Below, one piece after another: positions 1-64,000 of a stretch of 64,000 nt of DNA. Position 1 is the stretch's first letter. The number at the start of each line of letters is the position of its first letter. The notes under the pieces were generated by a model. The model did not search any database. It had not been told where the DNA came from and was given only the letters and a program-made list of their open reading frames with translations. Source of the DNA: Bryobacterales bacterium (GTDB taxonomy: Bacteria; Acidobacteriota; Terriglobia; Bryobacterales; Bryobacteraceae). A program made the position numbers and the translations under genes. Location: NCBI GenBank assembly GCA_020851555.1, contig JADZCM010000015.1:1-64000 (forward strand), read 5' to 3'.

Positions 1-392
1 CGGCTGAAGACGGGAAACGCACGTTGCGCGATGGCTTCCGTGTCACGGGTCGCGCCGTCGATTACCAGACCCCCGACGCCGCGGGCCTGCGCGGCCACGG
101 TGAGGATCTCGCCCCAGGCTCCGGCCAGCAGGAAGCCGTCCGTCGAGGCCACCAGTATGTCGCCGGGCTCGGCCAGCGTGACAGCCTGGTGCAGCATGAG
201 GTTGTCCCGCGGGGGGCACTGCACGGTGAGCGCCGGGCCGCACAGCCGCGCTCCGGGCCAGGCCGGACGCACGGAGGGATGCACCATGCCCTTCTGTCCG
301 GCCGATTCGTAGAGCGTCGCCGTGTCGAACGCGGCGAGCGCCTTGATGAGTTCGCGAGAGGGGTGCAGGCCTGCCGCCTCGGATCGTGACAA
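1..392 (-). CDS. RraA-family aldolase/decarboxylase-like protein (3' part outside window)
   Basis: Partial gene: about 130 N-terminal codons are in the window and the rest lies beyond position 1. The protein reads through VIDGATRDTEAI, the Gly-Arg-Asp signature of the RraA / 4-hydroxy-4-methyl-2-oxoglutarate (HMG/CHA) aldolase family, in which the Arg-Asp pair binds substrate and the divalent metal. Further upstream are the family's LCGPALTV and EPGDILV segments. I chose the TTG at 392-390 because AAGGAG lies about 10 bases upstream and no ATG or GTG precedes the conserved region. It starts 19 bases after the stop of the reductase at 412-1308 and is probably co-transcribed with it. Many family members cleave or decarboxylate 2-oxo acids; the substrate here is unknown. 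Family confidence is high, function moderate. Confidence 0.8.
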   Translation of the reverse strand, partial: MSRSEAAGLHPSRELIKALAAFDTATLYESAGQKGMVHPSVRPAWPGARLCGPALTVQCPPRDNLMLHQAVTLAEPGDILVASTDGFLLAGAWGEILTVAAQARGVGGLVIDGATRDTEAIAQRAFPVFS

Positions 393-411
393 AGACGTAT
401 TCCTTCTCCTT

Positions 412-1308
412 CTACTTGCGCGGCTCCAGGGTCGCGCCCGCCAACCCCGCCAGGAAACCAGCGGCGGCGGCGAAATCTTCATCGCCTCTTCCGGAGATGC
501 TGGCCGCGGCGAAGACCTGGGCCGCGAGCGCCGTAAAGGCCATCGGAAGCCCCAAAGCCTGGGCCGAATCCACCGCCAGATTCAGATCCTTCTTCATGAG
601 GTCCAGCCGGAAGCCCGGCCGGAATGAGTTCTCGAACAGAAAGCCGGGAAGCCGCAGGTCCATCATCTTCGAGTAACCAGAAGAGCTCTTGATGACGTCG
701 TAGAGCACCCCGGGATCCGCGCCTGACTTCACCCCCAGAGCGAAAGCCTCACTCATCGCAAGGAGATGAATGGCCGCCAGCGCCTGGTTCACGATCTTGA
801 CTACCTTGCCCTGGCCCACAGCGCCGACGTGAAGGATGTTCTTCCCCATCGTCTCGAGCAGTGGCCGGACCTCCTCCAGCAGCCCTGCATCGCCGCCCGC
901 CATAATTGTCAGCGTGCCATTGGCGGCGGCGGGCGTGCCGCCGCTCACGGGAGCGTCCAAGAGGCGACCGCCGGTCTTCGCGAGGGCCGCTTCCACCTCT
1001 CGCACCGCGAAGGCCGTTCCCGTGGTCATCTCGACGAGTACCTTGCCGGCGGAAAAGCCCTCCCGCAGCCCGCCGCTCCTGAAAACCGTCTCCTTCAGTT
1101 CGGCATCGGCGGGGAGGATGGTGACCACAGCCTCGGAACGCCGCGCGACCTCAGCAGGCGCGGCCAGAATCCGGGCCCCCAAAGATGCAAGCTCCTCCGC
1201 GGGTGCGCGATTACGGTGACAGCAGGTGAAGACCTGGTATCCCGCTGCCACGACCCGCTTGGCCATGGGCAGCCCCATGGCGCCCAAGCCGATGAAGCCG
1301 ATATTCAT
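412..1308 (-). CDS. NAD(P)-dependent oxidoreductase, 3-hydroxyisobutyrate dehydrogenase / tartronate semialdehyde reductase family
   Basis: A 298-residue soluble beta-hydroxyacid dehydrogenase of normal family length. The N-terminus carries the dinucleotide-binding motif GFIGLGAMGLPMAK. Around residue 120 is the substrate-binding signature DAPVSGGTPAAANGTL. The catalytic lysine region is GQGKVVKIVNQ. Family members reversibly oxidise 3-hydroxyisobutyrate, 3-hydroxypropionate or D-glycerate; sequence alone does not settle the substrate. The pairing with an RraA-type aldolase immediately downstream suggests the two handle an aldolase-derived semialdehyde or hydroxy acid (inference). The gene is 124 bases downstream of the TonB-dependent receptor on the same strand and may belong to the same transcription unit. 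Confidence 0.9.
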   Translation of the reverse strand: MNIGFIGLGAMGLPMAKRVVAAGYQVFTCCHRNRAPAEELASLGARILAAPAEVARRSEAVVTILPADAELKETVFRSGGLREGFSAGKVLVEMTTGTAFAVREVEAALAKTGGRLLDAPVSGGTPAAANGTLTIMAGGDAGLLEEVRPLLETMGKNILHVGAVGQGKVVKIVNQALAAIHLLAMSEAFALGVKSGADPGVLYDVIKSSSGYSKMMDLRLPGFLFENSFRPGFRLDLMKKDLNLAVDSAQALGLPMAFTALAAQVFAAASISGRGDEDFAAAAGFLAGLAGATLEPRK

Positions 1309-1432
1309 GTCTCATGCTCCTGTTCCCGTCAATCCTGCATTCTACCGAGGCTTTCCTTCACAGCGGATGACGGTCTTTCCCACCCGGAGGCTGGAACCGG
1401 CGAGGCCCGCAGCCTCCGGGGGGCGGTACGTT

Positions 1433-4400
1433 TCAGAACAACGCCTTCAGGCCGAATTGAATCACGCGCGGCCAGGCGAACTCGAGCGTCGTTCGCCCGA
1501 AGGCCGTGCTGGTCGGTGTTGTGTTGACGCTGCCGGGTGTGAACTGCGGGTGATTGAAGGCGTTGATCGCCTCGGCACGGAACTGCACCGTGACCTTCTC
1601 GCGGATGGATGTGTTCTTGATCACCGAAAGGTCCCAGTTGTTGGGGCCGTCCGAGCGAACTCCTGAGAATCTTGACGGCATGAAGCGGAGGTTTGCGACC
1701 CGCTGGTTAGCGGTCACTTTGTCGAATCCCGCGTCGGTGTTGAACCAGCGGTCGGGACTTCGCTGGTTCCTGGGAAGCGGGATGTTCTTTAAGTCGCCGA
1801 GGAAGATCGCGTCGCCGAATCCTAGCGCCGCGCCACTCTGCGCCGTGTAGATCCCCTGGAGTTGCCAGCCGCCGACGATCTTCAAGGCCGCAGGGCGAGC
1901 TGAGTTGATCCAGGGCTTCCCCCGCCCAAAGGGCAGTTCGTACAACCAGGTTATCGCCAAGCGGTGCGTCCGGTCCTGGCCGGAGATGACCTCCTCGGGC
2001 ATGGGGTCGGTGGAGTTCAAGAACGATACGGCCTCCATCATCTTGGACCATGTGTAGGACAGATTCGCATTGAGGCCGGCCGAAAAGCGCCTTTCGAGGC
2101 GCACCTGCATTGAGTGATACCAGGAATAGCCGACGTTCTGGTTCGAACTGACGCCCGTGAAGTGCGGGTAAGGCCGCAGCAACTGGGAACGGGAAACGGT
2201 GGTGCCGGACAGGCTCGTGCCCGGCAGCAGCGGGTAGAACGGGTTGGAGACGGCCGCGCTGAGGAAGTTGTTGGTTGCATTGTCGCGGAAGAACTGCGTA
2301 CTCAAGTACTGCCGCGGCGTCGGATTCAGGTCCCTTCCAATCGGCATCCTGGTGCCCCGGTTCCCCACGTAGGACACCTCGACGAGGTGGTTCCCCGGCA
2401 ACTGGCGCTGGAGCGCCAACTGCCAGCGTTGCATGTAGGAGGAAGTCAGGTCCTCCCGGAAGAAACTTACCCCCTGGCCGAGATTTGTAGCGAGACCATT
2501 GCCGGCTCCCAAAGGCGGAAGAAAACCTTCCGGAAACGGGTTGGTGAAATTGGTGAGGTAGCTCTGCCCGTTGTCCACGGTGAGGGTCAAGTCGGTGGAT
2601 CGGCTCCAGCCCGTCTGGTTCACGTGCACGTTCGTGATCCCCATTGCGTCGAAGAAGATCCCGTAACCTCCCCGCAGCACGGTTCTCGAAGCCAGCGAGT
2701 AGGCAAAACCGAAGCGCGGCATGAAGTAATTCTGATCGGTCTTCCAGAGGGTTCGAGGCTGCCCTCCGACGCCCGCGAAGGTGAGTCCGCCCATGGCCCT
2801 GAACTGGCTGGCCGGCACCTGGTCGATCGGGCTCTTTGCGTAGTTGGCCTGTGCCTGCGCCTGGATCGGGCTGGCGGCGGAGAAGTCAAAGCCCCTGACA
2901 CTGCGGTTGAACCGCTCCGTCACGGGCGAGGGATGCTCGTACCGGAAGCCGAGGCTCAGGGTGAGTTTCTGGTTGACCTTCCAGTCGTTCTGAAAGTAGA
3001 GAGCGGGGACGGTCGATTGCTCGGCCCGCGAATCGCTGATCGGGAAGCTTCCTCCCGGCAACCCGTAGAGAAACGCCGCCATGCTCTGTCCGATGGACTG
3101 AGGCGATGTCGGGGAGTTATCCAGCGGGCCGCGCGTGTATGTCGAACTGAAGTTGAACGAGCCAGACGCGTTGCCCAAGTTGAAAGTGTTGTCCCGGTAC
3201 ACGCGATACGCGAAGCCGTATCGCATCGTGTGAGCGCCGGCGACAGTGGTAGCGTTGGCCGCCCACTCGTGAATGTCCGTCGCCGTGTTGTTACGGCTGT
3301 TCACGCCGCCCAGACTGGAGTAGCCGCTCACGGAGATATTAGGCAGCTTCAGCCTTCGAGGATCCAACTGGTTAATGTAGTTGATGAATTTGTTGGAGAA
3401 GCCCAAGCCTGCCAGGTCCCACCCGTCCTGGAAAGGCTGGTAGCCCGTAATGAATCGCGTCAGCGTGTAGCGCGCGTTGATGTAGAAGCGAGGCGAAATC
3501 ACGTAGACATCGTCGAACGCGAAGCCCTTGTTGTAGCGGTAGAAATTGTCGCCCACCGCGTTGTTGTGGCGGACACTCTCCGGCCGTTGCAGGTCAGTGA
3601 AATTCACGCGAACGTAGAACCTCTGTTTCTGGGACAGATTGTGGTCGACGCGGACAATGTGATTCCAGTAAGTGTCCTGCGCGTTCTTTCCCATCTGGTA
3701 GTTGTTCTGGCCGTCCACCGTGCCGGTCTGGTTGGGGAGGTCCCAGAGCGCGGCGATCTTGGCAGACACCGGGTTAATGAGGTTCGGTGGGATGACGTTC
3801 CCCACGAGCGGCGACCGGCTGAAGCGCCCGCCGGAAGCGGGCTTGATGGAGTACGGATCGTAGATCTGGTAACTGGGCCCTATCGCCAGCAGGTCCGAGA
3901 AATTTCCGGTCCGCTGCGCAGCCGTGGGAACGGTCTCGACGACCCAGGGCGAAGGATCAAAGCTCCAGATTCCCTCATATCCGTACATGAAGAAGGTCTT
4001 GTTGTGGCCATCGTAGACCTTGGGCAGCACAATCGGTCCGCTGACACTGCCGCCCCACCGGTACAGGCGGAACTGGGGCTTGCCCACCTTCAGGCGGAAG
4101 AATTTGTCGGCGTTGAGCACCGGGTTCTGCATGAAGTAGTAGATCTGCCCGTGCAGATCGTTAGCGCCCGACTTCAGACTCATGTTGATGGCCGCTCCCC
4201 CGAAGAAGCCGGAGCCGGCGTCAAAGCTGACGCCTTGCACCTTGAACTCGTCTACGACTCCGGGCGGCGGCGAGTAGGCCACCTGGGTTCCCTGCATGTT
4301 GGGCGCGCCGTCCATCATGAACTGGTTGCTGCCGCTGCGCGTGCCGTCGACCGACATGGTGGATGGCGACGAGGTGTCAAACGGCCGGACGTAACCGGCG

Positions 4401-4906
4401 GATTCGGGGGTGAAGGTCACACCCGGGGACAAGGTCGCCAGGGTCAGCACCATGCCATCCTTGAGCGGCAATTCAAGTATGGTCCGGCTCTCCACCACCT
4501 GACCCATGGAGGCCGTGGAAGTGTCGAGCATCGGTGTTTCGGCGGTCACCTGCACCGTCTGGGAAGCCTGCCCCACCTCCATTGTCACGTTGACGGCCAC
4601 CTGGTCATTGACCCGCACGACAATCCCTGACCGCGTGTAGGTCCTGAACCCCGGACTCTCCACGGTCATCGTGTAGGGACCCGGGATCAGGAATGGGATT
4701 ATGTAATCTCCGCTCGCGTTGGTGGCGGACTTCAGCCGCACGCCCGTACCCGTGTTGAGCACCTCAATCTGGGCGCCCACGATTACAGCTTTGGATGGAT
4801 CCGTTATCCTGCCCAGCAGCGTACCGCGTGCCTCCTGTGCCTCCAATGCAGAGACAATGGCGAACGCCAGGGCTAAGACTGAAACGACTGCCTGGAAGGC
4901 CCTCAT
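1433..4906 (-). CDS. TonB-dependent receptor, Oar-like, with N-terminal carboxypeptidase-regulatory-like domain
   Basis: An 1157-residue outer-membrane protein. A signal peptide (about 1-23, ending near ALEAQ) is followed by a carboxypeptidase-regulatory-like beta-sandwich (about 27-110: GTLLGRITDPSKAVIVGAQI). Next come a plug domain (SVDGTRSGSNQFMMDG, about 185-200) and a long beta-barrel. The final residues end in Leu-Phe, with alternating hydrophobics in IQFGLKALF as in barrel C-termini. This architecture and length match the large Oar-type receptor families expanded in Bryobacterales, which are thought to import oligosaccharides or other large ligands. No SusD-like partner lies alongside. 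It follows the exported RraA-like gene by 216 bases on the same strand, so both could use the promoter at 6107-6135. The ligand cannot be predicted. Confidence 0.92.
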   Translation of the reverse strand: MRAFQAVVSVLALAFAIVSALEAQEARGTLLGRITDPSKAVIVGAQIEVLNTGTGVRLKSATNASGDYIIPFLIPGPYTMTVESPGFRTYTRSGIVVRVNDQVAVNVTMEVGQASQTVQVTAETPMLDTSTASMGQVVESRTILELPLKDGMVLTLATLSPGVTFTPESAGYVRPFDTSSPSTMSVDGTRSGSNQFMMDGAPNMQGTQVAYSPPPGVVDEFKVQGVSFDAGSGFFGGAAINMSLKSGANDLHGQIYYFMQNPVLNADKFFRLKVGKPQFRLYRWGGSVSGPIVLPKVYDGHNKTFFMYGYEGIWSFDPSPWVVETVPTAAQRTGNFSDLLAIGPSYQIYDPYSIKPASGGRFSRSPLVGNVIPPNLINPVSAKIAALWDLPNQTGTVDGQNNYQMGKNAQDTYWNHIVRVDHNLSQKQRFYVRVNFTDLQRPESVRHNNAVGDNFYRYNKGFAFDDVYVISPRFYINARYTLTRFITGYQPFQDGWDLAGLGFSNKFINYINQLDPRRLKLPNISVSGYSSLGGVNSRNNTATDIHEWAANATTVAGAHTMRYGFAYRVYRDNTFNLGNASGSFNFSSTYTRGPLDNSPTSPQSIGQSMAAFLYGLPGGSFPISDSRAEQSTVPALYFQNDWKVNQKLTLSLGFRYEHPSPVTERFNRSVRGFDFSAASPIQAQAQANYAKSPIDQVPASQFRAMGGLTFAGVGGQPRTLWKTDQNYFMPRFGFAYSLASRTVLRGGYGIFFDAMGITNVHVNQTGWSRSTDLTLTVDNGQSYLTNFTNPFPEGFLPPLGAGNGLATNLGQGVSFFREDLTSSYMQRWQLALQRQLPGNHLVEVSYVGNRGTRMPIGRDLNPTPRQYLSTQFFRDNATNNFLSAAVSNPFYPLLPGTSLSGTTVSRSQLLRPYPHFTGVSSNQNVGYSWYHSMQVRLERRFSAGLNANLSYTWSKMMEAVSFLNSTDPMPEEVISGQDRTHRLAITWLYELPFGRGKPWINSARPAALKIVGGWQLQGIYTAQSGAALGFGDAIFLGDLKNIPLPRNQRSPDRWFNTDAGFDKVTANQRVANLRFMPSRFSGVRSDGPNNWDLSVIKNTSIREKVTVQFRAEAINAFNHPQFTPGSVNTTPTSTAFGRTTLEFAWPRVIQFGLKALF

Positions 4907-5122
4907 GCTACTCCCCCTCCTTCTGGAGCGGGCTCACAGCGCCGCGGACTCGCAAGCGCACACCCGCCCCTTTTGCCTCTTGCGTGCGATCGGCGTCCAA
5001 ACGCCGTCACTCCGCAAGAGGCGCCTCTCTCGACCTCGCGCACTGCTGGCCAGACGCCATCACTTGGCAGTGATAAGTGCCGCCGGCAGTGCCGACGGCA
5101 ACGTCCAGAGAATCCCCTCGGT

Positions 5123-5962
5123 CTACCGCGTCAGGGTGAAGTCCGGCTTCATCCCACCTTCTTTGTACAGACGCTCGCGCGTCTTATTGTCGCCATCGTG
5201 AATCTCACGCGCGATTTTGGCCACTAGCTCCGCTTTCGCCCTCGGAACCACGGCCACGCCATCCAGGTCCGCGACAATGATGTCTCCAGGGAACACGAGC
5301 ACACCCCCAACCACCACGGGTGTGTTGTAAGACTCGATCGCGATCGTCCCCTCGTTGATGAAGCGGGTCGAATCCCTCTGGTAGACCGGAATCCGCTGCT
5401 TCCAGATCTCGTCAGAGTCACGGCAACCGGCGTCGGTTACGATTCCCGCCACGCCCCGGTTCTTCCAGCTCTGCGCGTTATTAGAGCCGCAGAAACCGTT
5501 ATCCGCTCTGAGCGGAGCGTCGATAACCAAAACCGTATCGGTCGTGAGGAACTGGGCGTAGCCGCCTCCCATCAGGCGCCGGTTCCAGGTCCCCTGCCAC
5601 TTGCTCATTTCCGCGTTGGACTGGAACTCGGTATTGGGTGGAGTCTCCTGAGGGGGCACGAGGCGGAGCGTCACCGCCACGCCGTAAATATTGTGCGCAA
5701 AGGTCTCATTGTCGGCCCACATCGGCCCGATCTCCCGGTCCATGACCGTGACCTTGTGGATTCCGACAGCCTGTAAGGCGTCGTATACGTCGGTTGTGCG
5801 GAGGCCCTTGAATTTGGTGACAATGGTCTCGTTTTCAGCCTGCGTATACTGCTTGACCTCCATCATGTGCTGTGAGAAAGGCGCCGGCGGCTTGGCAGGC
5901 TTGGGAGGCGCCTGCCCCCAGAGCACCGCGGCGAACGAACACAGAAGCGCTGCAACTCTCAT
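5123..5962 (-). CDS. exported RraA-like protein
   Basis: A 279-residue protein with a signal peptide (MRVAALLCSFAAVLWGQAPP) followed by a Pro-rich linker. The rest is an RraA-like fold. GLRTTDVYDAL matches the N-terminal family helix. GVAGIVTDAGCRDSDEI is the glycine-rich, Arg-Asp active-site loop. VGGVLVFPGDIIVADLDGV is the C-terminal family signature, followed by a helix of the VPRAKAELVA type. RraA-like aldolases are normally cytoplasmic, so the export signal is unusual. The start is the ATG at 5962; the promoter at 6107-6135 lies about 140 bases upstream. It may act in the periplasm on 2-oxo acids or be a non-catalytic binder; the metal and substrate residues look retained. Fold assignment is confident, role uncertain. 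Confidence 0.85.
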   Translation of the reverse strand: MRVAALLCSFAAVLWGQAPPKPAKPPAPFSQHMMEVKQYTQAENETIVTKFKGLRTTDVYDALQAVGIHKVTVMDREIGPMWADNETFAHNIYGVAVTLRLVPPQETPPNTEFQSNAEMSKWQGTWNRRLMGGGYAQFLTTDTVLVIDAPLRADNGFCGSNNAQSWKNRGVAGIVTDAGCRDSDEIWKQRIPVYQRDSTRFINEGTIAIESYNTPVVVGGVLVFPGDIIVADLDGVAVVPRAKAELVAKIAREIHDGDNKTRERLYKEGGMKPDFTLTR

Positions 5963-6106
5963 GTTTTTCCTCTTCGCAAGTTAATGTGAAAATAGGCCGT
6001 TTGGCGGAGCCGCCGACGTCCGGTGCCCCGCGGATGAATGCGAAGACGCCCCCCGCCACCCTGGGCGCTTTGAAGAGGGTTGGCGGGAGTCATGAAAATA
6101 TGCTAT

Positions 6107-6135
6107 ATCATATCTGGGGTCTGACTGGTTGTCAA
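6107..6135 (-). promoter_or_regulatory. predicted sigma-70 promoter for the exported RraA-like gene
   Basis: On the minus strand, a perfect -35 box TTGACA (6135-6130) is separated by exactly 17 bases from the -10 box TATGAT (6112-6107). This is the best consensus promoter I found in the window. It points at the gene starting at 5962 and would give a leader of about 140 bases. Confidence 0.7.
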
Positions 6136-6145
6136 GGGGATTAAT

Positions 6146-6410
6146 CTATTCCGGCTGATTAGGGAGGACAGGGTGGTCCGCCACGAGGGTTCCGTCTGAA
6201 CGCACACGTCCGTTGAATGCGAACAGAAGCCGCCTCGTGCCGTCCGGTCCTGTGGCGCCGGTCTGCGCGCGCAGCCCATATCGGCCCTGCGCCGTGAAGG
6301 GAAGCGTTGACCTGCTTGCGGGGCCTGTCGGCGTGCAGCCTCGCGCGGTGTCCTCCACGCGAGCCAGTTGCGCCGTTTCGCGCCTTTGGCAACCGTTATG
6401 ATGGACAGCC
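6146..6410 (-). other. possible 3' remnant of an unidentified gene
   Basis: About the last 55 codons of a minus-strand frame ending in TAG at 6146 have coding-like third-position GC and protein-like content (for example LLFAFNGRVRSDGTLVADH). Upstream the frame becomes Arg/Pro/Cys-rich and loses coding character. I do not recognise the family. It may be the broken end of a gene, or chance. Confidence 0.25.
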
Positions 6411-6622
6411 ATGGTGGAGGGTGCCGAGCGGCAAGCTGCGGACGGCGGACGTGCGCGCCTGGCATCTCGGCTTGGGCCTCCTGTCCTGTTGCTGCTCATC
6501 TGCGCCGGGTTCTTCAGGAAACTGGTTCTGACCGGCCAGCACACCTGGCTGGCAGCCGGCGACATCCCCAACCAGGTTCTGCGCCGGTTGCAGTTGCAAG
6601 CGGGCGAATGGCGCCACGGCGG
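6411..6622 (+). pseudogene. N-terminal remnant of a YfhO-like / glycosyltransferase-like membrane protein
   Basis: From ATG 6411 the frame gives about 70 plausible residues. They include a membrane segment (PPVLLLLICAGFFRKLVL) and then HTWLAAGDIPNQVLRRLQ and QAGEWRHG. This resembles the start of large acidobacterial membrane proteins that typically read LxxxYTWxxxPDxxxQVLPWxQxQAxEW (from memory of the family, not a search). After about 6622 the frame turns Gly/Pro/Arg-rich. Another frame then looks coding for about 150 bases (IPIFVAPATGGFRIHH), consistent with a frameshift and decay. The frame stays open into the membrane protein at 6891, so automatic callers may fuse the two into one 911-residue product. 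Confidence 0.35.
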
Positions 6623-6875
6623 CGGGGGCGTTTTGCGACATGTCCTGGCTGGCGGGACACCACCGGATTCCCATCTTCGTCGCACCGGCAACCGGAGGTT
6701 TCCGGATCCACCACATTCTCCGCTCCGGCCGGCCGGATTGGGCGGAGCTGAAACCGGCCGTCGCGTGCGTCCCATTGGCGGCGGCCCCGGCGGACGGCCT
6801 CTGTCCCCGCCGGGGAGGAACAACGTCTTCCGCGGCGCGCGTCCCGCGCTCTTCTGGTCTTCGCGCCTGCCGCCC

Positions 6876-6881
6876 TATACT
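6876..6881 (+). promoter_or_regulatory. -10-like box directly upstream of the membrane protein gene
   Basis: TATACT ends 9 bases before the GTG at 6891, and no Shine-Dalgarno sequence is visible. This arrangement would fit a leaderless or near-leaderless transcript. No good -35 box is seen. Confidence 0.35.
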
Positions 6882-6890
6882 GAGTGCTTG

Positions 6891-9146
6891 GTGCAGGCAG
6901 TCCTTATCCTTGCCGGCGCGCTCGCAACCGGCGTGGTCTCGCTGGCGTTCGGGCAAGCCCTCCTGAGTCTGTTGCGCCTGCCGCTCAAGGGACTGGAGCG
7001 CGCCACCCTCGCGTTCCTCACCGGCAGCGTACTGTTGAGCATCGCGGTGTTTCTGCTGGCGGCGGCGGGGCTTGCGCGCCGCGAGGCTTACCTCGCCCTG
7101 GGGATCCTGGCGATTGTGGCGGCACGCGGCAGGCCGTTCTCCTTCGGCCGCACGGAGGACGCCGGACTCGGGCGCGCCTGGCGGATCGCCGCGGCGCTGG
7201 CGTTCGCCGTCTTCACCTGCATCTACCTGCTGCACGCCATGGCGCCGGAGCACAGCCCGGACGGAAGTTCCTACCACCTGGGCCTCGTTTCGTTCTACAA
7301 CGACGCCGGCGGGTTGGTGAAGACCACGGACAACATGTACGCGCTGTTTCCGCAGGGAATCGAGATGCTGTTCCTGTACGCGTTCTCGATCGGGAGGCAC
7401 TCGGCGGCATCGCTGGTCGAGTTCTCTTTTCTGGCGGCGCTGGCGATCCTCCTTTACGCCAGCGGGCGCCGCATGGGCGATCCCGTGGCAGGGCTGTTCG
7501 CCTCGTTCGCGGTCTACGCCAGCCCCATAGTTGGCTGGACAGGCACGTGCGCGTACATCGACGTGGCCGTCGCGGCGCTGGTCTTCGGGATGTTCCACCT
7601 GCTGTACCGCTGGGAGGAGGGGCTGCCCGGCAACGCCCTGGCGCCCGCCGGGCTGCTGGCAGGCGCCGCGTTCGGCGCGAAGTACACTGCCTTCATAGCT
7701 GTCCCGTTCGGCGTGCTGTTCATTCTGATTGTGCTGTGGCGGAGAAGAACCGTCACGGCCGCCCCGCTGACGTTCATGGCCGCCGCCGTGCCGGCCTTCT
7801 CCGGATGGCTGATCCGGAACTGGGTGTGGACCGGGAACCCGTTCGCACCCTTTCTGAATCGCTGGTTCCCCAACCCTCATTTCTTTCCCTCTTTTGAGGT
7901 GCAGCTTGCCGGGGGGCTGCGCTGGCCTGACGGTCTGGGAGGCTGGCGCCAGGTGCCCCTCGAACTCACCCTGCGTGGAGGCCCGGTACAGGGCCTCCTG
8001 GGACCGCTATTCCTGCTGGCTCCGGTAGCGCTGTTGTCGCTGCGCTACCGCGCCGGCCGGCGGCTGGTTGCCGCCGCTCTGGCGTTCGCGGCGGTGTTCC
8101 CGTGGAACAAAGGGACACGCTTCCTGCTTCTCTCGCTGCCCTTCCTGGCCCTGGCAATGGGCTTGAGCCTGGCGAAGAAGCGTTGGCTCACCGGAGCGCT
8201 CCTGGCCGGACACGCAATCGCCAGCTACCCGGCGGCCGTCGACCGGTATGCGGACCCTTACGCGGTGCGGCTGGACGCAACGCCCGGCATCAGGGAGGCG
8301 CTGCGCGCCGTGCCGGAGGAAGAGTACCTGTCAGGCAAGCGCTTCGGCTACGGGCCGGCGCGTCTGGTGGACCGTATCGTGCCTTCAGGAGAGGGGGTCT
8401 TTTCCTTCGTGACGTTCCAGCAGGCCTACGCGCGCAGGCCGGTCCTGGTGTACCACACCTCGGCGCGGGGGAACCTCGCGGGCGAGGCTTTCTTCACCGC
8501 GATGGACGCCACTTCGCTATTCGGCGGCCGGTTCCTGGCCTCCGGGGTCAGCCCGGACCTGGCGCCGGTATGCGAGATGAGCTACCGGTTTTCCCCGAGG
8601 CAGGTCCGCGGCTTGCGCCTGGTACAGCGCCGCACGGCGCCGGCCGGGTTGTGGGTGGCCACCGATGTCCAGGCGTCGCTTGCGGGCCGGGAGGTTCCGT
8701 GGCCCGCCGCTACACGCTACACGGCGTCTCATTCCCGCTGGTATGCGCCCCGGGCCTTCGACGTCAACCCCCTCACGCTCTGGAGCAGCCGGGAACCCGT
8801 GCAGGCCGGCATGTACCTGGCGGCGGAGTTCACAGAGCCGGTCGAGATCGACGGCCTGACGGTCCGCGCTCCGCGCGGCCAGGATGGGCTGAGCCCCGAA
8901 CTGGAGGCGATGTCACCCGGCGGCGCATGGGTTGAAATTGAAGCGCGCCCACGAGTTTCCATTGTGCCCGTGCCGCCGGGTCTGCGCGCGGCGGCCGCCC
9001 GGCAGCTCCGCCGGGAAGGAATCGGCTACCTTCTGGTGGTCGAGGGCAATCTCGTGGCCGATGATCTCCGCGAACGGGCGCGGGAATGGAGGATCGAGGC
9101 AGCAGGTTCATCCGAGGACTTCACGCTCTACCGCATCCTGCCGTGA
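6891..9146 (+). CDS. large polytopic membrane protein, GT-C/PMT-like, with C-terminal discoidin-like domain
   Basis: A 751-residue protein. Residues about 1-470 contain many hydrophobic segments (LILAGALATGVVSLAFG at the start, then a dozen or so others). SPDGSSYHLGLVSFY sits in the first extracytoplasmic loop region, where GT-C glycosyltransferases have their acidic catalytic motif. The last 250 residues are soluble. They include a beta-sandwich stretch (YLAAEFTEPVEIDGLTVRAP) resembling an F5/8-type or discoidin-like fold. Such proteins in Acidobacteria are usually annotated only as hypothetical or glycosyltransferase-like. I chose the GTG at 6891 because upstream in-frame sequence lacks protein character; a longer start at 6411 is formally open. 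dnaG follows 64 bases downstream. The function in glycan transfer is an inference. Confidence 0.7.
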   Translation: MQAVLILAGALATGVVSLAFGQALLSLLRLPLKGLERATLAFLTGSVLLSIAVFLLAAAGLARREAYLALGILAIVAARGRPFSFGRTEDAGLGRAWRIAAALAFAVFTCIYLLHAMAPEHSPDGSSYHLGLVSFYNDAGGLVKTTDNMYALFPQGIEMLFLYAFSIGRHSAASLVEFSFLAALAILLYASGRRMGDPVAGLFASFAVYASPIVGWTGTCAYIDVAVAALVFGMFHLLYRWEEGLPGNALAPAGLLAGAAFGAKYTAFIAVPFGVLFILIVLWRRRTVTAAPLTFMAAAVPAFSGWLIRNWVWTGNPFAPFLNRWFPNPHFFPSFEVQLAGGLRWPDGLGGWRQVPLELTLRGGPVQGLLGPLFLLAPVALLSLRYRAGRRLVAAALAFAAVFPWNKGTRFLLLSLPFLALAMGLSLAKKRWLTGALLAGHAIASYPAAVDRYADPYAVRLDATPGIREALRAVPEEEYLSGKRFGYGPARLVDRIVPSGEGVFSFVTFQQAYARRPVLVYHTSARGNLAGEAFFTAMDATSLFGGRFLASGVSPDLAPVCEMSYRFSPRQVRGLRLVQRRTAPAGLWVATDVQASLAGREVPWPAATRYTASHSRWYAPRAFDVNPLTLWSSREPVQAGMYLAAEFTEPVEIDGLTVRAPRGQDGLSPELEAMSPGGAWVEIEARPRVSIVPVPPGLRAAAARQLRREGIGYLLVVEGNLVADDLRERAREWRIEAAGSSEDFTLYRILP

Positions 9147-9210
9147 CCGCGCGGCCGCGCCGGGCAACCGCGGCCTTGCCGTTCGGCGATAATAACCGGA
9201 AGCAGGCCGC

Positions 9211-10959
9211 ATGGAGTTCGCTGAACACCTCAAGTCCTCCGTCGATATCGTCAAGGTAATCGGCGAGTACGTGCGCCTGCGCAAAAGCGGCGCCGGCCCC
9301 CGCTGGACGGGCCTGTGCCCCTTCCACACCGAGAAGACGCCTTCGTTCTCCGTCCACCAGGCGCACCAGTTCTACAAGTGTTTCGGCTGCGGCGCCGGCG
9401 GAGACGTCATCAAGTTCGTGATGGAAGTCGAACGGCTCAGCTTCTTCGAAGCGTTGAAGCTGCTGGCGGACCGCAATGGCATCCCCATGCCGAAGCGGGC
9501 CGAGTACGCCGACGAGGAGACCCGCCTGCGGGCGGCGCTCTTTGAGATGCACGAGATCGCGGCGCGCGCCTTCCAATCGCACTTGAACGGCCCGGCGGGC
9601 GCCGCGGCGCGCGAGTACCTTGTCCGGAGAAGCGTCAGCGGCGCCGCCGCGGAGGAGTTCGGGCTGGGCTACTCGGACCGTTCGGGCCAGGACCTGGTGC
9701 GGCGCTTCGAGCGGGCCGGCATGACTGCGCCGCTGATGGAGGCCTCGGGGCTGGTTCTCAAGCGCCAGGACGGGTCCGGTTTTTTCGACCGCTTTCGCAA
9801 CCGGCTGATGTTTCCCATTCATAGTGAGACAGGCAAGGTCATCGGATTCGGAGGCCGGGCGCTTGGCCCCGAGGACGAGCCCAAGTACCTGAATTCTCCG
9901 GAGACGCCGGTCTACCGGAAAAGCCAGGTTCTGTATAACCTGCATCGCGCGAAGGAAGGCATCCGCAAGGGGGATCTGGGAATTCTGGTGGAAGGCTACA
10001 TGGACGTGATTGGCCTGCACTCGAACGGCGTACGGCAGTCGGTGGCGTCCTGCGGCACGGCGCTGACCTTGGCCCAGGTTCGCGCGTTGAAGCGGCACTC
10101 GGAGAAGGTCGTGGTGAATTTCGATCCCGACGCGGCGGGCTCCAGCGCGGCGGAGCGATCCATCCATATGCTGCTCGAGGAGGGCATGCAGGTACGAGTG
10201 CTCGAGCTGGAAGGCGGCCGGGACCCGGACGAATACGTGAAGACCTCGGGGGTGGAAGCCTATTTGTCCGCCCTGGGGCGCGCTCCCGGATACTTTCACT
10301 GGCTGGCGGACCGGGCGCGCGGCCGCTACGACATGCGGAATGCCCAGGGCCGTGTCTCGGCGCTGCAACTCCTGCTGCCGGCCATTCAGCGCGTCGGCGA
10401 TAAGCTGGAGCGGGCCGCGATCGCGGCTGACCTGGCGGGATACCTGGGAGTGGAGCCGGGCCTGGTGCTGGACCACTTCAAGAAGGCCGCGGCCGAGCGG
10501 CGGGAGCGGCCCACGGCGGCGGCCGCCGCGCAGCCGGTGCGGCCCGTCGAGAAGATCCTGCTGAATTCATTGCTCCTGAACAGCGGGATCCGCGGCCGGA
10601 TCGTGCCGAGGCTAAGGGAGATGCCGGAGGTCGCCGGCTTCACGTCGGCCCGGATCTTCCGCCTCCTGTTCACCCTCTATGATCAGAACCCGCAGTTTCG
10701 ATTCGCGGACCTGGAGGCGCGCCTGGAGGAGGCGGAGAGACAGTTGCTTTCTTCCCTGGCGTTGGCCGATGAGACGAGAGAGGAGGACTGCACGCTGGAG
10801 CAGGCCGAGGCCTGCCTGACAAGGCTCGAAGAGGAGAGCCTCGGCGCGGGCAAGGCCGCCCTGCGCCAGAGGGTGAAGGAAGCGGAGAGATCTGGGGACC
10901 TGTCCGAGGCGATGCGTCTGGCCCGGGAACTGGCGGAGTTGGAGAAGTCCCGGAACTGA
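9211..10959 (+). CDS. dnaG: DNA primase
   Basis: 582 residues, the usual length for bacterial DnaG, which synthesises RNA primers at the replication fork with DnaB. In order: an N-terminal CHC2 zinc-binding domain (CPFHTEKTPSFSV ... YKCFGCGAGGDVIKF, residues about 35-75); the catalytic core with the Toprim motifs ILVEGYMDVIGL (about 255) and NFDPDAAG (about 305); and a C-terminal helicase-interaction region. The last part is Glu/Leu-rich and probably helical. The start is ATG 9211; a GATAAT element lies about 20 bases upstream. rpoD follows after 62 bases, giving the classical dnaG-rpoD pairing of the macromolecular synthesis operon but without rpsU. Confidence 0.98.
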   Translation: MEFAEHLKSSVDIVKVIGEYVRLRKSGAGPRWTGLCPFHTEKTPSFSVHQAHQFYKCFGCGAGGDVIKFVMEVERLSFFEALKLLADRNGIPMPKRAEYADEETRLRAALFEMHEIAARAFQSHLNGPAGAAAREYLVRRSVSGAAAEEFGLGYSDRSGQDLVRRFERAGMTAPLMEASGLVLKRQDGSGFFDRFRNRLMFPIHSETGKVIGFGGRALGPEDEPKYLNSPETPVYRKSQVLYNLHRAKEGIRKGDLGILVEGYMDVIGLHSNGVRQSVASCGTALTLAQVRALKRHSEKVVVNFDPDAAGSSAAERSIHMLLEEGMQVRVLELEGGRDPDEYVKTSGVEAYLSALGRAPGYFHWLADRARGRYDMRNAQGRVSALQLLLPAIQRVGDKLERAAIAADLAGYLGVEPGLVLDHFKKAAAERRERPTAAAAAQPVRPVEKILLNSLLLNSGIRGRIVPRLREMPEVAGFTSARIFRLLFTLYDQNPQFRFADLEARLEEAERQLLSSLALADETREEDCTLEQAEACLTRLEEESLGAGKAALRQRVKEAERSGDLSEAMRLARELAELEKSRN

Positions 10960-11021
10960 GTCTCCCGCTGTTGTAAAATGTTGTGGACCAGGCTTCGAGG
11001 CGGTAGGGATACGGGGACCAC

Positions 11022-12707
11022 TTGGCGCTCGATGAGAAGCATAGCCGCTTGAAGCGGCTCGTGGACGCTGGGAGGGAGAAGGGCTTCCTTCTCTACGACG
11101 AGATCAACGAGGTCCTGCCGGAGAACCTCGCTGACGGAGCGGCTCTGGATGAGCTTCTCACCGGCCTTGACAGCGCGGGCGTAGAGATCCTGGAAGAGCC
11201 CAGGCTGGAGTTCGGCCGCAAGGCCGAGGAGGCCGAGGACCTCGCCGAGCTCGAAGTTCCTGCCGAAGGCGCCGACAAGACCAACGATCCCGTCCGCATG
11301 TATCTGCGGGAAATGGGACTCGTTCCCCTGTTGACCCGGGACGGCGAGATCGATCTGGCCAAGCGCGTGGAGCGCGGCCAGAACGCGGTGAGGAAGGCTC
11401 TCTCCCGCGCGCCCCTCGTGATCCAACGCCTTCTCCGGCTGCCCGAGGAGATCGGCCGCGGCCAGGTCCTGGTGGAGGACGTGGTGGTGCTGCCGGAGGG
11501 ACCCGCCGGCGAGGACTTTACCGTCCCCGTTCTGGAGAACCTGCTGGCCGCCGTGGCGGAGATCGCCAAGCACCACAAGCGCGCGCAACAGGCTCGCCAG
11601 AAGCTGCAAGTTGTGAGCCGCGGAATGAAGCCGAAGCAGCACCGGACATTGCGCTGGAGCCTGGCGCGGTCTATGGTAAGGATCTCGCGGGTCTACCGGA
11701 GCGTGCCGTTCTCGCCGGAGTTCCAGCGCATGCTCGTCCAGATGGTCTCGCGGGCCGTGGATGAGTACAAGCCGGTGGAGCGCGAGATCGCCAGGATCCA
11801 GCGCAAGCGGGAGGGCAGCGCGCACGCGGGCCCTGCCGTACTGCGTGAAGTGCGCAAGGCGTTGCGCCAGTCGACGCAGCGTCTTCAAGAGTTGGAGGAG
11901 GCCGCCGGCGCAAGCGCGGCCGAGATCCGGCGGACGCTCCAGGTCATCGAGCGTGGCGAGCAGGAGACGGACGCCGCCAAAAAGCAGCTCATCGAGGCGA
12001 ACCTGCGCCTGGTGGTATCCATCGCCAAGCGTTACACCAACCGCGGCCTTCATTTTCTGGACCTCATCCAGGAAGGGAACATCGGGCTCATGAAGGCGGT
12101 CGACAAGTTCGATTACCGCCGGGGCTACAAGTTTTCCACGTACGCCACCTGGTGGGTGCGCCAGGCGATCACGCGGGCCATCGCGGACCAGGCCCGGACC
12201 ATCCGCATCCCGGTCCACATGATTGAGACCATCAACAAACTGGTGCGCAGCCAGCGCCAGCTCCAGCAGGAACTGCGCCGGGAGCCGACCACGGACGAAC
12301 TGGCGCGCAAGATGGAACTCTCGGTCAGCAAGGTCCGCAAGGTGCTGCGCATCGCCCAGGAACCCATCTCGCTGGAAACGCCGGTGGGCGAGGAGGAGGA
12401 GTCGCACCTGGGCGACTTCATCGTGGACAAGCAGGGCAGCTCGCCCTCCGAGTCGGTGATCAACCTGAACCTGCGGGAACAGACCGCGGAGGTTCTGAAG
12501 ACGCTGAGCCCGAGGGAAGAGAAGATCGTGAAAATGCGTTTCGGACTTCAGGACGGCAGCGAGCACACTCTGGAGGAGGTCGGCCAGCACTTTGCCGTCA
12601 CCCGCGAACGTATCCGGCAGATCGAAGCCAAGGCCCTGCGCAAGCTGCGGCACCCCAGCCGCAGCCACCGTCTGCGCGCGTTTCTGGAAAACGGCCAGAA
12701 CGTCTGA
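11022..12707 (+). CDS. rpoD: RNA polymerase primary sigma factor (sigma-70)
   Basis: 561 residues. Region 1.1 is at the N-terminus ([14 protein letters not shown]). Region 1.2 is [20 protein letters not shown] (about 88-107). A non-conserved helical insert follows. Regions 2.1-2.4 contain [20 protein letters not shown] and [14 protein letters not shown], which make core binding and -10 recognition. Region 3 begins near [12 protein letters not shown]. Region 4 is a helix-turn-helix ([20 protein letters not shown]) for -35 recognition. All elements of a housekeeping group 1 sigma factor are present. The start is TTG 11022, preceded by GGGGACC; no ATG or GTG fits better. It follows dnaG closely and is probably co-transcribed with it. 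Confidence 0.97.
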
Positions 12708-12783
12708 GCGGCGAGGCATGCGCGGCCGCCCCGCGCGGACGGAAATGCGGTGCTTCCCCTTCCACGGCAGCCCCGCCTGGGTT

Positions 12784-12789
12784 TATACT
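12784..12789 (+). promoter_or_regulatory. -10-like box upstream of the substrate-binding lipoprotein gene
   Basis: TATACT ends 6 bases before ATG 12796, with TTCCAC 18 bases upstream as a weak -35. If transcription starts here, the mRNA would begin at or just after the first ATG, so ATG 12808 (codon 5) could be the true start. Confidence 0.35.
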
Positions 12790-12795
12790 CCTTCT

Positions 12796-13815
12796 ATGGG
12801 TACTCACATGTCGACTGCCAAGACCAGAACCATTTCTCTTCTCGCCCTCTGCGCGGCCCTGGTGGCGCTGTCCGGCTGCGGCGGGGGATCCATGCACTCT
12901 CCGACCGAGGTCTACGTGCTGATCGCCTCCAACGTGAAACTGCCATACTGGCAGACGGCGAGCGAGGGCTTCAAACGCGCCGCGGCGGAACTGGGCGTGC
13001 GGTACGATATTGTCGGGCCGGAGACTTATGACCCCAAGGCGCAGCACGAAGAGTTCCGGCGCGTGCTGAACCGTCAGGTCAAACCCTCGGGTATCCTGAT
13101 CTCCGCCGCGGCGCCGGAGTTGGTCCGGCCGGACATCGACGCGGCCATCGCACAGGGCATTCCGGTGATCGCGATGGACTCGGACGCGCCCACGAGCAAG
13201 CGGCTCATGTTCATCGGGACGGACAACTACCGCGCCGGCGTCATGGGGGCGGAAGTGGCGGCCAAGCACATGCAGGGGAAGGGCAATGTCGCCGTGTTCA
13301 CCATGCCCGAGCAGACCAACCTGATCCAGCGGCTGAGCGGATACCAGGACGTGTTCGCCCGCCATCCCCAGATCCGGATCGTGCAGACCGTGGACATCAA
13401 GGGAAATGCCGCCGTGGCATTCGACGCCACTAAGGAGTTGCTCGCGTCACCTAAGGCGCCGGACGCCTTCGTGTGCATGGAGGCGATTGCCTGCGCCCAG
13501 ATCGCCGACGTCCTGGACCGCAACAAGGTCACCGGCAAGACGGTGATCGCCATGGACACCGAACCTGACACCCTGGAGTGGATCAAGAAGGGAGTCATCA
13601 CGGCGACCGTCGCGCAGAAGCCCTTCACCATGGCATATCTGGGCCTCAAGCTGCTGGACGACCTGTATCACCACAAGCCGCAGAATCTCGGCGAAGACTG
13701 GGCGCAGGATCTTCACTCGCCGGTCCCGGCGTTTGTCGACACCGGTTCCGCGCTGGTGAACAAGGCCAATCTGGATAAGTTCGCTCAGTCGCTGGAGGGA
13801 GCTCCGGCGAAGTAG
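12796..13815 (+). CDS. sugar ABC transporter-type substrate-binding lipoprotein (orphan)
   Basis: 339 residues. The N-terminus is a lipoprotein signal: a hydrophobic segment (ISLLALCAALVAL) and lipobox LSGC. The rest is a type-1 periplasmic binding protein of the ribose/galactose family (Peripla_BP_4). It begins YVLIASNVKLPYWQ. IPVIAMDSDAPTSKRLMFIG lies at the hinge and ligand region. AVFTMPEQTNLIQRLSGYQD and VIAMDTEPDTLEWIKKGVI are also typical. No ATPase or permease gene is adjacent: rpoD lies upstream and an APC permease converges downstream. It either works with a transporter encoded elsewhere or acts as a sensor-type binding protein. A remnant of a related protein is at 53709-54026. Confidence 0.9.
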   Translation: MGTHMSTAKTRTISLLALCAALVALSGCGGGSMHSPTEVYVLIASNVKLPYWQTASEGFKRAAAELGVRYDIVGPETYDPKAQHEEFRRVLNRQVKPSGILISAAAPELVRPDIDAAIAQGIPVIAMDSDAPTSKRLMFIGTDNYRAGVMGAEVAAKHMQGKGNVAVFTMPEQTNLIQRLSGYQDVFARHPQIRIVQTVDIKGNAAVAFDATKELLASPKAPDAFVCMEAIACAQIADVLDRNKVTGKTVIAMDTEPDTLEWIKKGVITATVAQKPFTMAYLGLKLLDDLYHHKPQNLGEDWAQDLHSPVPAFVDTGSALVNKANLDKFAQSLEGAPAK

Positions 13816-13847
13816 GGTCACGAAGGTTGGGCCGGCCGGCACGCCGT

Positions 13848-15350
13848 TCAGCCTCCGCCCTTCGCCAGGACGCTATGCCGGCGGCCGAAGGCGAAGTAGA
13901 TAACCAGGCCGATCAGCAGCCACACGGCGAAACGCAGCCACGTTTCCAGCGGCAGGCTCATCATCAAGACCAGGCAGCACAGGATCGACAGGGCGGGGAG
14001 CCACGGCACCAGCGGAACGCGAAAGCTCCGCTGGCGCTCTGGCTGCCTGCGCCGCAGGACGATCACGCCCGCCGAGACCAGCACAAAGGCGAACAGCGTG
14101 CCGATGTTGGACAGGTCCGCGAAGGTGCCGATGTCCCACACGCCCGCCGGTATCCCGACCGCCAGTCCCGCCACCCAGGTGCTGATGTGCGGCGTCTGGT
14201 AAACGCCGTGCACCCGGGAGAAGGCCCGCGGAAGCAACCCGTCGCGCGACATGGCGAACCACACCCGCGCCTGCCCGTACTGGAAGACCAGCAGGGACGA
14301 CACCATCCCGATGAGGGCGCCCACGCTTACCCAGCGCCGGATGTTGTCGTAGCCGAGCGTCTTCAGCGCCCCCGCCACCGGCGCCGCGTTGCCCAGCGTG
14401 CGGTAGTCGGCGATGCCGGTCAACACCACCGCCACGGCGGTATATAGGACGGTACAGGAGAGGAGCGTCGCGATGATGCCGATGGGAAGATCCCGCTGCG
14501 GCCGGCGGCATTCCTCGGCGGCCGTGGAAACCGAGTCGAATCCGATGTACGTGAAGAAGACGATGGCGGCCCCGGTGAGCACCCCGGGGAATCCGTTGGG
14601 CATGTAAGGCCGCCAGTTCTCGGGCCGCACGGCGCGCGCGGCGCCGGCGACGAAGATCAGGATGGCCGCCAGTTTCACGAGGACCATGACGTTGTTGGTC
14701 TCGGCGCTCTCCCGCACCCCCCGCACCAGGACCATGGTCAGGACCAGCAGCACCAGCAGCGCCGGCAGGTTGAACCAGTTGCCGGTGAACCTGCCGCCGG
14801 CGATCATCGGCCCGGCCAGGACCGCGGGCAGGTGCACGCCCAGCGTGCCCTCCAGCAAGTCGTTCAGGTAAGCCGAGAAGCCGACGGCGACCGCCATGTT
14901 CGAGACGGCATACTCCAGGATCAGGTCCCAGCCTATGACCCAGGCGAATATCTCGCCCAGCGTGGCGTACGAGTAGGTGTACGCGCTGCCGGCGATGGGG
15001 ATCATGGAGGCCAGTTCCGCGTAGCACAGCGCGGCGAACCCGCACGCGATGGCGGTGAGGATGAACGACAGGGAGACGGCGGGTCCCGCTCCCGCCCGGC
15101 CCGCGGTGGTAACCGCGGCGGAGCCGTGCATCAGCAGGTCGAGCACCGGCGCGTTGAGGACCGACCGGTAGGCGATCGTCTCCCCCGCCGCCGCGGTGCC
15201 CGTCAGGATGAAGATTCCGCCGCCGATCACCGCGCCGATACCCAGCCCCGTGAGGCTCCAGGGGCCGAGCGTCTTGCGCAGCCGCCGGGAGGGATCCTCG
15301 GCGGCCGCGATCAGCGACTCGATGCTCCGTGTGCGGAGTAATTGGGACAT
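13848..15350 (-). CDS. APC-superfamily amino acid permease (cationic amino acid transporter type)
   Basis: 500 residues with 12 or more predicted membrane segments. The first contains LGIGAVIGGGIFILTG, the APC family signature in TM1. Helix 3 has the consensus acidic/aromatic segment (SYATLGEIFAWVIGWDLILE), and FFTYIGFDSVSTAAEECRRP marks TM6 and the following loop, typical of the CAT/YfnA-like branch. The N-terminal cytoplasmic stretch (MSQLLRTRSIESLIAAAE) also matches that branch. The start is ATG 15350 with AGGCGG just upstream; an in-frame extension to 15497 is Arg/Pro-rich and rejected. It probably takes up amino acids by proton symport at the inner membrane. The substrate is not defined. 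It converges with the lipoprotein gene, 32 bases apart. Confidence 0.93.
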   Translation of the reverse strand: MSQLLRTRSIESLIAAAEDPSRRLRKTLGPWSLTGLGIGAVIGGGIFILTGTAAAGETIAYRSVLNAPVLDLLMHGSAAVTTAGRAGAGPAVSLSFILTAIACGFAALCYAELASMIPIAGSAYTYSYATLGEIFAWVIGWDLILEYAVSNMAVAVGFSAYLNDLLEGTLGVHLPAVLAGPMIAGGRFTGNWFNLPALLVLLVLTMVLVRGVRESAETNNVMVLVKLAAILIFVAGAARAVRPENWRPYMPNGFPGVLTGAAIVFFTYIGFDSVSTAAEECRRPQRDLPIGIIATLLSCTVLYTAVAVVLTGIADYRTLGNAAPVAGALKTLGYDNIRRWVSVGALIGMVSSLLVFQYGQARVWFAMSRDGLLPRAFSRVHGVYQTPHISTWVAGLAVGIPAGVWDIGTFADLSNIGTLFAFVLVSAGVIVLRRRQPERQRSFRVPLVPWLPALSILCCLVLMMSLPLETWLRFAVWLLIGLVIYFAFGRRHSVLAKGGG

Positions 15351-15500
15351 CCGCCTGATACCCGGCCCGCCACCCGGCGCCCCGAGGGCGGCTGCCGGGG
15401 ATTCCACGGGCTGCCAGCTTCTGGGCTGCCGAACCGGATGATCCGTTGCGCAACCCGGGACAAGAAACCGCCGGACAACACGGGAGCCGCACCCCACAGA

Positions 15501-15517
15501 TGGAACCGGCGGTTCCA
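15501..15517. promoter_or_regulatory. perfect inverted repeat, possible operator
   Basis: TGGAACC-GGC-GGTTCCA is a perfect 7-bp inverted repeat in the 219-base gap between the basic small protein gene and the APC permease, about 150 bases upstream of the permease start. It could be a repressor site or a small hairpin. No other gene is visible in this gap. Confidence 0.3.
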
Positions 15518-15569
15518 GTTCCCGTAGAGGCGGCCTCCCGGCCGGTCCGGCGTGTCTCCCGATAGACTC

Positions 15570-15724
15570 CTAGCGCTTCCGCTGGCCCTTGACCAGCTTC
15601 TTCACTTTGCGCTTCATGGAGCCGCGAGCCGTTCCAGCCGGACGCTTGGCCTTCGGAGCGGCCTTCTTGCGTGCGGCGCGCTTGATCTTTTTCCGTTCTT
15701 CCTTGTCGGCGATGTTCTTGGTGT

Positions 15725-15728
<4 letters not shown>
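15570..15728 (-). CDS. small, very basic protein translationally coupled to pcrA
   Basis: 52 residues, with about half Lys or Arg. It begins MNTKNIADKEERKKIKR, passes through RKKAAPKAKRPAG and ends KLVKGQRKR. Its ATG (15728-15726) overlaps the TGA of pcrA (15727-15725) in an ATGA arrangement, so translation is probably coupled. The composition resembles nucleic-acid-binding histone-like tails or ribosome-associated small proteins, but I recognise no family. The reading frame is clean, ends in TAG, and uses G/C-rich third positions like its neighbours. A role linked to DNA repair, or simply a DNA/RNA-binding protein sharing the transcript, is inference. Confidence 0.6.
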
Positions 15729-18025
<2,297 letters not shown>

Positions 18026-18110
18026 CGGCCGAAGGGGATTCCCGATTTTAGCACGGACGGATATCCAACATCTATGATAGTATGTACACCTACGTGAGTT
18101 TGCATTTATA

Positions 18111-18150
18111 CCCCTTTATGGGGAGTTGAACTAGGGCATGTGGTTCTAGT
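18111..18150 (+). promoter_or_regulatory. paired inverted repeats between pcrA and a small-protein gene
   Basis: Two symmetric elements lie in the divergent gap: CCCC-TTTAT-GGGG (18111-18123) and ACTAG-N11-CTAGT (18130-18134/18146-18150). The second ends 11 bases before the ATG at 18162. They could form an operator or RNA hairpins controlling the small gene or pcrA. TCTAGTAC from this site recurs near 30612, ahead of another small open frame. Confidence 0.35.
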
Positions 18151-18161
18151 ACATTCGCTCC

Positions 18162-18332
18162 ATGGCCCCGAGCAGACAGTACCCTCCCCCGAGCAAAGGC
18201 CCCGGGATCGATGACCAGTTGAAGAGGCTCTACCAGCGCAAACGCTTGCTGGCAAATCTCATCCGCAGCCTGGAGGCGTACGCCCGTGCCGGGAGATTCT
18301 GCGCCGCCAACGGCAGGAAGAAGCCGGTCTGA
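18162..18332 (+). CDS. small hypothetical protein, 56 residues
   Basis: Starts MAPSRQYPPPSKGPG and continues into an amphipathic, probably helical stretch (IDDQLKRLYQRKRLLANLIR, then SLEAYARAGRF). It ends GRKKPV. The frame has coding-like third-position GC and its own candidate control elements (inverted repeats at 18111-18150). No Shine-Dalgarno sequence is obvious. It does not match a family I know; the helix could dimerise. mazG begins 60 bases downstream on the same strand. Confidence 0.45.
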   Translation: MAPSRQYPPPSKGPGIDDQLKRLYQRKRLLANLIRSLEAYARAGRFCAANGRKKPV

Positions 18333-18392
18333 GGGCAGCCCCGCCGTTGTGATAAATTAAAAAGGTCTGGCCAGCCGGTCTCCAGCAGCTCC

Positions 18393-19199
18393 ATGCCACC
18401 TACGGATCACCCCCATGCAGGGGAGAAGTTCTCTCGTCTTGTCAACATCATGGCCCGTCTGAGGTCGCCCGGAGGGTGCCCCTGGGACCGCGAGCAGACC
18501 TTCGCTTCAATCCGCCCATACCTGGTGGAAGAAACCTACGAGGTCCTCGACGCCATAGACCGGGAGGACTGGCGTCTGCTGTCGGAAGAACTGGGCGACC
18601 TGATGCTCCAGGCGGTGTTCTTCGCACAACTGGCGTCCGAGGAAGGCCGGTTCTCGATCGAGGATTGCCTGGAGGCGATCATCGAGAAGCTGATCCGGAG
18701 GCATCCGCACGTCTTTGGGGAGGGGGAGGCCAAGACGCCGGAGCAGGTCAAGCGGCGTTGGGACGAGATCAAGCGCGAGGAGAAAAAGACGCTGGCGCAG
18801 GCCGAAGGTGGCCTCCTCGACGCTGTTCCCAGGGCACAACCGGCCCTGATGGAGGCCCAGCAACTCACCACCAAGGCGTCTTCCGTCGGATTCGACTGGG
18901 AGAACCCCGACCAGGTGATGGCCAAACTGGAAGAGGAACTTCAGGAACTGGCCGGCGCCAGGCGGCAGGGACTGCCCGAGAAGATCGAAGAGGAGGTTGG
19001 GGACCTCCTGTTCGTGCTGGTGAACCTGGCCAGGCTCCTGAAGGTGGACGCCGAGCAGTCGCTTCGCGGAACGAACGCCAAGTTCCGGGGCCGCTTCGGC
19101 TACCTGGAGCGCAGACTCGCCGAGCGAGGCCGGGAACCCGGCGCGGCGAGCCTGGCTGAGATGGACGAACTATGGGGAGAGGCGAAGAACCGGCAATAG
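18393..19199 (+). CDS. mazG: nucleoside triphosphate pyrophosphohydrolase MazG
   Basis: 268 residues, the typical two-domain MazG length. It hydrolyses NTPs and dNTPs to the monophosphate and pyrophosphate, cleaning the nucleotide pool and influencing starvation signalling. The N-terminal domain has GGCPWDREQTFASIRPYLVE (about 29-48). The EExxExxD-type metal site is EETYEVLDAI followed by EELGDLMLQAVF. The linker RRHPHVFGE is diagnostic. The second domain repeats the fold (EEVGDLLFVLVNLARLLKVD) and ends FRGRFGYLERRLAERGR. Its 3' end overlaps the start of the MFS gene by 28 bases, making it the likely first conserved gene of the 18393-25927 run. Confidence 0.96.
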   Translation: MPPTDHPHAGEKFSRLVNIMARLRSPGGCPWDREQTFASIRPYLVEETYEVLDAIDREDWRLLSEELGDLMLQAVFFAQLASEEGRFSIEDCLEAIIEKLIRRHPHVFGEGEAKTPEQVKRRWDEIKREEKKTLAQAEGGLLDAVPRAQPALMEAQQLTTKASSVGFDWENPDQVMAKLEEELQELAGARRQGLPEKIEEEVGDLLFVLVNLARLLKVDAEQSLRGTNAKFRGRFGYLERRLAERGREPGAASLAEMDELWGEAKNRQ

Positions 19200-20518
19200 G
19201 GGCCGGGTATCTCCGGCCCGGCCAGGCGCCCTCTTTTATCCAGCTTCTCCGTTCCAACCGGAACTATCGCTACACCTGGCTGGGGCAGGTGGTCAGCGAG
19301 ATCGGCGACCACTTCAACAACGTCGCGGTCTTCAGCCTGGCCATGGAGATCACGCGGTCCGGCATGGTCGTGACGGGCGTCATGATGGCCCGCGCCATTC
19401 CCATGGTGATGGCCGGGCCGCTGGCCGGCGTGCTGCTGGACCGGATGGACCGCAAGCGCATCATGATCGCCAGCGACCTGATGCGCGCGGCGGTGGCGGC
19501 GCTTTTCATCCTGACCGTCGGACGGCGCGGGGCGGGGCTGTTGTACCTGTTCAGCGCGCTGCTGATGTTCGCCTCGCCCTTTTTCACCAGCGGCCGGGCC
19601 TCGGTTCTGCCGGCCATAGCCAGCAAGGAGGAACTGCACACCGCCAATTCGCTGACCCAGACCACCCAGTGGATCACCCTGACACTGGGAGCCATGCTGG
19701 GGGGCATCTCGGTGACGCAGTTCGGCTGGGAGGGCGCGTTCCTGGTCAACGCGCTGTCGTTCCTCTTTTCGGCCTGGGCGATCTCTAGGCTGCGCGTGGC
19801 TTCGGGCTTCCGGGCCCAACGGACCTCTCTCACTGAAACCGAGGTGGTTCGCCCCTGGAACGAGTACATGCAGGGGCTGCGCTACATGGGCCGGACGCCG
19901 CTCGTCATCGGCATCGCCGTAATCAACATCGGGTGGGCGTCGGGAGGGGGGGCCGCCCAGATCCTGTTCAGCCTCTTCGGCGAGATCGTGTTCGGGCGGG
20001 GCGCGGCCGGGATCGGCACGATCTGGTCCTTTGCCGGCCTCGGGTTGATCGTGGGCGGGCTGATCGGGCACCGGTTGGGCCGGAGGCTCAGTTTCAGGGC
20101 CTACAAGTGGACCATCGCTGCGGCTTACGTGGTGCATGGCGGGGCGTACGTCGTCTTCAGCCAGATGCAGCAGTATTGGGCGGCGCTGCTGTTCATCGCG
20201 ATCTCGCGGGCTGGAGTGGCGGTTTCGAGCGTGTTGAACTTCGCTCAGCTCCTGCGGCACGTGCCCGACGAATACCGGGGCCGCGTGTTCGCCACCCTGG
20301 AATCGATGACATGGTCGACAATGATGTTGTCGATGATGGGGGCCGGCCTGGCCTCCGGGAGCATGAGCCCCAGGACCATCGGGCTGTGGTCGGGCGTGCT
20401 GAGCTCTTCCACGGCGCTGTTCTGGATCGGACTGCACGCGTTCGGCCGGCTGCCGGAACCGGCCCTGGAAGGGGTGGAACCGGAGGAGGTGGAAGTGCAT
20501 GGACAGCCAACGGTCTAA
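19172..20518 (+). CDS. MFS transporter (enterobactin exporter EntS / DHA3-like)
   Basis: 448 residues with 12 predicted transmembrane segments. It opens with a soluble stretch and then NYRYTWLGQVVSEIGDHFNN, the N-terminal signature of the DHA3/EntS branch. The loop between helices 2 and 3 carries VLLDRMDRKRIMIASDLMR, the MFS GxxxDRxxRR-type motif A. A paralogue is at 39986-41302 on the other strand, with the same opening (FRLLWFAQIVSELGD). It probably exports small molecules; the substrate is unknown. It overlaps mazG at its start and the SDR gene at its end (20 bases), so translation is likely coupled. Confidence 0.9.
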   Translation: MGRGEEPAIGAGYLRPGQAPSFIQLLRSNRNYRYTWLGQVVSEIGDHFNNVAVFSLAMEITRSGMVVTGVMMARAIPMVMAGPLAGVLLDRMDRKRIMIASDLMRAAVAALFILTVGRRGAGLLYLFSALLMFASPFFTSGRASVLPAIASKEELHTANSLTQTTQWITLTLGAMLGGISVTQFGWEGAFLVNALSFLFSAWAISRLRVASGFRAQRTSLTETEVVRPWNEYMQGLRYMGRTPLVIGIAVINIGWASGGGAAQILFSLFGEIVFGRGAAGIGTIWSFAGLGLIVGGLIGHRLGRRLSFRAYKWTIAAAYVVHGGAYVVFSQMQQYWAALLFIAISRAGVAVSSVLNFAQLLRHVPDEYRGRVFATLESMTWSTMMLSMMGAGLASGSMSPRTIGLWSGVLSSSTALFWIGLHAFGRLPEPALEGVEPEEVEVHGQPTV

Positions 20519-21317
20519 CCGGGCGCGCAGGAAAGCGGCTCCGCCGGTGCAGGACGGCCGGGAACGCCTGCCACATACCGAAACCGGCCCTCCGGCCGGG
20601 CCTGACCTCGCCGGGAAGGTGGTCCTGGTCACCGGGGGCGCCCGGAGGATCGGGCGCGGGATCGCCCTGAGACTGGCGCGGGAAGGGGCCCGCGTGGCGA
20701 TACACTACAACACCTCGGAAGACGAAGCCCGCCGCACGGCTGAGGCGTGCGGCGGCGCCATGCTGTTCCGTGCCAACCTGGAGCGGATATCCGAGATCGA
20801 GCGGATGTTTAGCGACCTGGAGCAGTCCGCCGGCAGCCTGTACGGACTGGTCAACAACGCCGCCCGCTTCACGCGGCGCGATCCGCTGGAACTGACTGAG
20901 CAGGACTGGGACTCCCTGGTGGACGTGAACCTGAAGGCCGTGTTCTTCTGCGCCCAACAGGCCGCACGGAGGATGCGGCGGGCGGGGGAAGGACGGATCG
21001 TGAACATCAGTTCGCTGGGCGGCCTCCGTCCCTGGGCGGATTACGCGCACTACTGTTCGTCCAAAGCCGGCGTCATCATGCTTACCCGCGCGCTGGCCAA
21101 GGCGCTGGCGCCTGAGATCACCGTGAACTCCGTCGCGCCCGGCGTCATTCCGTTCGCCGACATCGACGCCGAAGGCAAGCGCATGATCCAGGCCACCCCC
21201 GCCCGCCGCGGCGGCACGCCGGAGGAGATCGCCGGCGCGGTGGTCTACTTTCTGAAGGCCTCCAACTTCGTGACGGGCCAGGTCCTGGCCGTGGACGGGG
21301 GACTGAGCTTGAGGTAA
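20499..21317 (+). CDS. short-chain dehydrogenase/reductase (FabG / pteridine-reductase-like)
   Basis: 272 residues. After about 38 disordered residues comes the classical SDR fold. The cofactor motif is VLVTGGARRIGRGIALRLAR, and the basic residues after the glycine loop suggest NADPH. The structural motif is LVNNAA. The catalytic Ser-Tyr-Lys set is NISSLGG and YCSSKAG. TVNSVAPGVI and VTGQVLAVDGG complete the family pattern. The ARRIGRGIA variant is often seen in pteridine reductases. The start is ATG 20499 with AGGAGG about 10 bases upstream, inside the end of the MFS gene. glcE begins 15 bases after its stop. Confidence 0.92.
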   Translation: MDSQRSNRARRKAAPPVQDGRERLPHTETGPPAGPDLAGKVVLVTGGARRIGRGIALRLAREGARVAIHYNTSEDEARRTAEACGGAMLFRANLERISEIERMFSDLEQSAGSLYGLVNNAARFTRRDPLELTEQDWDSLVDVNLKAVFFCAQQAARRMRRAGEGRIVNISSLGGLRPWADYAHYCSSKAGVIMLTRALAKALAPEITVNSVAPGVIPFADIDAEGKRMIQATPARRGGTPEEIAGAVVYFLKASNFVTGQVLAVDGGLSLR

Positions 21318-21332
21318 TCTGGCCGGAGGGAC

Positions 21333-22493
21333 ATGGCGGATCTCGACACCAGGACCCGCTACTGTGTCGACGGCATCGTGCCGGACGAGGTGGCGCTGCC
21401 CTCCGGCGAGGGCGAGGTGGCCGATCTCCTCAAGCCGGCCGGAAGCCAAGACCGGGTCGTGGTTCCCTGGGGGGCGGGAACCAAGCAGGATCTGGGTAGG
21501 CCGCTGGAGCGCTGCGGGCTCGTGGTGTCGCTCGAACGGCTGAACCGCGTCGTAGACTACGTTCCCGCCGACATGACCGTAACGGTGGAGGCCGGCATGC
21601 GCCTCTCTGATCTACAGGCCATAGTCGCGCAAAACGGCCAGATGGTCCCGCTGGACCCGCCGCGCGCCGGCCAGGCTACGCTGGGAGGAATCGCCGCCGC
21701 CGCCGCTTTCGGTCCGCGCCGCGCGGCGTACGGCGGGGTGAGGGACCTGCTGCTCGGTTGCAGGGTGGCGCTCGCGGACGGCCGTGTGATCAAAGCGGGC
21801 GGCAAGGTGGTAAAGAACGTCGCCGGCTACGACCTCACGAAGTTGATGATCGGCTCGCTGGGGACCCTTGGGATTATCACGGAAGTATCCCTGCGGTTGC
21901 GGCCCGCTCCGGCGGACCGCCGCACGCTGCTGTTCGGCTTTGCGGACAGCGGCCCGGCGCTCGAAGCCGCCGAGAGGATCATGCAGTCGGAGTTGCTGCC
22001 GGTGGCGGTCACGGTGCTTTCGCCCGCGGCCGCGAGGCGTCTTGGGGCGCCGGGCGAGTGGGCGCTGGCGCTGGCGTTGGAGGAGAGTCTCGAGAACAAC
22101 GTCTACCAGGCCGGCCGGCTGGCGGAGCTTCTGGGCGCCCCGGCCGAAACCGGGCCGGAGTTCTGGGACGGGGTTGCGGACTACGGGGACCGCTTTGGCG
22201 CCCTGTTCCGCCTGAGATACAGCGCCGTGATCGGTGAACTGGCACACCTGCTGAGGGACGCGGGTGCGCTGGAGAGCGTCGTTTACGCGGACAGCGGCAC
22301 GGTTCTGATGTACGGGTTCGCGCCGGAAGCCGCGCGGTCCGGCGCGGTCCTGGAGTCCGGCCCCGTCGAGATGCGCCGTCGCTATGAGGTGTGGGGCCCG
22401 CCCCGGCCCGAATGGGACCTGACGCGGCTGATCAAGCGCACCTTCGACCCCGGCGGCGTGTTGAACCGCGGGCGGTACGTGGGAGGCATCTAG
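21333..22493 (+). CDS. glcE: glycolate oxidase FAD-binding subunit GlcE
   Basis: 386 residues. Lies directly upstream of glcF and glcD and carries a PCMH-type FAD-binding domain. MTVTVEAGMRLSDLQAIV, DPPRAGQATLGGIAAAA and VKNVAGYDLTKLMIGSLGTL are characteristic of GlcE, which is shorter than GlcD. The C-terminal part ends FDPGGVLNRGRYVGGI, also typical. With GlcD and GlcF it forms the membrane-associated complex that oxidises glycolate to glyoxylate and passes electrons to quinones. A good Shine-Dalgarno sequence (GGAGGG) precedes ATG 21333. Its TAG shares a base with the GTG of glcF. Confidence 0.95.
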   Translation: MADLDTRTRYCVDGIVPDEVALPSGEGEVADLLKPAGSQDRVVVPWGAGTKQDLGRPLERCGLVVSLERLNRVVDYVPADMTVTVEAGMRLSDLQAIVAQNGQMVPLDPPRAGQATLGGIAAAAAFGPRRAAYGGVRDLLLGCRVALADGRVIKAGGKVVKNVAGYDLTKLMIGSLGTLGIITEVSLRLRPAPADRRTLLFGFADSGPALEAAERIMQSELLPVAVTVLSPAAARRLGAPGEWALALALEESLENNVYQAGRLAELLGAPAETGPEFWDGVADYGDRFGALFRLRYSAVIGELAHLLRDAGALESVVYADSGTVLMYGFAPEAARSGAVLESGPVEMRRRYEVWGPPRPEWDLTRLIKRTFDPGGVLNRGRYVGGI

Positions 22494-23833
22494 TGGGCTG
22501 CCGTCCTCCCGTCATTGTGCCGGAACGCGGGGACGAACCCGCCGGTCAAGCCGTGCTGGCGCTCTCCGCATCCTCTCGGGCGGCGCTGGATCTCTGCGTT
22601 CACTGCGGCTTCTGCCTCGCCGTCTGCCCGACTTACGACCACCTCGGGATTGAGGACGACTCCCCTCGCGGCCGCCTCCACCTGATCCGCAACCTGTCGG
22701 AAGGCAACATACAGCCGACCGGCAAAGTCCTGGAGCACCTGGACCTCTGTCTGGACTGCCGGGCCTGCGAGTCCGCCTGCCCCGCCGGAGTCCGTTATGG
22801 AGTGGTGATAGAGGACGCGCGCGCCCAACTGGAGGCGGTGCGCCCGCGCCCGTTCTGGGCCGGGGGGCTCCGGGCCTTCTTCCTGCGCGGCGTCTTCCCG
22901 AGGCCGGCCATCCTGCGCGCTCTGGCGCGCGGGTTGCGGCTGTCCCAGCGGCTTGGATTGGACCGTGCGGCCACGAAACTCGGCCTGGTGCGCGGCCGGA
23001 TGGCGCTCCTGGCGGACACAGCGCGCGTACCCCGGCAATTCTCCAGCGACCTGCTGCCCGGCTTGACGCCGGCTCGCGGCGCGCGCCGCTACAAGGTCGC
23101 CCTTCTCCAGGGGTGCGTGAACGACGTGCTGTTTGGACCGACCAACGCGGCTTCCGTGCGCGTGCTGGCGGCCAACGGCTGCGAGGTGAGCATCCCTGCA
23201 GGCCAGTGCTGCTGCGGGAGCCTGGCGTTCCACTTCGGCGGCATCGAGCAGGCGCGTGCGCAGGCGCGGCGGAACATCGACGTTTTTCTGGAGACCGGAG
23301 CCGAGTACATCATCACGAACGCGGCCGGCTGCGGCTCGACCATGAAGCAGTATGACCACCTGCTGGCCGGAGATCCGGCCTACGCGGAAAAGGCGCGGCT
23401 GGTCTCGGCCAAGGTGCGCGACATCACCGAGTTCCTGGCCTCGATCGATCTGGCGCCTCCCCCCTTGCCGGTACGCGTCAAGGCGACTTATCAGGACGCC
23501 TGCCACCTGGCGCACGGGCAGGGCGTAAGGGCGCAGCCGCGCAAGCTGCTGTCGATGATCCCCGGGCTGGAACTGGTGAGCCTGCGCGATTCCGACACCT
23601 GCTGCGGCTCGGCCGGCGTCTACAATATCGTGCAGCCGGAGATGGCGGACGCTCTGTTGCGCCGCAAGATGGAGAACATCGCCGCCACCGGCGCGCAGGT
23701 TGTCGCCTCGGCCAACGCCGGGTGCATGATGCAGCTCAGGCTGGGCGCCAGACTGTACGGGCCGCCGGTGGAGGTATTGCACGTGATCGACCTGTTGGAC
23801 CGCGCCTACGGGGAGGGGAATGGACATGGATGA
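22493..23833 (+). CDS. glcF: glycolate oxidase iron-sulfur subunit GlcF
   Basis: 446 residues. Two 4Fe-4S ferredoxin motifs stand near the N-terminus: CVHCGFCLAVCPTY (about 37-50) and CLDCRACESACPAGV (about 86-100). Two CCG (cysteine-rich) domains follow, with GQCCCGSLAFHFGG and DTCCGSAGVYNI. This is the standard architecture of GlcF/LutA-type subunits that carry electrons from the flavin subunits. GTG 22493 is chosen because it overlaps the glcE stop by one base (TAGTG) and gives the normal N-terminus; in-frame sequence further upstream is Arg/Pro-rich shadow. It overlaps glcD by 14 bases. Confidence 0.95.
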   Translation: MGCRPPVIVPERGDEPAGQAVLALSASSRAALDLCVHCGFCLAVCPTYDHLGIEDDSPRGRLHLIRNLSEGNIQPTGKVLEHLDLCLDCRACESACPAGVRYGVVIEDARAQLEAVRPRPFWAGGLRAFFLRGVFPRPAILRALARGLRLSQRLGLDRAATKLGLVRGRMALLADTARVPRQFSSDLLPGLTPARGARRYKVALLQGCVNDVLFGPTNAASVRVLAANGCEVSIPAGQCCCGSLAFHFGGIEQARAQARRNIDVFLETGAEYIITNAAGCGSTMKQYDHLLAGDPAYAEKARLVSAKVRDITEFLASIDLAPPPLPVRVKATYQDACHLAHGQGVRAQPRKLLSMIPGLELVSLRDSDTCCGSAGVYNIVQPEMADALLRRKMENIAATGAQVVASANAGCMMQLRLGARLYGPPVEVLHVIDLLDRAYGEGNGHG

Positions 23834-25208
23834 TAACCGGCTGGCCGCGGAGCTGCGGGCCATCGTGGGCGAGCGGTTCGTGCTGACCGACAGCGCGGAA
23901 CTTCGGGCGTATGAGTGCGACGGCAACACTATCTTCCGCCGGACGCCGCGCGCGGCCGTGCTGCCCGCGAGCACGGACCAAGTGGCGCGCGTGGTCCGCC
24001 TGCTGGCGTCGAACGGCATCGCGTTCATCCCGCGCGGGGCAGGCACCGGCCTGTCGAGCGGAGTAGTGCCGCAGAACGGCGAAGTCATGATCGGGCTGAG
24101 CCGCATGAACCGGCTGATCGAGTTGGACCTGCGCAATCACCGGGCGGTGGTGGAGGCCGGTTTCCCCAACCTGAAGATCACGCAGGCGGCGCAGGATGCC
24201 GGCTTCTATTACGCTCCGGACCCTTCCAGCCAGCCGGTTTCCAGCATCGGCGGCAACGTCGCCGAAAACGCCGGCGGCGCGCATTGTCTGAAGTATGGCG
24301 TGACCACCAACCACGTACTGGGCCTGACGGTGGTCACGCCCGACGGCGCGGTCGTGCGGCTGGGAGGCAAGTCGCTGGACGCGACGGGTTATGACCTGGT
24401 GGGCCTGATGGTGGGCAGCGAGGGAACCCTGGGCATCGTCACGGAAGTGACCGTCCGGCTCCTCCGTCGGCCGCAAGGCTTCAAGACCGTGATGGCGCTG
24501 TTTGATTCGATCGCACAAGCTTCCGACGCGGTCACGGGCGTGATCGGGGCGGGCATGCTGCCGGGCGCGCTGGAGATCATGGACAAGCAGGCGATCATCG
24601 CCGTGGAGCGCGGGCCGTTGCGGGTGGGCTACCCCGAGGGGCAGGAGGCCGTCCTGCTCATCGACGTGGACGGCCTGAGCGCCGGGCTGGACGCGCAGGT
24701 GGAAGCCATCCTGCGCATTTGCCGCGAGGCGGGCTGCACCGAGGTGCGCGCCGCCCGGAATCTCGAGGAACGGTTGAAGTGGTGGGCCAACCGCAAGGGC
24801 GCTTTCGGCGCGGCGGGCAACCTGGCGCCGAATTATGTGGTGCAGGACGGCGTGATCCCGCGCTCGAAGCTGACCGAGGTGCTGGCCGTGGTGGGCGAGG
24901 TAGGCGAAAAGTACGGGCTCACCATCGCCAACGTGTTTCACGCAGGCGACGGCAATCTGCACCCGCTGATCTGTTACGACGCCCGGGTGCCCGGTTCCAC
25001 CGGGAAAGCGCTCACAGCCGGTTCGGAGATCCTGGCGGCCTGCGTGCGGGCAGGAGGCGCGATCTCCGGAGAGCACGGCATCGGCATCGAGAAGATGGCC
25101 GACATGCTGGTGGCGTTCAGCCCGGACGATATCGCCGTGCAACTCGCCGTACACGACGCCCTCGACCCCCGCGACCTGGCCAATCCCGGCAAAATCTTCC
25201 CGTGCTGA
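23820..25208 (+). CDS. glcD: glycolate oxidase catalytic FAD subunit GlcD
   Basis: 462 residues of the FAD-linked oxidase type. The PCMH FAD-binding domain reads FIPRGAGTGLSSGVVPQNGE (about 62-81), followed by SSIGGNVAENAGGAHCLKYG and GSEGTLGIVTEVTV. The C-terminal catalytic domain carries ANVFHAGDGNLHPLICYD and GAISGEHGIGIEKM, the metal and substrate His motifs of GlcD and D-lactate dehydrogenases. It ends DLANPGKIFPC. Order in the operon is E-F-D rather than the D-E-F of Escherichia coli. A second in-frame ATG at 23826 has better spacing to GGGAGGGG. A GlcD/D-lactate dehydrogenase ambiguity exists for such proteins, but the E and F partners favour glycolate. Confidence 0.95.
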   Translation: MDMDDNRLAAELRAIVGERFVLTDSAELRAYECDGNTIFRRTPRAAVLPASTDQVARVVRLLASNGIAFIPRGAGTGLSSGVVPQNGEVMIGLSRMNRLIELDLRNHRAVVEAGFPNLKITQAAQDAGFYYAPDPSSQPVSSIGGNVAENAGGAHCLKYGVTTNHVLGLTVVTPDGAVVRLGGKSLDATGYDLVGLMVGSEGTLGIVTEVTVRLLRRPQGFKTVMALFDSIAQASDAVTGVIGAGMLPGALEIMDKQAIIAVERGPLRVGYPEGQEAVLLIDVDGLSAGLDAQVEAILRICREAGCTEVRAARNLEERLKWWANRKGAFGAAGNLAPNYVVQDGVIPRSKLTEVLAVVGEVGEKYGLTIANVFHAGDGNLHPLICYDARVPGSTGKALTAGSEILAACVRAGGAISGEHGIGIEKMADMLVAFSPDDIAVQLAVHDALDPRDLANPGKIFPC

Positions 25209-25252
25209 GCCGGCCGCCGTCACGGCGCCCGGGCCTGTGACAGAATGGGCGC

Positions 25253-25927
25253 ATGGGAATCCGATGCGAGGTCTCGCGGCGAGCGCTCCTCAGCGCCCTG
25301 ATTCCGTTCGTCCCGGCGTGGGCGGCGGACCCGGAGCGGAAGGCGGAGCAATGGCAGCCTCTGTTCGACGGCAAGACGCTGGCGGGCTGGAAAGAGACCG
25401 ACTTCACGGGCAGAGGCAAGGTCCGGGTCGAGAACGGGACCATCATTCTCGGCACGGGCTTCATGACGGGCATCACCTACGACAAAGCCTTCCCCGTATC
25501 CAACTACGAACTGCGCCTGGAAGCCGCCCGCATGGAGGGGATGGACTTCTTCGCCGGAATCACCTTCCCGGTGAAAGAGTCGTACTGCACCTGGATCGTG
25601 GGCGGCTGGGGCGGCGTGATCGTCGGGCTGTCCAGCATCGACGGGATGGACGCCTCGGAGAACGAGACCACCTCGGTCTGGCAATTCGAGCGCGGGCGCT
25701 TCTACCGGCTACGCCTCCGCGTGACCGAGGACCGGATCACCGCGTGGATCGACGACCAGTGGGCGGTGGACACTTACATCGCCAACCGGACCATCGGTCT
25801 GCGCTTCGGCGAGATCGAACTGTCCTGTCCCCTCGGAATCGCCTCCTACTCGACGACCAGCGCCCTGCGCAAACTGGAGTACCGGTTGCTGTCGGCGGAT
25901 GAAGTAAAGGCGGCCAGAGGGCAGTAG
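25253..25927 (+). CDS. DUF1080 protein (3-keto-disaccharide hydrolase family), exported
   Basis: 224 residues. A signal peptide (about 1-24: RRALLSALIPFVPAWAA) with two arginines precedes a concanavalin-like beta-jellyroll. The DUF1080 opening WQPLFDGKTLAGWKE is clear, as are FAGITFPVKESY, the Trp-rich WIVGGWGGVIVG, and the RFYRLRLRVTEDRITAWIDD strand pair. Pfam assigns this family as 3-keto-disaccharide hydrolase. It is more divergent from the other two DUF1080 proteins in the window (36209-36952, 50383-51174) than they are from each other. It follows glcD by 44 bases and may be read from the same transcript. Actual substrate unknown. Confidence 0.85.
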   Translation: MGIRCEVSRRALLSALIPFVPAWAADPERKAEQWQPLFDGKTLAGWKETDFTGRGKVRVENGTIILGTGFMTGITYDKAFPVSNYELRLEAARMEGMDFFAGITFPVKESYCTWIVGGWGGVIVGLSSIDGMDASENETTSVWQFERGRFYRLRLRVTEDRITAWIDDQWAVDTYIANRTIGLRFGEIELSCPLGIASYSTTSALRKLEYRLLSADEVKAARGQ

Positions 25928-26030
25928 CTTCCCGGAATTGTGGCGCGCACTTCACGCCGCATGATTCGGAGATGGGGGCTGTCGGCCGTCAGAGCGCTCC
26001 GTCCGTGCGGTCCCGGCCGAGGCGTCCTGC

Positions 26031-27710
26031 TCAGTCGGCCAGTTCCAATTGGATGGACTTGCCCTCCGCGTCAAGTCCGGCGATGCGGAAACTGCGGACC
26101 TGGCCCACACGGACCGGTTCACGACGGCCCCGGGCGGCTCCTTCGCCCTTCCAGCGGCTGGAGAGCATTGCCGTGAGCGACGCTAGATCGGCCTTGGGCG
26201 ACGCCGCCTGAGCTTCGTGATCCGCCGTGAGGCGGCACGTGGCGGTGACGCCCTCGCCGAGTTCCACGTTGGCCTCGTGTGCGCGAAGTTCGACCAGACG
26301 CCCGCTGACCCTGTCGCCGGGCTTGTGCTCGGCGATGTACTCGTCGATAGAAGTCGGCTCCAACTGCTTCAGGCCGAGCCGGACACGGCGCCTGGCGCGG
26401 TCCACTTCGAGCACCTGCTCCCTGACCCGCTGCCCGACCGCCAGCGCCTCCCGCGGATGCTTCAGCCTCTTCTCGCTGCTGATATCGCCGATGTGAATCA
26501 TGCCTTCGATGCCTTCGGCCAGTTCCAGAAACGCGCCGAAATCCGCCAGCCGCACCACCGGACCTTCCACGGTGGCGCCCACCGGCATCTGAGCGGTGAT
26601 GTCATCCCACGGATCCCCCAGGGCCTGCTTCAGGCTCAATCCGATGCGCTTGTTCGGCGCGCTCACGCCGGTCACAACGGCTTCGACCAGGTCGCCGGGC
26701 TTGACCAGGTCCCCCGGCTTGCGAACCTTTTTTGACCAGGAAAGGTCCATCGTCCGGATCAGTCCCTCGACTCCGGGCTCCAGTTCCACGAAGGCGCCGA
26801 AGTCCGCCACCCGCGTGACCGTGCCGCGCACGCGGTCGCCGGCTTTGTACTTCTCTTCCACGAGGCTCCAGGGGTCCGGCGTAAGCTGCTTCAGGCCGAG
26901 TCCCACGCGGCGCGAGACCGGGTCCACTTTCAGTACCTTCACTTCGAGCGTCGCGCCCTCCTGCAAAACGTCGGAGGGTTTCGCGACGCGGCCCCAGGAC
27001 ATGTCCGCGACGTGCAGCAGTCCGTCCACGCCGCCCAGGTCGAGGAACGCCCCGAAGCCGGTGAGGGTGCGCACGGTGCCCGTCACCACGGCGCCTTCCT
27101 TGAGTTCGTCGAACGCCTTCTGGCGGGCGCGGCGTTCCTCCTCTTCGAGCACGGCGCGGCGGTCCACCACCACGTCCTCGTCGGCGGCATCCAGCTTGAT
27201 GATTTTGCACTGAATGTCCTGGCCCACCAGCTTTTCCAGGTCCGCCATCTCCCGCACGCCGCTGCGGGAGGCCGGCATGAAGGCCCTGACGCCGACGTCT
27301 ACACTGAGGCCGCCCTTCACCGTGCCGGTGACTCTGCCGCCGATCACCCGGCCTTCGGCGAAGGCGGATTGCAGCCCGGCCCAGTCTTTGGGTTTCTCCA
27401 CCCGGAGCTTGGAGAGCGTGTAATAGCCTTCGGCATCCCGGCCCGTGATGGTGACCACCACGATATCGCCCTGCTCCACGGTCAGGTTGCCCGCTTCGTC
27501 GCGGAATTCCGCGGCAGGCAGCGCGCCCTCGGTCTTCAGGCCGACGTCCACGAACACGAGATCCGCTCCCACGGCGACGACGACGCCCTTTCTGGCGCCG
27601 CTTTCCTGCTTGTGTGACTCTTCGAATTCCGAGAGGATCTCGGCGAAGCTGGAGGCCTCCTGGGACACGGCTTGTACCTCGGGGTTGGACTTTCCGGATT
27701 GGGAACTCAT
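26031..27710 (-). CDS. rpsA: 30S ribosomal protein S1 (six S1 domains)
   Basis: 559 residues. Six consecutive S1/OB-fold repeats are visible. They begin near residues 38 (RKGVVVAVGADLVFVDVGLK), 122 (VIGGRVTGTVKGGLSVDVG), 207 (VVTGTVRTLTGFGAFLDLGG), 293 (RVRGTVTRVADFGAFVELEP), 380 (TVEGPVVRLADFGAFLELAE) and 468 (RVSGRLVELRAHEANVELGE). The third to fifth carry the canonical FGAF-hGLh pattern; the first two and the last are divergent, as in bacterial S1, where the first two domains bind the ribosome. S1 brings mRNA to the 30S subunit. It is a single gene without cmk or ihfB neighbours. The 53-base gap to the divergent kinase gene must hold promoters for both. Confidence 0.93.
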   Translation of the reverse strand: MSSQSGKSNPEVQAVSQEASSFAEILSEFEESHKQESGARKGVVVAVGADLVFVDVGLKTEGALPAAEFRDEAGNLTVEQGDIVVVTITGRDAEGYYTLSKLRVEKPKDWAGLQSAFAEGRVIGGRVTGTVKGGLSVDVGVRAFMPASRSGVREMADLEKLVGQDIQCKIIKLDAADEDVVVDRRAVLEEEERRARQKAFDELKEGAVVTGTVRTLTGFGAFLDLGGVDGLLHVADMSWGRVAKPSDVLQEGATLEVKVLKVDPVSRRVGLGLKQLTPDPWSLVEEKYKAGDRVRGTVTRVADFGAFVELEPGVEGLIRTMDLSWSKKVRKPGDLVKPGDLVEAVVTGVSAPNKRIGLSLKQALGDPWDDITAQMPVGATVEGPVVRLADFGAFLELAEGIEGMIHIGDISSEKRLKHPREALAVGQRVREQVLEVDRARRRVRLGLKQLEPTSIDEYIAEHKPGDRVSGRLVELRAHEANVELGEGVTATCRLTADHEAQAASPKADLASLTAMLSSRWKGEGAARGRREPVRVGQVRSFRIAGLDAEGKSIQLELAD

Positions 27711-27763
27711 GCGAGACCGGAGCAGTCATTCATTCTCCCACAATTTGCGGATAAGATGGTCGC

Positions 27764-29182
27764 GTGGCCTCAGGGCGCGCAGACACCGGAAGCGAGAACC
27801 GGCCGGAGGGATCCGAGCCCGTGCCGGCCGGCGGCGCGGAAGAGCGCCGGCTTGCCTTCGCGTCAGGCCGCGAAGGGAGGGCCGCGGACGGCAATGACCC
27901 GCCCCGGCAGCCAGCCGGATCCCGTCCCGGCGGCGCCCCCGGCTCGCGGCGCTGGCTCCGGATCCTCCGCGCGGAGGATCTGGTCTGGCTGTCGCTGTTC
28001 TCCGCGCTCGGTTACGCCAGCCCGAGCCGCTACCCGGACGAGATATTCCTGCTGTGCTGCCTGGCCCTGCTGCAAGTGCTCGAGCCGAAGGTGCCGGCGC
28101 TCACCCGCCATCCGGGAACCATTGTGGCGGTGTCCTTGAAACTCTTGCTCGGCTACCTGCTGATGGCCGCCACCGGGCAGGTGAATAGCAGCTACTACCC
28201 GATTCTGCTCCTGCCGGTGGTTTCCGCGGCGACGAACCTCGGCATCGCCGGCACGTCGGTATTCACGGCGCTGGCGTGCGTCTCCTACGTCTCCTTCCTC
28301 GGCTTCGTGGACTGGGACAGGTACACGCTCCCTCCCGAGGAGATACGGGAGTTGAGCCTGCGGCTGCTGTTCCTGGCCGTGGTGGGCTACCTGGTTCACC
28401 GCCTGGCCGCGGACGGCCGGACGGAGAGGCGCAGGTATCAGGCCGCCGCCGAGCAACTGGCCGAGGCCAACCGCAGCCTCCGGAAGGCGGAGGACGCCGT
28501 GCGCCGCAGTGAACGGCTGGCCGCCCTGGGGCAGCTCTCCGCCGGCCTGGCCCACGAGCTCCGCAATCCGCTCGGCACCATCCGCGCCTCCGCGGAAATG
28601 CTGCGGAAGAGCGTGAAGGAGGAGAACGGCGTCGCCACCGAACTGGCCGGTTTCATCGCCAGCGAAGTGGACCGGACCAACTCGCTGGTCACGCGGTTCC
28701 TGGAATTCGCCCGCCCGCTCCAACTGCGCCTGGAAGCCGGCAGCCTCGACGCGGTGCTGGACCAGGCCGTGGCCCGGCTGGAGCGCGAAGGCGCGGCGGA
28801 CAATGTCACGGTCTTCAAGAACTATTCGCCCGACGTGCCTCCGTTCGCCTTCGACGCGGAGTTGATGGAGCGGGTCTTTTACAACCTCCTGCGCAACGCC
28901 GTCCAGGCCTCCCCGCCGGGCGGCGCGGTGACCGTCAAGACGCGGCCGGCCGGCGCCTACGCCGAGATCTCGGTCATTGATTGCGGTACGGGGATCGATC
29001 CCCAGCACAGGGAGAGCATCTTCAATCCCTTTTTCACCACCCAGCCGGACGGCGTGGGCTTGGGGCTGTCCGTCGTCTCCAAAATCGTCGACCAGCACCG
29101 GGGGAAGATCGAGGTCGTCAGCGAACCCGGCAAAGGCAGCGCCTTCCACGTGTACCTGCCGCTGCGGGATACGGAATCATGA
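27764..29182 (+). CDS. membrane sensor histidine kinase (NtrB-like)
   Basis: 472 residues. The N-terminal 65 residues are Arg/Gly/Pro-rich and probably disordered. Residues about 70-210 contain five to six hydrophobic segments (LVWLSLFSALGYA, LKLLLGYLLMAATG, LFLAVVGYLVHRLA) forming a membrane sensor without an obvious periplasmic domain. A coiled coil then leads to the H-box LAALGQLSAGLAHELRNPLG (phosphoacceptor His), the N-box NLLRNAVQASPPGG, and G boxes DCGTGIDPQHRESIF and PDGVGLGLSVVSKIV. It starts with GTG 27764. The last codons overlap the response regulator start (ATGA at 29179-29182), so the two are a coupled two-component pair. Confidence 0.93.
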   Translation: MASGRADTGSENRPEGSEPVPAGGAEERRLAFASGREGRAADGNDPPRQPAGSRPGGAPGSRRWLRILRAEDLVWLSLFSALGYASPSRYPDEIFLLCCLALLQVLEPKVPALTRHPGTIVAVSLKLLLGYLLMAATGQVNSSYYPILLLPVVSAATNLGIAGTSVFTALACVSYVSFLGFVDWDRYTLPPEEIRELSLRLLFLAVVGYLVHRLAADGRTERRRYQAAAEQLAEANRSLRKAEDAVRRSERLAALGQLSAGLAHELRNPLGTIRASAEMLRKSVKEENGVATELAGFIASEVDRTNSLVTRFLEFARPLQLRLEAGSLDAVLDQAVARLEREGAADNVTVFKNYSPDVPPFAFDAELMERVFYNLLRNAVQASPPGGAVTVKTRPAGAYAEISVIDCGTGIDPQHRESIFNPFFTTQPDGVGLGLSVVSKIVDQHRGKIEVVSEPGKGSAFHVYLPLRDTES

Positions 29183-30531
29183 AGCATCGCATCCTGATCG
29201 TTGAAGACGAAGAGAAGCTGCGCCGCGTGCTGGAGCTCCAGCTCCTTTCGGCGGGCTACGAGGTGGACCAAGCCGCCACGGCGGAAGAAGCGCTGCGCGC
29301 GGTGGACCGCGCCGGGCTGATCCTGACGGATCTGCGCCTGCCGGGCATGGACGGCCTGGAACTGCTGTCCATCGTGCACCGGCAGGACTCGCGCCTTCCC
29401 GTGGTGATGATGACGGCCTACGGGACGGTGGAGAAGGCCGTCGAAGCCATGAAGGCGGGCGCGGTGGACTTCCTGCTGAAGCCGTTCTCGCTGGACCACC
29501 TGCTGGCGGTGATCGCCAAAGCGCTGGAAGTCCGCGCTCTGCGCGACGAAAACCGCGAGTTGCGCGAGGAGCTGGGCCGGCGCTACTCGTTCGAGAACAT
29601 CGTGGGCCGCAGTCCGGCCATGCAGGAGATCTTCGCCACGGTGATGCGGGTGGCGCCCACCCGGGCCACGGTGTTGCTGGCGGGCGAGACCGGAGTCGGA
29701 AAGGACATGATCGCGCGCGCCATACACTACCACTCGCCGCGGCGGGAGCGGCCTTTCGTCAAGATCAACTGCACGGCGATCCCCGAAAACCTGATGGAGA
29801 GCGAACTGTTCGGCTTCGAGAAGGGCGCTTTCACCGGAGCGGTGGCCGCCAAGCCGGGCAAGTTCGAGCAGGCCGACACGGGCACGGCGTTCCTGGACGA
29901 GATCGGCGACGTGCCGGGCGGGATACAGGTGAAGCTGCTGCGCGTGTTGCAGGAGAGGGAGTTCGAACGTCTGGGCAGCAACAAGACCCGGCAGATCGAC
30001 GTCCGGGTTCTGGCCGCGACAAACCGCGACCTGCGCGCGGCGCTGGAAGAAGGGACCTTCCGCGAGGACCTCTACTACCGGCTCAACGTGGTCCCCATCA
30101 ACCTCCCCCCCCTGCGCGAGCGCCGGGAGGATATCCCGTTTCTGGCCGAGCACTTCGTGCGGAAGCACTCGCGGGACCTGGGCGCCAAGGCCGACTCGCT
30201 CTCCGAAGGAGCCTTGAAGAAGCTCTCGGAGTACCAGTGGCCGGGCAACGTGCGGGAACTGGAGAACGTGATTGAGCGGAGCCTGGTGCTGGCCTCGGGC
30301 GCACGCCTGGAGGCGTCCGATATCAAGCTGGATACAGCGCCGCGGACAGCCGCCGTCCCGGCATTCCTGCCGGACGGCATGACGCTCGATCAGCACGAGC
30401 AGGCCATCATTCGAGAGGCTCTGCGCCGCGCCAACGGCAACAAGAGCCAGGCCGCGCGCCTGCTGGGCCTTACCCGCAACGCTCTGCGCTACCGGCTCTC
30501 GCAGATGGGGATCGAGGACCAGAACTCGTAG
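29179..30531 (+). CDS. sigma-54-dependent NtrC-family response regulator
   Basis: 450 residues. The receiver domain (1-115) starts HRILIVEDEEKLRRV with the phospho-acceptor Asp in LILTDLRLPGMDG. The AAA+ domain (about 135-370) has Walker A LLAGETGVGKDMIAR, the sigma-54 contact loop KGAFTGA (intact), and Walker B TAFLDEIGDVP. The arginine-finger region and QWPGNVRELENVIERSLVL follow. The C-terminal Fis-type helix-turn-helix is NGNKSQAARLLGLTRNALRY. It should activate sigma-54 promoters when phosphorylated by the kinase encoded just upstream. ATG 29179 is set by the 4-base overlap with the kinase stop. Downstream lies a PEP-CTERM gene, a class often controlled by NtrC-type regulators in other bacteria. 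Confidence 0.96.
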   Translation: MKHRILIVEDEEKLRRVLELQLLSAGYEVDQAATAEEALRAVDRAGLILTDLRLPGMDGLELLSIVHRQDSRLPVVMMTAYGTVEKAVEAMKAGAVDFLLKPFSLDHLLAVIAKALEVRALRDENRELREELGRRYSFENIVGRSPAMQEIFATVMRVAPTRATVLLAGETGVGKDMIARAIHYHSPRRERPFVKINCTAIPENLMESELFGFEKGAFTGAVAAKPGKFEQADTGTAFLDEIGDVPGGIQVKLLRVLQEREFERLGSNKTRQIDVRVLAATNRDLRAALEEGTFREDLYYRLNVVPINLPPLRERREDIPFLAEHFVRKHSRDLGAKADSLSEGALKKLSEYQWPGNVRELENVIERSLVLASGARLEASDIKLDTAPRTAAVPAFLPDGMTLDQHEQAIIREALRRANGNKSQAARLLGLTRNALRYRLSQMGIEDQNS

Positions 30532-30586
30532 AGACGGGGCAAGCCACATTCGACCGTGGTGATCCTCCTATCTCTCTCCGGCCGTC

Positions 30587-30657
30587 CCAGGGGTATCCCC
30601 GGAGGCCTGAGTCTAGTACGTCGAGGCATAAGGTATTCCAGGGGTACGGCCGGAGGC
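30587..30657 (+). repeat. 20-bp imperfect direct repeat upstream of a small frame and a PEP-CTERM gene
   Basis: CCAGGGGTATCCCCGGAGGC (30587-30606) recurs as CCAGGGGTACGGCCGGAGGC (30638-30657), 17 of 20 identical, with starts 51 bases apart. TCTAGTAC, also found at 18145-18152, lies between the two units. The second unit supplies the GGAGG that would serve as Shine-Dalgarno for ATG 30662. The 328-base gap 30532-30859 holds only these elements and one tiny frame. Confidence 0.45.
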
Positions 30658-30661
30658 AAGG

Positions 30662-30736
30662 ATGATGGTTCCGCACTGCATTATCAATGACCTGGAGATG
30701 TTGCGGCGGCGCCTCACCGGGACGCCGGGGCCTTAG
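30662..30736 (+). CDS. possible 24-residue leader or small protein
   Basis: ATG ATG with GGAGGCAAGG directly upstream opens a frame of 24 codons (MMVPHCIINDLEMLRRRLTG, then TPGP) ending in TAG. It could be a small protein or a leader peptide for the PEP-CTERM gene 123 bases downstream. The only support is the good ribosome-binding site and the repeat structure in front of it. Confidence 0.25.
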   Translation: MMVPHCIINDLEMLRRRLTGTPGP

Positions 30737-30859
30737 ACTCCGGCCGCCCGGCCCCGGCGGAGTCCTACAGTACCCGGTGCGGCGGGTTCTCTAACCGGAG
30801 CGGGCCGGGGACTATTGGTCCGGCACGGCCGCCCGGTTACTCTGCTGGTGGAGGCGATT

Positions 30860-31489
30860 TTGAGAAAGCCGCTCTGGATCATTGGCGCCGCGGCGTTGCT
30901 GTGCCTGCCCGGCCTGGCGCCGGCCGGGATCCTGCGTATCTCTCCCGACCCGCCGGACCTCGGGGGACTGGACCACAGTACGCTCCAGACCTGGAGGATC
31001 GACGCCCAAGGGCTGGCGTATAACACGATCACGTCCGCTACGCTGACCATCAAGGACATCTACAACTGGGCGGACGAACCGAACCGCCTGTTTATCCATC
31101 TGCTCGATTCGGCGCAGCACGCCGGAGTGGCCGTAGGCCCCGACCGCGAAGAGGGCATCGTGGACTACTACCTCAACCCGGATCCAAGCCTCGGCCCTCC
31201 CTACGGTCCGGCGAACATTCTTCTGGACGCCCCTTCTTTCGCTGGAGGCTATGAGAACCGGGTGGATTACGTGTACCGGTTCACGCCCGAACAACTGGCC
31301 ATCTTGCAGGCGTTCATCGACAATGACGGCCAGTTCGCGTTCGGCTTCGACCCGGATTGCCACTACAGCAACGGCGGGATCACGTTTGAGGCGGCCACCG
31401 CTCCGGAGCCGGCTTCGATGCTGCTGGTCGGTACGTGCCTGCTCGCGGCGGCGATGGCGTTGCGGCGCCGGAGGCCGCCCCGTCAGTAG
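30860..31489 (+). CDS. PEP-CTERM-anchored exported protein
   Basis: 209 residues from TTG 30860, which has GGAGGC 4 bases upstream; a GTG start at 30815 is possible but lacks such a site. The signal peptide is WIIGAAALLCLPGLAPAG. The middle resembles a beta-rich domain without recognised motifs (STLQTWRIDAQGLAYNTITS; LNPDPSLGPPYGPANILLD). The C-terminus is a PEP-CTERM sorting signal: APEPASMLLVG, a hydrophobic helix, then RRRRPP. In bacteria with exosortase such proteins are cleaved and processed to the envelope or matrix. No exosortase gene is in the window. The gene's last 7 bases overlap the convergent gene at 31483-31761. Confidence 0.75.
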   Translation: MRKPLWIIGAAALLCLPGLAPAGILRISPDPPDLGGLDHSTLQTWRIDAQGLAYNTITSATLTIKDIYNWADEPNRLFIHLLDSAQHAGVAVGPDREEGIVDYYLNPDPSLGPPYGPANILLDAPSFAGGYENRVDYVYRFTPEQLAILQAFIDNDGQFAFGFDPDCHYSNGGITFEAATAPEPASMLLVGTCLLAAAMALRRRRPPRQ

Positions 31490-31761
31490 GCCAGCGTGCC
31501 CGAGCGGGGCGTTTCGCCGGGGTTCGGCAGGTAGAGCGTCCTGCAGTGCTCGCAGCGGTAGATCTCGGCGTCAGGCCCGTACTTCTCTTTGACCGCTTCG
31601 CCGAAGAAGTACCAGCGCTTCAGGTGGCCGGCGCAGATCTTCCCCTTGCCGTCCTTCTCGTTGCAGGCGCGCATGCGCGGCAGTCGCACCTTGACCTTCG
31701 ATCCATCGCTCAGGACCGCCACGATGTCGGTCCGGGGTGCAGTGTCGGCGGGTTCAGACAT
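31483..31761 (-). CDS. small zinc-ribbon-like hypothetical protein
   Basis: 92 residues from ATG 31761. The N-terminal half holds basic strands (IVAVLSDGSKVKVRLPRMRA). There are four cysteines, in ACNEKDGKGKICAGH and RCEHCRTLYLPNP; CxxC plus another Cys pair would suit one zinc site. HLKRWYFFGEAVKEKYGP is a helix. I do not know the family. It is divergent from tilS (32 bases apart), with GATAAT-like and TATAGC-like boxes in the gap. A longer start at 31785 is possible. Confidence 0.65.
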   Translation of the reverse strand: MSEPADTAPRTDIVAVLSDGSKVKVRLPRMRACNEKDGKGKICAGHLKRWYFFGEAVKEKYGPDAEIYRCEHCRTLYLPNPGETPRSGTLAY

Positions 31762-31793
31762 GAGGTGAAGAGAAAAGTATAGCAAGGGCGATA

Positions 31794-33191
31794 ATGGAAG
31801 CTGTCAGGACGCGGAACATGATCGGGCGCGTCGCGGATTTCATCTCTCGGTACGAGTTGTTCACCCCCGGACAGCGCGTGGGCGTCGCCGTGAGCGGAGG
31901 GGCGGACTCGGTGTGCCTGCTCCACGTGCTCCTGGAACTGGCCTCGCGGTGGGCGCTGAAGCTGAGCGTTCTGCACTTGGATCACCGGATCAGGGGCGAG
32001 GAGTCCGCGGGCGATGCCGGCTTCGTGCGGGAACTGGCCGGCAGGCTCGCCCTTCCCTTGCATGCCCGGGAAGTGGATGTGCCCGGCCTTCAGGCAGAAT
32101 CCAGAGGCAACCTGGAGCAGGCGGCCCGCGAAGCGCGCCGCGCGTTTTTCCTGGAGTGCCTGTCCAACGGCCTGGTGGAGCGCGTGGCGACCGGCCATAC
32201 GCGCACGGACCAGGCCGAGACCGTTCTGTTCCGGCTGCTCCGGGGCAGCGGCACGGCGGGGCTGGCGGGCATCCTGCCCGTGACGCGAGAGGGAATCGTT
32301 CGCCCCCTGCTGGACGTGGAGCGCGGAGAGGTTGAGGCGCTGCTCCGTGAGAGAGGCATCGGGTGGCGGGAGGACTTGACCAATCGCGACCTGGGCTACG
32401 CGCGGAACCGCATCCGCCACAAACTGCTGCCGGAACTGGCGAAGGACTGGAACCCCGCTCTCACCAAGGTCCTCGCCCAGACCGCGGCGCTGGCGCGGGA
32501 CGAGGAGCTGTACTGGGAACCGCTCATCGCGGATCTGTCCCGGAAGCTTCTCACGCGAAGAGGGAACGCGGTGCTGCTGAGCGCGGAGGCTTTGCGCGGA
32601 CAGCCGCCGCCCGTGGCCCGGCGGTTGATCCGGCGGGCCGTTGAGGAGGCCAAGGGGGACCTCAGGCGGCTGGATTTCGGCCATGTCGAGGACATCCTGA
32701 GGCTGGCCGGAGAAAGGCAAGGGCACGGGCGGATCATGGCGCCGGGGCTGGACGTTCTGCGCTCATTTGATCGGCTGCGGATGGCGCCGGCCGAATCGCT
32801 GTCCGCGCCGGCCCGCAACTACCGGACGCCGCTCGTGGCGCCGGGGCTCACGGACGCGCCCGACGGAAGCGTGCGGCTGCTCACAACGCTCTCGGGCGCC
32901 AAGCCGGCCGGCGGCCTTGACTGGGACCGGCTGCCGCGGCCCCTGGAGCTGCGCAACTGGAGGCCGGGAGACCAGTACCGGCCCGTGGGAGAAGAACGTG
33001 CGGAGCGGATCAAGAGCATGTTCCAAGAGCACAAGATCCCGCTTTGGGAGCGCAGGACGTGGCCGGTGGTGACGGGCGGCGGCACCATCGTTTGGTCCAG
33101 GCAGTTCGGGCCGGCGGCTGAATACGCGGCCGGTCCTGACAGCCGCCTGGCGCTCAGCATCGAGGAAGCCGAGCCGGACCGGCCGGCGTGA
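31794..33191 (+). CDS. tilS: tRNA(Ile)-lysidine synthase
   Basis: 465 residues. The N-type ATP pyrophosphatase P-loop is VAVSGGADSVCLLHVL (about 31-46), and the next family block is LDHRIRGEESAGDAGFV (about 63-79). ATGHTRTDQAETVLFRLLRG and the C-terminal TilS domain (LRNWRPGDQYRPVGEERAER, KIPLWERRTWPVV) follow. TilS converts cytidine-34 of tRNA-Ile(CAU) to lysidine, so it reads AUA codons; it is essential in most bacteria. ATG 31794 is the most upstream start; MIGRVADF at 31818 is an alternative. No hpt or ftsH gene follows, unlike in many genomes. Confidence 0.95.
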   Translation: MEAVRTRNMIGRVADFISRYELFTPGQRVGVAVSGGADSVCLLHVLLELASRWALKLSVLHLDHRIRGEESAGDAGFVRELAGRLALPLHAREVDVPGLQAESRGNLEQAAREARRAFFLECLSNGLVERVATGHTRTDQAETVLFRLLRGSGTAGLAGILPVTREGIVRPLLDVERGEVEALLRERGIGWREDLTNRDLGYARNRIRHKLLPELAKDWNPALTKVLAQTAALARDEELYWEPLIADLSRKLLTRRGNAVLLSAEALRGQPPPVARRLIRRAVEEAKGDLRRLDFGHVEDILRLAGERQGHGRIMAPGLDVLRSFDRLRMAPAESLSAPARNYRTPLVAPGLTDAPDGSVRLLTTLSGAKPAGGLDWDRLPRPLELRNWRPGDQYRPVGEERAERIKSMFQEHKIPLWERRTWPVVTGGGTIVWSRQFGPAAEYAAGPDSRLALSIEEAEPDRPA

Positions 33192-33230
33192 TCTCCGCGA
33201 AAATGCGGCTCCAAAATCCGCCGGCGGGCG

Positions 33231-33290
33231 TATACTGCAATGGGGACGAGGCTGACGGCGGGAACGAGGGATCCTGCCGCCGGAGGGTAG
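33231..33290 (+). promoter_or_regulatory. -10-like box and short upstream frame ahead of the TPR gene
   Basis: TATACT (33231-33236) lies 3 bases before ATG 33240, which opens a 16-codon frame ending in TAG at 33288-33290 (MGTRLTAGTRDPAAGG). The true downstream gene starts at 33317 with AGGAGG in place. This could be the promoter of the TPR gene with a short leader peptide, or the frame may be meaningless. Confidence 0.3.
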
Positions 33291-33316
33291 CCAACGCCTT
33301 GGCCCAGGAGGTGACG

Positions 33317-34441
33317 ATGCCACGCATCACTGCGGTTCTCCTACTCATCTTCCCGCTTGTCCCGCTCGGCGCGCAGCGCCAGAGCGTCGTGGTGAGCGGC
33401 GCAACTCCCGAAGGGATCTTGATCCAGCAGATCAGGGATGAATCCGACGGCGCAAAGAAGATGGCCCTGATGGACGAGTTCCTCACGCGGTACCCGAAAC
33501 ATGAGGGCGTCCCCTGGGTCTACTCCGAGATCACGACAACCTGCTCCGGAATGGGCCAGTACGACAAGGCCATGGCGGCCGCCGGCAAACTGCTCGAACT
33601 GGACCCGGGCGACCTGGGAATCGCCCTGGCCGCCGTGAAGGCCGCCGAGGCGAAGAAAGACCCGGACGCAGTGCGCCAATGGGCCGTCCGTGCGTCGGGG
33701 CTGGCCCGCAAGGAAGCCCAGGCGCCGAAAACCGAGGCGGAAGACGACGCCACGTTTAGCCAGAGGGTCACATTCGCCAAGCAGGTGGACGCCTACACCG
33801 AATACTCGTTGTTCAACACGGCGCTCCAGACCCAGGATCCGGCGAAGAAGGCCGTATTGCTCGGAACGCTGGAGAAGCAGGCTCCGGAATCCGGCTACTG
33901 GGCCCAGGGGGAGGGGCTCTACTTCCTCGCTCTGGCTCAGAGCGGAGATATGCCGGCGGCGGTTGCCGTGGCGGAGAAAGTCATCGCCAGGGGGCAGGGA
34001 ACCGAGGAGATGCTGGCTGCCGCGGGCGAGTTCTATTTACGCCAGAACAAGGAGCCGGAGAAGGTCCTGGATTATTCCTCCAAGCTTGTGGCTCTGACCA
34101 ACAGCAGGTCCAGACCGGACGGGGTCAGTGAGGCTGACTGGCAGAAGCGAAAGGACTACTTCCTCGGGATGGGGCAGTGGATGGCGGGCGTGCAATTAAG
34201 CACGCAGGGGAAGTTCGGCGAGGCCGACAAAGCCCTGCGCGCGGCCCTGCCCCTCGTCGAGGGGAACGACCAGGTCAAGGCGGCGGCTCTCTACAACCTC
34301 GGACTCGCCAACCAGTGGCTCAAGAATCTCGCGGACGCGATCAAGTTTTACGAACAATGCACTGCAATCGACAGCCCCTTCCGGCCGCTTGCAGCCGGTA
34401 ACCTCAAGGGACTGAAGTCGGGCTACCGGGTGATAAAGTGA
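33317..34441 (+). CDS. exported TPR-repeat protein
   Basis: 374 residues from ATG 33317, preceded by AGGAGGTGACG, a strong Shine-Dalgarno sequence. The signal peptide is ITAVLLLIFPLVPLGAQ. The remainder is alpha-helical with tetratricopeptide-like repeats: VYSEITTTCSGMGQYDKAMA and AAGKLLELDPGDLGIALAAV near the start, and AAALYNLGLANQWLKNLADA, IKFYEQCTAIDSPFRPLAAG near the end. Probably a periplasmic scaffold or lipoprotein-like helper; many such proteins in Acidobacteria have no defined role. It converges with the gene at 34457-35059, 15 bases apart. Confidence 0.85.
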   Translation: MPRITAVLLLIFPLVPLGAQRQSVVVSGATPEGILIQQIRDESDGAKKMALMDEFLTRYPKHEGVPWVYSEITTTCSGMGQYDKAMAAAGKLLELDPGDLGIALAAVKAAEAKKDPDAVRQWAVRASGLARKEAQAPKTEAEDDATFSQRVTFAKQVDAYTEYSLFNTALQTQDPAKKAVLLGTLEKQAPESGYWAQGEGLYFLALAQSGDMPAAVAVAEKVIARGQGTEEMLAAAGEFYLRQNKEPEKVLDYSSKLVALTNSRSRPDGVSEADWQKRKDYFLGMGQWMAGVQLSTQGKFGEADKALRAALPLVEGNDQVKAAALYNLGLANQWLKNLADAIKFYEQCTAIDSPFRPLAAGNLKGLKSGYRVIK

Positions 34442-34456
34442 GCGGCTGACCGGCGG

Positions 34457-35059
34457 TCAGAAGCTCCAGGCGTCGAATTTGATCTCGACTTTGTCGGCGA
34501 ACTGCTGCATCCAGAGACTGCCCCGGCGGATCTCCAGGAAGGGTCCTTCCTTGCCGCGGCGCGCCGTAGCGTTCCAGATCCTCATCTGAGGGCCGTCGGT
34601 CATGAAAGTGTGGCCTCTCATGAGCGTGAATGGGCCCCACGCGCGGGGCTCATAGGGATTGTTGGTTCCTAACTCCGTCTTACGCAGCAAGGGCGCGATG
34701 GACTTGTCCATGGCGTCCAACATGGAAACGGTAATTTCATTTGGGACTGCGATATTGACACCCGCTGGCAGATAGAGAATGGTGTATCTTCCCGGAGCGA
34801 AACCGCGGAATTCAAAACGTCCGTCCTTGGCCGCCGTAGCGGTCGGCACGGCGGACAGGAGTCTGACTCTCCCGCGAAAGGAATCCCGGTCCTCCAGAAC
34901 CTCGCAGAGGATCAGGCGTGCGCCGGCCATCGGCTTCCCGCTCCTGCCCAGGAACACGCCGCCGCCCGCCGTAGCCGGCTGCGGTGATTTCGGCTGCTGG
35001 GCGGAAAGATACCCGGCTATTGCCAGAAGGAAAAAAGCATGCCACCGCTTAGGTTGCAT
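34457..35059 (-). CDS. exported protein with carboxypeptidase-regulatory-like domain
   Basis: 200 residues. The signal peptide is WHAFFLLAIAGYLSAQ. A beta-sandwich like the carboxypeptidase regulatory domain follows (GGGVFLGRSGKPMAGARLIL ... ATAAKDGRFEFRGFAPGRYT), the same fold that opens the Oar-type receptor. The C-terminal half contains no motif I recognise. AGGAGG lies upstream of ATG 35059. Function unknown, perhaps an envelope protein. A gap of 90 bases separates it from the mutarotase-like gene 35150-36196, whose direction is the same. Confidence 0.7.
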   Translation of the reverse strand: MQPKRWHAFFLLAIAGYLSAQQPKSPQPATAGGGVFLGRSGKPMAGARLILCEVLEDRDSFRGRVRLLSAVPTATAAKDGRFEFRGFAPGRYTILYLPAGVNIAVPNEITVSMLDAMDKSIAPLLRKTELGTNNPYEPRAWGPFTLMRGHTFMTDGPQMRIWNATARRGKEGPFLEIRRGSLWMQQFADKVEIKFDAWSF

Positions 35060-35149
35060 ACGTCCTCCTTGCTGCCTCTCAGTATAGGCCCAAACGCCGC
35101 GGCTGGGTAGTTCTTTGGAGCTTTGCTGGGAGCCGGTTCCAGGGGGCCG

Positions 35150-36196
35150 CTACGGTTCGATGGGAGGCTCCTCGGGGATACCGCCGGCCGTCGTGATGAA
35201 GGCGCCGTACACGGCCCGAACCGTGGTCTTCGCCGGAATCCAGCGATAGGTGGGGGTGCCGAACAACCTGCCGCGCTCGATCATCTGGCGGCGTGTTTCG
35301 GGCATGGGGGAGACGCCGAATTCCATGCCGCGGGTGATCGTCCGCCCGTTCCACGGAGGCCCGGTACGGGACCGGTTCTCTTCCCAGATGCCGAGCCAGG
35401 GGAAGTCCGCCTGATTCCAGACGTAACCCACCACGACCTTCGACCGCGGCGACCAGGCGAGGAAGAAGGCGTTTCGCCGTCTACGGTCTAACAGATGAGC
35501 CGTATACGCACCCGACACGGGAAGGTTGACGAAGGTGCGCATGTCCGTCTTTTCGCCGTCGTACCGTGGCACGTACGGCCAGTCAAATTCCGCTCCCGCG
35601 CGCATGTAACTGTCACGGCCGGCGAAGTCCGGATCGAAGACCTTCGACCGTGCCGCCGACGCGCGAAACTCCGTGACGCCCGGCTCGACGAACGGGCTTC
35701 CCAGGGTGACGTGCTGGGTCCACCCCACGGCCCGGTCGCAGGCCGTGACGTTTTCGACCTCCTCCACCACGCGGACCGCCGTGGGCGCCGACAAGGATAT
35801 GGTGCGCTGCACGCGCAGGCCGGCTTGCGGGCAGGAGGCGCGCGCCGTGAGGACGCCGTTGTCGAGCAGGATCTCGTAAGGCGCCACGGAGGCTTCGCCA
35901 TGCGCCCCCAGGCCGGCGGCGGCCTCCTCCTCGGACGGCCCCCCGAAGATGTCCAGGCAGAGATTATGTCCCATGATGCCCGCCAGCAGTCTGGCTTCGC
36001 TGCTTGACCCGTACTCCGGGTGCAGTTCCGGCGAGTAGGCCGAGGGCTCGATGGACGGCCACGGGGGCGTCCACAGCGGGTTAACGCCCGTCTCCTTGTG
36101 CAGGAGTTCGGCGATGTGGCCGCCCTCCACGAGCACGGTGAGCCGTACGTGATCGTTCTCCAATTGGACTGCTTTACGGTTCCGGTAGGTCGTCAT
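35150..36196 (-). CDS. galactose-mutarotase-like protein paired with DUF1080
   Basis: 348 residues, no signal peptide. The sequence starts YRNRKAVQLENDHVRLTVL and has the GGHIAELLHKETGVNPLW pattern of the aldose-1-epimerase / mutarotase beta-sandwich superfamily, and later RASCPQAGLRVQRTISL and GWTQHVTLGSPF. It probably binds a sugar, with or without isomerising it; catalytic His and Glu cannot be pinned down by eye. It starts 12 bases after the DUF1080 gene stop on the same strand, the same order as in the broken copy 50103-50368. The pair thus forms a conserved unit that was later duplicated. Confidence 0.75.
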   Translation of the reverse strand: MTTYRNRKAVQLENDHVRLTVLVEGGHIAELLHKETGVNPLWTPPWPSIEPSAYSPELHPEYGSSSEARLLAGIMGHNLCLDIFGGPSEEEAAAGLGAHGEASVAPYEILLDNGVLTARASCPQAGLRVQRTISLSAPTAVRVVEEVENVTACDRAVGWTQHVTLGSPFVEPGVTEFRASAARSKVFDPDFAGRDSYMRAGAEFDWPYVPRYDGEKTDMRTFVNLPVSGAYTAHLLDRRRRNAFFLAWSPRSKVVVGYVWNQADFPWLGIWEENRSRTGPPWNGRTITRGMEFGVSPMPETRRQMIERGRLFGTPTYRWIPAKTTVRAVYGAFITTAGGIPEEPPIEP

Positions 36197-36208
36197 GGCG
36201 CTGGCCCT

Positions 36209-36952
36209 CTAAAGCCTCTTGAGGAGGATATTGCGAAACTCGTTGCGCATCGGCTTGCCGACGTGCAGTTGCAGGCCGAGGAGCCCTTCCGCGGCCCGGC
36301 CCTCGGGCTCCTCGTCGATGAACACGGCCATGACACGGCTGTTGATCACGTGTATGAGCGTGTTGCCCTTGGCGATAATGTGCATCTGGTTCCACTCGGC
36401 GCCGGTCTTGATGGCGGCTTTCAGGACGTCGGGCTCGCCCAGGATGGCGATCTGCTTGGAGGTCTTGTCCGCCGCCAGCCGGTTGAACATGCCCCGGGGC
36501 GCGAGAAATCCGCGGCCCCGCTCCTCGTAGACCATGCCCGTGTACGTGTTGGCCCCGTCCATGTCCGCCTGGTATCCGCGCATGGCCCACTTGGAGACCT
36601 CCGGCAGCACCACGCTGCGGTATTGGACGCCGCTGTTGGCCGCTTCCGTCAGCCTGAAGTCCAGCTTCAGCTCGAAGTCCCGGACTGTTCCGCCGCGCCA
36701 GATCAGGAATGTGTTCTGTTTGAGGACCCTCTCCGCCGTGGTTTCGCCGATGATGGAGCCGGCCTCCACGCGCCAGAAACCGGGCTCGCCGTCCCAGTCG
36801 GCCAGACTGCTGCCGTTGAAGATGGCTGCGAAACCGGCGCTGTCGTCGGGCGTGGCGCCGCCCCGGCCGGCGCGGCCCGGCTGCTGCGCCGCGGCCACGG
36901 CCGCGCACGCGGCCAGGACTGCAACGGGCATGTATCGATGTAGGGTGTGCAT
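36209..36952 (-). CDS. DUF1080 protein (3-keto-disaccharide hydrolase family), exported
   Basis: 247 residues from ATG 36952, which is preceded by AGGAGG. The signal peptide is MPVAVLAACAAVAAAQQ. The jellyroll shows FAAIFNGSSLADWDGEPGFW (about 45-64), the DUF1080 start. It continues NTFLIWRGGTVRDFELKLDF, SGVQYRSVVLPEVSKWAMRG, YQADMDGAN and RGFLAPRGMFNR, and ends LGLQLHVGKPMRNEFRNILL. It is very similar, by eye about 80 percent identical in the mature part, to the protein at 50383-51174. Family members hydrolyse 3-keto-glycosides made by Gfo/Idh/MocA dehydrogenases. A mutarotase-like gene follows 12 bases downstream. Confidence 0.88.
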   Translation of the reverse strand: MHTLHRYMPVAVLAACAAVAAAQQPGRAGRGGATPDDSAGFAAIFNGSSLADWDGEPGFWRVEAGSIIGETTAERVLKQNTFLIWRGGTVRDFELKLDFRLTEAANSGVQYRSVVLPEVSKWAMRGYQADMDGANTYTGMVYEERGRGFLAPRGMFNRLAADKTSKQIAILGEPDVLKAAIKTGAEWNQMHIIAKGNTLIHVINSRVMAVFIDEEPEGRAAEGLLGLQLHVGKPMRNEFRNILLKRL

Positions 36953-37175
36953 GATTCCTCCTGTTCTCACCTGGGCGCCGCCGGCGGCGAGAAGCCCGCG
37001 CCGTGACGACTTCTGCTGCGCTGCCATGCTCACGGCCTCCTCCCGCCGTTCCTCACGCGAGTGGGTCCCGCGCCACCGCCGGAGCCGCCCGGTGAGGCCC
37101 TGGAATGAGAAGGTATCACATCAGCCTGGCGGATGCTGATGAAGCTCGCCGAAAGCCCGCGGATTCGCGCCGTCT

Positions 37176-38477
37176 CTACCGGCCTGCCCGCCGGGCCTCG
37201 GCGGTGATGGCATCCCGCTGAAACTCGAAGCGGAGAAGCCAGTCTTCGGGAGCGGCCTCTTCCGGCGCGGAGTCGAAGACCCACTTCCGCGCCGCTTCCA
37301 GCGCAAGGCCGGTGAAGTACCGGCTCGATCCGGGAGACTCGGCCGCGGCGCCGGCCACGTTCCCGGCGGGGTTGACCGTGACTCTGACGGTTACCCTCAC
37401 CGTCCCCTGAATTGTCTCGCTGGCGGACTGGGGCACCTCCGGCAGGACCCGCCTGACCGGCGCCCGGCTGGTGGAAGGCATGGCGGTTTCCAAGCGTTCC
37501 GCGGGCTTTATCTCCCGGCCAGAATCGGGGGATGCAACCGGCGCTCCGTAGGGGCTTGGCCGCTCCACGGGAACCGGCGGCGGCTCCACCGGCGCCGGCG
37601 CGGGCGCTTCGGCGGCGGGCGGGCGGTTCAGCAGCCGGGTCGCCACGAAGGTTGCGCCCACCAGAAGCACCCCCGCCAAGGCCAGCCGCGCGAAACGCAG
37701 TGCCGCTGGACTCCCGCCGCGTTTGCCCACCGGTTCGCCTCGCAGGCAGGCCCGGATGTCGCTCAAAGTCCAACGCCGGGCAGGGTCGCGCTGGAGCGCG
37801 TGGCGCGCAATGGTGAGAAACGGCTGGGGCAGCGAGTCCGGGAGCGCCGGGGCCTCCCGCACGGGCGGACGCTGCGTCAATGCCTCCACCAGCGTGATGG
37901 CGAGCGACCACACGTCGCCGGAGGGCGCAGCCCCGCCGGCGGGCAACTCCGGCGCATCGTAAGCGGACGCTGATTCGGGCCCGCCGGACGCCTCGCCGTG
38001 CGGGCGGACGCCATCCGAGGAGAGCTTCAACTGGTCCCCGGCGGCGAGTATATTTGAGGGTTTCAGACGGGCATGCGAGAAGCCCTTCGCGTGGAGGTGC
38101 TCGAGTGCGTCGATCGCGGGACCCAGCACTTCCAGCGCCTCAGCGGGGGAAAGCGGCCGTTCCGCCAACACCCTCGCCAGGTCCTCCTCCGCATACTCCA
38201 TGACCAGGTAGAGGACTTCCCGGTCTTCCACGCGGCACCTGCCCGTTTGAAACAGGCGGATCAGGTGAGGATGAGAGAGCCACCGCGCCGCCTCCCATCG
38301 CGCCAACAGGCGGCCGGCGTCCACCGCATCCGCCGGCACAAGCTTGATCGCCGCCCGCTGGGAGGCTCCCTCGCCGTACTCTGTCAGGAACACCGCGCTC
38401 GACTCGGACCCACCCAGATACCGCAGCAGACGGAAGCTCCCGTCCACGACCTGGTCCTGCCAACGTTCGCGATTCAT
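37176..38477 (-). CDS. predicted pseudokinase fused to a TonB-like C-terminal domain
   Basis: 433 residues. Residues 1-255 are a eukaryotic-type Ser/Thr kinase fold. The glycine loop is degenerate (YLGGSESSAVF) but Lys45 of the AIK motif is present. The catalytic loop reads H-A-R-L-K-P-S-N (135-142) where active kinases have H-R-D-L-K-P-x-N, so the catalytic Asp is Arg. The DFG motif is replaced by S-D-G (154-156). This predicts little or no phosphotransfer. A basic linker and one transmembrane helix (LALAGVLLVGATFVATRLLN, near 260-280) lead to a Pro-rich spacer and a TonB-C-like domain (ETIQGTVRVTVRVTVNPAGN ... ALEAARKWVF). The kinase fold would be cytoplasmic and the TonB part periplasmic. 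Similar proteins occur in Acidobacteria (recollection, not searched). Confidence 0.8.
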   Translation of the reverse strand: MNRERWQDQVVDGSFRLLRYLGGSESSAVFLTEYGEGASQRAAIKLVPADAVDAGRLLARWEAARWLSHPHLIRLFQTGRCRVEDREVLYLVMEYAEEDLARVLAERPLSPAEALEVLGPAIDALEHLHAKGFSHARLKPSNILAAGDQLKLSSDGVRPHGEASGGPESASAYDAPELPAGGAAPSGDVWSLAITLVEALTQRPPVREAPALPDSLPQPFLTIARHALQRDPARRWTLSDIRACLRGEPVGKRGGSPAALRFARLALAGVLLVGATFVATRLLNRPPAAEAPAPAPVEPPPVPVERPSPYGAPVASPDSGREIKPAERLETAMPSTSRAPVRRVLPEVPQSASETIQGTVRVTVRVTVNPAGNVAGAAAESPGSSRYFTGLALEAARKWVFDSAPEEAAPEDWLLRFEFQRDAITAEARRAGR

Positions 38478-38569
38478 TCCGCTACCTCATGCCCGCCGGC
38501 GCACACGGCGCCTGGCCCGGCTCGCCCCCGTAGGGCGCCACCAATCCATGGTGCCACGGTTCGCTGGCG

Positions 38570-38575
38570 TATAAT
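38570..38575 (+). promoter_or_regulatory. -10 consensus box upstream of a membrane protein gene
   Basis: TATAAT, a perfect -10 sequence, lies 67 bases upstream of the TTG at 38643 in the divergent gap with the pseudokinase gene. No convincing -35 at 17 bases is present. Confidence 0.4.
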
Positions 38576-38642
38576 TTGGGTGGGGTGGATCCCGGCGGAG
38601 CCTGGAGCCAGGCGCGCCGTTCAACCCCGGTAAAGATACCGC

Positions 38643-39962
38643 TTGTTGGAACTGACCACACTTACAGGCTTCCTGAGGCGGGCGCGCCGGCGAGCCGTGG
38701 CCGATCTCCTGATCGGGCAGGCCACAACGGCGCTGGCGGCAGGCCTGGCCGTAACGATCCTGCTGCTGTTGCTGGGAACCCAAATCCTCAACTGGTACTG
38801 GGTCGCGCTGGTGTGCGCGGGGAGCTTCTGCCTGGGCGCCTATCGAACGTTGAGGCGGGTGCCTTCCCCTTATCGCTTCGCGCAGAGCGTGGACAGGCGG
38901 CTGTCGCTCGAAGACTACCTGTCAACGGCGTACTATTTCTCCGGCCCGGAGCCGGACCGGCACGGTTCGGAGGCGCTCCGGGAACTCGTTTGCGGCCAGG
39001 CAGCCCGGATGTGCCGGGAAATCCGGCCGGAAGCGGCCGCGCCGATCCGCTTCCCGCGGTCGGCGTATGCGGCCGCCGCGCTGGCGGCAGCCGCCGCCGC
39101 CCTGTTCTCGGTCCGGTACTTCACAACTCGCAGTCTGGACCTGCGTTCACCGCTGGCGCCCGCGATCGCCGACTTGTTCCGGCCTTCCTGGCTGCCGGGC
39201 GGACCGCGCAAGGAGGTCGCGCGGCGCGAACCGGGACTGCCGCCGCAGGCCGGGCTGGTGATTGACCCGGCGCGCGCGGATGAGGAGGGCGTGCGCGCGC
39301 CGGCCTCGGAGGAATCCAGGCAGGCGGGGCAGCAGGGGGATCAATACTCCCAGGAAGCCGCGAGTCTCCTGGATAAGATGCGGGACGCCTTCCGCGACAT
39401 GCTGGAGGAACTCGGCCTGAGCAAAGAAGCACGGGAGGCCGCCGAATCGACTTCCGGAGAAGGGCAACCCGGCGGTAAGGACGCCAAAGAGAACGGCGAA
39501 AAGGGCGAACCGTCGGAGATGTCGGCGGAGGGCTCCGGAAAAGCCCGCGCGGACCAGGAAGGCGAGGAGGCGGCGGGGGGTGACGAGAGGTCGATGGAAG
39601 CCCGGCAGCGTGACGGCAAGAGCGACAGCCCGGACGGCAAAGAGGACGGGCAGGGAAGCGGAATCGGCACGGCGGACGGCGACAAGGCCATCCGGGACGC
39701 CGAGCAGGAGGCGGCCATGGGCAAGCTCAGCGAGATCCTGGGGCAGCGGCAGGCCAACCTGACCGGCGAGATGATGGTGGAGGTCACCTCCACCAAGCAG
39801 CAGAAGCTGACGACGCCCTACGCCCCGAGTGACGCCGCTCACGCGGAGGGCGGCGGACAGGTGCACCGCGACGAGGTGCCGCTGATGTACCGCGATTACG
39901 TGCAGCAGTACTTCGAGCGGGTGCGTAAGGAAGCCTCCGCCCCGCCGCCCGGAAAGCACTGA
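38643..39962 (+). CDS. hypothetical membrane protein with long acidic/basic linker
   Basis: 439 residues from TTG 38643. Two hydrophobic helices lie within residues about 25-72 (TTALAAGLAVTILLLLLGTQ; WVALVCAGSFCLGAY), and a third near 135-155 (SAYAAAALAAAAAALFSVRY). Residues about 215-345 are low complexity, rich in Glu, Lys, Gly and Ser. The end becomes more ordered (LTTPYAPSDAAHAEGG; YVQQYFERVRKEA). No known domain is visible. It converges with the MFS gene 39986-41302, 23 bases apart. The similarity to Bat-type operon partners is only positional. Confidence 0.65.
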   Translation: MLELTTLTGFLRRARRRAVADLLIGQATTALAAGLAVTILLLLLGTQILNWYWVALVCAGSFCLGAYRTLRRVPSPYRFAQSVDRRLSLEDYLSTAYYFSGPEPDRHGSEALRELVCGQAARMCREIRPEAAAPIRFPRSAYAAAALAAAAAALFSVRYFTTRSLDLRSPLAPAIADLFRPSWLPGGPRKEVARREPGLPPQAGLVIDPARADEEGVRAPASEESRQAGQQGDQYSQEAASLLDKMRDAFRDMLEELGLSKEAREAAESTSGEGQPGGKDAKENGEKGEPSEMSAEGSGKARADQEGEEAAGGDERSMEARQRDGKSDSPDGKEDGQGSGIGTADGDKAIRDAEQEAAMGKLSEILGQRQANLTGEMMVEVTSTKQQKLTTPYAPSDAAHAEGGGQVHRDEVPLMYRDYVQQYFERVRKEASAPPPGKH

Positions 39963-39985
39963 CCTCAACCGGCCGCCGCCGCGAG

Positions 39986-41302
39986 CTACGAAGGCTGGAG
40001 AGGTTCTTCCAGAGGCGCCGTCCCGTCCCCCCGCCAGAGACGCTGGAGCAGCGCGCCCGCAGCGAGCGGGATCAGCATCGCGGCGCCGGTCGCCAGCGCC
40101 ACGGCGCGCACCGCCGCGCCCAGGTCGACGGCCAGCCCCGCCGCGTAGCTGGCCGCGGATGTGCCGAGCATGTGTAGAGCGCTCTCGGCGGAGAAGACGC
40201 GTCCCCGGAAACGGTCCTCGGTCTGCCCTTGCAGCAAGGTCGTGGAGAAGACCCAAACCGTGGCGCCGCCCGCGTGAGCCAGCGCCACCGCCAGACACGC
40301 CAGCGGCAGATTCGGGGTCCCGGCCAGGGCCAGGTAGCCGGCCGCCGCCAGCAGAAAGCCGTACAGGATCCCCTGCCGCATGCGCCCCGGAGAGGGGCCC
40401 GCCAGCAGGCCGCCGATCAAAGGCCCCGCCAGCGAACCGATCCCGCGCGAGCCCATCAGCAGGCTCATGCCGAGCACTCCGGCGGCGGTCGCGTCCAGTC
40501 CCGCCAGGTTGGCCGGAAAGACGCGCACGCCGAGCAGCGGAAGGATCACCCAGTTGGCGCCCATCAGGCCCAGCCCGCACTTGACGAACAGCAGCGCCAG
40601 CATGCGCGCGTCGCCGCGAACATAGCGAACGCCTTCGATGATGGGGGTGAAGTCGGCCAGGTCGCGCGCCCGGAAAGGCGCGGTCTTCTCGACGTGAGGC
40701 TCCTCGACGCGCATCCGGCGGAGCAGCAGAGCGGAAGCGGCGAACGTGAGTGTGTTGACAATGAAGACGGTCTCGCGGCCGAAGATCGCGGCCATCAAGC
40801 CGCCCAGCGCGCTGCCGATGGCGAGGTTGAAGGACCACGTCGCCGAAGAAAGCGAGTTGGCGACGATGCGCTGCTTCGGGCCGGCAATGAGCGGCACCAG
40901 CGCGTTGCGCCCCGGCTCGAAGAGCGCCCACAGGATGGTAAGCAGGACCAGCAGGACGTACAGGAACCAGATCGCGGAGGGGGTCCTCACCAGCAGCATG
41001 CCGGTCACGATGAGAGCACGCGCCCAATCGGCGAAGATCATGATCCGCCTGCGGCTGAGGCGGTCGTTGAGCACGCCCGCCGACGGCGCCACGAAGAACT
41101 GGGGCAGCACCTGAAGAACGTAGGCCAGCGCGATGCTCGCGGCGCTGCCGGTGAACTCCAACAGCAGGCTGTAGATGGCCACCGTATACAGGCCGTCTCC
41201 CAGTTCGCTGACAATCTGGGCGAACCACAGCAGGCGGAAATTGCGGTTCTCCCGCAACAGATCGGAGTAGGCGGAGAAAGTGAGCGGCCCGTTATCCCGC
41301 AT
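39986..41302 (-). CDS. MFS transporter, paralogue of the gene at 19172-20518
   Basis: 438 residues with 12 predicted helices. It begins LLRENRNFRLLWFAQIVSEL, the same DHA3/EntS-type opening as the other MFS protein. The motif A loop is GVLNDRLSRRRIMIFADWAR. The EGVRYVRGDARMLALLFVKC segment starts the second half. Probably an exporter of an unknown compound. Its start overlaps the VWA gene stop by 11 bases, making it the last gene of the MoxR-DUF58-BatA-VWA run. Confidence 0.88.
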   Translation of the reverse strand: MRDNGPLTFSAYSDLLRENRNFRLLWFAQIVSELGDGLYTVAIYSLLLEFTGSAASIALAYVLQVLPQFFVAPSAGVLNDRLSRRRIMIFADWARALIVTGMLLVRTPSAIWFLYVLLVLLTILWALFEPGRNALVPLIAGPKQRIVANSLSSATWSFNLAIGSALGGLMAAIFGRETVFIVNTLTFAASALLLRRMRVEEPHVEKTAPFRARDLADFTPIIEGVRYVRGDARMLALLFVKCGLGLMGANWVILPLLGVRVFPANLAGLDATAAGVLGMSLLMGSRGIGSLAGPLIGGLLAGPSPGRMRQGILYGFLLAAAGYLALAGTPNLPLACLAVALAHAGGATVWVFSTTLLQGQTEDRFRGRVFSAESALHMLGTSAASYAAGLAVDLGAAVRAVALATGAAMLIPLAAGALLQRLWRGDGTAPLEEPLQPS

Positions 41303-43805
41303 CCGCTCCCTTTCCCCGGTCTCCCAGCGCGCTCAGAATCCCCCGCCACTTGCGGAGCAGGACTTCAGCCAGGTTCAGCAGGATCGCGAGGCCGAGCAGG
41401 CCGGGCCAGAGCCGGATGGTGGCCGCAACGCGGCGCCCGCCGGAGCGGAATGCCTCGCGCGGGTCCGGGTTGAAGCGGCCGCCGGTGTGTTCCGCGATCC
41501 GGCGAAGCAGCGCTTCGTCGCTGCCGTAGTCGCGCAGCTCGTGAGTCGCCCGATAAAGACCCAGTTCGGGGAAGATACGAGATTCCGCCAGCGGCCGCAC
41601 GCGGAAGAAGCCGGCGTGGTCCCCAATCGCCACGCGTCCCCGGTAGGTTTTCCCGGCGACCTTCTGCACCGGCACGGCCCGCCGGAAGTTGTCCGGGCCG
41701 AGCGCAAACAGTTCAGGCAGGTTGCCGGGGGCCTCCACCTGGCGGCCCAGGCGGTACTCGACGACCAGTTCCCGGTTGGCGCGATCGAACCAGACGGCCG
41801 CCTCGCTGGGCTGGGATTGCGGGAGGAGGTTCCGGGCCACGTTGGCCCAGAAGCGGTCGAAGCCGCTCCAGGCGACCCATCCTTCGGCCCAGCGGCTCTT
41901 GGCATCGGAGGCGAAGACGATGGAGCGGCCGAGGCCGTACTGCCAGCGCGCCAGCAGGGGATCTTCCTCGCCGGCCCGCAGGATCGTCTCGGCGGTCGGC
42001 TTGGCGATGAACCGGACATAGCCCTTGAGCGGAGGCGCCTTCTCCAGGTCCACGCCTTCCAACAGTTCCACTGGACGCAGGATTACCGGGACCAGGCTCT
42101 TCTCCACCGTGGTCCATCCGGTGTGCTGCACTACGTCGCGGAGCACGACCTGCGCCAGTCCTTCCGGATCGGGAACCATGTAAGACCGCCCGTTGGCCAG
42201 CGCTGCCAGCTTCTCGAGATATGGCTGGTTGATGTCCCTTCCCAGCCCCACCGTGGAGATGGTGATGCGCTCGGCGGCGGCCTGCTCGGCGAGCTTCATC
42301 GAGTCTCCGGCCTCGGAGATCCCGTCGGTCAGCAGGAGGATGTGCTTGTAGGTGGCGTTGACCGGCTGGAGCTTCGAGTAGGCCTCCGCCAGCGCGGGCC
42401 AGATCTGCGTCCCCCCGTCGCTCTCGATGCCGGCCACCAGCTTCTTCAATGCGGTCCCGTCTTCCACCCGGCGGATGTCGGCGGCCCACTGAAACGAATT
42501 GTCGAAGGTCAGCACCCCCAACATGTCCGTGGGCCGCATGTTCTCGATGACGCCGGTCGCCGAGGCGCGGGCCATCTCGATCTTGCGGCCGCTCATCGAG
42601 GCCGATTTATCCAGGACCAGCACCACGCATCGGTCCTCGGGCGAACGGGGCGGCGCGAGCTTGGCCGGCAGAGCGCGCTCCAGCGGGTCCTCCTCGGTTG
42701 TCTTCCGGTCCCAGTAGACGTTGCGCTCGCCGCCGATGACCAGGAGCCCTCCGCCCTGCTTCACATACTCCTCCAGCGCAAGCTGGCGGCCGGCAGGGAG
42801 CGCTTGCAGGTCCCAATTGTCGAAGACCACAAGCTGGAAGCCTTCGAACTGCGCCGGCAGAGGGCCGCGGCTGACATCGATGTCGAAGGCGGCGGCGCGC
42901 AGCGTGCCCAGCAGATGTTTCTCCCAGCCGGGCGGATCTCCCGAAACGTACAGCAGCCTTGGACGCCTCAGCGTCAGGGCCTGATTGAAGCGCGTCTCGT
43001 TCAGGCCCTCCGCGCGGATCACCCCTTCCAGGGCGATGGCGCCCGGTTCGCTGATGCTGGCGTGGATTCTCAACCGGTTCTCACCCTCGTCCAGGCGCAG
43101 GGGGTGGGCGCCGACGCGCTTCCCGTCGGCCTCCAGTTCGATTACGCCATCCGCCTTGCGCGGCGACCGCGCCACCAGGTCGATGGCGAACCTCTCGCCG
43201 GCGAACACCGAGCCGGGCAACGTCACCGTCTCAACGTCGAGGCCGGGCTTGGGTCTGCCTTTAAGGGGAAACGTGTCCACGGGCACGTGCAACTGTTCCA
43301 GGAGGGCCGCGGCCCGGATCACGCTCCCGCGGTTTTCTTTGCCGTCGGAGATCAGGGCGATGCGCGGCACGGACTCGGACGGCAGAGTGGTCAGCGCCTC
43401 GCGCAGCGCCGCCTCCAGGTCCGTCGCCTCCCCTGCTTCCCCCGGTGTATGCCGCAATCCGCCGCCCGAGGAGGCCTCGGCCGGGGAAACCTGCCGGGCC
43501 GATCGCGCGAAGGGGATCACCCGCATCCAATGCCGGCCGCGCTGCCTCCGGATGGCGGCCGTCAGCTTCGAGGCCTCTTCCAGATCCTGTTCGGACACGC
43601 TCTGAGAGGTGTCGGCCAGGACCGCGAGGGCCACTCTGGTCCGCATGACGCGTACGCCGGGTTCCGCCAGTGCGAGCACAACGCAAAGGAGCGCGGCGAG
43701 TTTCAGCGCCAGCAGGCTTCTCCGTCCCGTGCGCTGCCGCTGCCAGTAGGCCCACGCCAGCGGCAGCGCCACGAGCAGCAGCACCCAGGCGCGTCCGAAG
43801 GTCAT
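41292..43805 (-). CDS. large membrane protein with von Willebrand factor A domain
   Basis: 837 residues. Two N-terminal membrane helices (AWVLLLVALPLAWAYWQ; LLALKLAALLCVVLALAEPG) precede a VWA-like segment (VALAVLADTSQSVSEQDLEE). A central VWA domain follows, with a MIDAS-type motif CVVLVLDKSASMSGRKIEMA (Asp-x-Ser-x-Ser) near residue 400 and LLLTDGISEAGDSMKLAE as its later acidic element. Between the two lies a beta-rich region and a class I glutamine amidotransferase-like fold (LQLVVFDNWDLQALPAGRQL). A final membrane helix (LWPGLLGLAILLNLAEVLLR) lies close to the end. This is the large partner usual in BatA/MoxR gene clusters. ATGA overlap with the BatA-like gene suggests coupled translation. 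Confidence 0.88.
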   Translation of the reverse strand: MTFGRAWVLLLVALPLAWAYWQRQRTGRRSLLALKLAALLCVVLALAEPGVRVMRTRVALAVLADTSQSVSEQDLEEASKLTAAIRRQRGRHWMRVIPFARSARQVSPAEASSGGGLRHTPGEAGEATDLEAALREALTTLPSESVPRIALISDGKENRGSVIRAAALLEQLHVPVDTFPLKGRPKPGLDVETVTLPGSVFAGERFAIDLVARSPRKADGVIELEADGKRVGAHPLRLDEGENRLRIHASISEPGAIALEGVIRAEGLNETRFNQALTLRRPRLLYVSGDPPGWEKHLLGTLRAAAFDIDVSRGPLPAQFEGFQLVVFDNWDLQALPAGRQLALEEYVKQGGGLLVIGGERNVYWDRKTTEEDPLERALPAKLAPPRSPEDRCVVLVLDKSASMSGRKIEMARASATGVIENMRPTDMLGVLTFDNSFQWAADIRRVEDGTALKKLVAGIESDGGTQIWPALAEAYSKLQPVNATYKHILLLTDGISEAGDSMKLAEQAAAERITISTVGLGRDINQPYLEKLAALANGRSYMVPDPEGLAQVVLRDVVQHTGWTTVEKSLVPVILRPVELLEGVDLEKAPPLKGYVRFIAKPTAETILRAGEEDPLLARWQYGLGRSIVFASDAKSRWAEGWVAWSGFDRFWANVARNLLPQSQPSEAAVWFDRANRELVVEYRLGRQVEAPGNLPELFALGPDNFRRAVPVQKVAGKTYRGRVAIGDHAGFFRVRPLAESRIFPELGLYRATHELRDYGSDEALLRRIAEHTGGRFNPDPREAFRSGGRRVAATIRLWPGLLGLAILLNLAEVLLRKWRGILSALGDRGKGADAG

Positions 43806-45676
43806 GAGGCTCCCTTTTCAGGCTCAGGCGTCAGGCGGCGTCTCGGCCCGAAGCGCATCCACTCGAAACACAAGCCGAGCGCCCCGAGCACTGCCGCAAG
43901 CGGCCAGAGGCTGGGCGCGGACCGGTGAGGCCCCGGGGAGCCGGGAAGCCCGCGGGGCGTTCCGGGCGGAGGCTCCCAGCGGGCGCCGGCCACATCCGGC
44001 AGGTTCACCGAAAGGACCTTGGCGCGGTTTCCGCCGAGGATCTGAACGGAGCCGGTGGTGGCCGCGAAGAAGCGCAGGGAGCCGTCCTCCACCGTGAACG
44101 GCAGCGGGCGGCCGCCCCTCCCCACCACGCGAGCGGCGCCGGGATCCATTGCCGGGTCCATCGTCGCGGTGACCATCCCGGCGCTGGCGCTGGCGAAATC
44201 CCACTGCCGGAACACGTCGGGAGCCAGCCAGGCGATCAGGTTTGCGAACAGAAGCGGCGTTGCCAGCTCGAAGCGGGTGGAGCCCCGGCCGGGATGGAAG
44301 CCCAGGGCGACGGCGCGCCGTGCGCCGGGACGCGCGACAATGACGGGGCCTTCGGCGCAGTCGGCTACGACCAGGTCGCCGGGCGCGGGCTCGAACACCT
44401 GTGTCTCCTCCAGGCGCAGATCCCGCGTGGCCAACCCCGCCCCGAGAGGGTTCTCCGCGTGCCACCGCTCCACGCGCGCCGCCTTGACGGAGGTCCGCAC
44501 CTGGAAGGGAGACGCGCCGGGAGGCGGTTCGATCCACACCGTGTCCGCCTGGGGCAGTCCGGAAGGCCGGAACCGGTCCAGGACGACCACCGCGGCCTTC
44601 TTTCCGGGATCGTAATTCTTCGGACTGGCGAAGACCGCCTGCACGCTGGGGCTGGCTTCAAGGACGTGGCGGAGCAGTTCCGGCTCCTCGGAGTAGACCA
44701 GCACCTGCAACGCGGGCTGCGCGGGCACTTCAATCTCCGCGTGATTGTCGGTTTCGAGGGCGTCGTCCACGCGCAGGCGGGCCTCAATCCAGCCGGCGGT
44801 TCGCGTGCGGTAGCGGAAGGTGGCGCTGCTTTCCTCGCCCGGCGCCAGCAGAAACCGGTGCGCGCCGATCAGCGCTCCGCCGAATTGGACGGTGAGCGGA
44901 GCGTCGCAGCGCGCGCGCCCGTAGTTCCGCGCCGTGACGAAAATCTCCCAGGACGCCGGGTCGCCCTCCGCGCGGCGCAGGCTCAGGCCCCGCAGCCCGC
45001 AATTGACGGGCGGGTCGCTGACGGGAAGCACGCGCAGCCCGCCGGGGACGGACGCCCATGTGCTTTCCTCCTTGGACACGCGGCCGGCGCCGGCGTAGAC
45101 AATCGAGCCGGCGCTGCGTCCTTCCAGGCGCTGCGCCTGCCGCGCCACCTGAAGAGCGTCCTCCAGGCGCAGTGCGGTGGCTCCGGCTTGCGTCTTCCGG
45201 ATAGCCTCGAAGATCGCACCCCGGTCGTTCAGGAATCCCGTCACGGGCGTGGCGAGGGCGTCGGCCCGGATCAGCATAACCCGGTCGGACGAGGGCAGTG
45301 CGCGCACGTACGAGACAGCGGCTGCCTTCGCCTCGTCCAGCAGGGCGCCGGACCGTCCGCGGGCCGCCATCCACGCCGAAGCGTCCAGCACGATCACGTG
45401 GTCGCGCGCGGCGGCTTCCGGGGAGCCCCAGCGCAGGCCCGCCACGGCCGTCAGCAGCAGCAGGACGCTGGCTATCTGCAGCAGCAGGGACCAGGGCTGC
45501 TGAATCCAGCGGCGGCGCTTCCAGTGCGGGATGAGCGCGCTGGCGGTCCAGAACCGGAACGTCGCCACCGTCTGGCGGCGGCGCGAACGGTCCAGCAGGT
45601 ACAGCGCGACAAGAAAAGCGGCGGCCGACGCCGCCAGGGCCAGGAACTCCGCCGGCGACAGGTTGAGGAACGACAT
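43802..45676 (-). CDS. BatA-like protein (N-terminal double-transmembrane + VWA-like)
   Basis: 624 residues. It begins with the BatA family N-terminus MSFLNLSPAEFLALAASAAA and YLLDRSRRR, then a second helix (SLLLQIASVLLLLTAVAGL). A VWA-type domain has VIVLDASAWMAARG with a weak MIDAS. A long beta-rich region follows, and a last helix (SLWPLAAVLGALGLCFEWM) near the C-terminus. ATG 45676 is chosen; a GTG at 45679, overlapping the DUF58 stop, is also possible. In aerotolerance-type (Bat) operons these proteins work with MoxR ATPases and DUF58 proteins in envelope or metal-cofactor maturation. The exact role is not known. Confidence 0.85.
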   Translation of the reverse strand: MSFLNLSPAEFLALAASAAAFLVALYLLDRSRRRQTVATFRFWTASALIPHWKRRRWIQQPWSLLLQIASVLLLLTAVAGLRWGSPEAAARDHVIVLDASAWMAARGRSGALLDEAKAAAVSYVRALPSSDRVMLIRADALATPVTGFLNDRGAIFEAIRKTQAGATALRLEDALQVARQAQRLEGRSAGSIVYAGAGRVSKEESTWASVPGGLRVLPVSDPPVNCGLRGLSLRRAEGDPASWEIFVTARNYGRARCDAPLTVQFGGALIGAHRFLLAPGEESSATFRYRTRTAGWIEARLRVDDALETDNHAEIEVPAQPALQVLVYSEEPELLRHVLEASPSVQAVFASPKNYDPGKKAAVVVLDRFRPSGLPQADTVWIEPPPGASPFQVRTSVKAARVERWHAENPLGAGLATRDLRLEETQVFEPAPGDLVVADCAEGPVIVARPGARRAVALGFHPGRGSTRFELATPLLFANLIAWLAPDVFRQWDFASASAGMVTATMDPAMDPGAARVVGRGGRPLPFTVEDGSLRFFAATTGSVQILGGNRAKVLSVNLPDVAGARWEPPPGTPRGLPGSPGPHRSAPSLWPLAAVLGALGLCFEWMRFGPRRRLTPEPEKGAS

Positions 45677-46560
45677 CACTCCACGGCTCCCACCGCGGCC
45701 AGAGGCCCGAAGATGGCGGTCTCCACGGGCATGGAAGTCGGTATGCCGGCATAGCGGCCGCCCTTGCGCACCATGGCTTCCTGCAAGGTGCGGGCCCAGC
45801 GGTCGAAGGCTGCCGTGTACGCTTCACGGGCCTCCGGACCAAAGTCGATCTCCAGCCGCTCCCCGGTCTCGGCGTGCGCCAGTTCCAGTTCACCGTCCCA
45901 TGGGGGCGTGCGGTCCTCCTCCGCCCACAAATGGATGAGCAGCAGTTCATGGCCGGAATCGGCCAGGTACTGGAGCGGCCGGATGCAGTCGTCTTCGTCC
46001 AGAAAGTCCGAAATCACGATGAGCAGGCCGCGCGGCAGTCCCGCGGAGGAGAACTCGCGCACGACCTTCTGGTAGCTGGTCCGGCCTCCGGGTGTCAATG
46101 CGGTGAGCCGGTTCACGGTCTCGGCCAGGCGCTGCCGTCCGCCGGAGCAGAGGAACGGGTCGCCCAGCCGGTCGGAGAACGGCTGCACGGTGATTGCGTC
46201 GAGCCGGATGAGGCCGATGTAGCAGAGGGCCGCGGCCAGGCGGCGCGCGTAGTCGAACTTGGAGCTTGCGCCGGTGGCCATCGACCGGCTCACATCCAGG
46301 AGCATCCGCACCGGCACGCGCGGCTCCACCTGGAACATCTTGAGGATGAGCTTCTCCAGGCGGAGATACGCCCGCCAGTTTACGGCGCGGGGATCGTCCC
46401 CATGGTGGAAGTGCCGGTGGTCCAGGAACTCCTGGCCGGGCCCCGGAGAACGGGAGCGTTGATGGCCGCCGACCAGGCCGCCGAACGGCTGCTGCCAGTG
46501 CAGCGAAAGCCGTTCGAGCTTCTCCAGAAAATCCCGGTCGATGATCGGTTGGGAACTCAC
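45676..46560 (-). CDS. DUF58 domain protein
   Basis: 294 residues from GTG 46560, one base beyond the MoxR stop; AGG lies within the preceding ATGAG. The DUF58 block is FLDHRHFHHGDDPRAVNWRA (about 45-64), a sequence of the GDDxRxIxW type, followed by VRMLLDVSRSMATG, a degenerate VWA-like motif. No membrane helix is predicted. DUF58 proteins are encoded next to MoxR ATPases and are thought to be their client or adaptor proteins. It continues into the BatA-like gene with a GTGA/ATGA-type overlap. Longer starts toward 46626 lie inside moxR and are Arg-rich. Confidence 0.92.
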   Translation of the reverse strand: MSSQPIIDRDFLEKLERLSLHWQQPFGGLVGGHQRSRSPGPGQEFLDHRHFHHGDDPRAVNWRAYLRLEKLILKMFQVEPRVPVRMLLDVSRSMATGASSKFDYARRLAAALCYIGLIRLDAITVQPFSDRLGDPFLCSGGRQRLAETVNRLTALTPGGRTSYQKVVREFSSAGLPRGLLIVISDFLDEDDCIRPLQYLADSGHELLLIHLWAEEDRTPPWDGELELAHAETGERLEIDFGPEAREAYTAAFDRWARTLQEAMVRKGGRYAGIPTSMPVETAIFGPLAAVGAVE

Positions 46561-46561
46561 C

Positions 46562-47551
<990 letters not shown>

Positions 47552-47645
47552 TCCCTCATTTTATTACAGGAGTAACGACACCGATCCTCCGGGGCCCGGC
47601 ATGCCCGGCCGGGCCCGGACGGCGACGCTGCGCGGCAATCCCGCC

Positions 47646-48473
47646 TCAGTTCTGGCGGCCGCGCCCCAGGAAGCCGCTGGTATCGGCATCGGCCGCCGCG
47701 CCCGTGGGCGCGGGCCACTTCCTGGCTCCGGGAGGCGCGGGACCCGCGGCGTTCAGCACGCGCAACGCCGCCAGCCTTACCGGGCCGGGCATGCCCGTGG
47801 CGCTGAGATCGGTGTATAGTTCCAGCGCCCGCGCGCGGTTGGCCGGCATCAGGCCCTCGGCGCACAGCAGGCAGGCGCGGGCGACCACCGGGAACACGGG
47901 CGGCTTAACCGTCTTCAGCCCTGATTGAAGGGCTTTGGCGGCTTGAAGCCCGCCGATCATCCCCACCGACGCCGCGGCCGCTCCGGCAACCTCCGGATTG
48001 CTGTCGCTCATCAGTTTGGTCAGAGCGTCCAGCGCCTTGGCGTCCTTGCGGAAGCCGATGGAGTGGATGACGCCGACCTGAAGCCTTCCCTTCAGCTTGG
48101 GCAGCGCGGCCCGGAAGGCGTCGTCCACCGACGGATCGGGATTCGGCTCCATCCCGAAACGTGCGTAGCAGGCCAGTTGCGGATGGCTCAACAGCGCCGC
48201 CATGGGAGGAACGGCCTCCCTTCCGCCGGATATCGAGAGCTTCTTACAGGCGATGGCCTTCTGGAACAGGGTGGAGTTGGGGTCCTTGAGCAGGGCGACG
48301 AGCTTCGCCGCCTCCATTTTCCAGATCGGCAGGGCGTCGAACTCGGGAGGGACCTTGGGCGCCGGCCGGGGGCCGGCGGTCTGGGCCGCCCCGCCTTGCG
48401 CGGCGCCGCCGCGCCCCGCTTCCCCCCGTCCCGGCGCTGCCGGTGCTGGCTGGGTCTGTGCTGGTGTCTGCAT
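47646..48473 (-). CDS. HEAT-repeat protein, copy 1
   Basis: 275 residues with no signal peptide. The first 45 are Pro/Gly/Ala/Gln-rich. The remainder has alpha-helical HEAT-like repeats: KLVALLKDPNSTLFQKAIAC, PPMAALLSHPQLACYARFGM, LKGRLQVGVIHSIGFRKDAK and LMSDSNPEVAGAAAASVGMI. It ends TGAAADADTSGFLGRGRQN. Very similar to copy 2 at 51245-52078. It starts 30 bases after the stop of the Gfo/Idh/MocA gene at 48504 and is last in that copy's transcript. A binding or scaffold role is inferred; the tie to sugar oxidation is only by gene order. Confidence 0.82.
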   Translation of the reverse strand: MQTPAQTQPAPAAPGRGEAGRGGAAQGGAAQTAGPRPAPKVPPEFDALPIWKMEAAKLVALLKDPNSTLFQKAIACKKLSISGGREAVPPMAALLSHPQLACYARFGMEPNPDPSVDDAFRAALPKLKGRLQVGVIHSIGFRKDAKALDALTKLMSDSNPEVAGAAAASVGMIGGLQAAKALQSGLKTVKPPVFPVVARACLLCAEGLMPANRARALELYTDLSATGMPGPVRLAALRVLNAAGPAPPGARKWPAPTGAAADADTSGFLGRGRQN

Positions 48474-48503
48474 TTTCGTGATCTCCTTTCCGCTGACTCC
48501 CGC

Positions 48504-49895
48504 CTACATGCTGGCAGCCAAAGCTTCGAGCCGCCAGGGCTCCCGGTAGGCCCGGCTCCGCATCCGGTTGGCTTCCTCGTCGCCGATGAACATGCGCTTG
48601 GCCGGATCCCAAGTGAGCTTGCGGTTCAGTTGCGACGCAATCCACGCCGCGTGCGAGGCGACGTGGGTATGGGCGGTGACGTCGGCGTTGGCCCGGGGTG
48701 TAGTCCGCGACCGGACACAGTTGATGAATTCGCGGATGTGCTCGGCCGTCGGGTCAAACCTCGTGCCCTGCCGCGTGCTGACCAGCGACTTCAGGTTGGG
48801 GGATACCTCGATCTTCCCGCTGTCGCCGGTTTCGACCCATCCTTCCGTTCCCTCGAACCGGTTGCTGCACGAGCCCATTCCCATCCAGCTATGGTTGCGG
48901 AGAACCAACTGCACGCCGTTGGCGTACTGGCAGTAGATCGAGTAGCGATTGATCAGGCCGTCGCCCCGGAACTCGGGGCCCTCGGGTACGTACTCGACGG
49001 GCTCGGTGTATTCCATGTCGGCGGCCCATTGGGCGGCGGCGACGGTGTGCGAGGCCCACTCGAGCAGCCCCGCATGGAAATCCCAGAACTGGCCGCGGCC
49101 CTGGGTGGCGTAGCGGGAGTTATACGGCCTCCACAGGCACGGGCCGAGCCACTTGTCCCAATCGAACACCAGCGGATCCGGATCCGGCGTCTCCTCCGGC
49201 CACCACCCGTGCCCGCCTTCATCGACCGTGCCGAGCCCGATGGCCGTGTCGGCATGCACGGCGAGCAGCCGGCCGAGCTTGCCGCTGCGGGCCAGCCCCA
49301 CCGCGAACTCGAAGGCGAACTGGTTCTTCCGCTGGGCGCCGGACTGGTACACCACGCCATAGCGGCGCACGTTGTCCGCAAGGGCGTAGCTTTCCATGAT
49401 GGACATCGCCGCCGGCTTCTCGATGTACATGTCCTTGCCCGCCTGCGCCGCCCAGATGGCCATGGGTCCGTGCCAGCGGTCGCTGGTGGCGATCAACAGG
49501 GCGTCGATGTCCTGGCGGGCGAGCAGATCCGCCGGATCGCGGTACATCTCGCAGGCGTTGTTCCGGTAGTAGCCGTCCACGAAGCTCTTGACCGCCTCGC
49601 GCGCGCTTTCGCGGACATCGGCAATGGCCACGAACTGCACCCGGTCGTCGCCGAGCATTTGTCTCAGGTCGGCCATGCCTCGATTGCCGACGCCGATACC
49701 CGCGAAGACGAGTTTGTCCAGCAAGCCGGCTCGGGCGACGACCGCGGGTCCGACGGCGGGACCGGAGGGCGCCTGAGCCGGAGGCTGGCCCGCCGCCGGT
49801 ACGGAGGCGATCAACGGCGCCGCCGCCACGGCGCCGGCCTGCGCCACGGCCTTTCCGAATCTCCTGCGTGTCACCTTTTTCTTCTCCTCTGCCAT
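48504..49895 (-). CDS. Tat-exported Gfo/Idh/MocA oxidoreductase, copy 1
   Basis: 463 residues from ATG 49895, preceded by GGAGGAGGAC. A twin-arginine signal (KVTRRRFGKAVAQAGAVAAA) marks export in folded form with bound NAD(P). The Rossmann part starts LVFAGIGVGNRGMADLRQML and contains ALLIATSDRWHGPMAIWAAQ. The family EKP signature is AGKDMYIEKPAAM. The C-terminal beta-sheet domain includes EGTEGWVETGDSGKIEVSPN. Such proteins oxidise sugars, often to 3-keto products. The C-terminal LTWDPAKRMFIGDEEANRM tail is typical of the oxidoreductase subfamily in Acidobacteria and Planctomycetes. Copy 2 at 52109-53500 shares length and most residues. Confidence 0.92.
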   Translation of the reverse strand: MAEEKKKVTRRRFGKAVAQAGAVAAAPLIASVPAAGQPPAQAPSGPAVGPAVVARAGLLDKLVFAGIGVGNRGMADLRQMLGDDRVQFVAIADVRESAREAVKSFVDGYYRNNACEMYRDPADLLARQDIDALLIATSDRWHGPMAIWAAQAGKDMYIEKPAAMSIMESYALADNVRRYGVVYQSGAQRKNQFAFEFAVGLARSGKLGRLLAVHADTAIGLGTVDEGGHGWWPEETPDPDPLVFDWDKWLGPCLWRPYNSRYATQGRGQFWDFHAGLLEWASHTVAAAQWAADMEYTEPVEYVPEGPEFRGDGLINRYSIYCQYANGVQLVLRNHSWMGMGSCSNRFEGTEGWVETGDSGKIEVSPNLKSLVSTRQGTRFDPTAEHIREFINCVRSRTTPRANADVTAHTHVASHAAWIASQLNRKLTWDPAKRMFIGDEEANRMRSRAYREPWRLEALAASM

Positions 49896-50042
49896 GTCCT
49901 CCTCCTGTAGAACATTCCCGGCGCCTACGATGCAAGGCCCGCGGCATTCCAGATCCGGGAACGCCGCCTTCCGGCCTACCTGGAGCGTCAAGGCGCTGGT
50001 GAAAGCATTGTATAGCGTAACCGCCCTCGCGTGGTTGAGGCC
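49896..50042 (-). promoter_or_regulatory. leader region of Gfo/Idh/MocA copy 1
   Basis: Almost identical, by eye more than 95 percent, to the leader of copy 2 (53501-53641). A possible -10 box TATACAAT (minus, 50014-50007) lies about 115 bases before the start codon. The Shine-Dalgarno GGAGGAGG adjoins ATG 49895. Since both copies keep it, this region probably contains the shared promoter and leader. Confidence 0.5.
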
Positions 50043-50103
50043 CGTCCGGCTGCCGGGGCCGGCCGCATCGACGAGGCGGCCGTGATGGGGCAGAATGGAT
50101 CTC
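50043..50103 (+). pseudogene. fragment of a substrate-binding protein gene at the duplication breakpoint
   Basis: The stretch encoding G-R-I-D-E-A-A-V-M-G-Q-N-G-S-P-E-G matches, with three substitutions in the DNA tail, the corresponding part of the remnant at 53709-54026 (GRIDEVAVMGQIGSPEG). Homology ends abruptly at about 50103, where mutarotase-like sequence in the opposite direction begins. This marks the junction of the tandem duplication. Confidence 0.6.
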
Positions 50104-50368
50104 CCGAAGGCCCGCCGAAGATGTCCAGGCAGAGGTTGCGGCCCAGGATTCCGGCCAGCAGCCGGGCATCATCGCCCGGGCCGTACTCCGGGTGTTAGGC
50201 GGAGTCGTATGTTGAGGGTTCGATTGAGGGCCAGACGGGCGTCCACAGAGGGTAGACGCCCGTCGCCTTGTGCAGCAGTTCCGCGATGTGGCCGCCTTCG
50301 GCCAGTACCGTAAGGCGCACCGCGCTGCTTTCCAGTTGAACCGCCTTGCGGTTTCGGTATGGGGCCAC
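50103..50368 (-). pseudogene. truncated, stop-interrupted mutarotase-like gene
   Basis: From GTG 50368 the minus strand reads YRNRKAVQLESSAVRLTVLA and GGHIAELLHKATGVYPLW, closely like the N-terminus of the intact protein at 35150-36196. A TAA interrupts the frame where the intact gene has Glu-Leu in SPELHPEY (here S-A-stop-H-P-E-Y). After the stop homology continues (LCLDIFGGPS) and is then cut off at about codon 88, at the breakpoint with the binding-protein fragment. It begins 14 bases after the stop of the DUF1080 gene 50383-51174, as in the intact pair. Confidence 0.8.
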
Positions 50369-50382
50369 AGAGAGCCCGGCCG

Positions 50383-51174
50383 TTACAGCCTCTTCAGCAG
50401 AATACTGCGAAACTCATTCTTCATGGGCTTGCCGACGTGAAGCTGGATGCCGAGCAGCCCCTCCATGGCGCGCCCCTCAGGTTCCTCGTCCAGGAGCATG
50501 GCCATGACGTGTCCGTTGACGACGTGTATCAGGGTGTTTCCCTTGGCGATGATGTGTATCTGGTTCCATTCCGCGCCCGTCTTGATGAAGGCCTTGAGCG
50601 CTTCCTGGTCACCCAGAGTCGCTACCTGTTTGATGGTCTTGTCCGCCGCCACCCGGTTGAACATGCCGCGAACCGCCAGGAACCCACGGCCTCGCTCTTC
50701 ATAGACCATGGCGGTGTGGGTATTGGCTCCATCCATGTCGGCTTGATAGCCGCGCATGGCCCACTGGGACACCTCCGGCACCACCACGCTGCGATACTGG
50801 ACGCCGCTGTTGGCGGCCGCGGTGAGCCGGAACTCCACTTTCAGCTCGAAGTCCCGGACCGAGCCGCCGCGCCAGATGAGAAAGGTGTTCTGCTTCAGCG
50901 GCCGCTCGGCGGTCGTCTCTCCGACGATGCAGCCGTCTTCCACACGCCAGAAACCCGGCTCACCGTCCCAATTGGCCAGCGTCTTACCGTCGAACAGCGC
51001 CTCAAATCCCGCATTGTCATCGGGTACGGTGGCCGCCGGTCCCCCCCGGCCGCCGCCTCGCCGCTCACCGCCAGGCGGCTGCCCCGGCGCGCCGCCGCGC
51101 CGCTCCTGCGCCAGGACCGCAGCCGCAATAATAATCAGGACTACCCAGCCTCTTCTTGCACATAGTGAACGCAT
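50383..51174 (-). CDS. DUF1080 protein (3-keto-disaccharide hydrolase family), exported
   Basis: 263 residues from ATG 51174, preceded by AGGAGGACAT. The signal peptide is RGWVVLIIIAAAVLAQ, then a Gly/Arg/Pro-rich linker of about 35 residues. The DUF1080 domain opens GFEALFDGKTLANWDGEPGF and contains NTFLIWRGGSVRDFELKVEF, SGVQYRSVVVPEVSQWAMRG, YQADMDGANTHT and the C-terminal LGIQLHVGKPMKNEFRSILL. The protein is closest in this window to the one at 36209-36952. It is third in the Gfo/Idh/MocA - HEAT - DUF1080 run. Copy 1 of the run has no DUF1080 member. Confidence 0.88.
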   Translation of the reverse strand: MRSLCARRGWVVLIIIAAAVLAQERRGGAPGQPPGGERRGGGRGGPAATVPDDNAGFEALFDGKTLANWDGEPGFWRVEDGCIVGETTAERPLKQNTFLIWRGGSVRDFELKVEFRLTAAANSGVQYRSVVVPEVSQWAMRGYQADMDGANTHTAMVYEERGRGFLAVRGMFNRVAADKTIKQVATLGDQEALKAFIKTGAEWNQIHIIAKGNTLIHVVNGHVMAMLLDEEPEGRAMEGLLGIQLHVGKPMKNEFRSILLKRL

Positions 51175-51244
51175 ATGTCCTCCTGTCATCTACGCGAACG
51201 CCGGGCGTGTCACCCTCCAGGTCCAGCTCGGCGACGGTCCGCGG

Positions 51245-52078
51245 TTATTCGTTCTGCCGGCCGCGGCCCAGGAAGCCGCTGGTGTCGGCATCGGCTGCCG
51301 CGCCTGTCGGCGCCGGCCACTTCTTCGCTCCTGCCGGCGCGGGTCCGGCGGCATTGAGTACCCGCAACGCCGCCAAACGTACTGGCTTGGGCATCGATGT
51401 GGCGCTGAGGGTGGTATACAGCTCCAGCGCCCGGGTACGGTTATTCGCCATCAACCCCTCGGCGCACATCAGGCAGGCGCGGGCCACCACCGGGAACACC
51501 GGAGGCTTGCTGGTCTTCAAAGCCGCCTGCAACGCCTTGGCCGCTTGCAGCCCACCGATCATCCCCACCGACGCCGCGGCAGCTCCCGCGACTTCAGGAT
51601 CGCCGTCGCTCATCAGCCTGGTGAGAGCGTCCAGCGCCTTGGCGTCCTTGCGGAAGCCGATGGAGTGGATCACACCCACCTGAAGCCTGCCCTTCAGGTT
51701 CGGCAGAGCGGCACGGAACGCCTCGTCCACCGACGGATCGGGATTCGGCTCCATGCCGAAACGGGCGTAGCACCCCAATTGAGGATGGCTGAGCAGCGCC
51801 GCCATGGGCGCGATGGCTTCCCGCCCGCCGGATATTGACAGCTTCTTGCAGGCGATGGCCTTCTGGAAGAGCGTCGAGTTGGGGTCCTTCACCATGGCGA
51901 TGAGCTTCGGCGCGTCCATTTTCCAGATCGGAAGAGCGTCGAATTCGGGAGGGACTTTGGGCGCCGGCCCGCGTCCGCCCGCCGGCGCGCCGGCTTGCCC
52001 CCGCCCGGCGGCTCCCCGTCCGGCTTCTCCGCGCCCGGGCGCTCCGGGCACTTGCTGTGTCTGTCCTGGTGCTTGCAT
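51245..52078 (-). CDS. HEAT-repeat protein, copy 2
   Basis: 277 residues. The low-complexity N-terminus is richer in Gly and Ala than in copy 1 (EAGRGAAGRGQAGAPAGGRG). From VPPEFDALPIWKMDAPKLIA onward the proteins align almost without gaps. HEAT-type helices include MVKDPNSTLFQKAIACKKLS, MGAMA-equivalent PMAALLSHPQLGCYARFGME and LMSDGDPEVAGAAAASVGMI. It ends DTSGFLGRGRQNE. Placed between the Gfo/Idh/MocA gene (30 bases upstream) and the DUF1080 gene (70 bases downstream). The conserved C-terminal GFLGRGRQ tail in both copies suggests a retained contact. Confidence 0.82.
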   Translation of the reverse strand: MQAPGQTQQVPGAPGRGEAGRGAAGRGQAGAPAGGRGPAPKVPPEFDALPIWKMDAPKLIAMVKDPNSTLFQKAIACKKLSISGGREAIAPMAALLSHPQLGCYARFGMEPNPDPSVDEAFRAALPNLKGRLQVGVIHSIGFRKDAKALDALTRLMSDGDPEVAGAAAASVGMIGGLQAAKALQAALKTSKPPVFPVVARACLMCAEGLMANNRTRALELYTTLSATSMPKPVRLAALRVLNAAGPAPAGAKKWPAPTGAAADADTSGFLGRGRQNE

Positions 52079-52108
52079 GTTCGTATTCTCCTTATCCTCC
52101 GTTCCCGT

Positions 52109-53500
52109 CTACATGCACGTAGCCAGCGATTCCAGCCGCCACGGCTCCCGATAAGCTCTGCTGCGCATGCGGTTGGCCTCCTCGTCGCCGATGAACATGC
52201 GCTTGGCCGGATCCCAGGTGAGCTTGCGGTTCAGTTGCGACGCAATCCACGCCGCGTGCGAGGCGACGTGGGTATGGGCGGTCACCTCCGCGTTGGCGCG
52301 CGGCGGTATGCGTGAGCGGATGCTGTGGATGAACTCCCGGATGTGCTCGGTGGTCGGGTCCAGCCTCACTCCGGTCCTGGTGGGTACCAGGGACTTCAGG
52401 TTGGGCGACACCTCGATGTTACCGCTGTCGCCGGTCTCCACCCAGCCCTCGGTTCCCTCGAAGCGGTTGCTGCACGAACCCATGCCCATCCAGCTATGGT
52501 TGCGGAGGACCAACTGCACTCCGTTGGCGTACTTGCAGTAGATGGTATACCGGCCGATCAGGCCGTCTCCTCTGAATTCGCCGCCCTCGGGCTCGTATTC
52601 AACGGGCTCGGTGTACTCCATGTCGGCGGCCCACTGCGCCATGGCGACGGTGTGCGAAGCCCACTCCAGCAGACCGGCGTGGAAATCCCAGAACTGGCCG
52701 CGGCCTTGGGCCGGGTAGCGGGAGTTCCAGGGCCGCCAGAGGCATGGGCCCAGCCACTTGTCCCAATCCACCACCAGCGGGTCGGGCTCGGGCTTCTCCT
52801 CGGGCCACCATCCGTGCCCGCCCTCATCGACCGTCCCCAGGCCGATCGCGGTATCAGCGTGGACGGCCAGCAGCCTGCCGAGCATGCCGCTGCGGGCCAG
52901 TCCCACCGCGAACTCGAAAGCAAACTGGTTCTTCCGCTGGGCGCCGGACTGATACACCACGCCGTAGCGGCGCACGTTGTCCGCAAGGGCGTAGCTTTCC
53001 ATGATGGACATGGATGCGGGCTTCTCGCAGAACATGTCTTTGCCGGCCTGGGCCGCCCAGATGGCCATGGGTCCGTGCCAGCGGTCGCTGGTGGCGATCA
53101 GGAGAGCGTCGATGTCCTGGCGCGCCAGCAGGTCCGCCGGGTCGCGGTACATCTGACAGTCGTTGTTGCTGTAGTACCCGTCCACGAAGCTCTTCACGGC
53201 CTCGCGCGAGCTTTCCTGCACGTCGGCGATGGCCACGAACTGCACGCGATCGTCTGAGATCAGCTGCCGCAGGTCGTTCATACCGCGGCCGCGGATCCCG
53301 ATGCCGCCGAACACGATCTTGTCCAGCAGTCCGGCTCTGGCGACCACCACGGGTCCGACGGCGGGACCGGGGGGCGCCTGAGCCGGAGGCTGGCCCGCCG
53401 CCGGTACGGAGGCGATCAACGGCGCCGCCGCCACGGCGCCGGCCTGCGCCACGGCCTTTCCGAATCTCCTGCGTGTAACCTTTTTCTTCTCCTCTGCCAT
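52109..53500 (-). CDS. Tat-exported Gfo/Idh/MocA oxidoreductase, copy 2
   Basis: 463 residues from ATG 53500, preceded by GGAGGAGGAC. The twin-arginine signal (KVTRRRFGKAVAQAGAVAAA) and the first 55 or so codons are nearly identical to copy 1, then the two drift apart. The Rossmann segment is IVFGGIGIRGRGMNDLRQLI; the EKP motif is AGKDMFCEKPASM (Cys before Glu instead of Ile). The C-terminal domain keeps EGTEGWVETGDSGNIEVSPN and LTWDPAKRMFIGDEEANRM. An extension to 53836 in the same frame is not a plausible start because the region belongs to the leader. Probable function: periplasmic oxidation of a sugar or glycoside. Confidence 0.92.
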   Translation of the reverse strand: MAEEKKKVTRRRFGKAVAQAGAVAAAPLIASVPAAGQPPAQAPPGPAVGPVVVARAGLLDKIVFGGIGIRGRGMNDLRQLISDDRVQFVAIADVQESSREAVKSFVDGYYSNNDCQMYRDPADLLARQDIDALLIATSDRWHGPMAIWAAQAGKDMFCEKPASMSIMESYALADNVRRYGVVYQSGAQRKNQFAFEFAVGLARSGMLGRLLAVHADTAIGLGTVDEGGHGWWPEEKPEPDPLVVDWDKWLGPCLWRPWNSRYPAQGRGQFWDFHAGLLEWASHTVAMAQWAADMEYTEPVEYEPEGGEFRGDGLIGRYTIYCKYANGVQLVLRNHSWMGMGSCSNRFEGTEGWVETGDSGNIEVSPNLKSLVPTRTGVRLDPTTEHIREFIHSIRSRIPPRANAEVTAHTHVASHAAWIASQLNRKLTWDPAKRMFIGDEEANRMRSRAYREPWRLESLATCM

Positions 53501-53641
53501 GTCCTCCTCCTGTAGAACATTCCCGGCGCCTACGATGCAAGGCCCGCGGCATTCCAGATCCGGAAACGCCGCCCTCCGGTCTACCTGGAGCGTCAAGGCG
53601 CTGGTGAAAGCATTGTATAGCATGACCGGCCCGCGTGGTTG
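53501..53641 (-). promoter_or_regulatory. leader region of Gfo/Idh/MocA copy 2
   Basis: Nearly identical to 49896-50042. TATACAAT (minus, 53619-53612) is the candidate -10 box. Beyond it, copy 2 has about 95 bases (around 53659-53752) that are absent from copy 1, before the two regain identity in the binding-protein remnant. Confidence 0.5.
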
Positions 53642-53708
53642 AGGCCCGTCCGGCTGCCCGTCCATAGTCCATCCGCAGACGGCGGCAGACGGCGGAAAAC
53701 TCCACGGG

Positions 53709-54026
53709 TTGCAACACGCACAATCGGCGCCCGGCGCCGGGAGGGCGGCCGCCGGGGCCGGCCGCATCGACGAGGTGGCCGTGATGGGGCAGATTGGTTC
53801 TCCCGAGGGCCGGGAGGAGTTGCGTGCGCCGCGCACCCGGCTGATCGGTTCGGTGGCCTATTTTCCAGAGAAGTACGGAGAGAGAATCGTGCGGCTGGCG
53901 CTCGACATCCTGCACCGTCAGCTTGTTCCGCCCGCGGTTTTGGTCAAGCACAAGCTGCTGACTCCCGAGACCGTGAACCACTTCTATCCTAACGACGAGT
54001 TGATACGGGTTGCCCGCTCCGCTTGA
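53709..54026 (+). pseudogene. C-terminal remnant of a periplasmic-binding-protein-like gene
   Basis: The frame ends in TGA at 54024-54026. It gives the C-terminus of a sugar-binding or LacI-like type-1 periplasmic-binding fold: GRIDEVAVMGQIGSPEGREE, TRLIGSVAYFPEKYGERIVR, LALDILHRQLVPPAVLVKHK and TPETVNHFYPNDELIRVA. Only about 90 of an expected 300 or more residues remain, and there is no start or signal. A shorter piece of the same gene is at 50043-50103. A regulator or binding protein for the neighbouring sugar cluster was probably broken by the duplication. Confidence 0.65.
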
Positions 54027-54048
54027 GGGGCGCGCTTGACAATTTGCC

Positions 54049-54054
54049 TATAAT
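54049..54054 (+). promoter_or_regulatory. -10 consensus box upstream of the FG-GAP operon
   Basis: TATAAT lies 15 bases before ATG 54070 and is the likely start region for the four-gene run to 58715. A TTGACA nearby (54036-54041) is only 7 bases away, so it is not a matching -35. Confidence 0.45.
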
Positions 54055-54069
54055 ACATCTTGGGAAGCC

Positions 54070-55266
54070 ATGGCTGGCCGTGAACGGAAAGACAATCCCC
54101 TCCAGCCGGGCAGGAAACGACGCGGAACTCAGTGCGTCCTTCCGGCGATAGCCGCTGCCATGCTGCTGGCGGGCGCCACACGGCCGCCCGAGATCGCGTT
54201 CAGTGTCCGCGCCCTCGACCTGGGCGCCAATGAGGCGTGCGCTTTCGCCGACATCAACCGCGACGGGCGGCTCGACGTCGTTTCCGGCGAGAACTGGTAC
54301 GAAGCCCCGGCCTGGGGCAAACACCGTTTCCGGGAACTGGGGTTCACCAACAACTACATCGACAATTTCAGCGACCTCCCGCTGGACGTGGACGGCGACG
54401 GCTATACGGACATCGTCAGCGTCACCTGGTTTGCGCGGAAGATCAGTTGGTGGCGGAACCCCGGTAAGGCCGGCGGCATGTGGAAGGAAGCTACGGTGGA
54501 CTCCGGCGCGTCCATCGAGTTTGCCATTCTGGCCGATCTGGACAACGACGGAAGCGCCCGGGAAGTCCTGCCGCAGCCGGCCGGCGGATCGCTGGCGTGG
54601 TACGAAGCCGCCGCGGGCCGCTGGGTGAAGCACGTGGTGAGTCCTAAGGTCTACGGCCACGGCATTGGCGCGGGCGACGTCAACGGCGACGGCCGCACGG
54701 ACATTCTCACGCCGCAGGGCTGGCTGGAGGCGCCCCCCGATCCGCGCAGCGGCCAGTGGCCCTTCCACCCGGACTGGAATGAGAAGGATCTTGGTTTCAT
54801 GTACGTGGCCGACATCAATGGCGACGGACGGAACGATATTGTCACCAGCTACGCCCACGACTACGGGATTTTCTGGATGGAGCAGGGTGAAGGCGGCAAG
54901 TGGACCAAGCGGCAGATTGACGCTTCCTGGTCGCAGGCGCATGCCTTGACCCTGGCCGACCTGAATGGGGACGGCCGCCTTGACATCCTCACGGGAAAAC
55001 GATACATGGCGCACAACGGGGCGGATCCCGGAGAGCGGGAACCGCTCGGCATATACTGGTACGAATCGTTCCGCGAACCCGGCGGGGCAGTTGGCTGGGT
55101 CCGTCACGTCATCGAATACGGCGGGCGCATCGGCGGCGGAATGCAGATGCCGGCAGCCGACCTGGACGGAGATGGAGATATGGACTTCGCCTGCGCCGGC
55201 AAGAGCGGGCTGTTCTTGTTTGAGAACCTCACCCATAAGCGCCCCGCGGGAGGCGGGTCCAAATAA
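54070..55266 (+). CDS. FG-GAP/VCBS-repeat exported protein
   Basis: 398 residues. A membrane segment near 30-40 (VLPAIAAAMLLAGA) serves as signal anchor or signal peptide after a basic start. The rest is a beta-propeller with calcium-binding-type repeats. The Asp-x-Asp-x-Asp-Gly pattern recurs in FADINRDGRLDVVSGENWYE, PLDVDGDGYTDIVSVTW, AGDVNGDGRTDILTP, VADINGDGRNDIVTS, LADLNGDGRLDILTGKRYM and PAADLDGDGDMDFACAGKSG. Probably extracytoplasmic and ligand-binding. First gene of the run, 19 bases before the cupin gene. Such propellers commonly accompany Gfo/Idh/MocA clusters. Confidence 0.88.
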   Translation: MAGRERKDNPLQPGRKRRGTQCVLPAIAAAMLLAGATRPPEIAFSVRALDLGANEACAFADINRDGRLDVVSGENWYEAPAWGKHRFRELGFTNNYIDNFSDLPLDVDGDGYTDIVSVTWFARKISWWRNPGKAGGMWKEATVDSGASIEFAILADLDNDGSAREVLPQPAGGSLAWYEAAAGRWVKHVVSPKVYGHGIGAGDVNGDGRTDILTPQGWLEAPPDPRSGQWPFHPDWNEKDLGFMYVADINGDGRNDIVTSYAHDYGIFWMEQGEGGKWTKRQIDASWSQAHALTLADLNGDGRLDILTGKRYMAHNGADPGEREPLGIYWYESFREPGGAVGWVRHVIEYGGRIGGGMQMPAADLDGDGDMDFACAGKSGLFLFENLTHKRPAGGGSK

Positions 55267-55285
55267 TCAAAGGAGGAGGAAGAAT

Positions 55286-56500
55286 ATGAGCAACGTTTCC
55301 ATTATCAAAGACGCGCTGAGCGCCGGCGATGGCGTGGTCCGCCTGGCGCCGTGCTGGGTCCCCCGGTCGTTCCTCATGCCAGGCGGGCGTCTGAAACTGG
55401 ACCCCCGCGACTTGTATGCGCTGGGAGCGCACCGCGGGGGCATCGACGAACGGTGGTTCGCCTCCACGACCAACGCCGACAACGGCCCCGGCACGCCGCC
55501 CGACGAGGGGCTGAGCTACATCGCCCTCAACGGCAAACGCGTGCTTTTCAAAGAGGCCATCGAGACGCTGGGGGACGAGTTCCTGGGCAGCGACGTCATG
55601 GCGAAGTACGGCGGCTGGAACCTGCTGTGCAAGTTCTTCGACAACCTCGGGCCCATCCCTCACCACATGCACCAGATGGATGAGCATGCCGCCAAGGTCG
55701 GACAGAAGGGCAAGCCGGAGGCTTACTACTTCCCGCCGCAGTACAACTTCACGGGCAACAACTTCCCTCACACCTACATGGGACTTGAGCCGGGCACGAC
55801 CAAGGACGACGTCCGGCGCTGCCTGGAACGCTGGAACCAGGGCGACAACGGCATCCTGGATCACGCCAGGGCCTACCGGCTGATCCCCGGCTCCGGCTGG
55901 CAGATCGACGCGGGCGTCCTGCACGCGCCGGGTTCCCTGGTCACCTACGAGCCGCAGGTGAACTCGGACGTCTTCGGGATGTTCCAGTCCATGGTGGAGA
56001 ACCGGCCCGTGCCGTGGGACCTCCTGGTAAAGGACGTGCCTCCGGAGCACCACAAGGACCTGGACTACATCATCGGCATGCTGGACTGGGCGAAGAACGT
56101 CGATCCCGAGTTCGGCAAACACAACAAGGTGTTCCCCAGGCCGGTGAAGCCGCAGGATGAGATGACGGCGGCGGGTTACAGCGAAGTATGGGTCACTTAC
56201 GGCAGGCCGTGGTACTCGGCGAAGGAACTTACGGTGCATCCGGGCCGGTCCGTCACAGTTTCGGATTCCGCCGCTTACGGCGTGATCCTGACCCAGGGCC
56301 GCGGCGCGCTGGGTAAAGTGGACGTCGAGACCCCCAGCCTGATCCGCTTCGGCGAGATGACCAAGGACGAGGTGTTCGTGACCGCCGCGGCGGCCAAGGC
56401 CGGCCTCCGGGTCACCAATACCAGCGACAAGGAAAACCTCGTGATGTTGAAGCATTTCGGCCCGGGCAATCCGGATGCGGCGGCGCTGGTCGCAAACTGA
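55286..56500 (+). CDS. cupin-type sugar isomerase-like protein (class I mannose-6-phosphate isomerase fold)
   Basis: 404 residues from ATG 55286, with AGGAGGAGG 7 bases upstream; longer forms run into the preceding gene. The metal-binding cupin motif is [18 protein letters not shown] (about 117-134). It is followed by [20 protein letters not shown] and [20 protein letters not shown]. This pattern is like the Zn-binding centre of class I phosphomannose isomerases, but the enzyme may act on another sugar. No signal peptide, so it is cytoplasmic. It is 11 bases upstream of the Gfo/Idh/MocA gene 56512-57675. Probably isomerises a keto- or aldo-sugar in the pathway. Confidence 0.82.
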
Positions 56501-56511
56501 GGGAGGAAGAC

Positions 56512-57675
56512 ATGGCAGCCAAGACACTGGGAGTTGGACTCATCGGGTGCGGCTTCATGGGCCGCACGCACTCGAACGCCTACCGGCGATTGAACAACTT
56601 TTTTCCGGTTCAGCACCGGCCGGTTCTGAAGGTCATCTGCGACACGGTCCCCGAGAAGGCGCGGCAGTTCATGGAGGTGTGGGGTTACGAACGCGCTGAA
56701 ACCGACTGGCGCAAGTTGATGGACGCCAAAGACATCGACCTGATCGATATCTGCGTCCCCAACTTCGCGCACCGCGAGATCGCGGTTGCCGCCGCGCGGG
56801 CGGGGAAGATGGTGATCTGCGAGAAGCCTTTGGCCATGAACGCGGCCGAGGGCGAGGAGATGGTGCGGGCGGTGGAGGAGGCCAAGGTGCCGAACCTGAT
56901 CTCCTTCAATTACCGCCGCGTCCCGTCCATCTCGCTCGCCAAACAGATCGTCGACGAGGGGCGCGTAGGAAAACCCTTCCACTACCGGGCGACCTACTTG
57001 CAGGACTGGACCATCTCGGCCGACGTCCCGCAGGGCGGCGATGCGCTGTGGCGCCTGGACATCAAGGCCGCCGGCAGCGGAGTCACCGGCGACCTGCTGG
57101 CCCACTCCATCGACACCGCCATGTGGCTCAACGGTCCCATCCGGCGGGTGGTGGCCAGGACCGAGACCTTCGTCAAGGAACGCAAGCACGTCGTCTCCGG
57201 CAAGGTCGAGCCGGTGGGTATCGATGACGCCTGCATGTTTCTGGCGGAGTTCGCCAACGGCTCCCTGGGCACCTTCGAATCCACGCGCTACGCCCGCGGG
57301 AGGAAGAACTTCAACACTTTCGAGCTGAACGGCGCGGACGGCAGCATTTACTTTGATCTGGAAGAGCCGGAGTATCTCCAATTCTTCGAGTACAAGCAGC
57401 AGCAGAGCGGCAGGAAGGTGGAGTCCCACTTGACCGGCTGGCGCAAGATCCATGTTACTAACTCGGAGCACCCTTACATGGACCGCTACTGGGTTCCCGG
57501 AACGTGCATCGGGTACGAGCACACCTTCCTGAACCAGCTTGCGGACTTCGTGGCCGGGATCGAGAGCGGCACGCCGGCGCAGCCGGACTTCCGCAGCGGG
57601 CTCCAGACCCAGAAGGTCTGTGACGCGGTGCTGGAAAGCGCCCGCGGCGGCCGCTGGATGGAGGTGGCGCCATGA
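56512..57675 (+). CDS. cytoplasmic Gfo/Idh/MocA oxidoreductase
   Basis: 387 residues, no signal peptide. The nucleotide-binding motif is [20 protein letters not shown] (about 6-25). The EKP signature is [17 protein letters not shown] (about 100-116), and the second Rossmann block contains [15 protein letters not shown]. The C-terminal domain shows [40 protein letters not shown] (substrate-pocket His), and ends [18 protein letters not shown]. Similar to inositol- or scyllo-inositol-type dehydrogenases, so it oxidises a sugar or cyclitol. The stop overlaps the TIM-barrel gene start (ATGA), indicating co-translation. Confidence 0.93.
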
Positions 57676-58715
57676 CCCCGCACAAGTACCCCGCGCTGCA
57701 CAACGCCATGTGGCCGGGGCTGGTAGGAAAGGGCCCGGACTCCGAGCCGCCCATCGGCCTGGACACCATGTTGGACCTGACGGCTGCCGCGCAGGTGGAC
57801 GGCGTGAGGTTCGAGGGTGTCGACCTGTTCCTCTCGCTCCCGCACACGGACATTGACTCCTCCGATGACGATCTCAAGGCCCTGGCCGACAAGCTGGCAT
57901 CGAAGAACCTGTGCGCCGGCTCGCTGGTGGCGCCGGTGTGGGCGGGGACCGGAGGCGGTTCCGCCATGGGGAGCGAGCCGGAGCGCGCGGCGTTTCTCAC
58001 TCAGGTGCGGAAAGCCTGCCGCATCGGGCGCAAACTGCGCGATCTCAAGATCCGGCAGTACGGCGTCATCCGCATCGACTCGGCTTCAAGCGTGGAGGAG
58101 TGGGCCAAGGACCCGGAGGAGAACACGCGGCGCATCGCGCAGACCTTCCGTGAAGCGTGCGGCATTGCCGAGGACCACGGGGAGCGCCTCGCCGCCGAAG
58201 GAGAAATCTGCTGGGGCGGCATGCACAGTTGGCGGCGGAACGTGCAGTTGCTGGAAATGGTGGGACGCCCCCAGACCCTGGGCTTCCAGGCGGACATGGC
58301 TCACGTGATGCTCTTCACCATGGGCTACAACGCGCCCGAGGACAGGTTGCTCCCGGAGGGCTTCGACTGGAGCAGGACAGACCAACTGGCCGAGGCGTAC
58401 CGTAAGGTCGCCGGCGCCCTGCGCCCCTGGACCATCGACCTGCACATCGCCCAGAACGACGGCACGGTTAAGGGGGCGGGGTCCCACGACAAGACGGGTA
58501 AGCACTGCCAGCCGGACGATCCCCACGGGCGTCTCGACGTGGTGCGCGACGCCGGAGCCTGGATGCGGGGCGACGACGGCCAGCCCACCCGGGCCTTCGC
58601 ACACATCTGCTGGGATGGCTGTATGTTCCCAAACGAGGTGCTGCTCGGCCAGCAGATCTGGAACCGGATCCTGGCGGTCATGATCGCCGTCCGCAACGCC
58701 CACGGCTGGGATTAG
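57672..58715 (+). CDS. TIM-barrel sugar isomerase/epimerase-like protein
   Basis: 347 residues, no signal peptide. It belongs to the xylose-isomerase-like TIM-barrel superfamily. [20 protein letters not shown] is strand 1-2. [20 protein letters not shown] carries a Glu/His site, and [20 protein letters not shown] holds an Asp-x-x-His pair typical of the metal centre. [20 protein letters not shown] holds further candidate ligands. The family includes epimerases, isomerases and dehydratases acting on keto-sugars. It is coupled by a 4-base overlap to the upstream dehydrogenase, so both probably work on the same substrate. It converges with the DUF362 gene, 30 bases apart. Confidence 0.85.
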
Positions 58716-58745
58716 GAGGCGGGGCCGGTCTCCAAGGTCCGCCGT

Positions 58746-59807
58746 TCAGCCCTCGGTGACTTTAGCCGGGGCCAGCCACTGTAACTGGCGCTCGACGTCT
58801 TTGTGCAGGGCGTACTTTCTCCGGACAGTCTCGATGGGAGGGCCGGCCAGGTCGATCTTAGCCAGGTCGTAGTTACCCAGGCCGACCTGCCCGCAGTACT
58901 GAAGATAGCCCACCCAGTTCGGGTCCAGCCCCATGCATTCTACCCCCACGCGGTCCGCCGCAATAAAGTCGGTGGAGGCTATGGCTACCCTGGAAGGCAC
59001 CGGCGTCCCGGCCATCGGGCCGTTGCCCTCCATCCCTTCGAAACCGTCGATGACGGTGGCGCCCCAGTAGGGTTGCAGCACCTGAGCGGTCAGCAGGATG
59101 TTGTAGTTGGCCAGGTGCGGGCCGACGTGATACAGCCGCTTGTCGCTCCAGCGGGGGGTTGCGCCGGGAGGGTTCTTGAGGGGCGCGCCCACGGCCATGT
59201 TCTTCACCGAGAGCGTCGCCACCACCACGTCGTGGGCTTTCAGGCAGGTGCAGCAGAGGATGAACGCGTCGGGGTCCAGCATCCGGGCGGCCAGCCGCAC
59301 CGGAGTCAGGTGCAGGTCCCGGGTGACCAGCGGCGCGGAAACGAACTTGCCCTCCGCGTCGAAGTCGACGAGGTCGATCGGCATGGACTTGTACTCGCCG
59401 ATCGCCTTCGCGTACTGAAAGTTCTCGAAGGCGACCGAGGTGACGCCCTGTGAGGAGTCCGCGACCGTCACCGGCCCCTTGAAACGGGGAGCGAGGTAGT
59501 CCAGAACGCCGCGCAGGCCGTCGGCGTGCGTGCAGGAGAGCTGGTTCTTGACGTTTACGGCATTCACCTTGATGAGCACTCGCTTTTTCCGGCTGAGCAG
59601 CGGGCGGATCTGCTGGTCGATGGCCAGCAGCGCATCATGGACGTTTTTCCGCCTGTCTTCGCCGTGAACCAGGGAAACCGTTGAACGCGGCCGGTATTCC
59701 CTGATCGGCGCCGCCGGGACCGGAGGCGGCGCCTGCTGGCCAGTCATCCGGTACGATGAGAGCAACGCTGTTCCGCCCGCTACCTGAAGGAAACCTCGCC
59801 TGCGCAT
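58746..59807 (-). CDS. DUF362-family protein with Tat-like signal
   Basis: 353 residues. A twin-arginine-type start (MRRRGFLQVAGGTALLSS) suggests Tat export. The DUF362 domain shows KKRVLIKVNAVNVKNQLSCT, PVTVADSSQGVTS and FILCCTCLKAHDVVVATLSV, then KNMAVGAPLKNPPG. The final third is MAGTPVPSRVAIASTDFIAA, DRVGVECMGLDPNWVGYLQY. Cysteines in SCTHADG and CCTCLKAH may bind a metal or cluster, though the family function is unknown. It is 55 bases downstream of the epimerase gene on the same strand. Confidence 0.88.
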   Translation of the reverse strand: MRRRGFLQVAGGTALLSSYRMTGQQAPPPVPAAPIREYRPRSTVSLVHGEDRRKNVHDALLAIDQQIRPLLSRKKRVLIKVNAVNVKNQLSCTHADGLRGVLDYLAPRFKGPVTVADSSQGVTSVAFENFQYAKAIGEYKSMPIDLVDFDAEGKFVSAPLVTRDLHLTPVRLAARMLDPDAFILCCTCLKAHDVVVATLSVKNMAVGAPLKNPPGATPRWSDKRLYHVGPHLANYNILLTAQVLQPYWGATVIDGFEGMEGNGPMAGTPVPSRVAIASTDFIAADRVGVECMGLDPNWVGYLQYCGQVGLGNYDLAKIDLAGPPIETVRRKYALHKDVERQLQWLAPAKVTEG

Positions 59808-59862
59808 TTTATTCCCTCCCCTGACAGGCCGGGAGGCCCGTCCCGCTCTGTCTTCGATCCTG

Positions 59863-60708
59863 CTAACTGAGGGCCGCCTGTTTCTTGAGAAACCGAATCC
59901 CCTCCGAGGCGATCGAGTCCGCGGTAGGCGCCAGGTCCCGCCAGATGGAGGCAGCCGCGGAAATGCCTCCGACGGCGAATCCGAAGCTCTCGATCGTCAG
60001 CCAGCCGTCATAGCCCACGTCCCGCAGAGCCGCGAAGACCCCCGGCCAGTCGACATGGCCGGTTCCCGGAGTCCCGCGGTCGTTCTCGCAGGTATGGACG
60101 TGCTTGATCCACGGGCCCGCCGCGCGGAACGCCGCCGCCACGTCCTTCTCCTCGATGTTGGCGTGGAAGGTATCGCACAGAAGCCCCACGTTCGGGTGTC
60201 CCACCTGTGACACCAGGGCCGCTCCATCCGCCACCGTGTTCAGGAAGTAGGTTTCGAAGCGGTTCAGCGCTTCAACCGCCAGCGTCACCCGGTGGGAGGC
60301 GAGAACCGGTCCCAGCGCCTGGTAGGCCTCGACGGCCCGCTTCCACTCGTCTTCGGTGCGCCGCCTGCCGGGCAGGTAGCCGACCGGCGAGTACAGCGGA
60401 CCCACCAGCACGCCGGCGCCCACCTCGGCAACCGCTTTCACGCAGTCTTCCAGGTGCGTCTGCGTGGTCCGGCGGACGGCTGCGTCATCGCTCAGAATAC
60501 TCAGTCCCGGCATGAGCACGCCGGAGACCGTACACTCCAGTCCGGCCCGCTCGAGCCCGCGCCGGATGGAGGCGGCGGGAAAATCCGCCGGGGCGAAAAT
60601 CGGAATCTCGACGCCGTCGTAGCCATATTCCCGTATGGCCGGCAGGATGCCCTCGTCGGCCGGTCCGTAGTTCGCTGTCCAGATGAACGTATGCACTCCG
60701 AATTTCAC
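59863..60708 (-). CDS. D-tagatose/D-psicose 3-epimerase-like TIM-barrel protein
   Basis: 281 residues from GTG 60708. Catalytic elements of the ketose 3-epimerase family are in place. AVEALNRFETYFLNT carries the first Glu; LLCDTFHANIEEKDV the metal Asp and His; KHVHTCENDRGTPGTGHVDW the His and the substrate loop; and DGWLTIESFGFAVGG the last metal Glu. The N-terminus MKFGVHTFIWTANYGPADEG also fits. Such enzymes epimerise ketoses at C3, which would suit a pathway producing keto-sugars. The GTG start overlaps closely with the end of the acetate-kinase-family gene (stop 60711-60713), so the two are coupled. Confidence 0.9.
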   Translation of the reverse strand: MKFGVHTFIWTANYGPADEGILPAIREYGYDGVEIPIFAPADFPAASIRRGLERAGLECTVSGVLMPGLSILSDDAAVRRTTQTHLEDCVKAVAEVGAGVLVGPLYSPVGYLPGRRRTEDEWKRAVEAYQALGPVLASHRVTLAVEALNRFETYFLNTVADGAALVSQVGHPNVGLLCDTFHANIEEKDVAAAFRAAGPWIKHVHTCENDRGTPGTGHVDWPGVFAALRDVGYDGWLTIESFGFAVGGISAAASIWRDLAPTADSIASEGIRFLKKQAALS

Positions 60709-60710
60709 GA

Positions 60711-61829
60711 TCAGCCTCCCTTCTCCGCCAGAACCGCATAGGCCCGCCTGGCGACGATGAGTTCCTCGTTTGCGGCGAGCGCCAGCACCGCTACGGGTGC
60801 GCCGTCCGGTGATATGATCCGGTCGCCGCTCCCCGCCTCGTTGCGCCCGCCGTCCAGTCGGATCCCCAAGAAATCCAGATTCAAGCAGCACGCGGCGCGG
60901 AGTCTCGCGGAGTTCTCTCCGATGCCGCCGGTAAAGGCCACCGCCTCCACCCCGCCCATCGCCGCCGCGTAAGCCCCGATCGTCTTGCGGACTTCGTACG
61001 CCAGCACCGCCAGCGCCAGCGCCGCATCCCGGTTGCCTTCCAGGGCCGACCGCTCCAGGTCCCTGACGTCTCCGCCGGCGACGCCCGACAGCCCCGCGAG
61101 GCCGCCGCCCTTCGCCAGCCGGCTGCGCACCTCGGCGATCGACCAGCCGCGCCGCTCCATCATGTAGAGGACGGCGAAGGCGTCCAGGTCGCCGGGCCGC
61201 TCGGCGTTCTCCAGCCCGGATTGCGGCGAGAAGCCCATCGTGGTGTCCACGGAACGTCCCCGCTCGATCGCGCAAATCGAGGAACTGCCGCCCAGGTGGC
61301 AACTGATCAGCCGGAACGACTCCTTGGGCCGGCCCAGCAGTTCGGCGGCCCGCCCCCCGGCGTACTGGTGAGAGGCGCCGTGAAAGCCGTAGCGCCGGAT
61401 GCCGTATTCCCGGCTCCACTCCGGCGGGACGCCGTAGCGGGCGGCGTGCTCCGGCATGCCGGCGTGAAACTCGGTTTCGAAAGCCGCCACCAGGGGGACG
61501 CCGGGCATGGCTTCCTGAAAGGCCCGTATGGCCGCCAGGTAGATGGCATTGTGCGCGGGCGCCACCGGCAGGAACTCCTCCATGGCGGAGATCAGCGGCG
61601 GGTCGATCACGAAGGTGCCGCGGTAGCGTGGACCGGCATGTACGGCCTTGAACGCCACGGCGTCGATGCGCGTCTCCCCGGTGCGTATTGCGGCCACCGC
61701 TTCGCGGTAATCCGACACCCGCTCCATGCGGCCCCGGGCGGCGATCCGCTCGGACGGCATTTCGAGGACCTGGTACTTCAGGGAAGTCGAGCCCAGGTTC
61801 GGGGCCAGGATGTTCATCGTCGGCGCCAT
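60711..61829 (-). CDS. acetate/propionate kinase family protein (divergent)
   Basis: 372 residues, about 25 shorter than typical AckA. The fold is clear: NILAPNLGSTSLKYQVL at the start, YGIRRYGFHGASHQY, ISCHLGGSSSICAIERGRSV, DTTMGFSPQSGLENAERPGD and AFTGGIGENSARLR. The usual hRVVHGG block, containing a substrate Arg, reads FKAVHAGPRYRG. The catalytic-Asp block FDTAFH is FETEFH. These changes could shift substrate preference or lower activity. AckA normally makes ATP or acetyl-phosphate; here, next to an epimerase, it may phosphorylate another short carboxylate. ATG 61829 is chosen; 61817 is also possible. No pta gene is alongside. The 284 bases between this gene and 62114 contain nothing I can call. 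Confidence 0.8.
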   Translation of the reverse strand: MAPTMNILAPNLGSTSLKYQVLEMPSERIAARGRMERVSDYREAVAAIRTGETRIDAVAFKAVHAGPRYRGTFVIDPPLISAMEEFLPVAPAHNAIYLAAIRAFQEAMPGVPLVAAFETEFHAGMPEHAARYGVPPEWSREYGIRRYGFHGASHQYAGGRAAELLGRPKESFRLISCHLGGSSSICAIERGRSVDTTMGFSPQSGLENAERPGDLDAFAVLYMMERRGWSIAEVRSRLAKGGGLAGLSGVAGGDVRDLERSALEGNRDAALALAVLAYEVRKTIGAYAAAMGGVEAVAFTGGIGENSARLRAACCLNLDFLGIRLDGGRNEAGSGDRIISPDGAPVAVLALAANEELIVARRAYAVLAEKGG

Positions 61830-62113
61830 CGGAGAGACATCATACCGCACGGGCAGTCTCGAGAGGTCACGCCGGGAAAGCGGCTGGGATCAAGTGCATG
61901 CTCGCTGCGGGCAACCGAGGCTCAAGCTTGCTTGACCGAAGCCGCACCAGTTCAAGATCGTCGCGCCGCACCTCTCCGGCGGGAATTGAGGGGTAGCGGC
62001 GGAGACGGGTTGTCTCCCAAAGCTGGCGGCTCCGGCCCGTTCGAAGGCTGCGGAAACGGCGCCCCCGCACGTGTCCTTCACGCCGGGAAGTATCACCGGG
62101 CGGCGGGGAATGC

Positions 62114-62827
62114 CTACCGCTGGCGCAGGCGTCTGCGAAGCGCCACGGAGATTCCAAGCAGCGCCGGACCGAGAAGCACGAATGTCCCCGGCTCGGGTAT
62201 TTCCGGACCCTGGCCGTTCTCGCCCTCGATCGAAAAGTTGTCCATGGAAGCGCCGCCGTAGACGCCCAACCCGATTCCCGTGCCCAGCGAGGCAATCGGT
62301 GCGCCGCTTGAGGAATAGACCTGGTCGGGCGTCCCGTCGAAGTCCGTGTCGAAATACAGCGTCACCGTATCGCCGAGCAGGGTCGCCGTAAAGCGAGCCG
62401 CCGCAAAGGGGGTATTGAGCTGGAGGAAACCCAAACCCCACATGCCGCTAGTATTATTGTTGCCCGTGTAAAAAGCGGCGTGAGTAAACGCCGTCGAATC
62501 CTGATTCTGCACTTTGAGGAAAAGCGCATTGTCCAAATCGGCCCAGCCCAGCAGGATCGCCACATAGCTGAGGTCGCCGCCCGGGTAGACATCCACCGTG
62601 ACACTGTTCGAGGTTGCCCCCACGTACGTCATGACCGCAAAATCGGTCCCACTGGCTCGGCCGGAGGTTATCCAAAAATCGCCCGTCTGCTCCACCCAGT
62701 TGGGCCCCATATTAGTGCCGTCCGGGCGGTTAAAATCGTCCAGCAGGATGGTGCCACCGAAAGCCACGGGAGTGTAACACAAACCGAGAGCGGCCAGCAT
62801 CAGGAAAACCGAAACGCGTATCCGCAT
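62114..62827 (-). CDS. PEP-CTERM-anchored exported protein
   Basis: 237 residues from ATG 62827, preceded by GGGAGCG. The signal peptide is VSVFLMLAALGLCYTPVAFG. The body is a beta-rich lectin-like or concanavalin-like domain (TILLDDFNRPDGTNMGPNWV; WITSGRASGTDFAVMTYVGA; VAILLGWADLDNALFLKVQN) with Asp-rich turn FDTDFDGTPDQVYSS. The C-terminus PEIPEPGTFVLLGPALLGIS and RRRLRQR is the PEP-CTERM sorting signal. Likely exported and anchored or released by an exosortase encoded elsewhere. Upstream is the inverted repeat at 62874-62900. Confidence 0.85.
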   Translation of the reverse strand: MRIRVSVFLMLAALGLCYTPVAFGGTILLDDFNRPDGTNMGPNWVEQTGDFWITSGRASGTDFAVMTYVGATSNSVTVDVYPGGDLSYVAILLGWADLDNALFLKVQNQDSTAFTHAAFYTGNNNTSGMWGLGFLQLNTPFAAARFTATLLGDTVTLYFDTDFDGTPDQVYSSSGAPIASLGTGIGLGVYGGASMDNFSIEGENGQGPEIPEPGTFVLLGPALLGISVALRRRLRQR

Positions 62828-62873
62828 GAAAAAACGCTCCCTTCTCCGACCGGGATTCACGTACTGGACACCC

Positions 62874-62908
62874 GGTAGGGAATAGAATACATCCCCTACC
62901 CCCCCCCC
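62874..62908. promoter_or_regulatory. inverted repeat followed by a C10 tract
   Basis: GGTAGGG (62874-62880) and CCCTACC (62894-62900) form a perfect 7-bp inverted repeat with a 13-base loop rich in A and T. Ten C residues (62899-62908) overlap its right arm. It lies 47 bases upstream of the PEP-CTERM start and could be an operator, a hairpin in the leader, or a slippage-prone control tract. Confidence 0.4.
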
Positions 62909-62925
62909 GGTCAATCCCCTGTCCT

Positions 62926-63243
62926 TCAGAAATTCTCCCAGGATTTTCGGACCTCCCAGCCGAGGGTCAGTCCCAACTTGAGGCTGCGGGGAGGCTCTGG
63001 CGGTGGACTGAAGGCGCCGGTAGGGAGAACTCGCCGGATGCCGTCGGCTGGCGCGCAGAACCGGAACGGCGACATATCGAAGAATCGCTGGGAGTTAATC
63101 AGCAGCCTCTCGCAGAGGATGCGCGGCTTCCTCTGCTGTCCCAGGAATCTCAACACACGCACGGCATGGCCATCATGACCACCGAGGCGGGCAGGGAAGG
63201 GCAGGCGAACCGGCGAGGCATGGAGACCAAAATTGGACGCCAA
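62926..63243 (-). CDS. doubtful hypothetical frame
   Basis: 105 codons giving a basic, Phe/Arg/Pro-rich product (RVLRFLGQQRKPRILCERLL; RSLKLGLTLGWEVRKSWENF). No family, weak ribosome-binding context, and its first codons lie in the direct repeat at 63233-63255. It could be the 3' remnant of an element gene. Otherwise the 480 bases from 62828 to 63310 hold only the repeats listed. Confidence 0.2.
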   Translation of the reverse strand: MASNFGLHASPVRLPFPARLGGHDGHAVRVLRFLGQQRKPRILCERLLINSQRFFDMSPFRFCAPADGIRRVLPTGAFSPPPEPPRSLKLGLTLGWEVRKSWENF

Positions 63244-63255
63244 ACCGCCACCAAA
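63233..63255 (+). repeat. direct repeat, left copy (22/23 identical to 63421-63443)
   Basis: TTGGACGCCAAACCGCCACC plus AAA. It differs from the right copy at one base (C to G at position 13). The two copies, 188 bases apart, bracket the tRNA-Pro fragment. They may be arm-type or core sites of an integrated element, or the result of a repeated insertion. Confidence 0.6.
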
Positions 63256-63310
63256 CGGACTCCGGTGGGGATGTTGGGGTTGATCGAGGCCTGTAAGTAT
63301 TTGAAACGTT

Positions 63311-63360
63311 TGGTCGGGCCGCCGGGATTTGAACCCGGGACCTCTTGCACCCCAAGCAAG
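63311..63360 (-). other. 3' half of a tRNA-Pro(GGG) gene, attachment-site-like
   Basis: The minus strand shows the anticodon arm CTTGC-TTGGGGT-GCAAG (anticodon GGG), variable loop AGGTC, T arm CCGGG-TTCAAAT-CCCGG, acceptor strand CGGCCCG, discriminator A and encoded CCA, all perfectly paired. The 5' half (acceptor, D arm) is missing: upstream sequence reads GATGCTTGTAAGTGATTGAT, which is not tRNA. This is the classic trace of an integrative element that targets the 3' half of a tRNA gene. The intact tRNA gene must be elsewhere. Confidence 0.85.
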
Positions 63361-63420
63361 GCAGAATCAATCACTTACAAGCATCGTATACTGAAAACAC
63401 AAGAGTTACGCGCGATGAAT

Positions 63421-63443
63421 TTGGACGCCAAAGCGCCACCAAA
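63421..63443 (+). repeat. direct repeat, right copy
   Basis: TTGGACGCCAAAGCGCCACC plus AAA; one mismatch to the left copy at 63233-63255. Between this copy and the gene at 63807 about 360 bases show no gene, only fragments of open frame. Confidence 0.6.
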
Positions 63444-63771
63444 AGCGATTTCCTGGAGTTTTAGACTCCTGACCGACTCCAACGCCAGCCCCCGCGATTG
63501 TGGAATCACACGTGCCTCGCGCGCACGCGCGCGGTCGACCACCGCGCCGCTCCGAGCGAACGCGTTGCCTTTGCCGCCTGGAGAGGCGTGACGGCGGGCA
63601 AATGGAGAGGTCGAAGGGAAGTCGCCGAGAGACGTATGGGAAGTCATTCAGAATGAGATGCTTCGGGTTCTCATGCGGCCGAAGGGAGTAAAGCTGGCAC
63701 GTTGGTGGGCAGCAAAGGCCTCCTGGGTGAAGCATGCCGCAAAAAGGCATTTCAACGGAGACTGCTGGGTG

Positions 63772-63777
63772 TATAAT
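63772..63777 (+). promoter_or_regulatory. -10 consensus box of the right-edge gene
   Basis: TATAAT, with TTTCAA about 16 bases upstream as a possible -35 box, stands 29 bases before the TTG at 63807. AGGAG follows at a good distance from the start codon. Confidence 0.5.
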
Positions 63778-63806
63778 CGATACCGCCCAGGATTCAGGAG
63801 ACGAAA

Positions 63807-64000
63807 TTGCTGCCGCAACAGCGAGAGGCACACGTTTGTCGTGCTGGCGGCGAGGAGTCGAACACGAAGGTCCTAGGTCAAGGGCTGATTGACCACATCG
63901 CGCCGCGTTTCGCCCGCGTGCGCTCCGTTCGAGAACTCCGCGAATACCCATGTGGATTTCTTGGTGACCTAAAGTACACGGCTATGGATGCTGCAGATTC
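63807..64000 (+). CDS. unidentified gene, 5' part only
   Basis: Begins at TTG 63807 with AGGAG 7-8 bases upstream and a TATAAT box behind it, and stays open to the window end (64 codons). The visible protein starts LLPQQREAHVCRAGGEESNT and continues GLIDHIAPRFARVRSVRELR and EYPCGFLGDLKYTAMD. The codon composition is less GC-rich than in neighbouring genes. I do not recognise a family. It lies just inside the tRNA-Pro half, on the side expected for an integrated element, so cargo or mobility function is a guess. Confidence 0.5.
   Translation, partial: MLPQQREAHVCRAGGEESNTKVLGQGLIDHIAPRFARVRSVRELREYPCGFLGDLKYTAMDAAD

Follow-up and report, generated by a model that had tools for sequence, protein, structure and literature searches.

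A displaced tRNA-Pro(GGG) half as the probable attachment end of an integrase-less element in a Bryobacterales genome

A 50-bp 3' half of a tRNA-Pro(GGG) gene lies near the right edge of the 64,000-nucleotide stretch of DNA analysed here (the window, bases 1-64000 of the 163,014-bp contig C15 of genome G000, a 3.69-Mb assembly that is 92.7% complete). The half is very probably the attR of an integrative element, 5,686 bp long when measured core to core, that occupies the anticodon loop of the tRNA gene, is flanked by att sites, lacks an integrase, and apparently stands in tandem to an older element, a reading that supports the proposal of an earlier note that the half marks the edge of an integrated element. 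Both att ends are present in direct orientation with conserved arms, the tRNA gene is intact, and the element contains no integrase. We infer that the crossover fell in the anticodon loop and was made by the integrase family linked to this site in relatives; the exact pre-insertion sequence is a reconstruction, there being no same-genus empty site for comparison.

The displaced half and the element it bounds

On the minus strand, positions 63311-63360 (CTTGCTTGGGGTGCAAGAGGTCCCGGGTTCAAATCCCGGCGGCCCGACCA) match exactly the 3' half of tRNA-Pro(GGG), from the anticodon stem to CCA, with no 5' half, just as the earlier note had described them. ARAGORN calls no tRNA gene in the window, and Rfam returns only a partial tRNA match at these positions that is below threshold (20 bits, cutoff 29). 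Once chance-level genome matches (E > 0.7) are discarded, just two copies of the half remain: the displaced one, and another within the intact tRNA-Pro(GGG), whose minus-strand gene spans C15:68997-69074. For this reason the half is not ascribed to chance. Both copies are held in a direct repeat of 216 bp with 84% identity (63145-63360 versus 68832-69046), which breaks off at the 5' edge of the anticodon stem and, in the other direction, continues 166 bp past the 3' end of the tRNA. The half and the intact copy differ at two positions over the 52 bp compared, which amount to one swapped T-stem base pair; the displaced half carries the family consensus pair and the intact gene the swapped one (CCGGGG...CCCCG), a form absent from every other tRNA-Pro copy examined. 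A spurious ORF in the window (63166-63591), antisense to the tRNA half, encodes LVGPPGFEPGTSCTPSK; the products of such ORFs are a type of sequence often mis-annotated as protein.

63311-63360, minus strand: displaced 3' half of tRNA-Pro(GGG), attR; sole partner the intact gene at C15:68997-69074
63361-64000, strand not applicable: in-window part of the element, which extends to that intact tRNA; no integrase or remnant
63988-64000, plus strand: first codons of the 1427-aa cargo gene

The intact tRNA gene, which has the same ending and was found 5.6 kb rightward of the half where the earlier note had advised looking, adjoins atpC and atpD on its own right. Homologs of both genes likewise adjoin tRNA-Pro in G015, G026 and G034, which represent three further genera, and this indicates that the tRNA side is chromosomal and hence that the element sits between the intact tRNA and the displaced half. 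The placement of the element to the right of the half is thereby confirmed, as is the lower GC content reported there (58.0% in the element, 65-66% in the flanks). A single large ORF (C15:63988-68271, 1427 aa), the nearest intact gene rightward of the half and almost all of it beyond the window, makes up the recognisable cargo. Its domains are a PGAP1/lipase-like hydrolase and TIGR03437 ('Solibacter C-terminal'), with Ig-like repeats (by eye and by repeat comparison) and a likely signal peptide (by eye), and the product is thus likely to be a secreted, hydrolase-like protein. Comparison of this protein with other tRNA-Pro elements gave just three weak partial matches, elsewhere in the order, and the family search of the element's other ORFs that were tested gave none.

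The attachment site and its probable integrase family

The distal, or P-side, attachment end adjoins the half on its right and has the following parts.

63361-63482, minus strand: distal (P-side) attachment end, kept in 26 distinct junctions, counting that of G000 and those of its relatives
63365-63379, minus strand: highly conserved core-flanking motif TGTAAGTGATTGATT, an exact match
63390-63405, minus strand: conserved P-side spacer motif CTCTTGTGTTTTCAGT, family form TAAGTCTTTTGTTTTCAGT, from junction comparison with relatives
63421-63443, minus strand: P-side inner pair of arm-type repeats TTTGGTGGCGCTTTGGCGTCCAA, units 11 bp apart, with 0 expected by chance
63463-63481, minus strand: more diverged P-side outer arm-type repeats TGGAGTCGGTCAGGAGTCT, from junction comparison

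Even with three mismatches allowed, only 0.16 matches to the TGTAAGTGATTGATT motif are expected in the window, and its TGTAAGT is inverted relative to an ACTTACA across the tRNA half. The junction is laid out as a 13-bp motif, placed 21-22 bp ahead of the anticodon loop, with arm repeats at a spacing of about 11 bp and the flanking TGTAAGT inverted repeat. Relatives belonging to different genera show one order of sequences ahead of the displaced tRNA-Pro half: arm-type repeats (TGGAGTCC, TGGCGTCC and AGGTCC forms), then TAAGTCTTTTGTTTTCAGT, then TGTAAGTGATTGAT. On the opposite side of the junction the tRNA is followed by CTCAAAGACTTACAG and further arm repeats, which are 11 bp apart in G000. 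Both ends of the element carry predicted arm-type and core-type sites in common with relatives; an intact tRNA closes one end and the displaced 3' fragment the other, in direct orientation, the arrangement by which tRNA-targeting elements are recognised. The distance from the start of GTAAGT to CTTGGGG is fixed at 21 bp in the relatives and is 22 bp in G000; because of this extra spacer base, and because the outer arms have diverged, the G000 site may no longer be functional.

Of 257 genomes of the order, 24 contain an exact match to the junction pattern and none matches a reversed control pattern; among about 85,000 catalogued prokaryote genomes the search yielded 19 loci, all of them in genomes titled as Acidobacteriota-type MAGs. 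Judged by sequence, then, the attachment site is common to other Bryobacteraceae-like Acidobacteriota. A search of a viral contig collection with the junction gave no matches.

On the left of the half, which the earlier note by implication assigned to the host, the DNA is more than simple chromosome: it opens with the tRNA-proximal end of a further element belonging to the same family.

63145-63310, minus strand: P'-side (tRNA-proximal) end of an older, second element, immediately adjoining the half on its 3' side; an 84% repeat of C15:68832-68997
63233-63264, minus strand: arm-type repeats of the older P' end, CGGAGTCC, TGGTGGCG and TGGCGTCC, at 11-bp spacing, from repeat comparison

These arm repeats match those of the G000 element and of G026 and G032, and P' ends with arms spaced by 11 bp are found on both sides. 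The segment at 63145-63310 would be the remainder expected when a second element inserts at an already occupied tRNA, and the insertions are accordingly read as tandem from this P' end, the window to the left of the half showing no second distal junction that would be the older element's far end. Conservation of gene order between the left flank and the region downstream of tRNA-Pro in G015 was also looked for, and there was none. A three-gene block at 54965-58715 (including, as judged by eye, a Gfo/Idh-type oxidoreductase and a TIM-barrel-like protein) has homologs of 55-68% in G232 (L162), 5-8 kb 3' of a tRNA-Pro half. The block may be cargo of an older element, although its rearranged order in G232 means that these homologs are not taken as proof.

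No integrase or remnant of one was found in the element, and none of the cognate family was found across the G000 genome, so that the expectation of a tyrosine recombinase to the right of the half failed; as the assembly is 92.7% complete, an integrase elsewhere in the genome could be missing from it. The tyrosine recombinases of G000 number four. Two are Xer-like; the others adjoin tRNA-Ser(GCT) and tRNA-Leu(TAA) (G000:C41:135854-136360 and G000:C22:146573-147070, respectively) and suggest that G000 probably carries other tRNA-targeted elements.

In relatives, the cognate family, a tyrosine integrase of about 440 aa, is present in 27 of 257 genomes, with identities to the query of 65-96% among its closest members. 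In eight of the 24 site-bearing genomes (G002, G010, G011, G032, G139, G183, G218 and G232) its gene shares the strand of the junction and lies 1.3-9 kb to the 5' side of it; in G218 it is a fragment at a contig edge. Site and integrase co-occur (Fisher p = 0.006, and 0.0002 for the closest members), values that are indicative only because the genomes are related. The tRNA-Pro contig of G012 encodes a portal, a head maturation protease, a helicase and an exonuclease along with an integrase of the cognate family, which suggests a temperate phage, with its distal junction absent from the assembly. In G139, a UvrD-like helicase beside the cognate integrase (L167:6-2369) gives a weak Pfam match, under the cutoff, to an intein splicing domain. 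An integrase on G026:C95, 3' of the tRNA half, is unrelated to the cognate family and was set aside as belonging to another type of element.

Taken in order, the proposed events would begin with a Bryobacteraceae tyrosine integrase of the tRNA-Pro family recombining a circular attP with the tRNA gene, which would thereby gain a new 3' half while the old half was displaced by 5.6 kb. The insertion would have occurred in front of the older element, the tRNA-proximal end of which would remain at 63145-63310. Because the element has cargo and no recombinase, either the integrase would have been supplied in trans for integration and excision, for instance by a related prophage, or the element's own integrase would have been lost after integration.

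Possible decay or mobilisation in trans

These two histories are sub-cases of the favoured reading and are given equal weight. The first, which we put at a little under even chances, is that a full tRNA-Pro prophage inserted at this site and was then reduced, through deletion of its integrase and structural genes, to the att sites and one accessory gene. It fits with the presence of the cognate integrase on the G012 contig beside phage portal and head-protease genes, and with a 13.8-kb element in G133/G064 that holds just a 51-aa C-terminal remnant of the integrase, from which it follows that decay does occur in the family. However, the ORFs of the G000 element have no phage-family matches, and thus none of the recognisable genes or fragments by which a prophage remnant is identified. 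Both att ends and the 1427-aa ORF are moreover intact, so that decay would have required a neat internal deletion.

The second possibility, of the same standing, is that the element belongs to a class of cassettes or phage satellites that normally lack an integrase and are moved by that of a tRNA-Pro prophage. No cognate integrase is recognisable in the assemblies of most of the site-bearing genomes (16 of 24, with the G218 fragment counted as an integrase), and att-bounded units of 0.8-8.4 kb with cargo and no cognate integrase are found in G027, G019, G077 and G137, some of them in tandem. The bounded units that lie on one contig and lack an intact cognate integrase are those of G000 (5.7 kb), G027 (2.6 kb) and G019 (1.1 kb), two tandem units in G077 (3.1 and 3.9 kb) preceded by 8.4 kb with atypical ends, two in G137 (0.8 and 3.1 kb), and the 13.8-kb unit of G133/G064; we take G077, G137 and G133 to be the same genomes as G069, G065 and G064, since contig positions match. 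This list is biased, however, because short units assemble more easily on one contig; neither a packaging signal nor a circular form has come to light, and the viral collection gave no match.

Copying of a piece of the tRNA locus by chance or by ordinary duplication might be suggested by the 166 bp of repeat beyond the tRNA, but this is highly improbable, since the repeat is bounded on its 5' side by the anticodon stem, the sequence beyond that boundary is an attachment end common to other genera, and the 166-bp extension is itself a conserved element end. The cross-genus junctions already contradict it.

Relation to known systems and to other units

Islands of tyrosine integrases in tRNA genes, as Williams reportedly described in 2002, involve a crossover in the anticodon loop, a displaced 3' half, and arm-type repeats. 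The G000 element resembles them in its displaced half, its arm-type repeats and its presumed anticodon-loop site, and differs in having no integrase. Among phage satellites, tycheposons use tRNA genes, and an integrase of their own is usual in named satellites such as PICIs. Satellites and hitchers, the latter dependent on the integrase of another element, have been reviewed together (PMC11389934), and the likeness lies in their being small, cargo-bearing elements in need of a helper, a need that is putative for the G000 element; unlike satellites, its ORFs include no packaging or satellite gene. CIMEs (cis-mobilizable elements), in which genes for integration and transfer are lost or lacking and att sites are kept at both ends, undergo tandem accretion, described for ICEs (PMC5704250). 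Like them, the G000 element keeps both att sites without integration genes, and it may stand in tandem at one target gene, given the P' end at 63145-63310, for which the window shows no far end. CIMEs, however, derive from ICEs or IMEs, whereas the integrase family linked to the present site accompanies phage structural genes in one relative; the proteins scanned, which covered part of the relatives' genes, included no conjugation genes. CALINs, which are arrays of integron cassettes (PMC11389934), are also tandem units with recombination sites and a missing integrase, but have attC sites in place of a tRNA anticodon loop and arm-type repeats, and the units here reach kilobases in length.

The element is thus best read as an integrase-less, CIME-like or satellite-like member of a tRNA-Pro prophage family, a proven member of neither class, and as a stranded or hitch-hiking passenger that is not self-mobile. 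As a type it is ordinary, an island that is flanked by att sites and has no recombinase of its own; its wider interest lies in the specific and conserved site of attachment, together with the integrase that probably acts there, in a soil phylum that has been little studied. A search of the available literature on tRNA-Pro elements in Acidobacteria found none, and one account reports a Bryobacterales provirus group (PMC11924767). The docking sites described here probably belong to a family of viruses of soil bacteria.

Cargo in the other units includes a candidate defence protein recognised by PADLOC in G027 and a DUF5615 toxin-like gene in G137. It is conceivable, if doubtful, that in Bryobacteraceae whole arrays of cargo units without integrases dock at tRNA-Pro(GGG), some of the units bearing candidate genes for defence or toxin-antitoxin systems. 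Such units would share with a prophage family its attachment site, would depend on its integrase in trans for movement, and would form a tRNA-anchored counterpart of integrase-less integron cassettes. If units do move in trans, phages would spread cargo, candidate defence genes included, by way of a single tRNA gene. As a separate observation, the first (8.4-kb) unit of the G069/G077 array contains ThiF and ThiF/JAB-like genes (L158:3114-5948) that match E1-E2 defence models.
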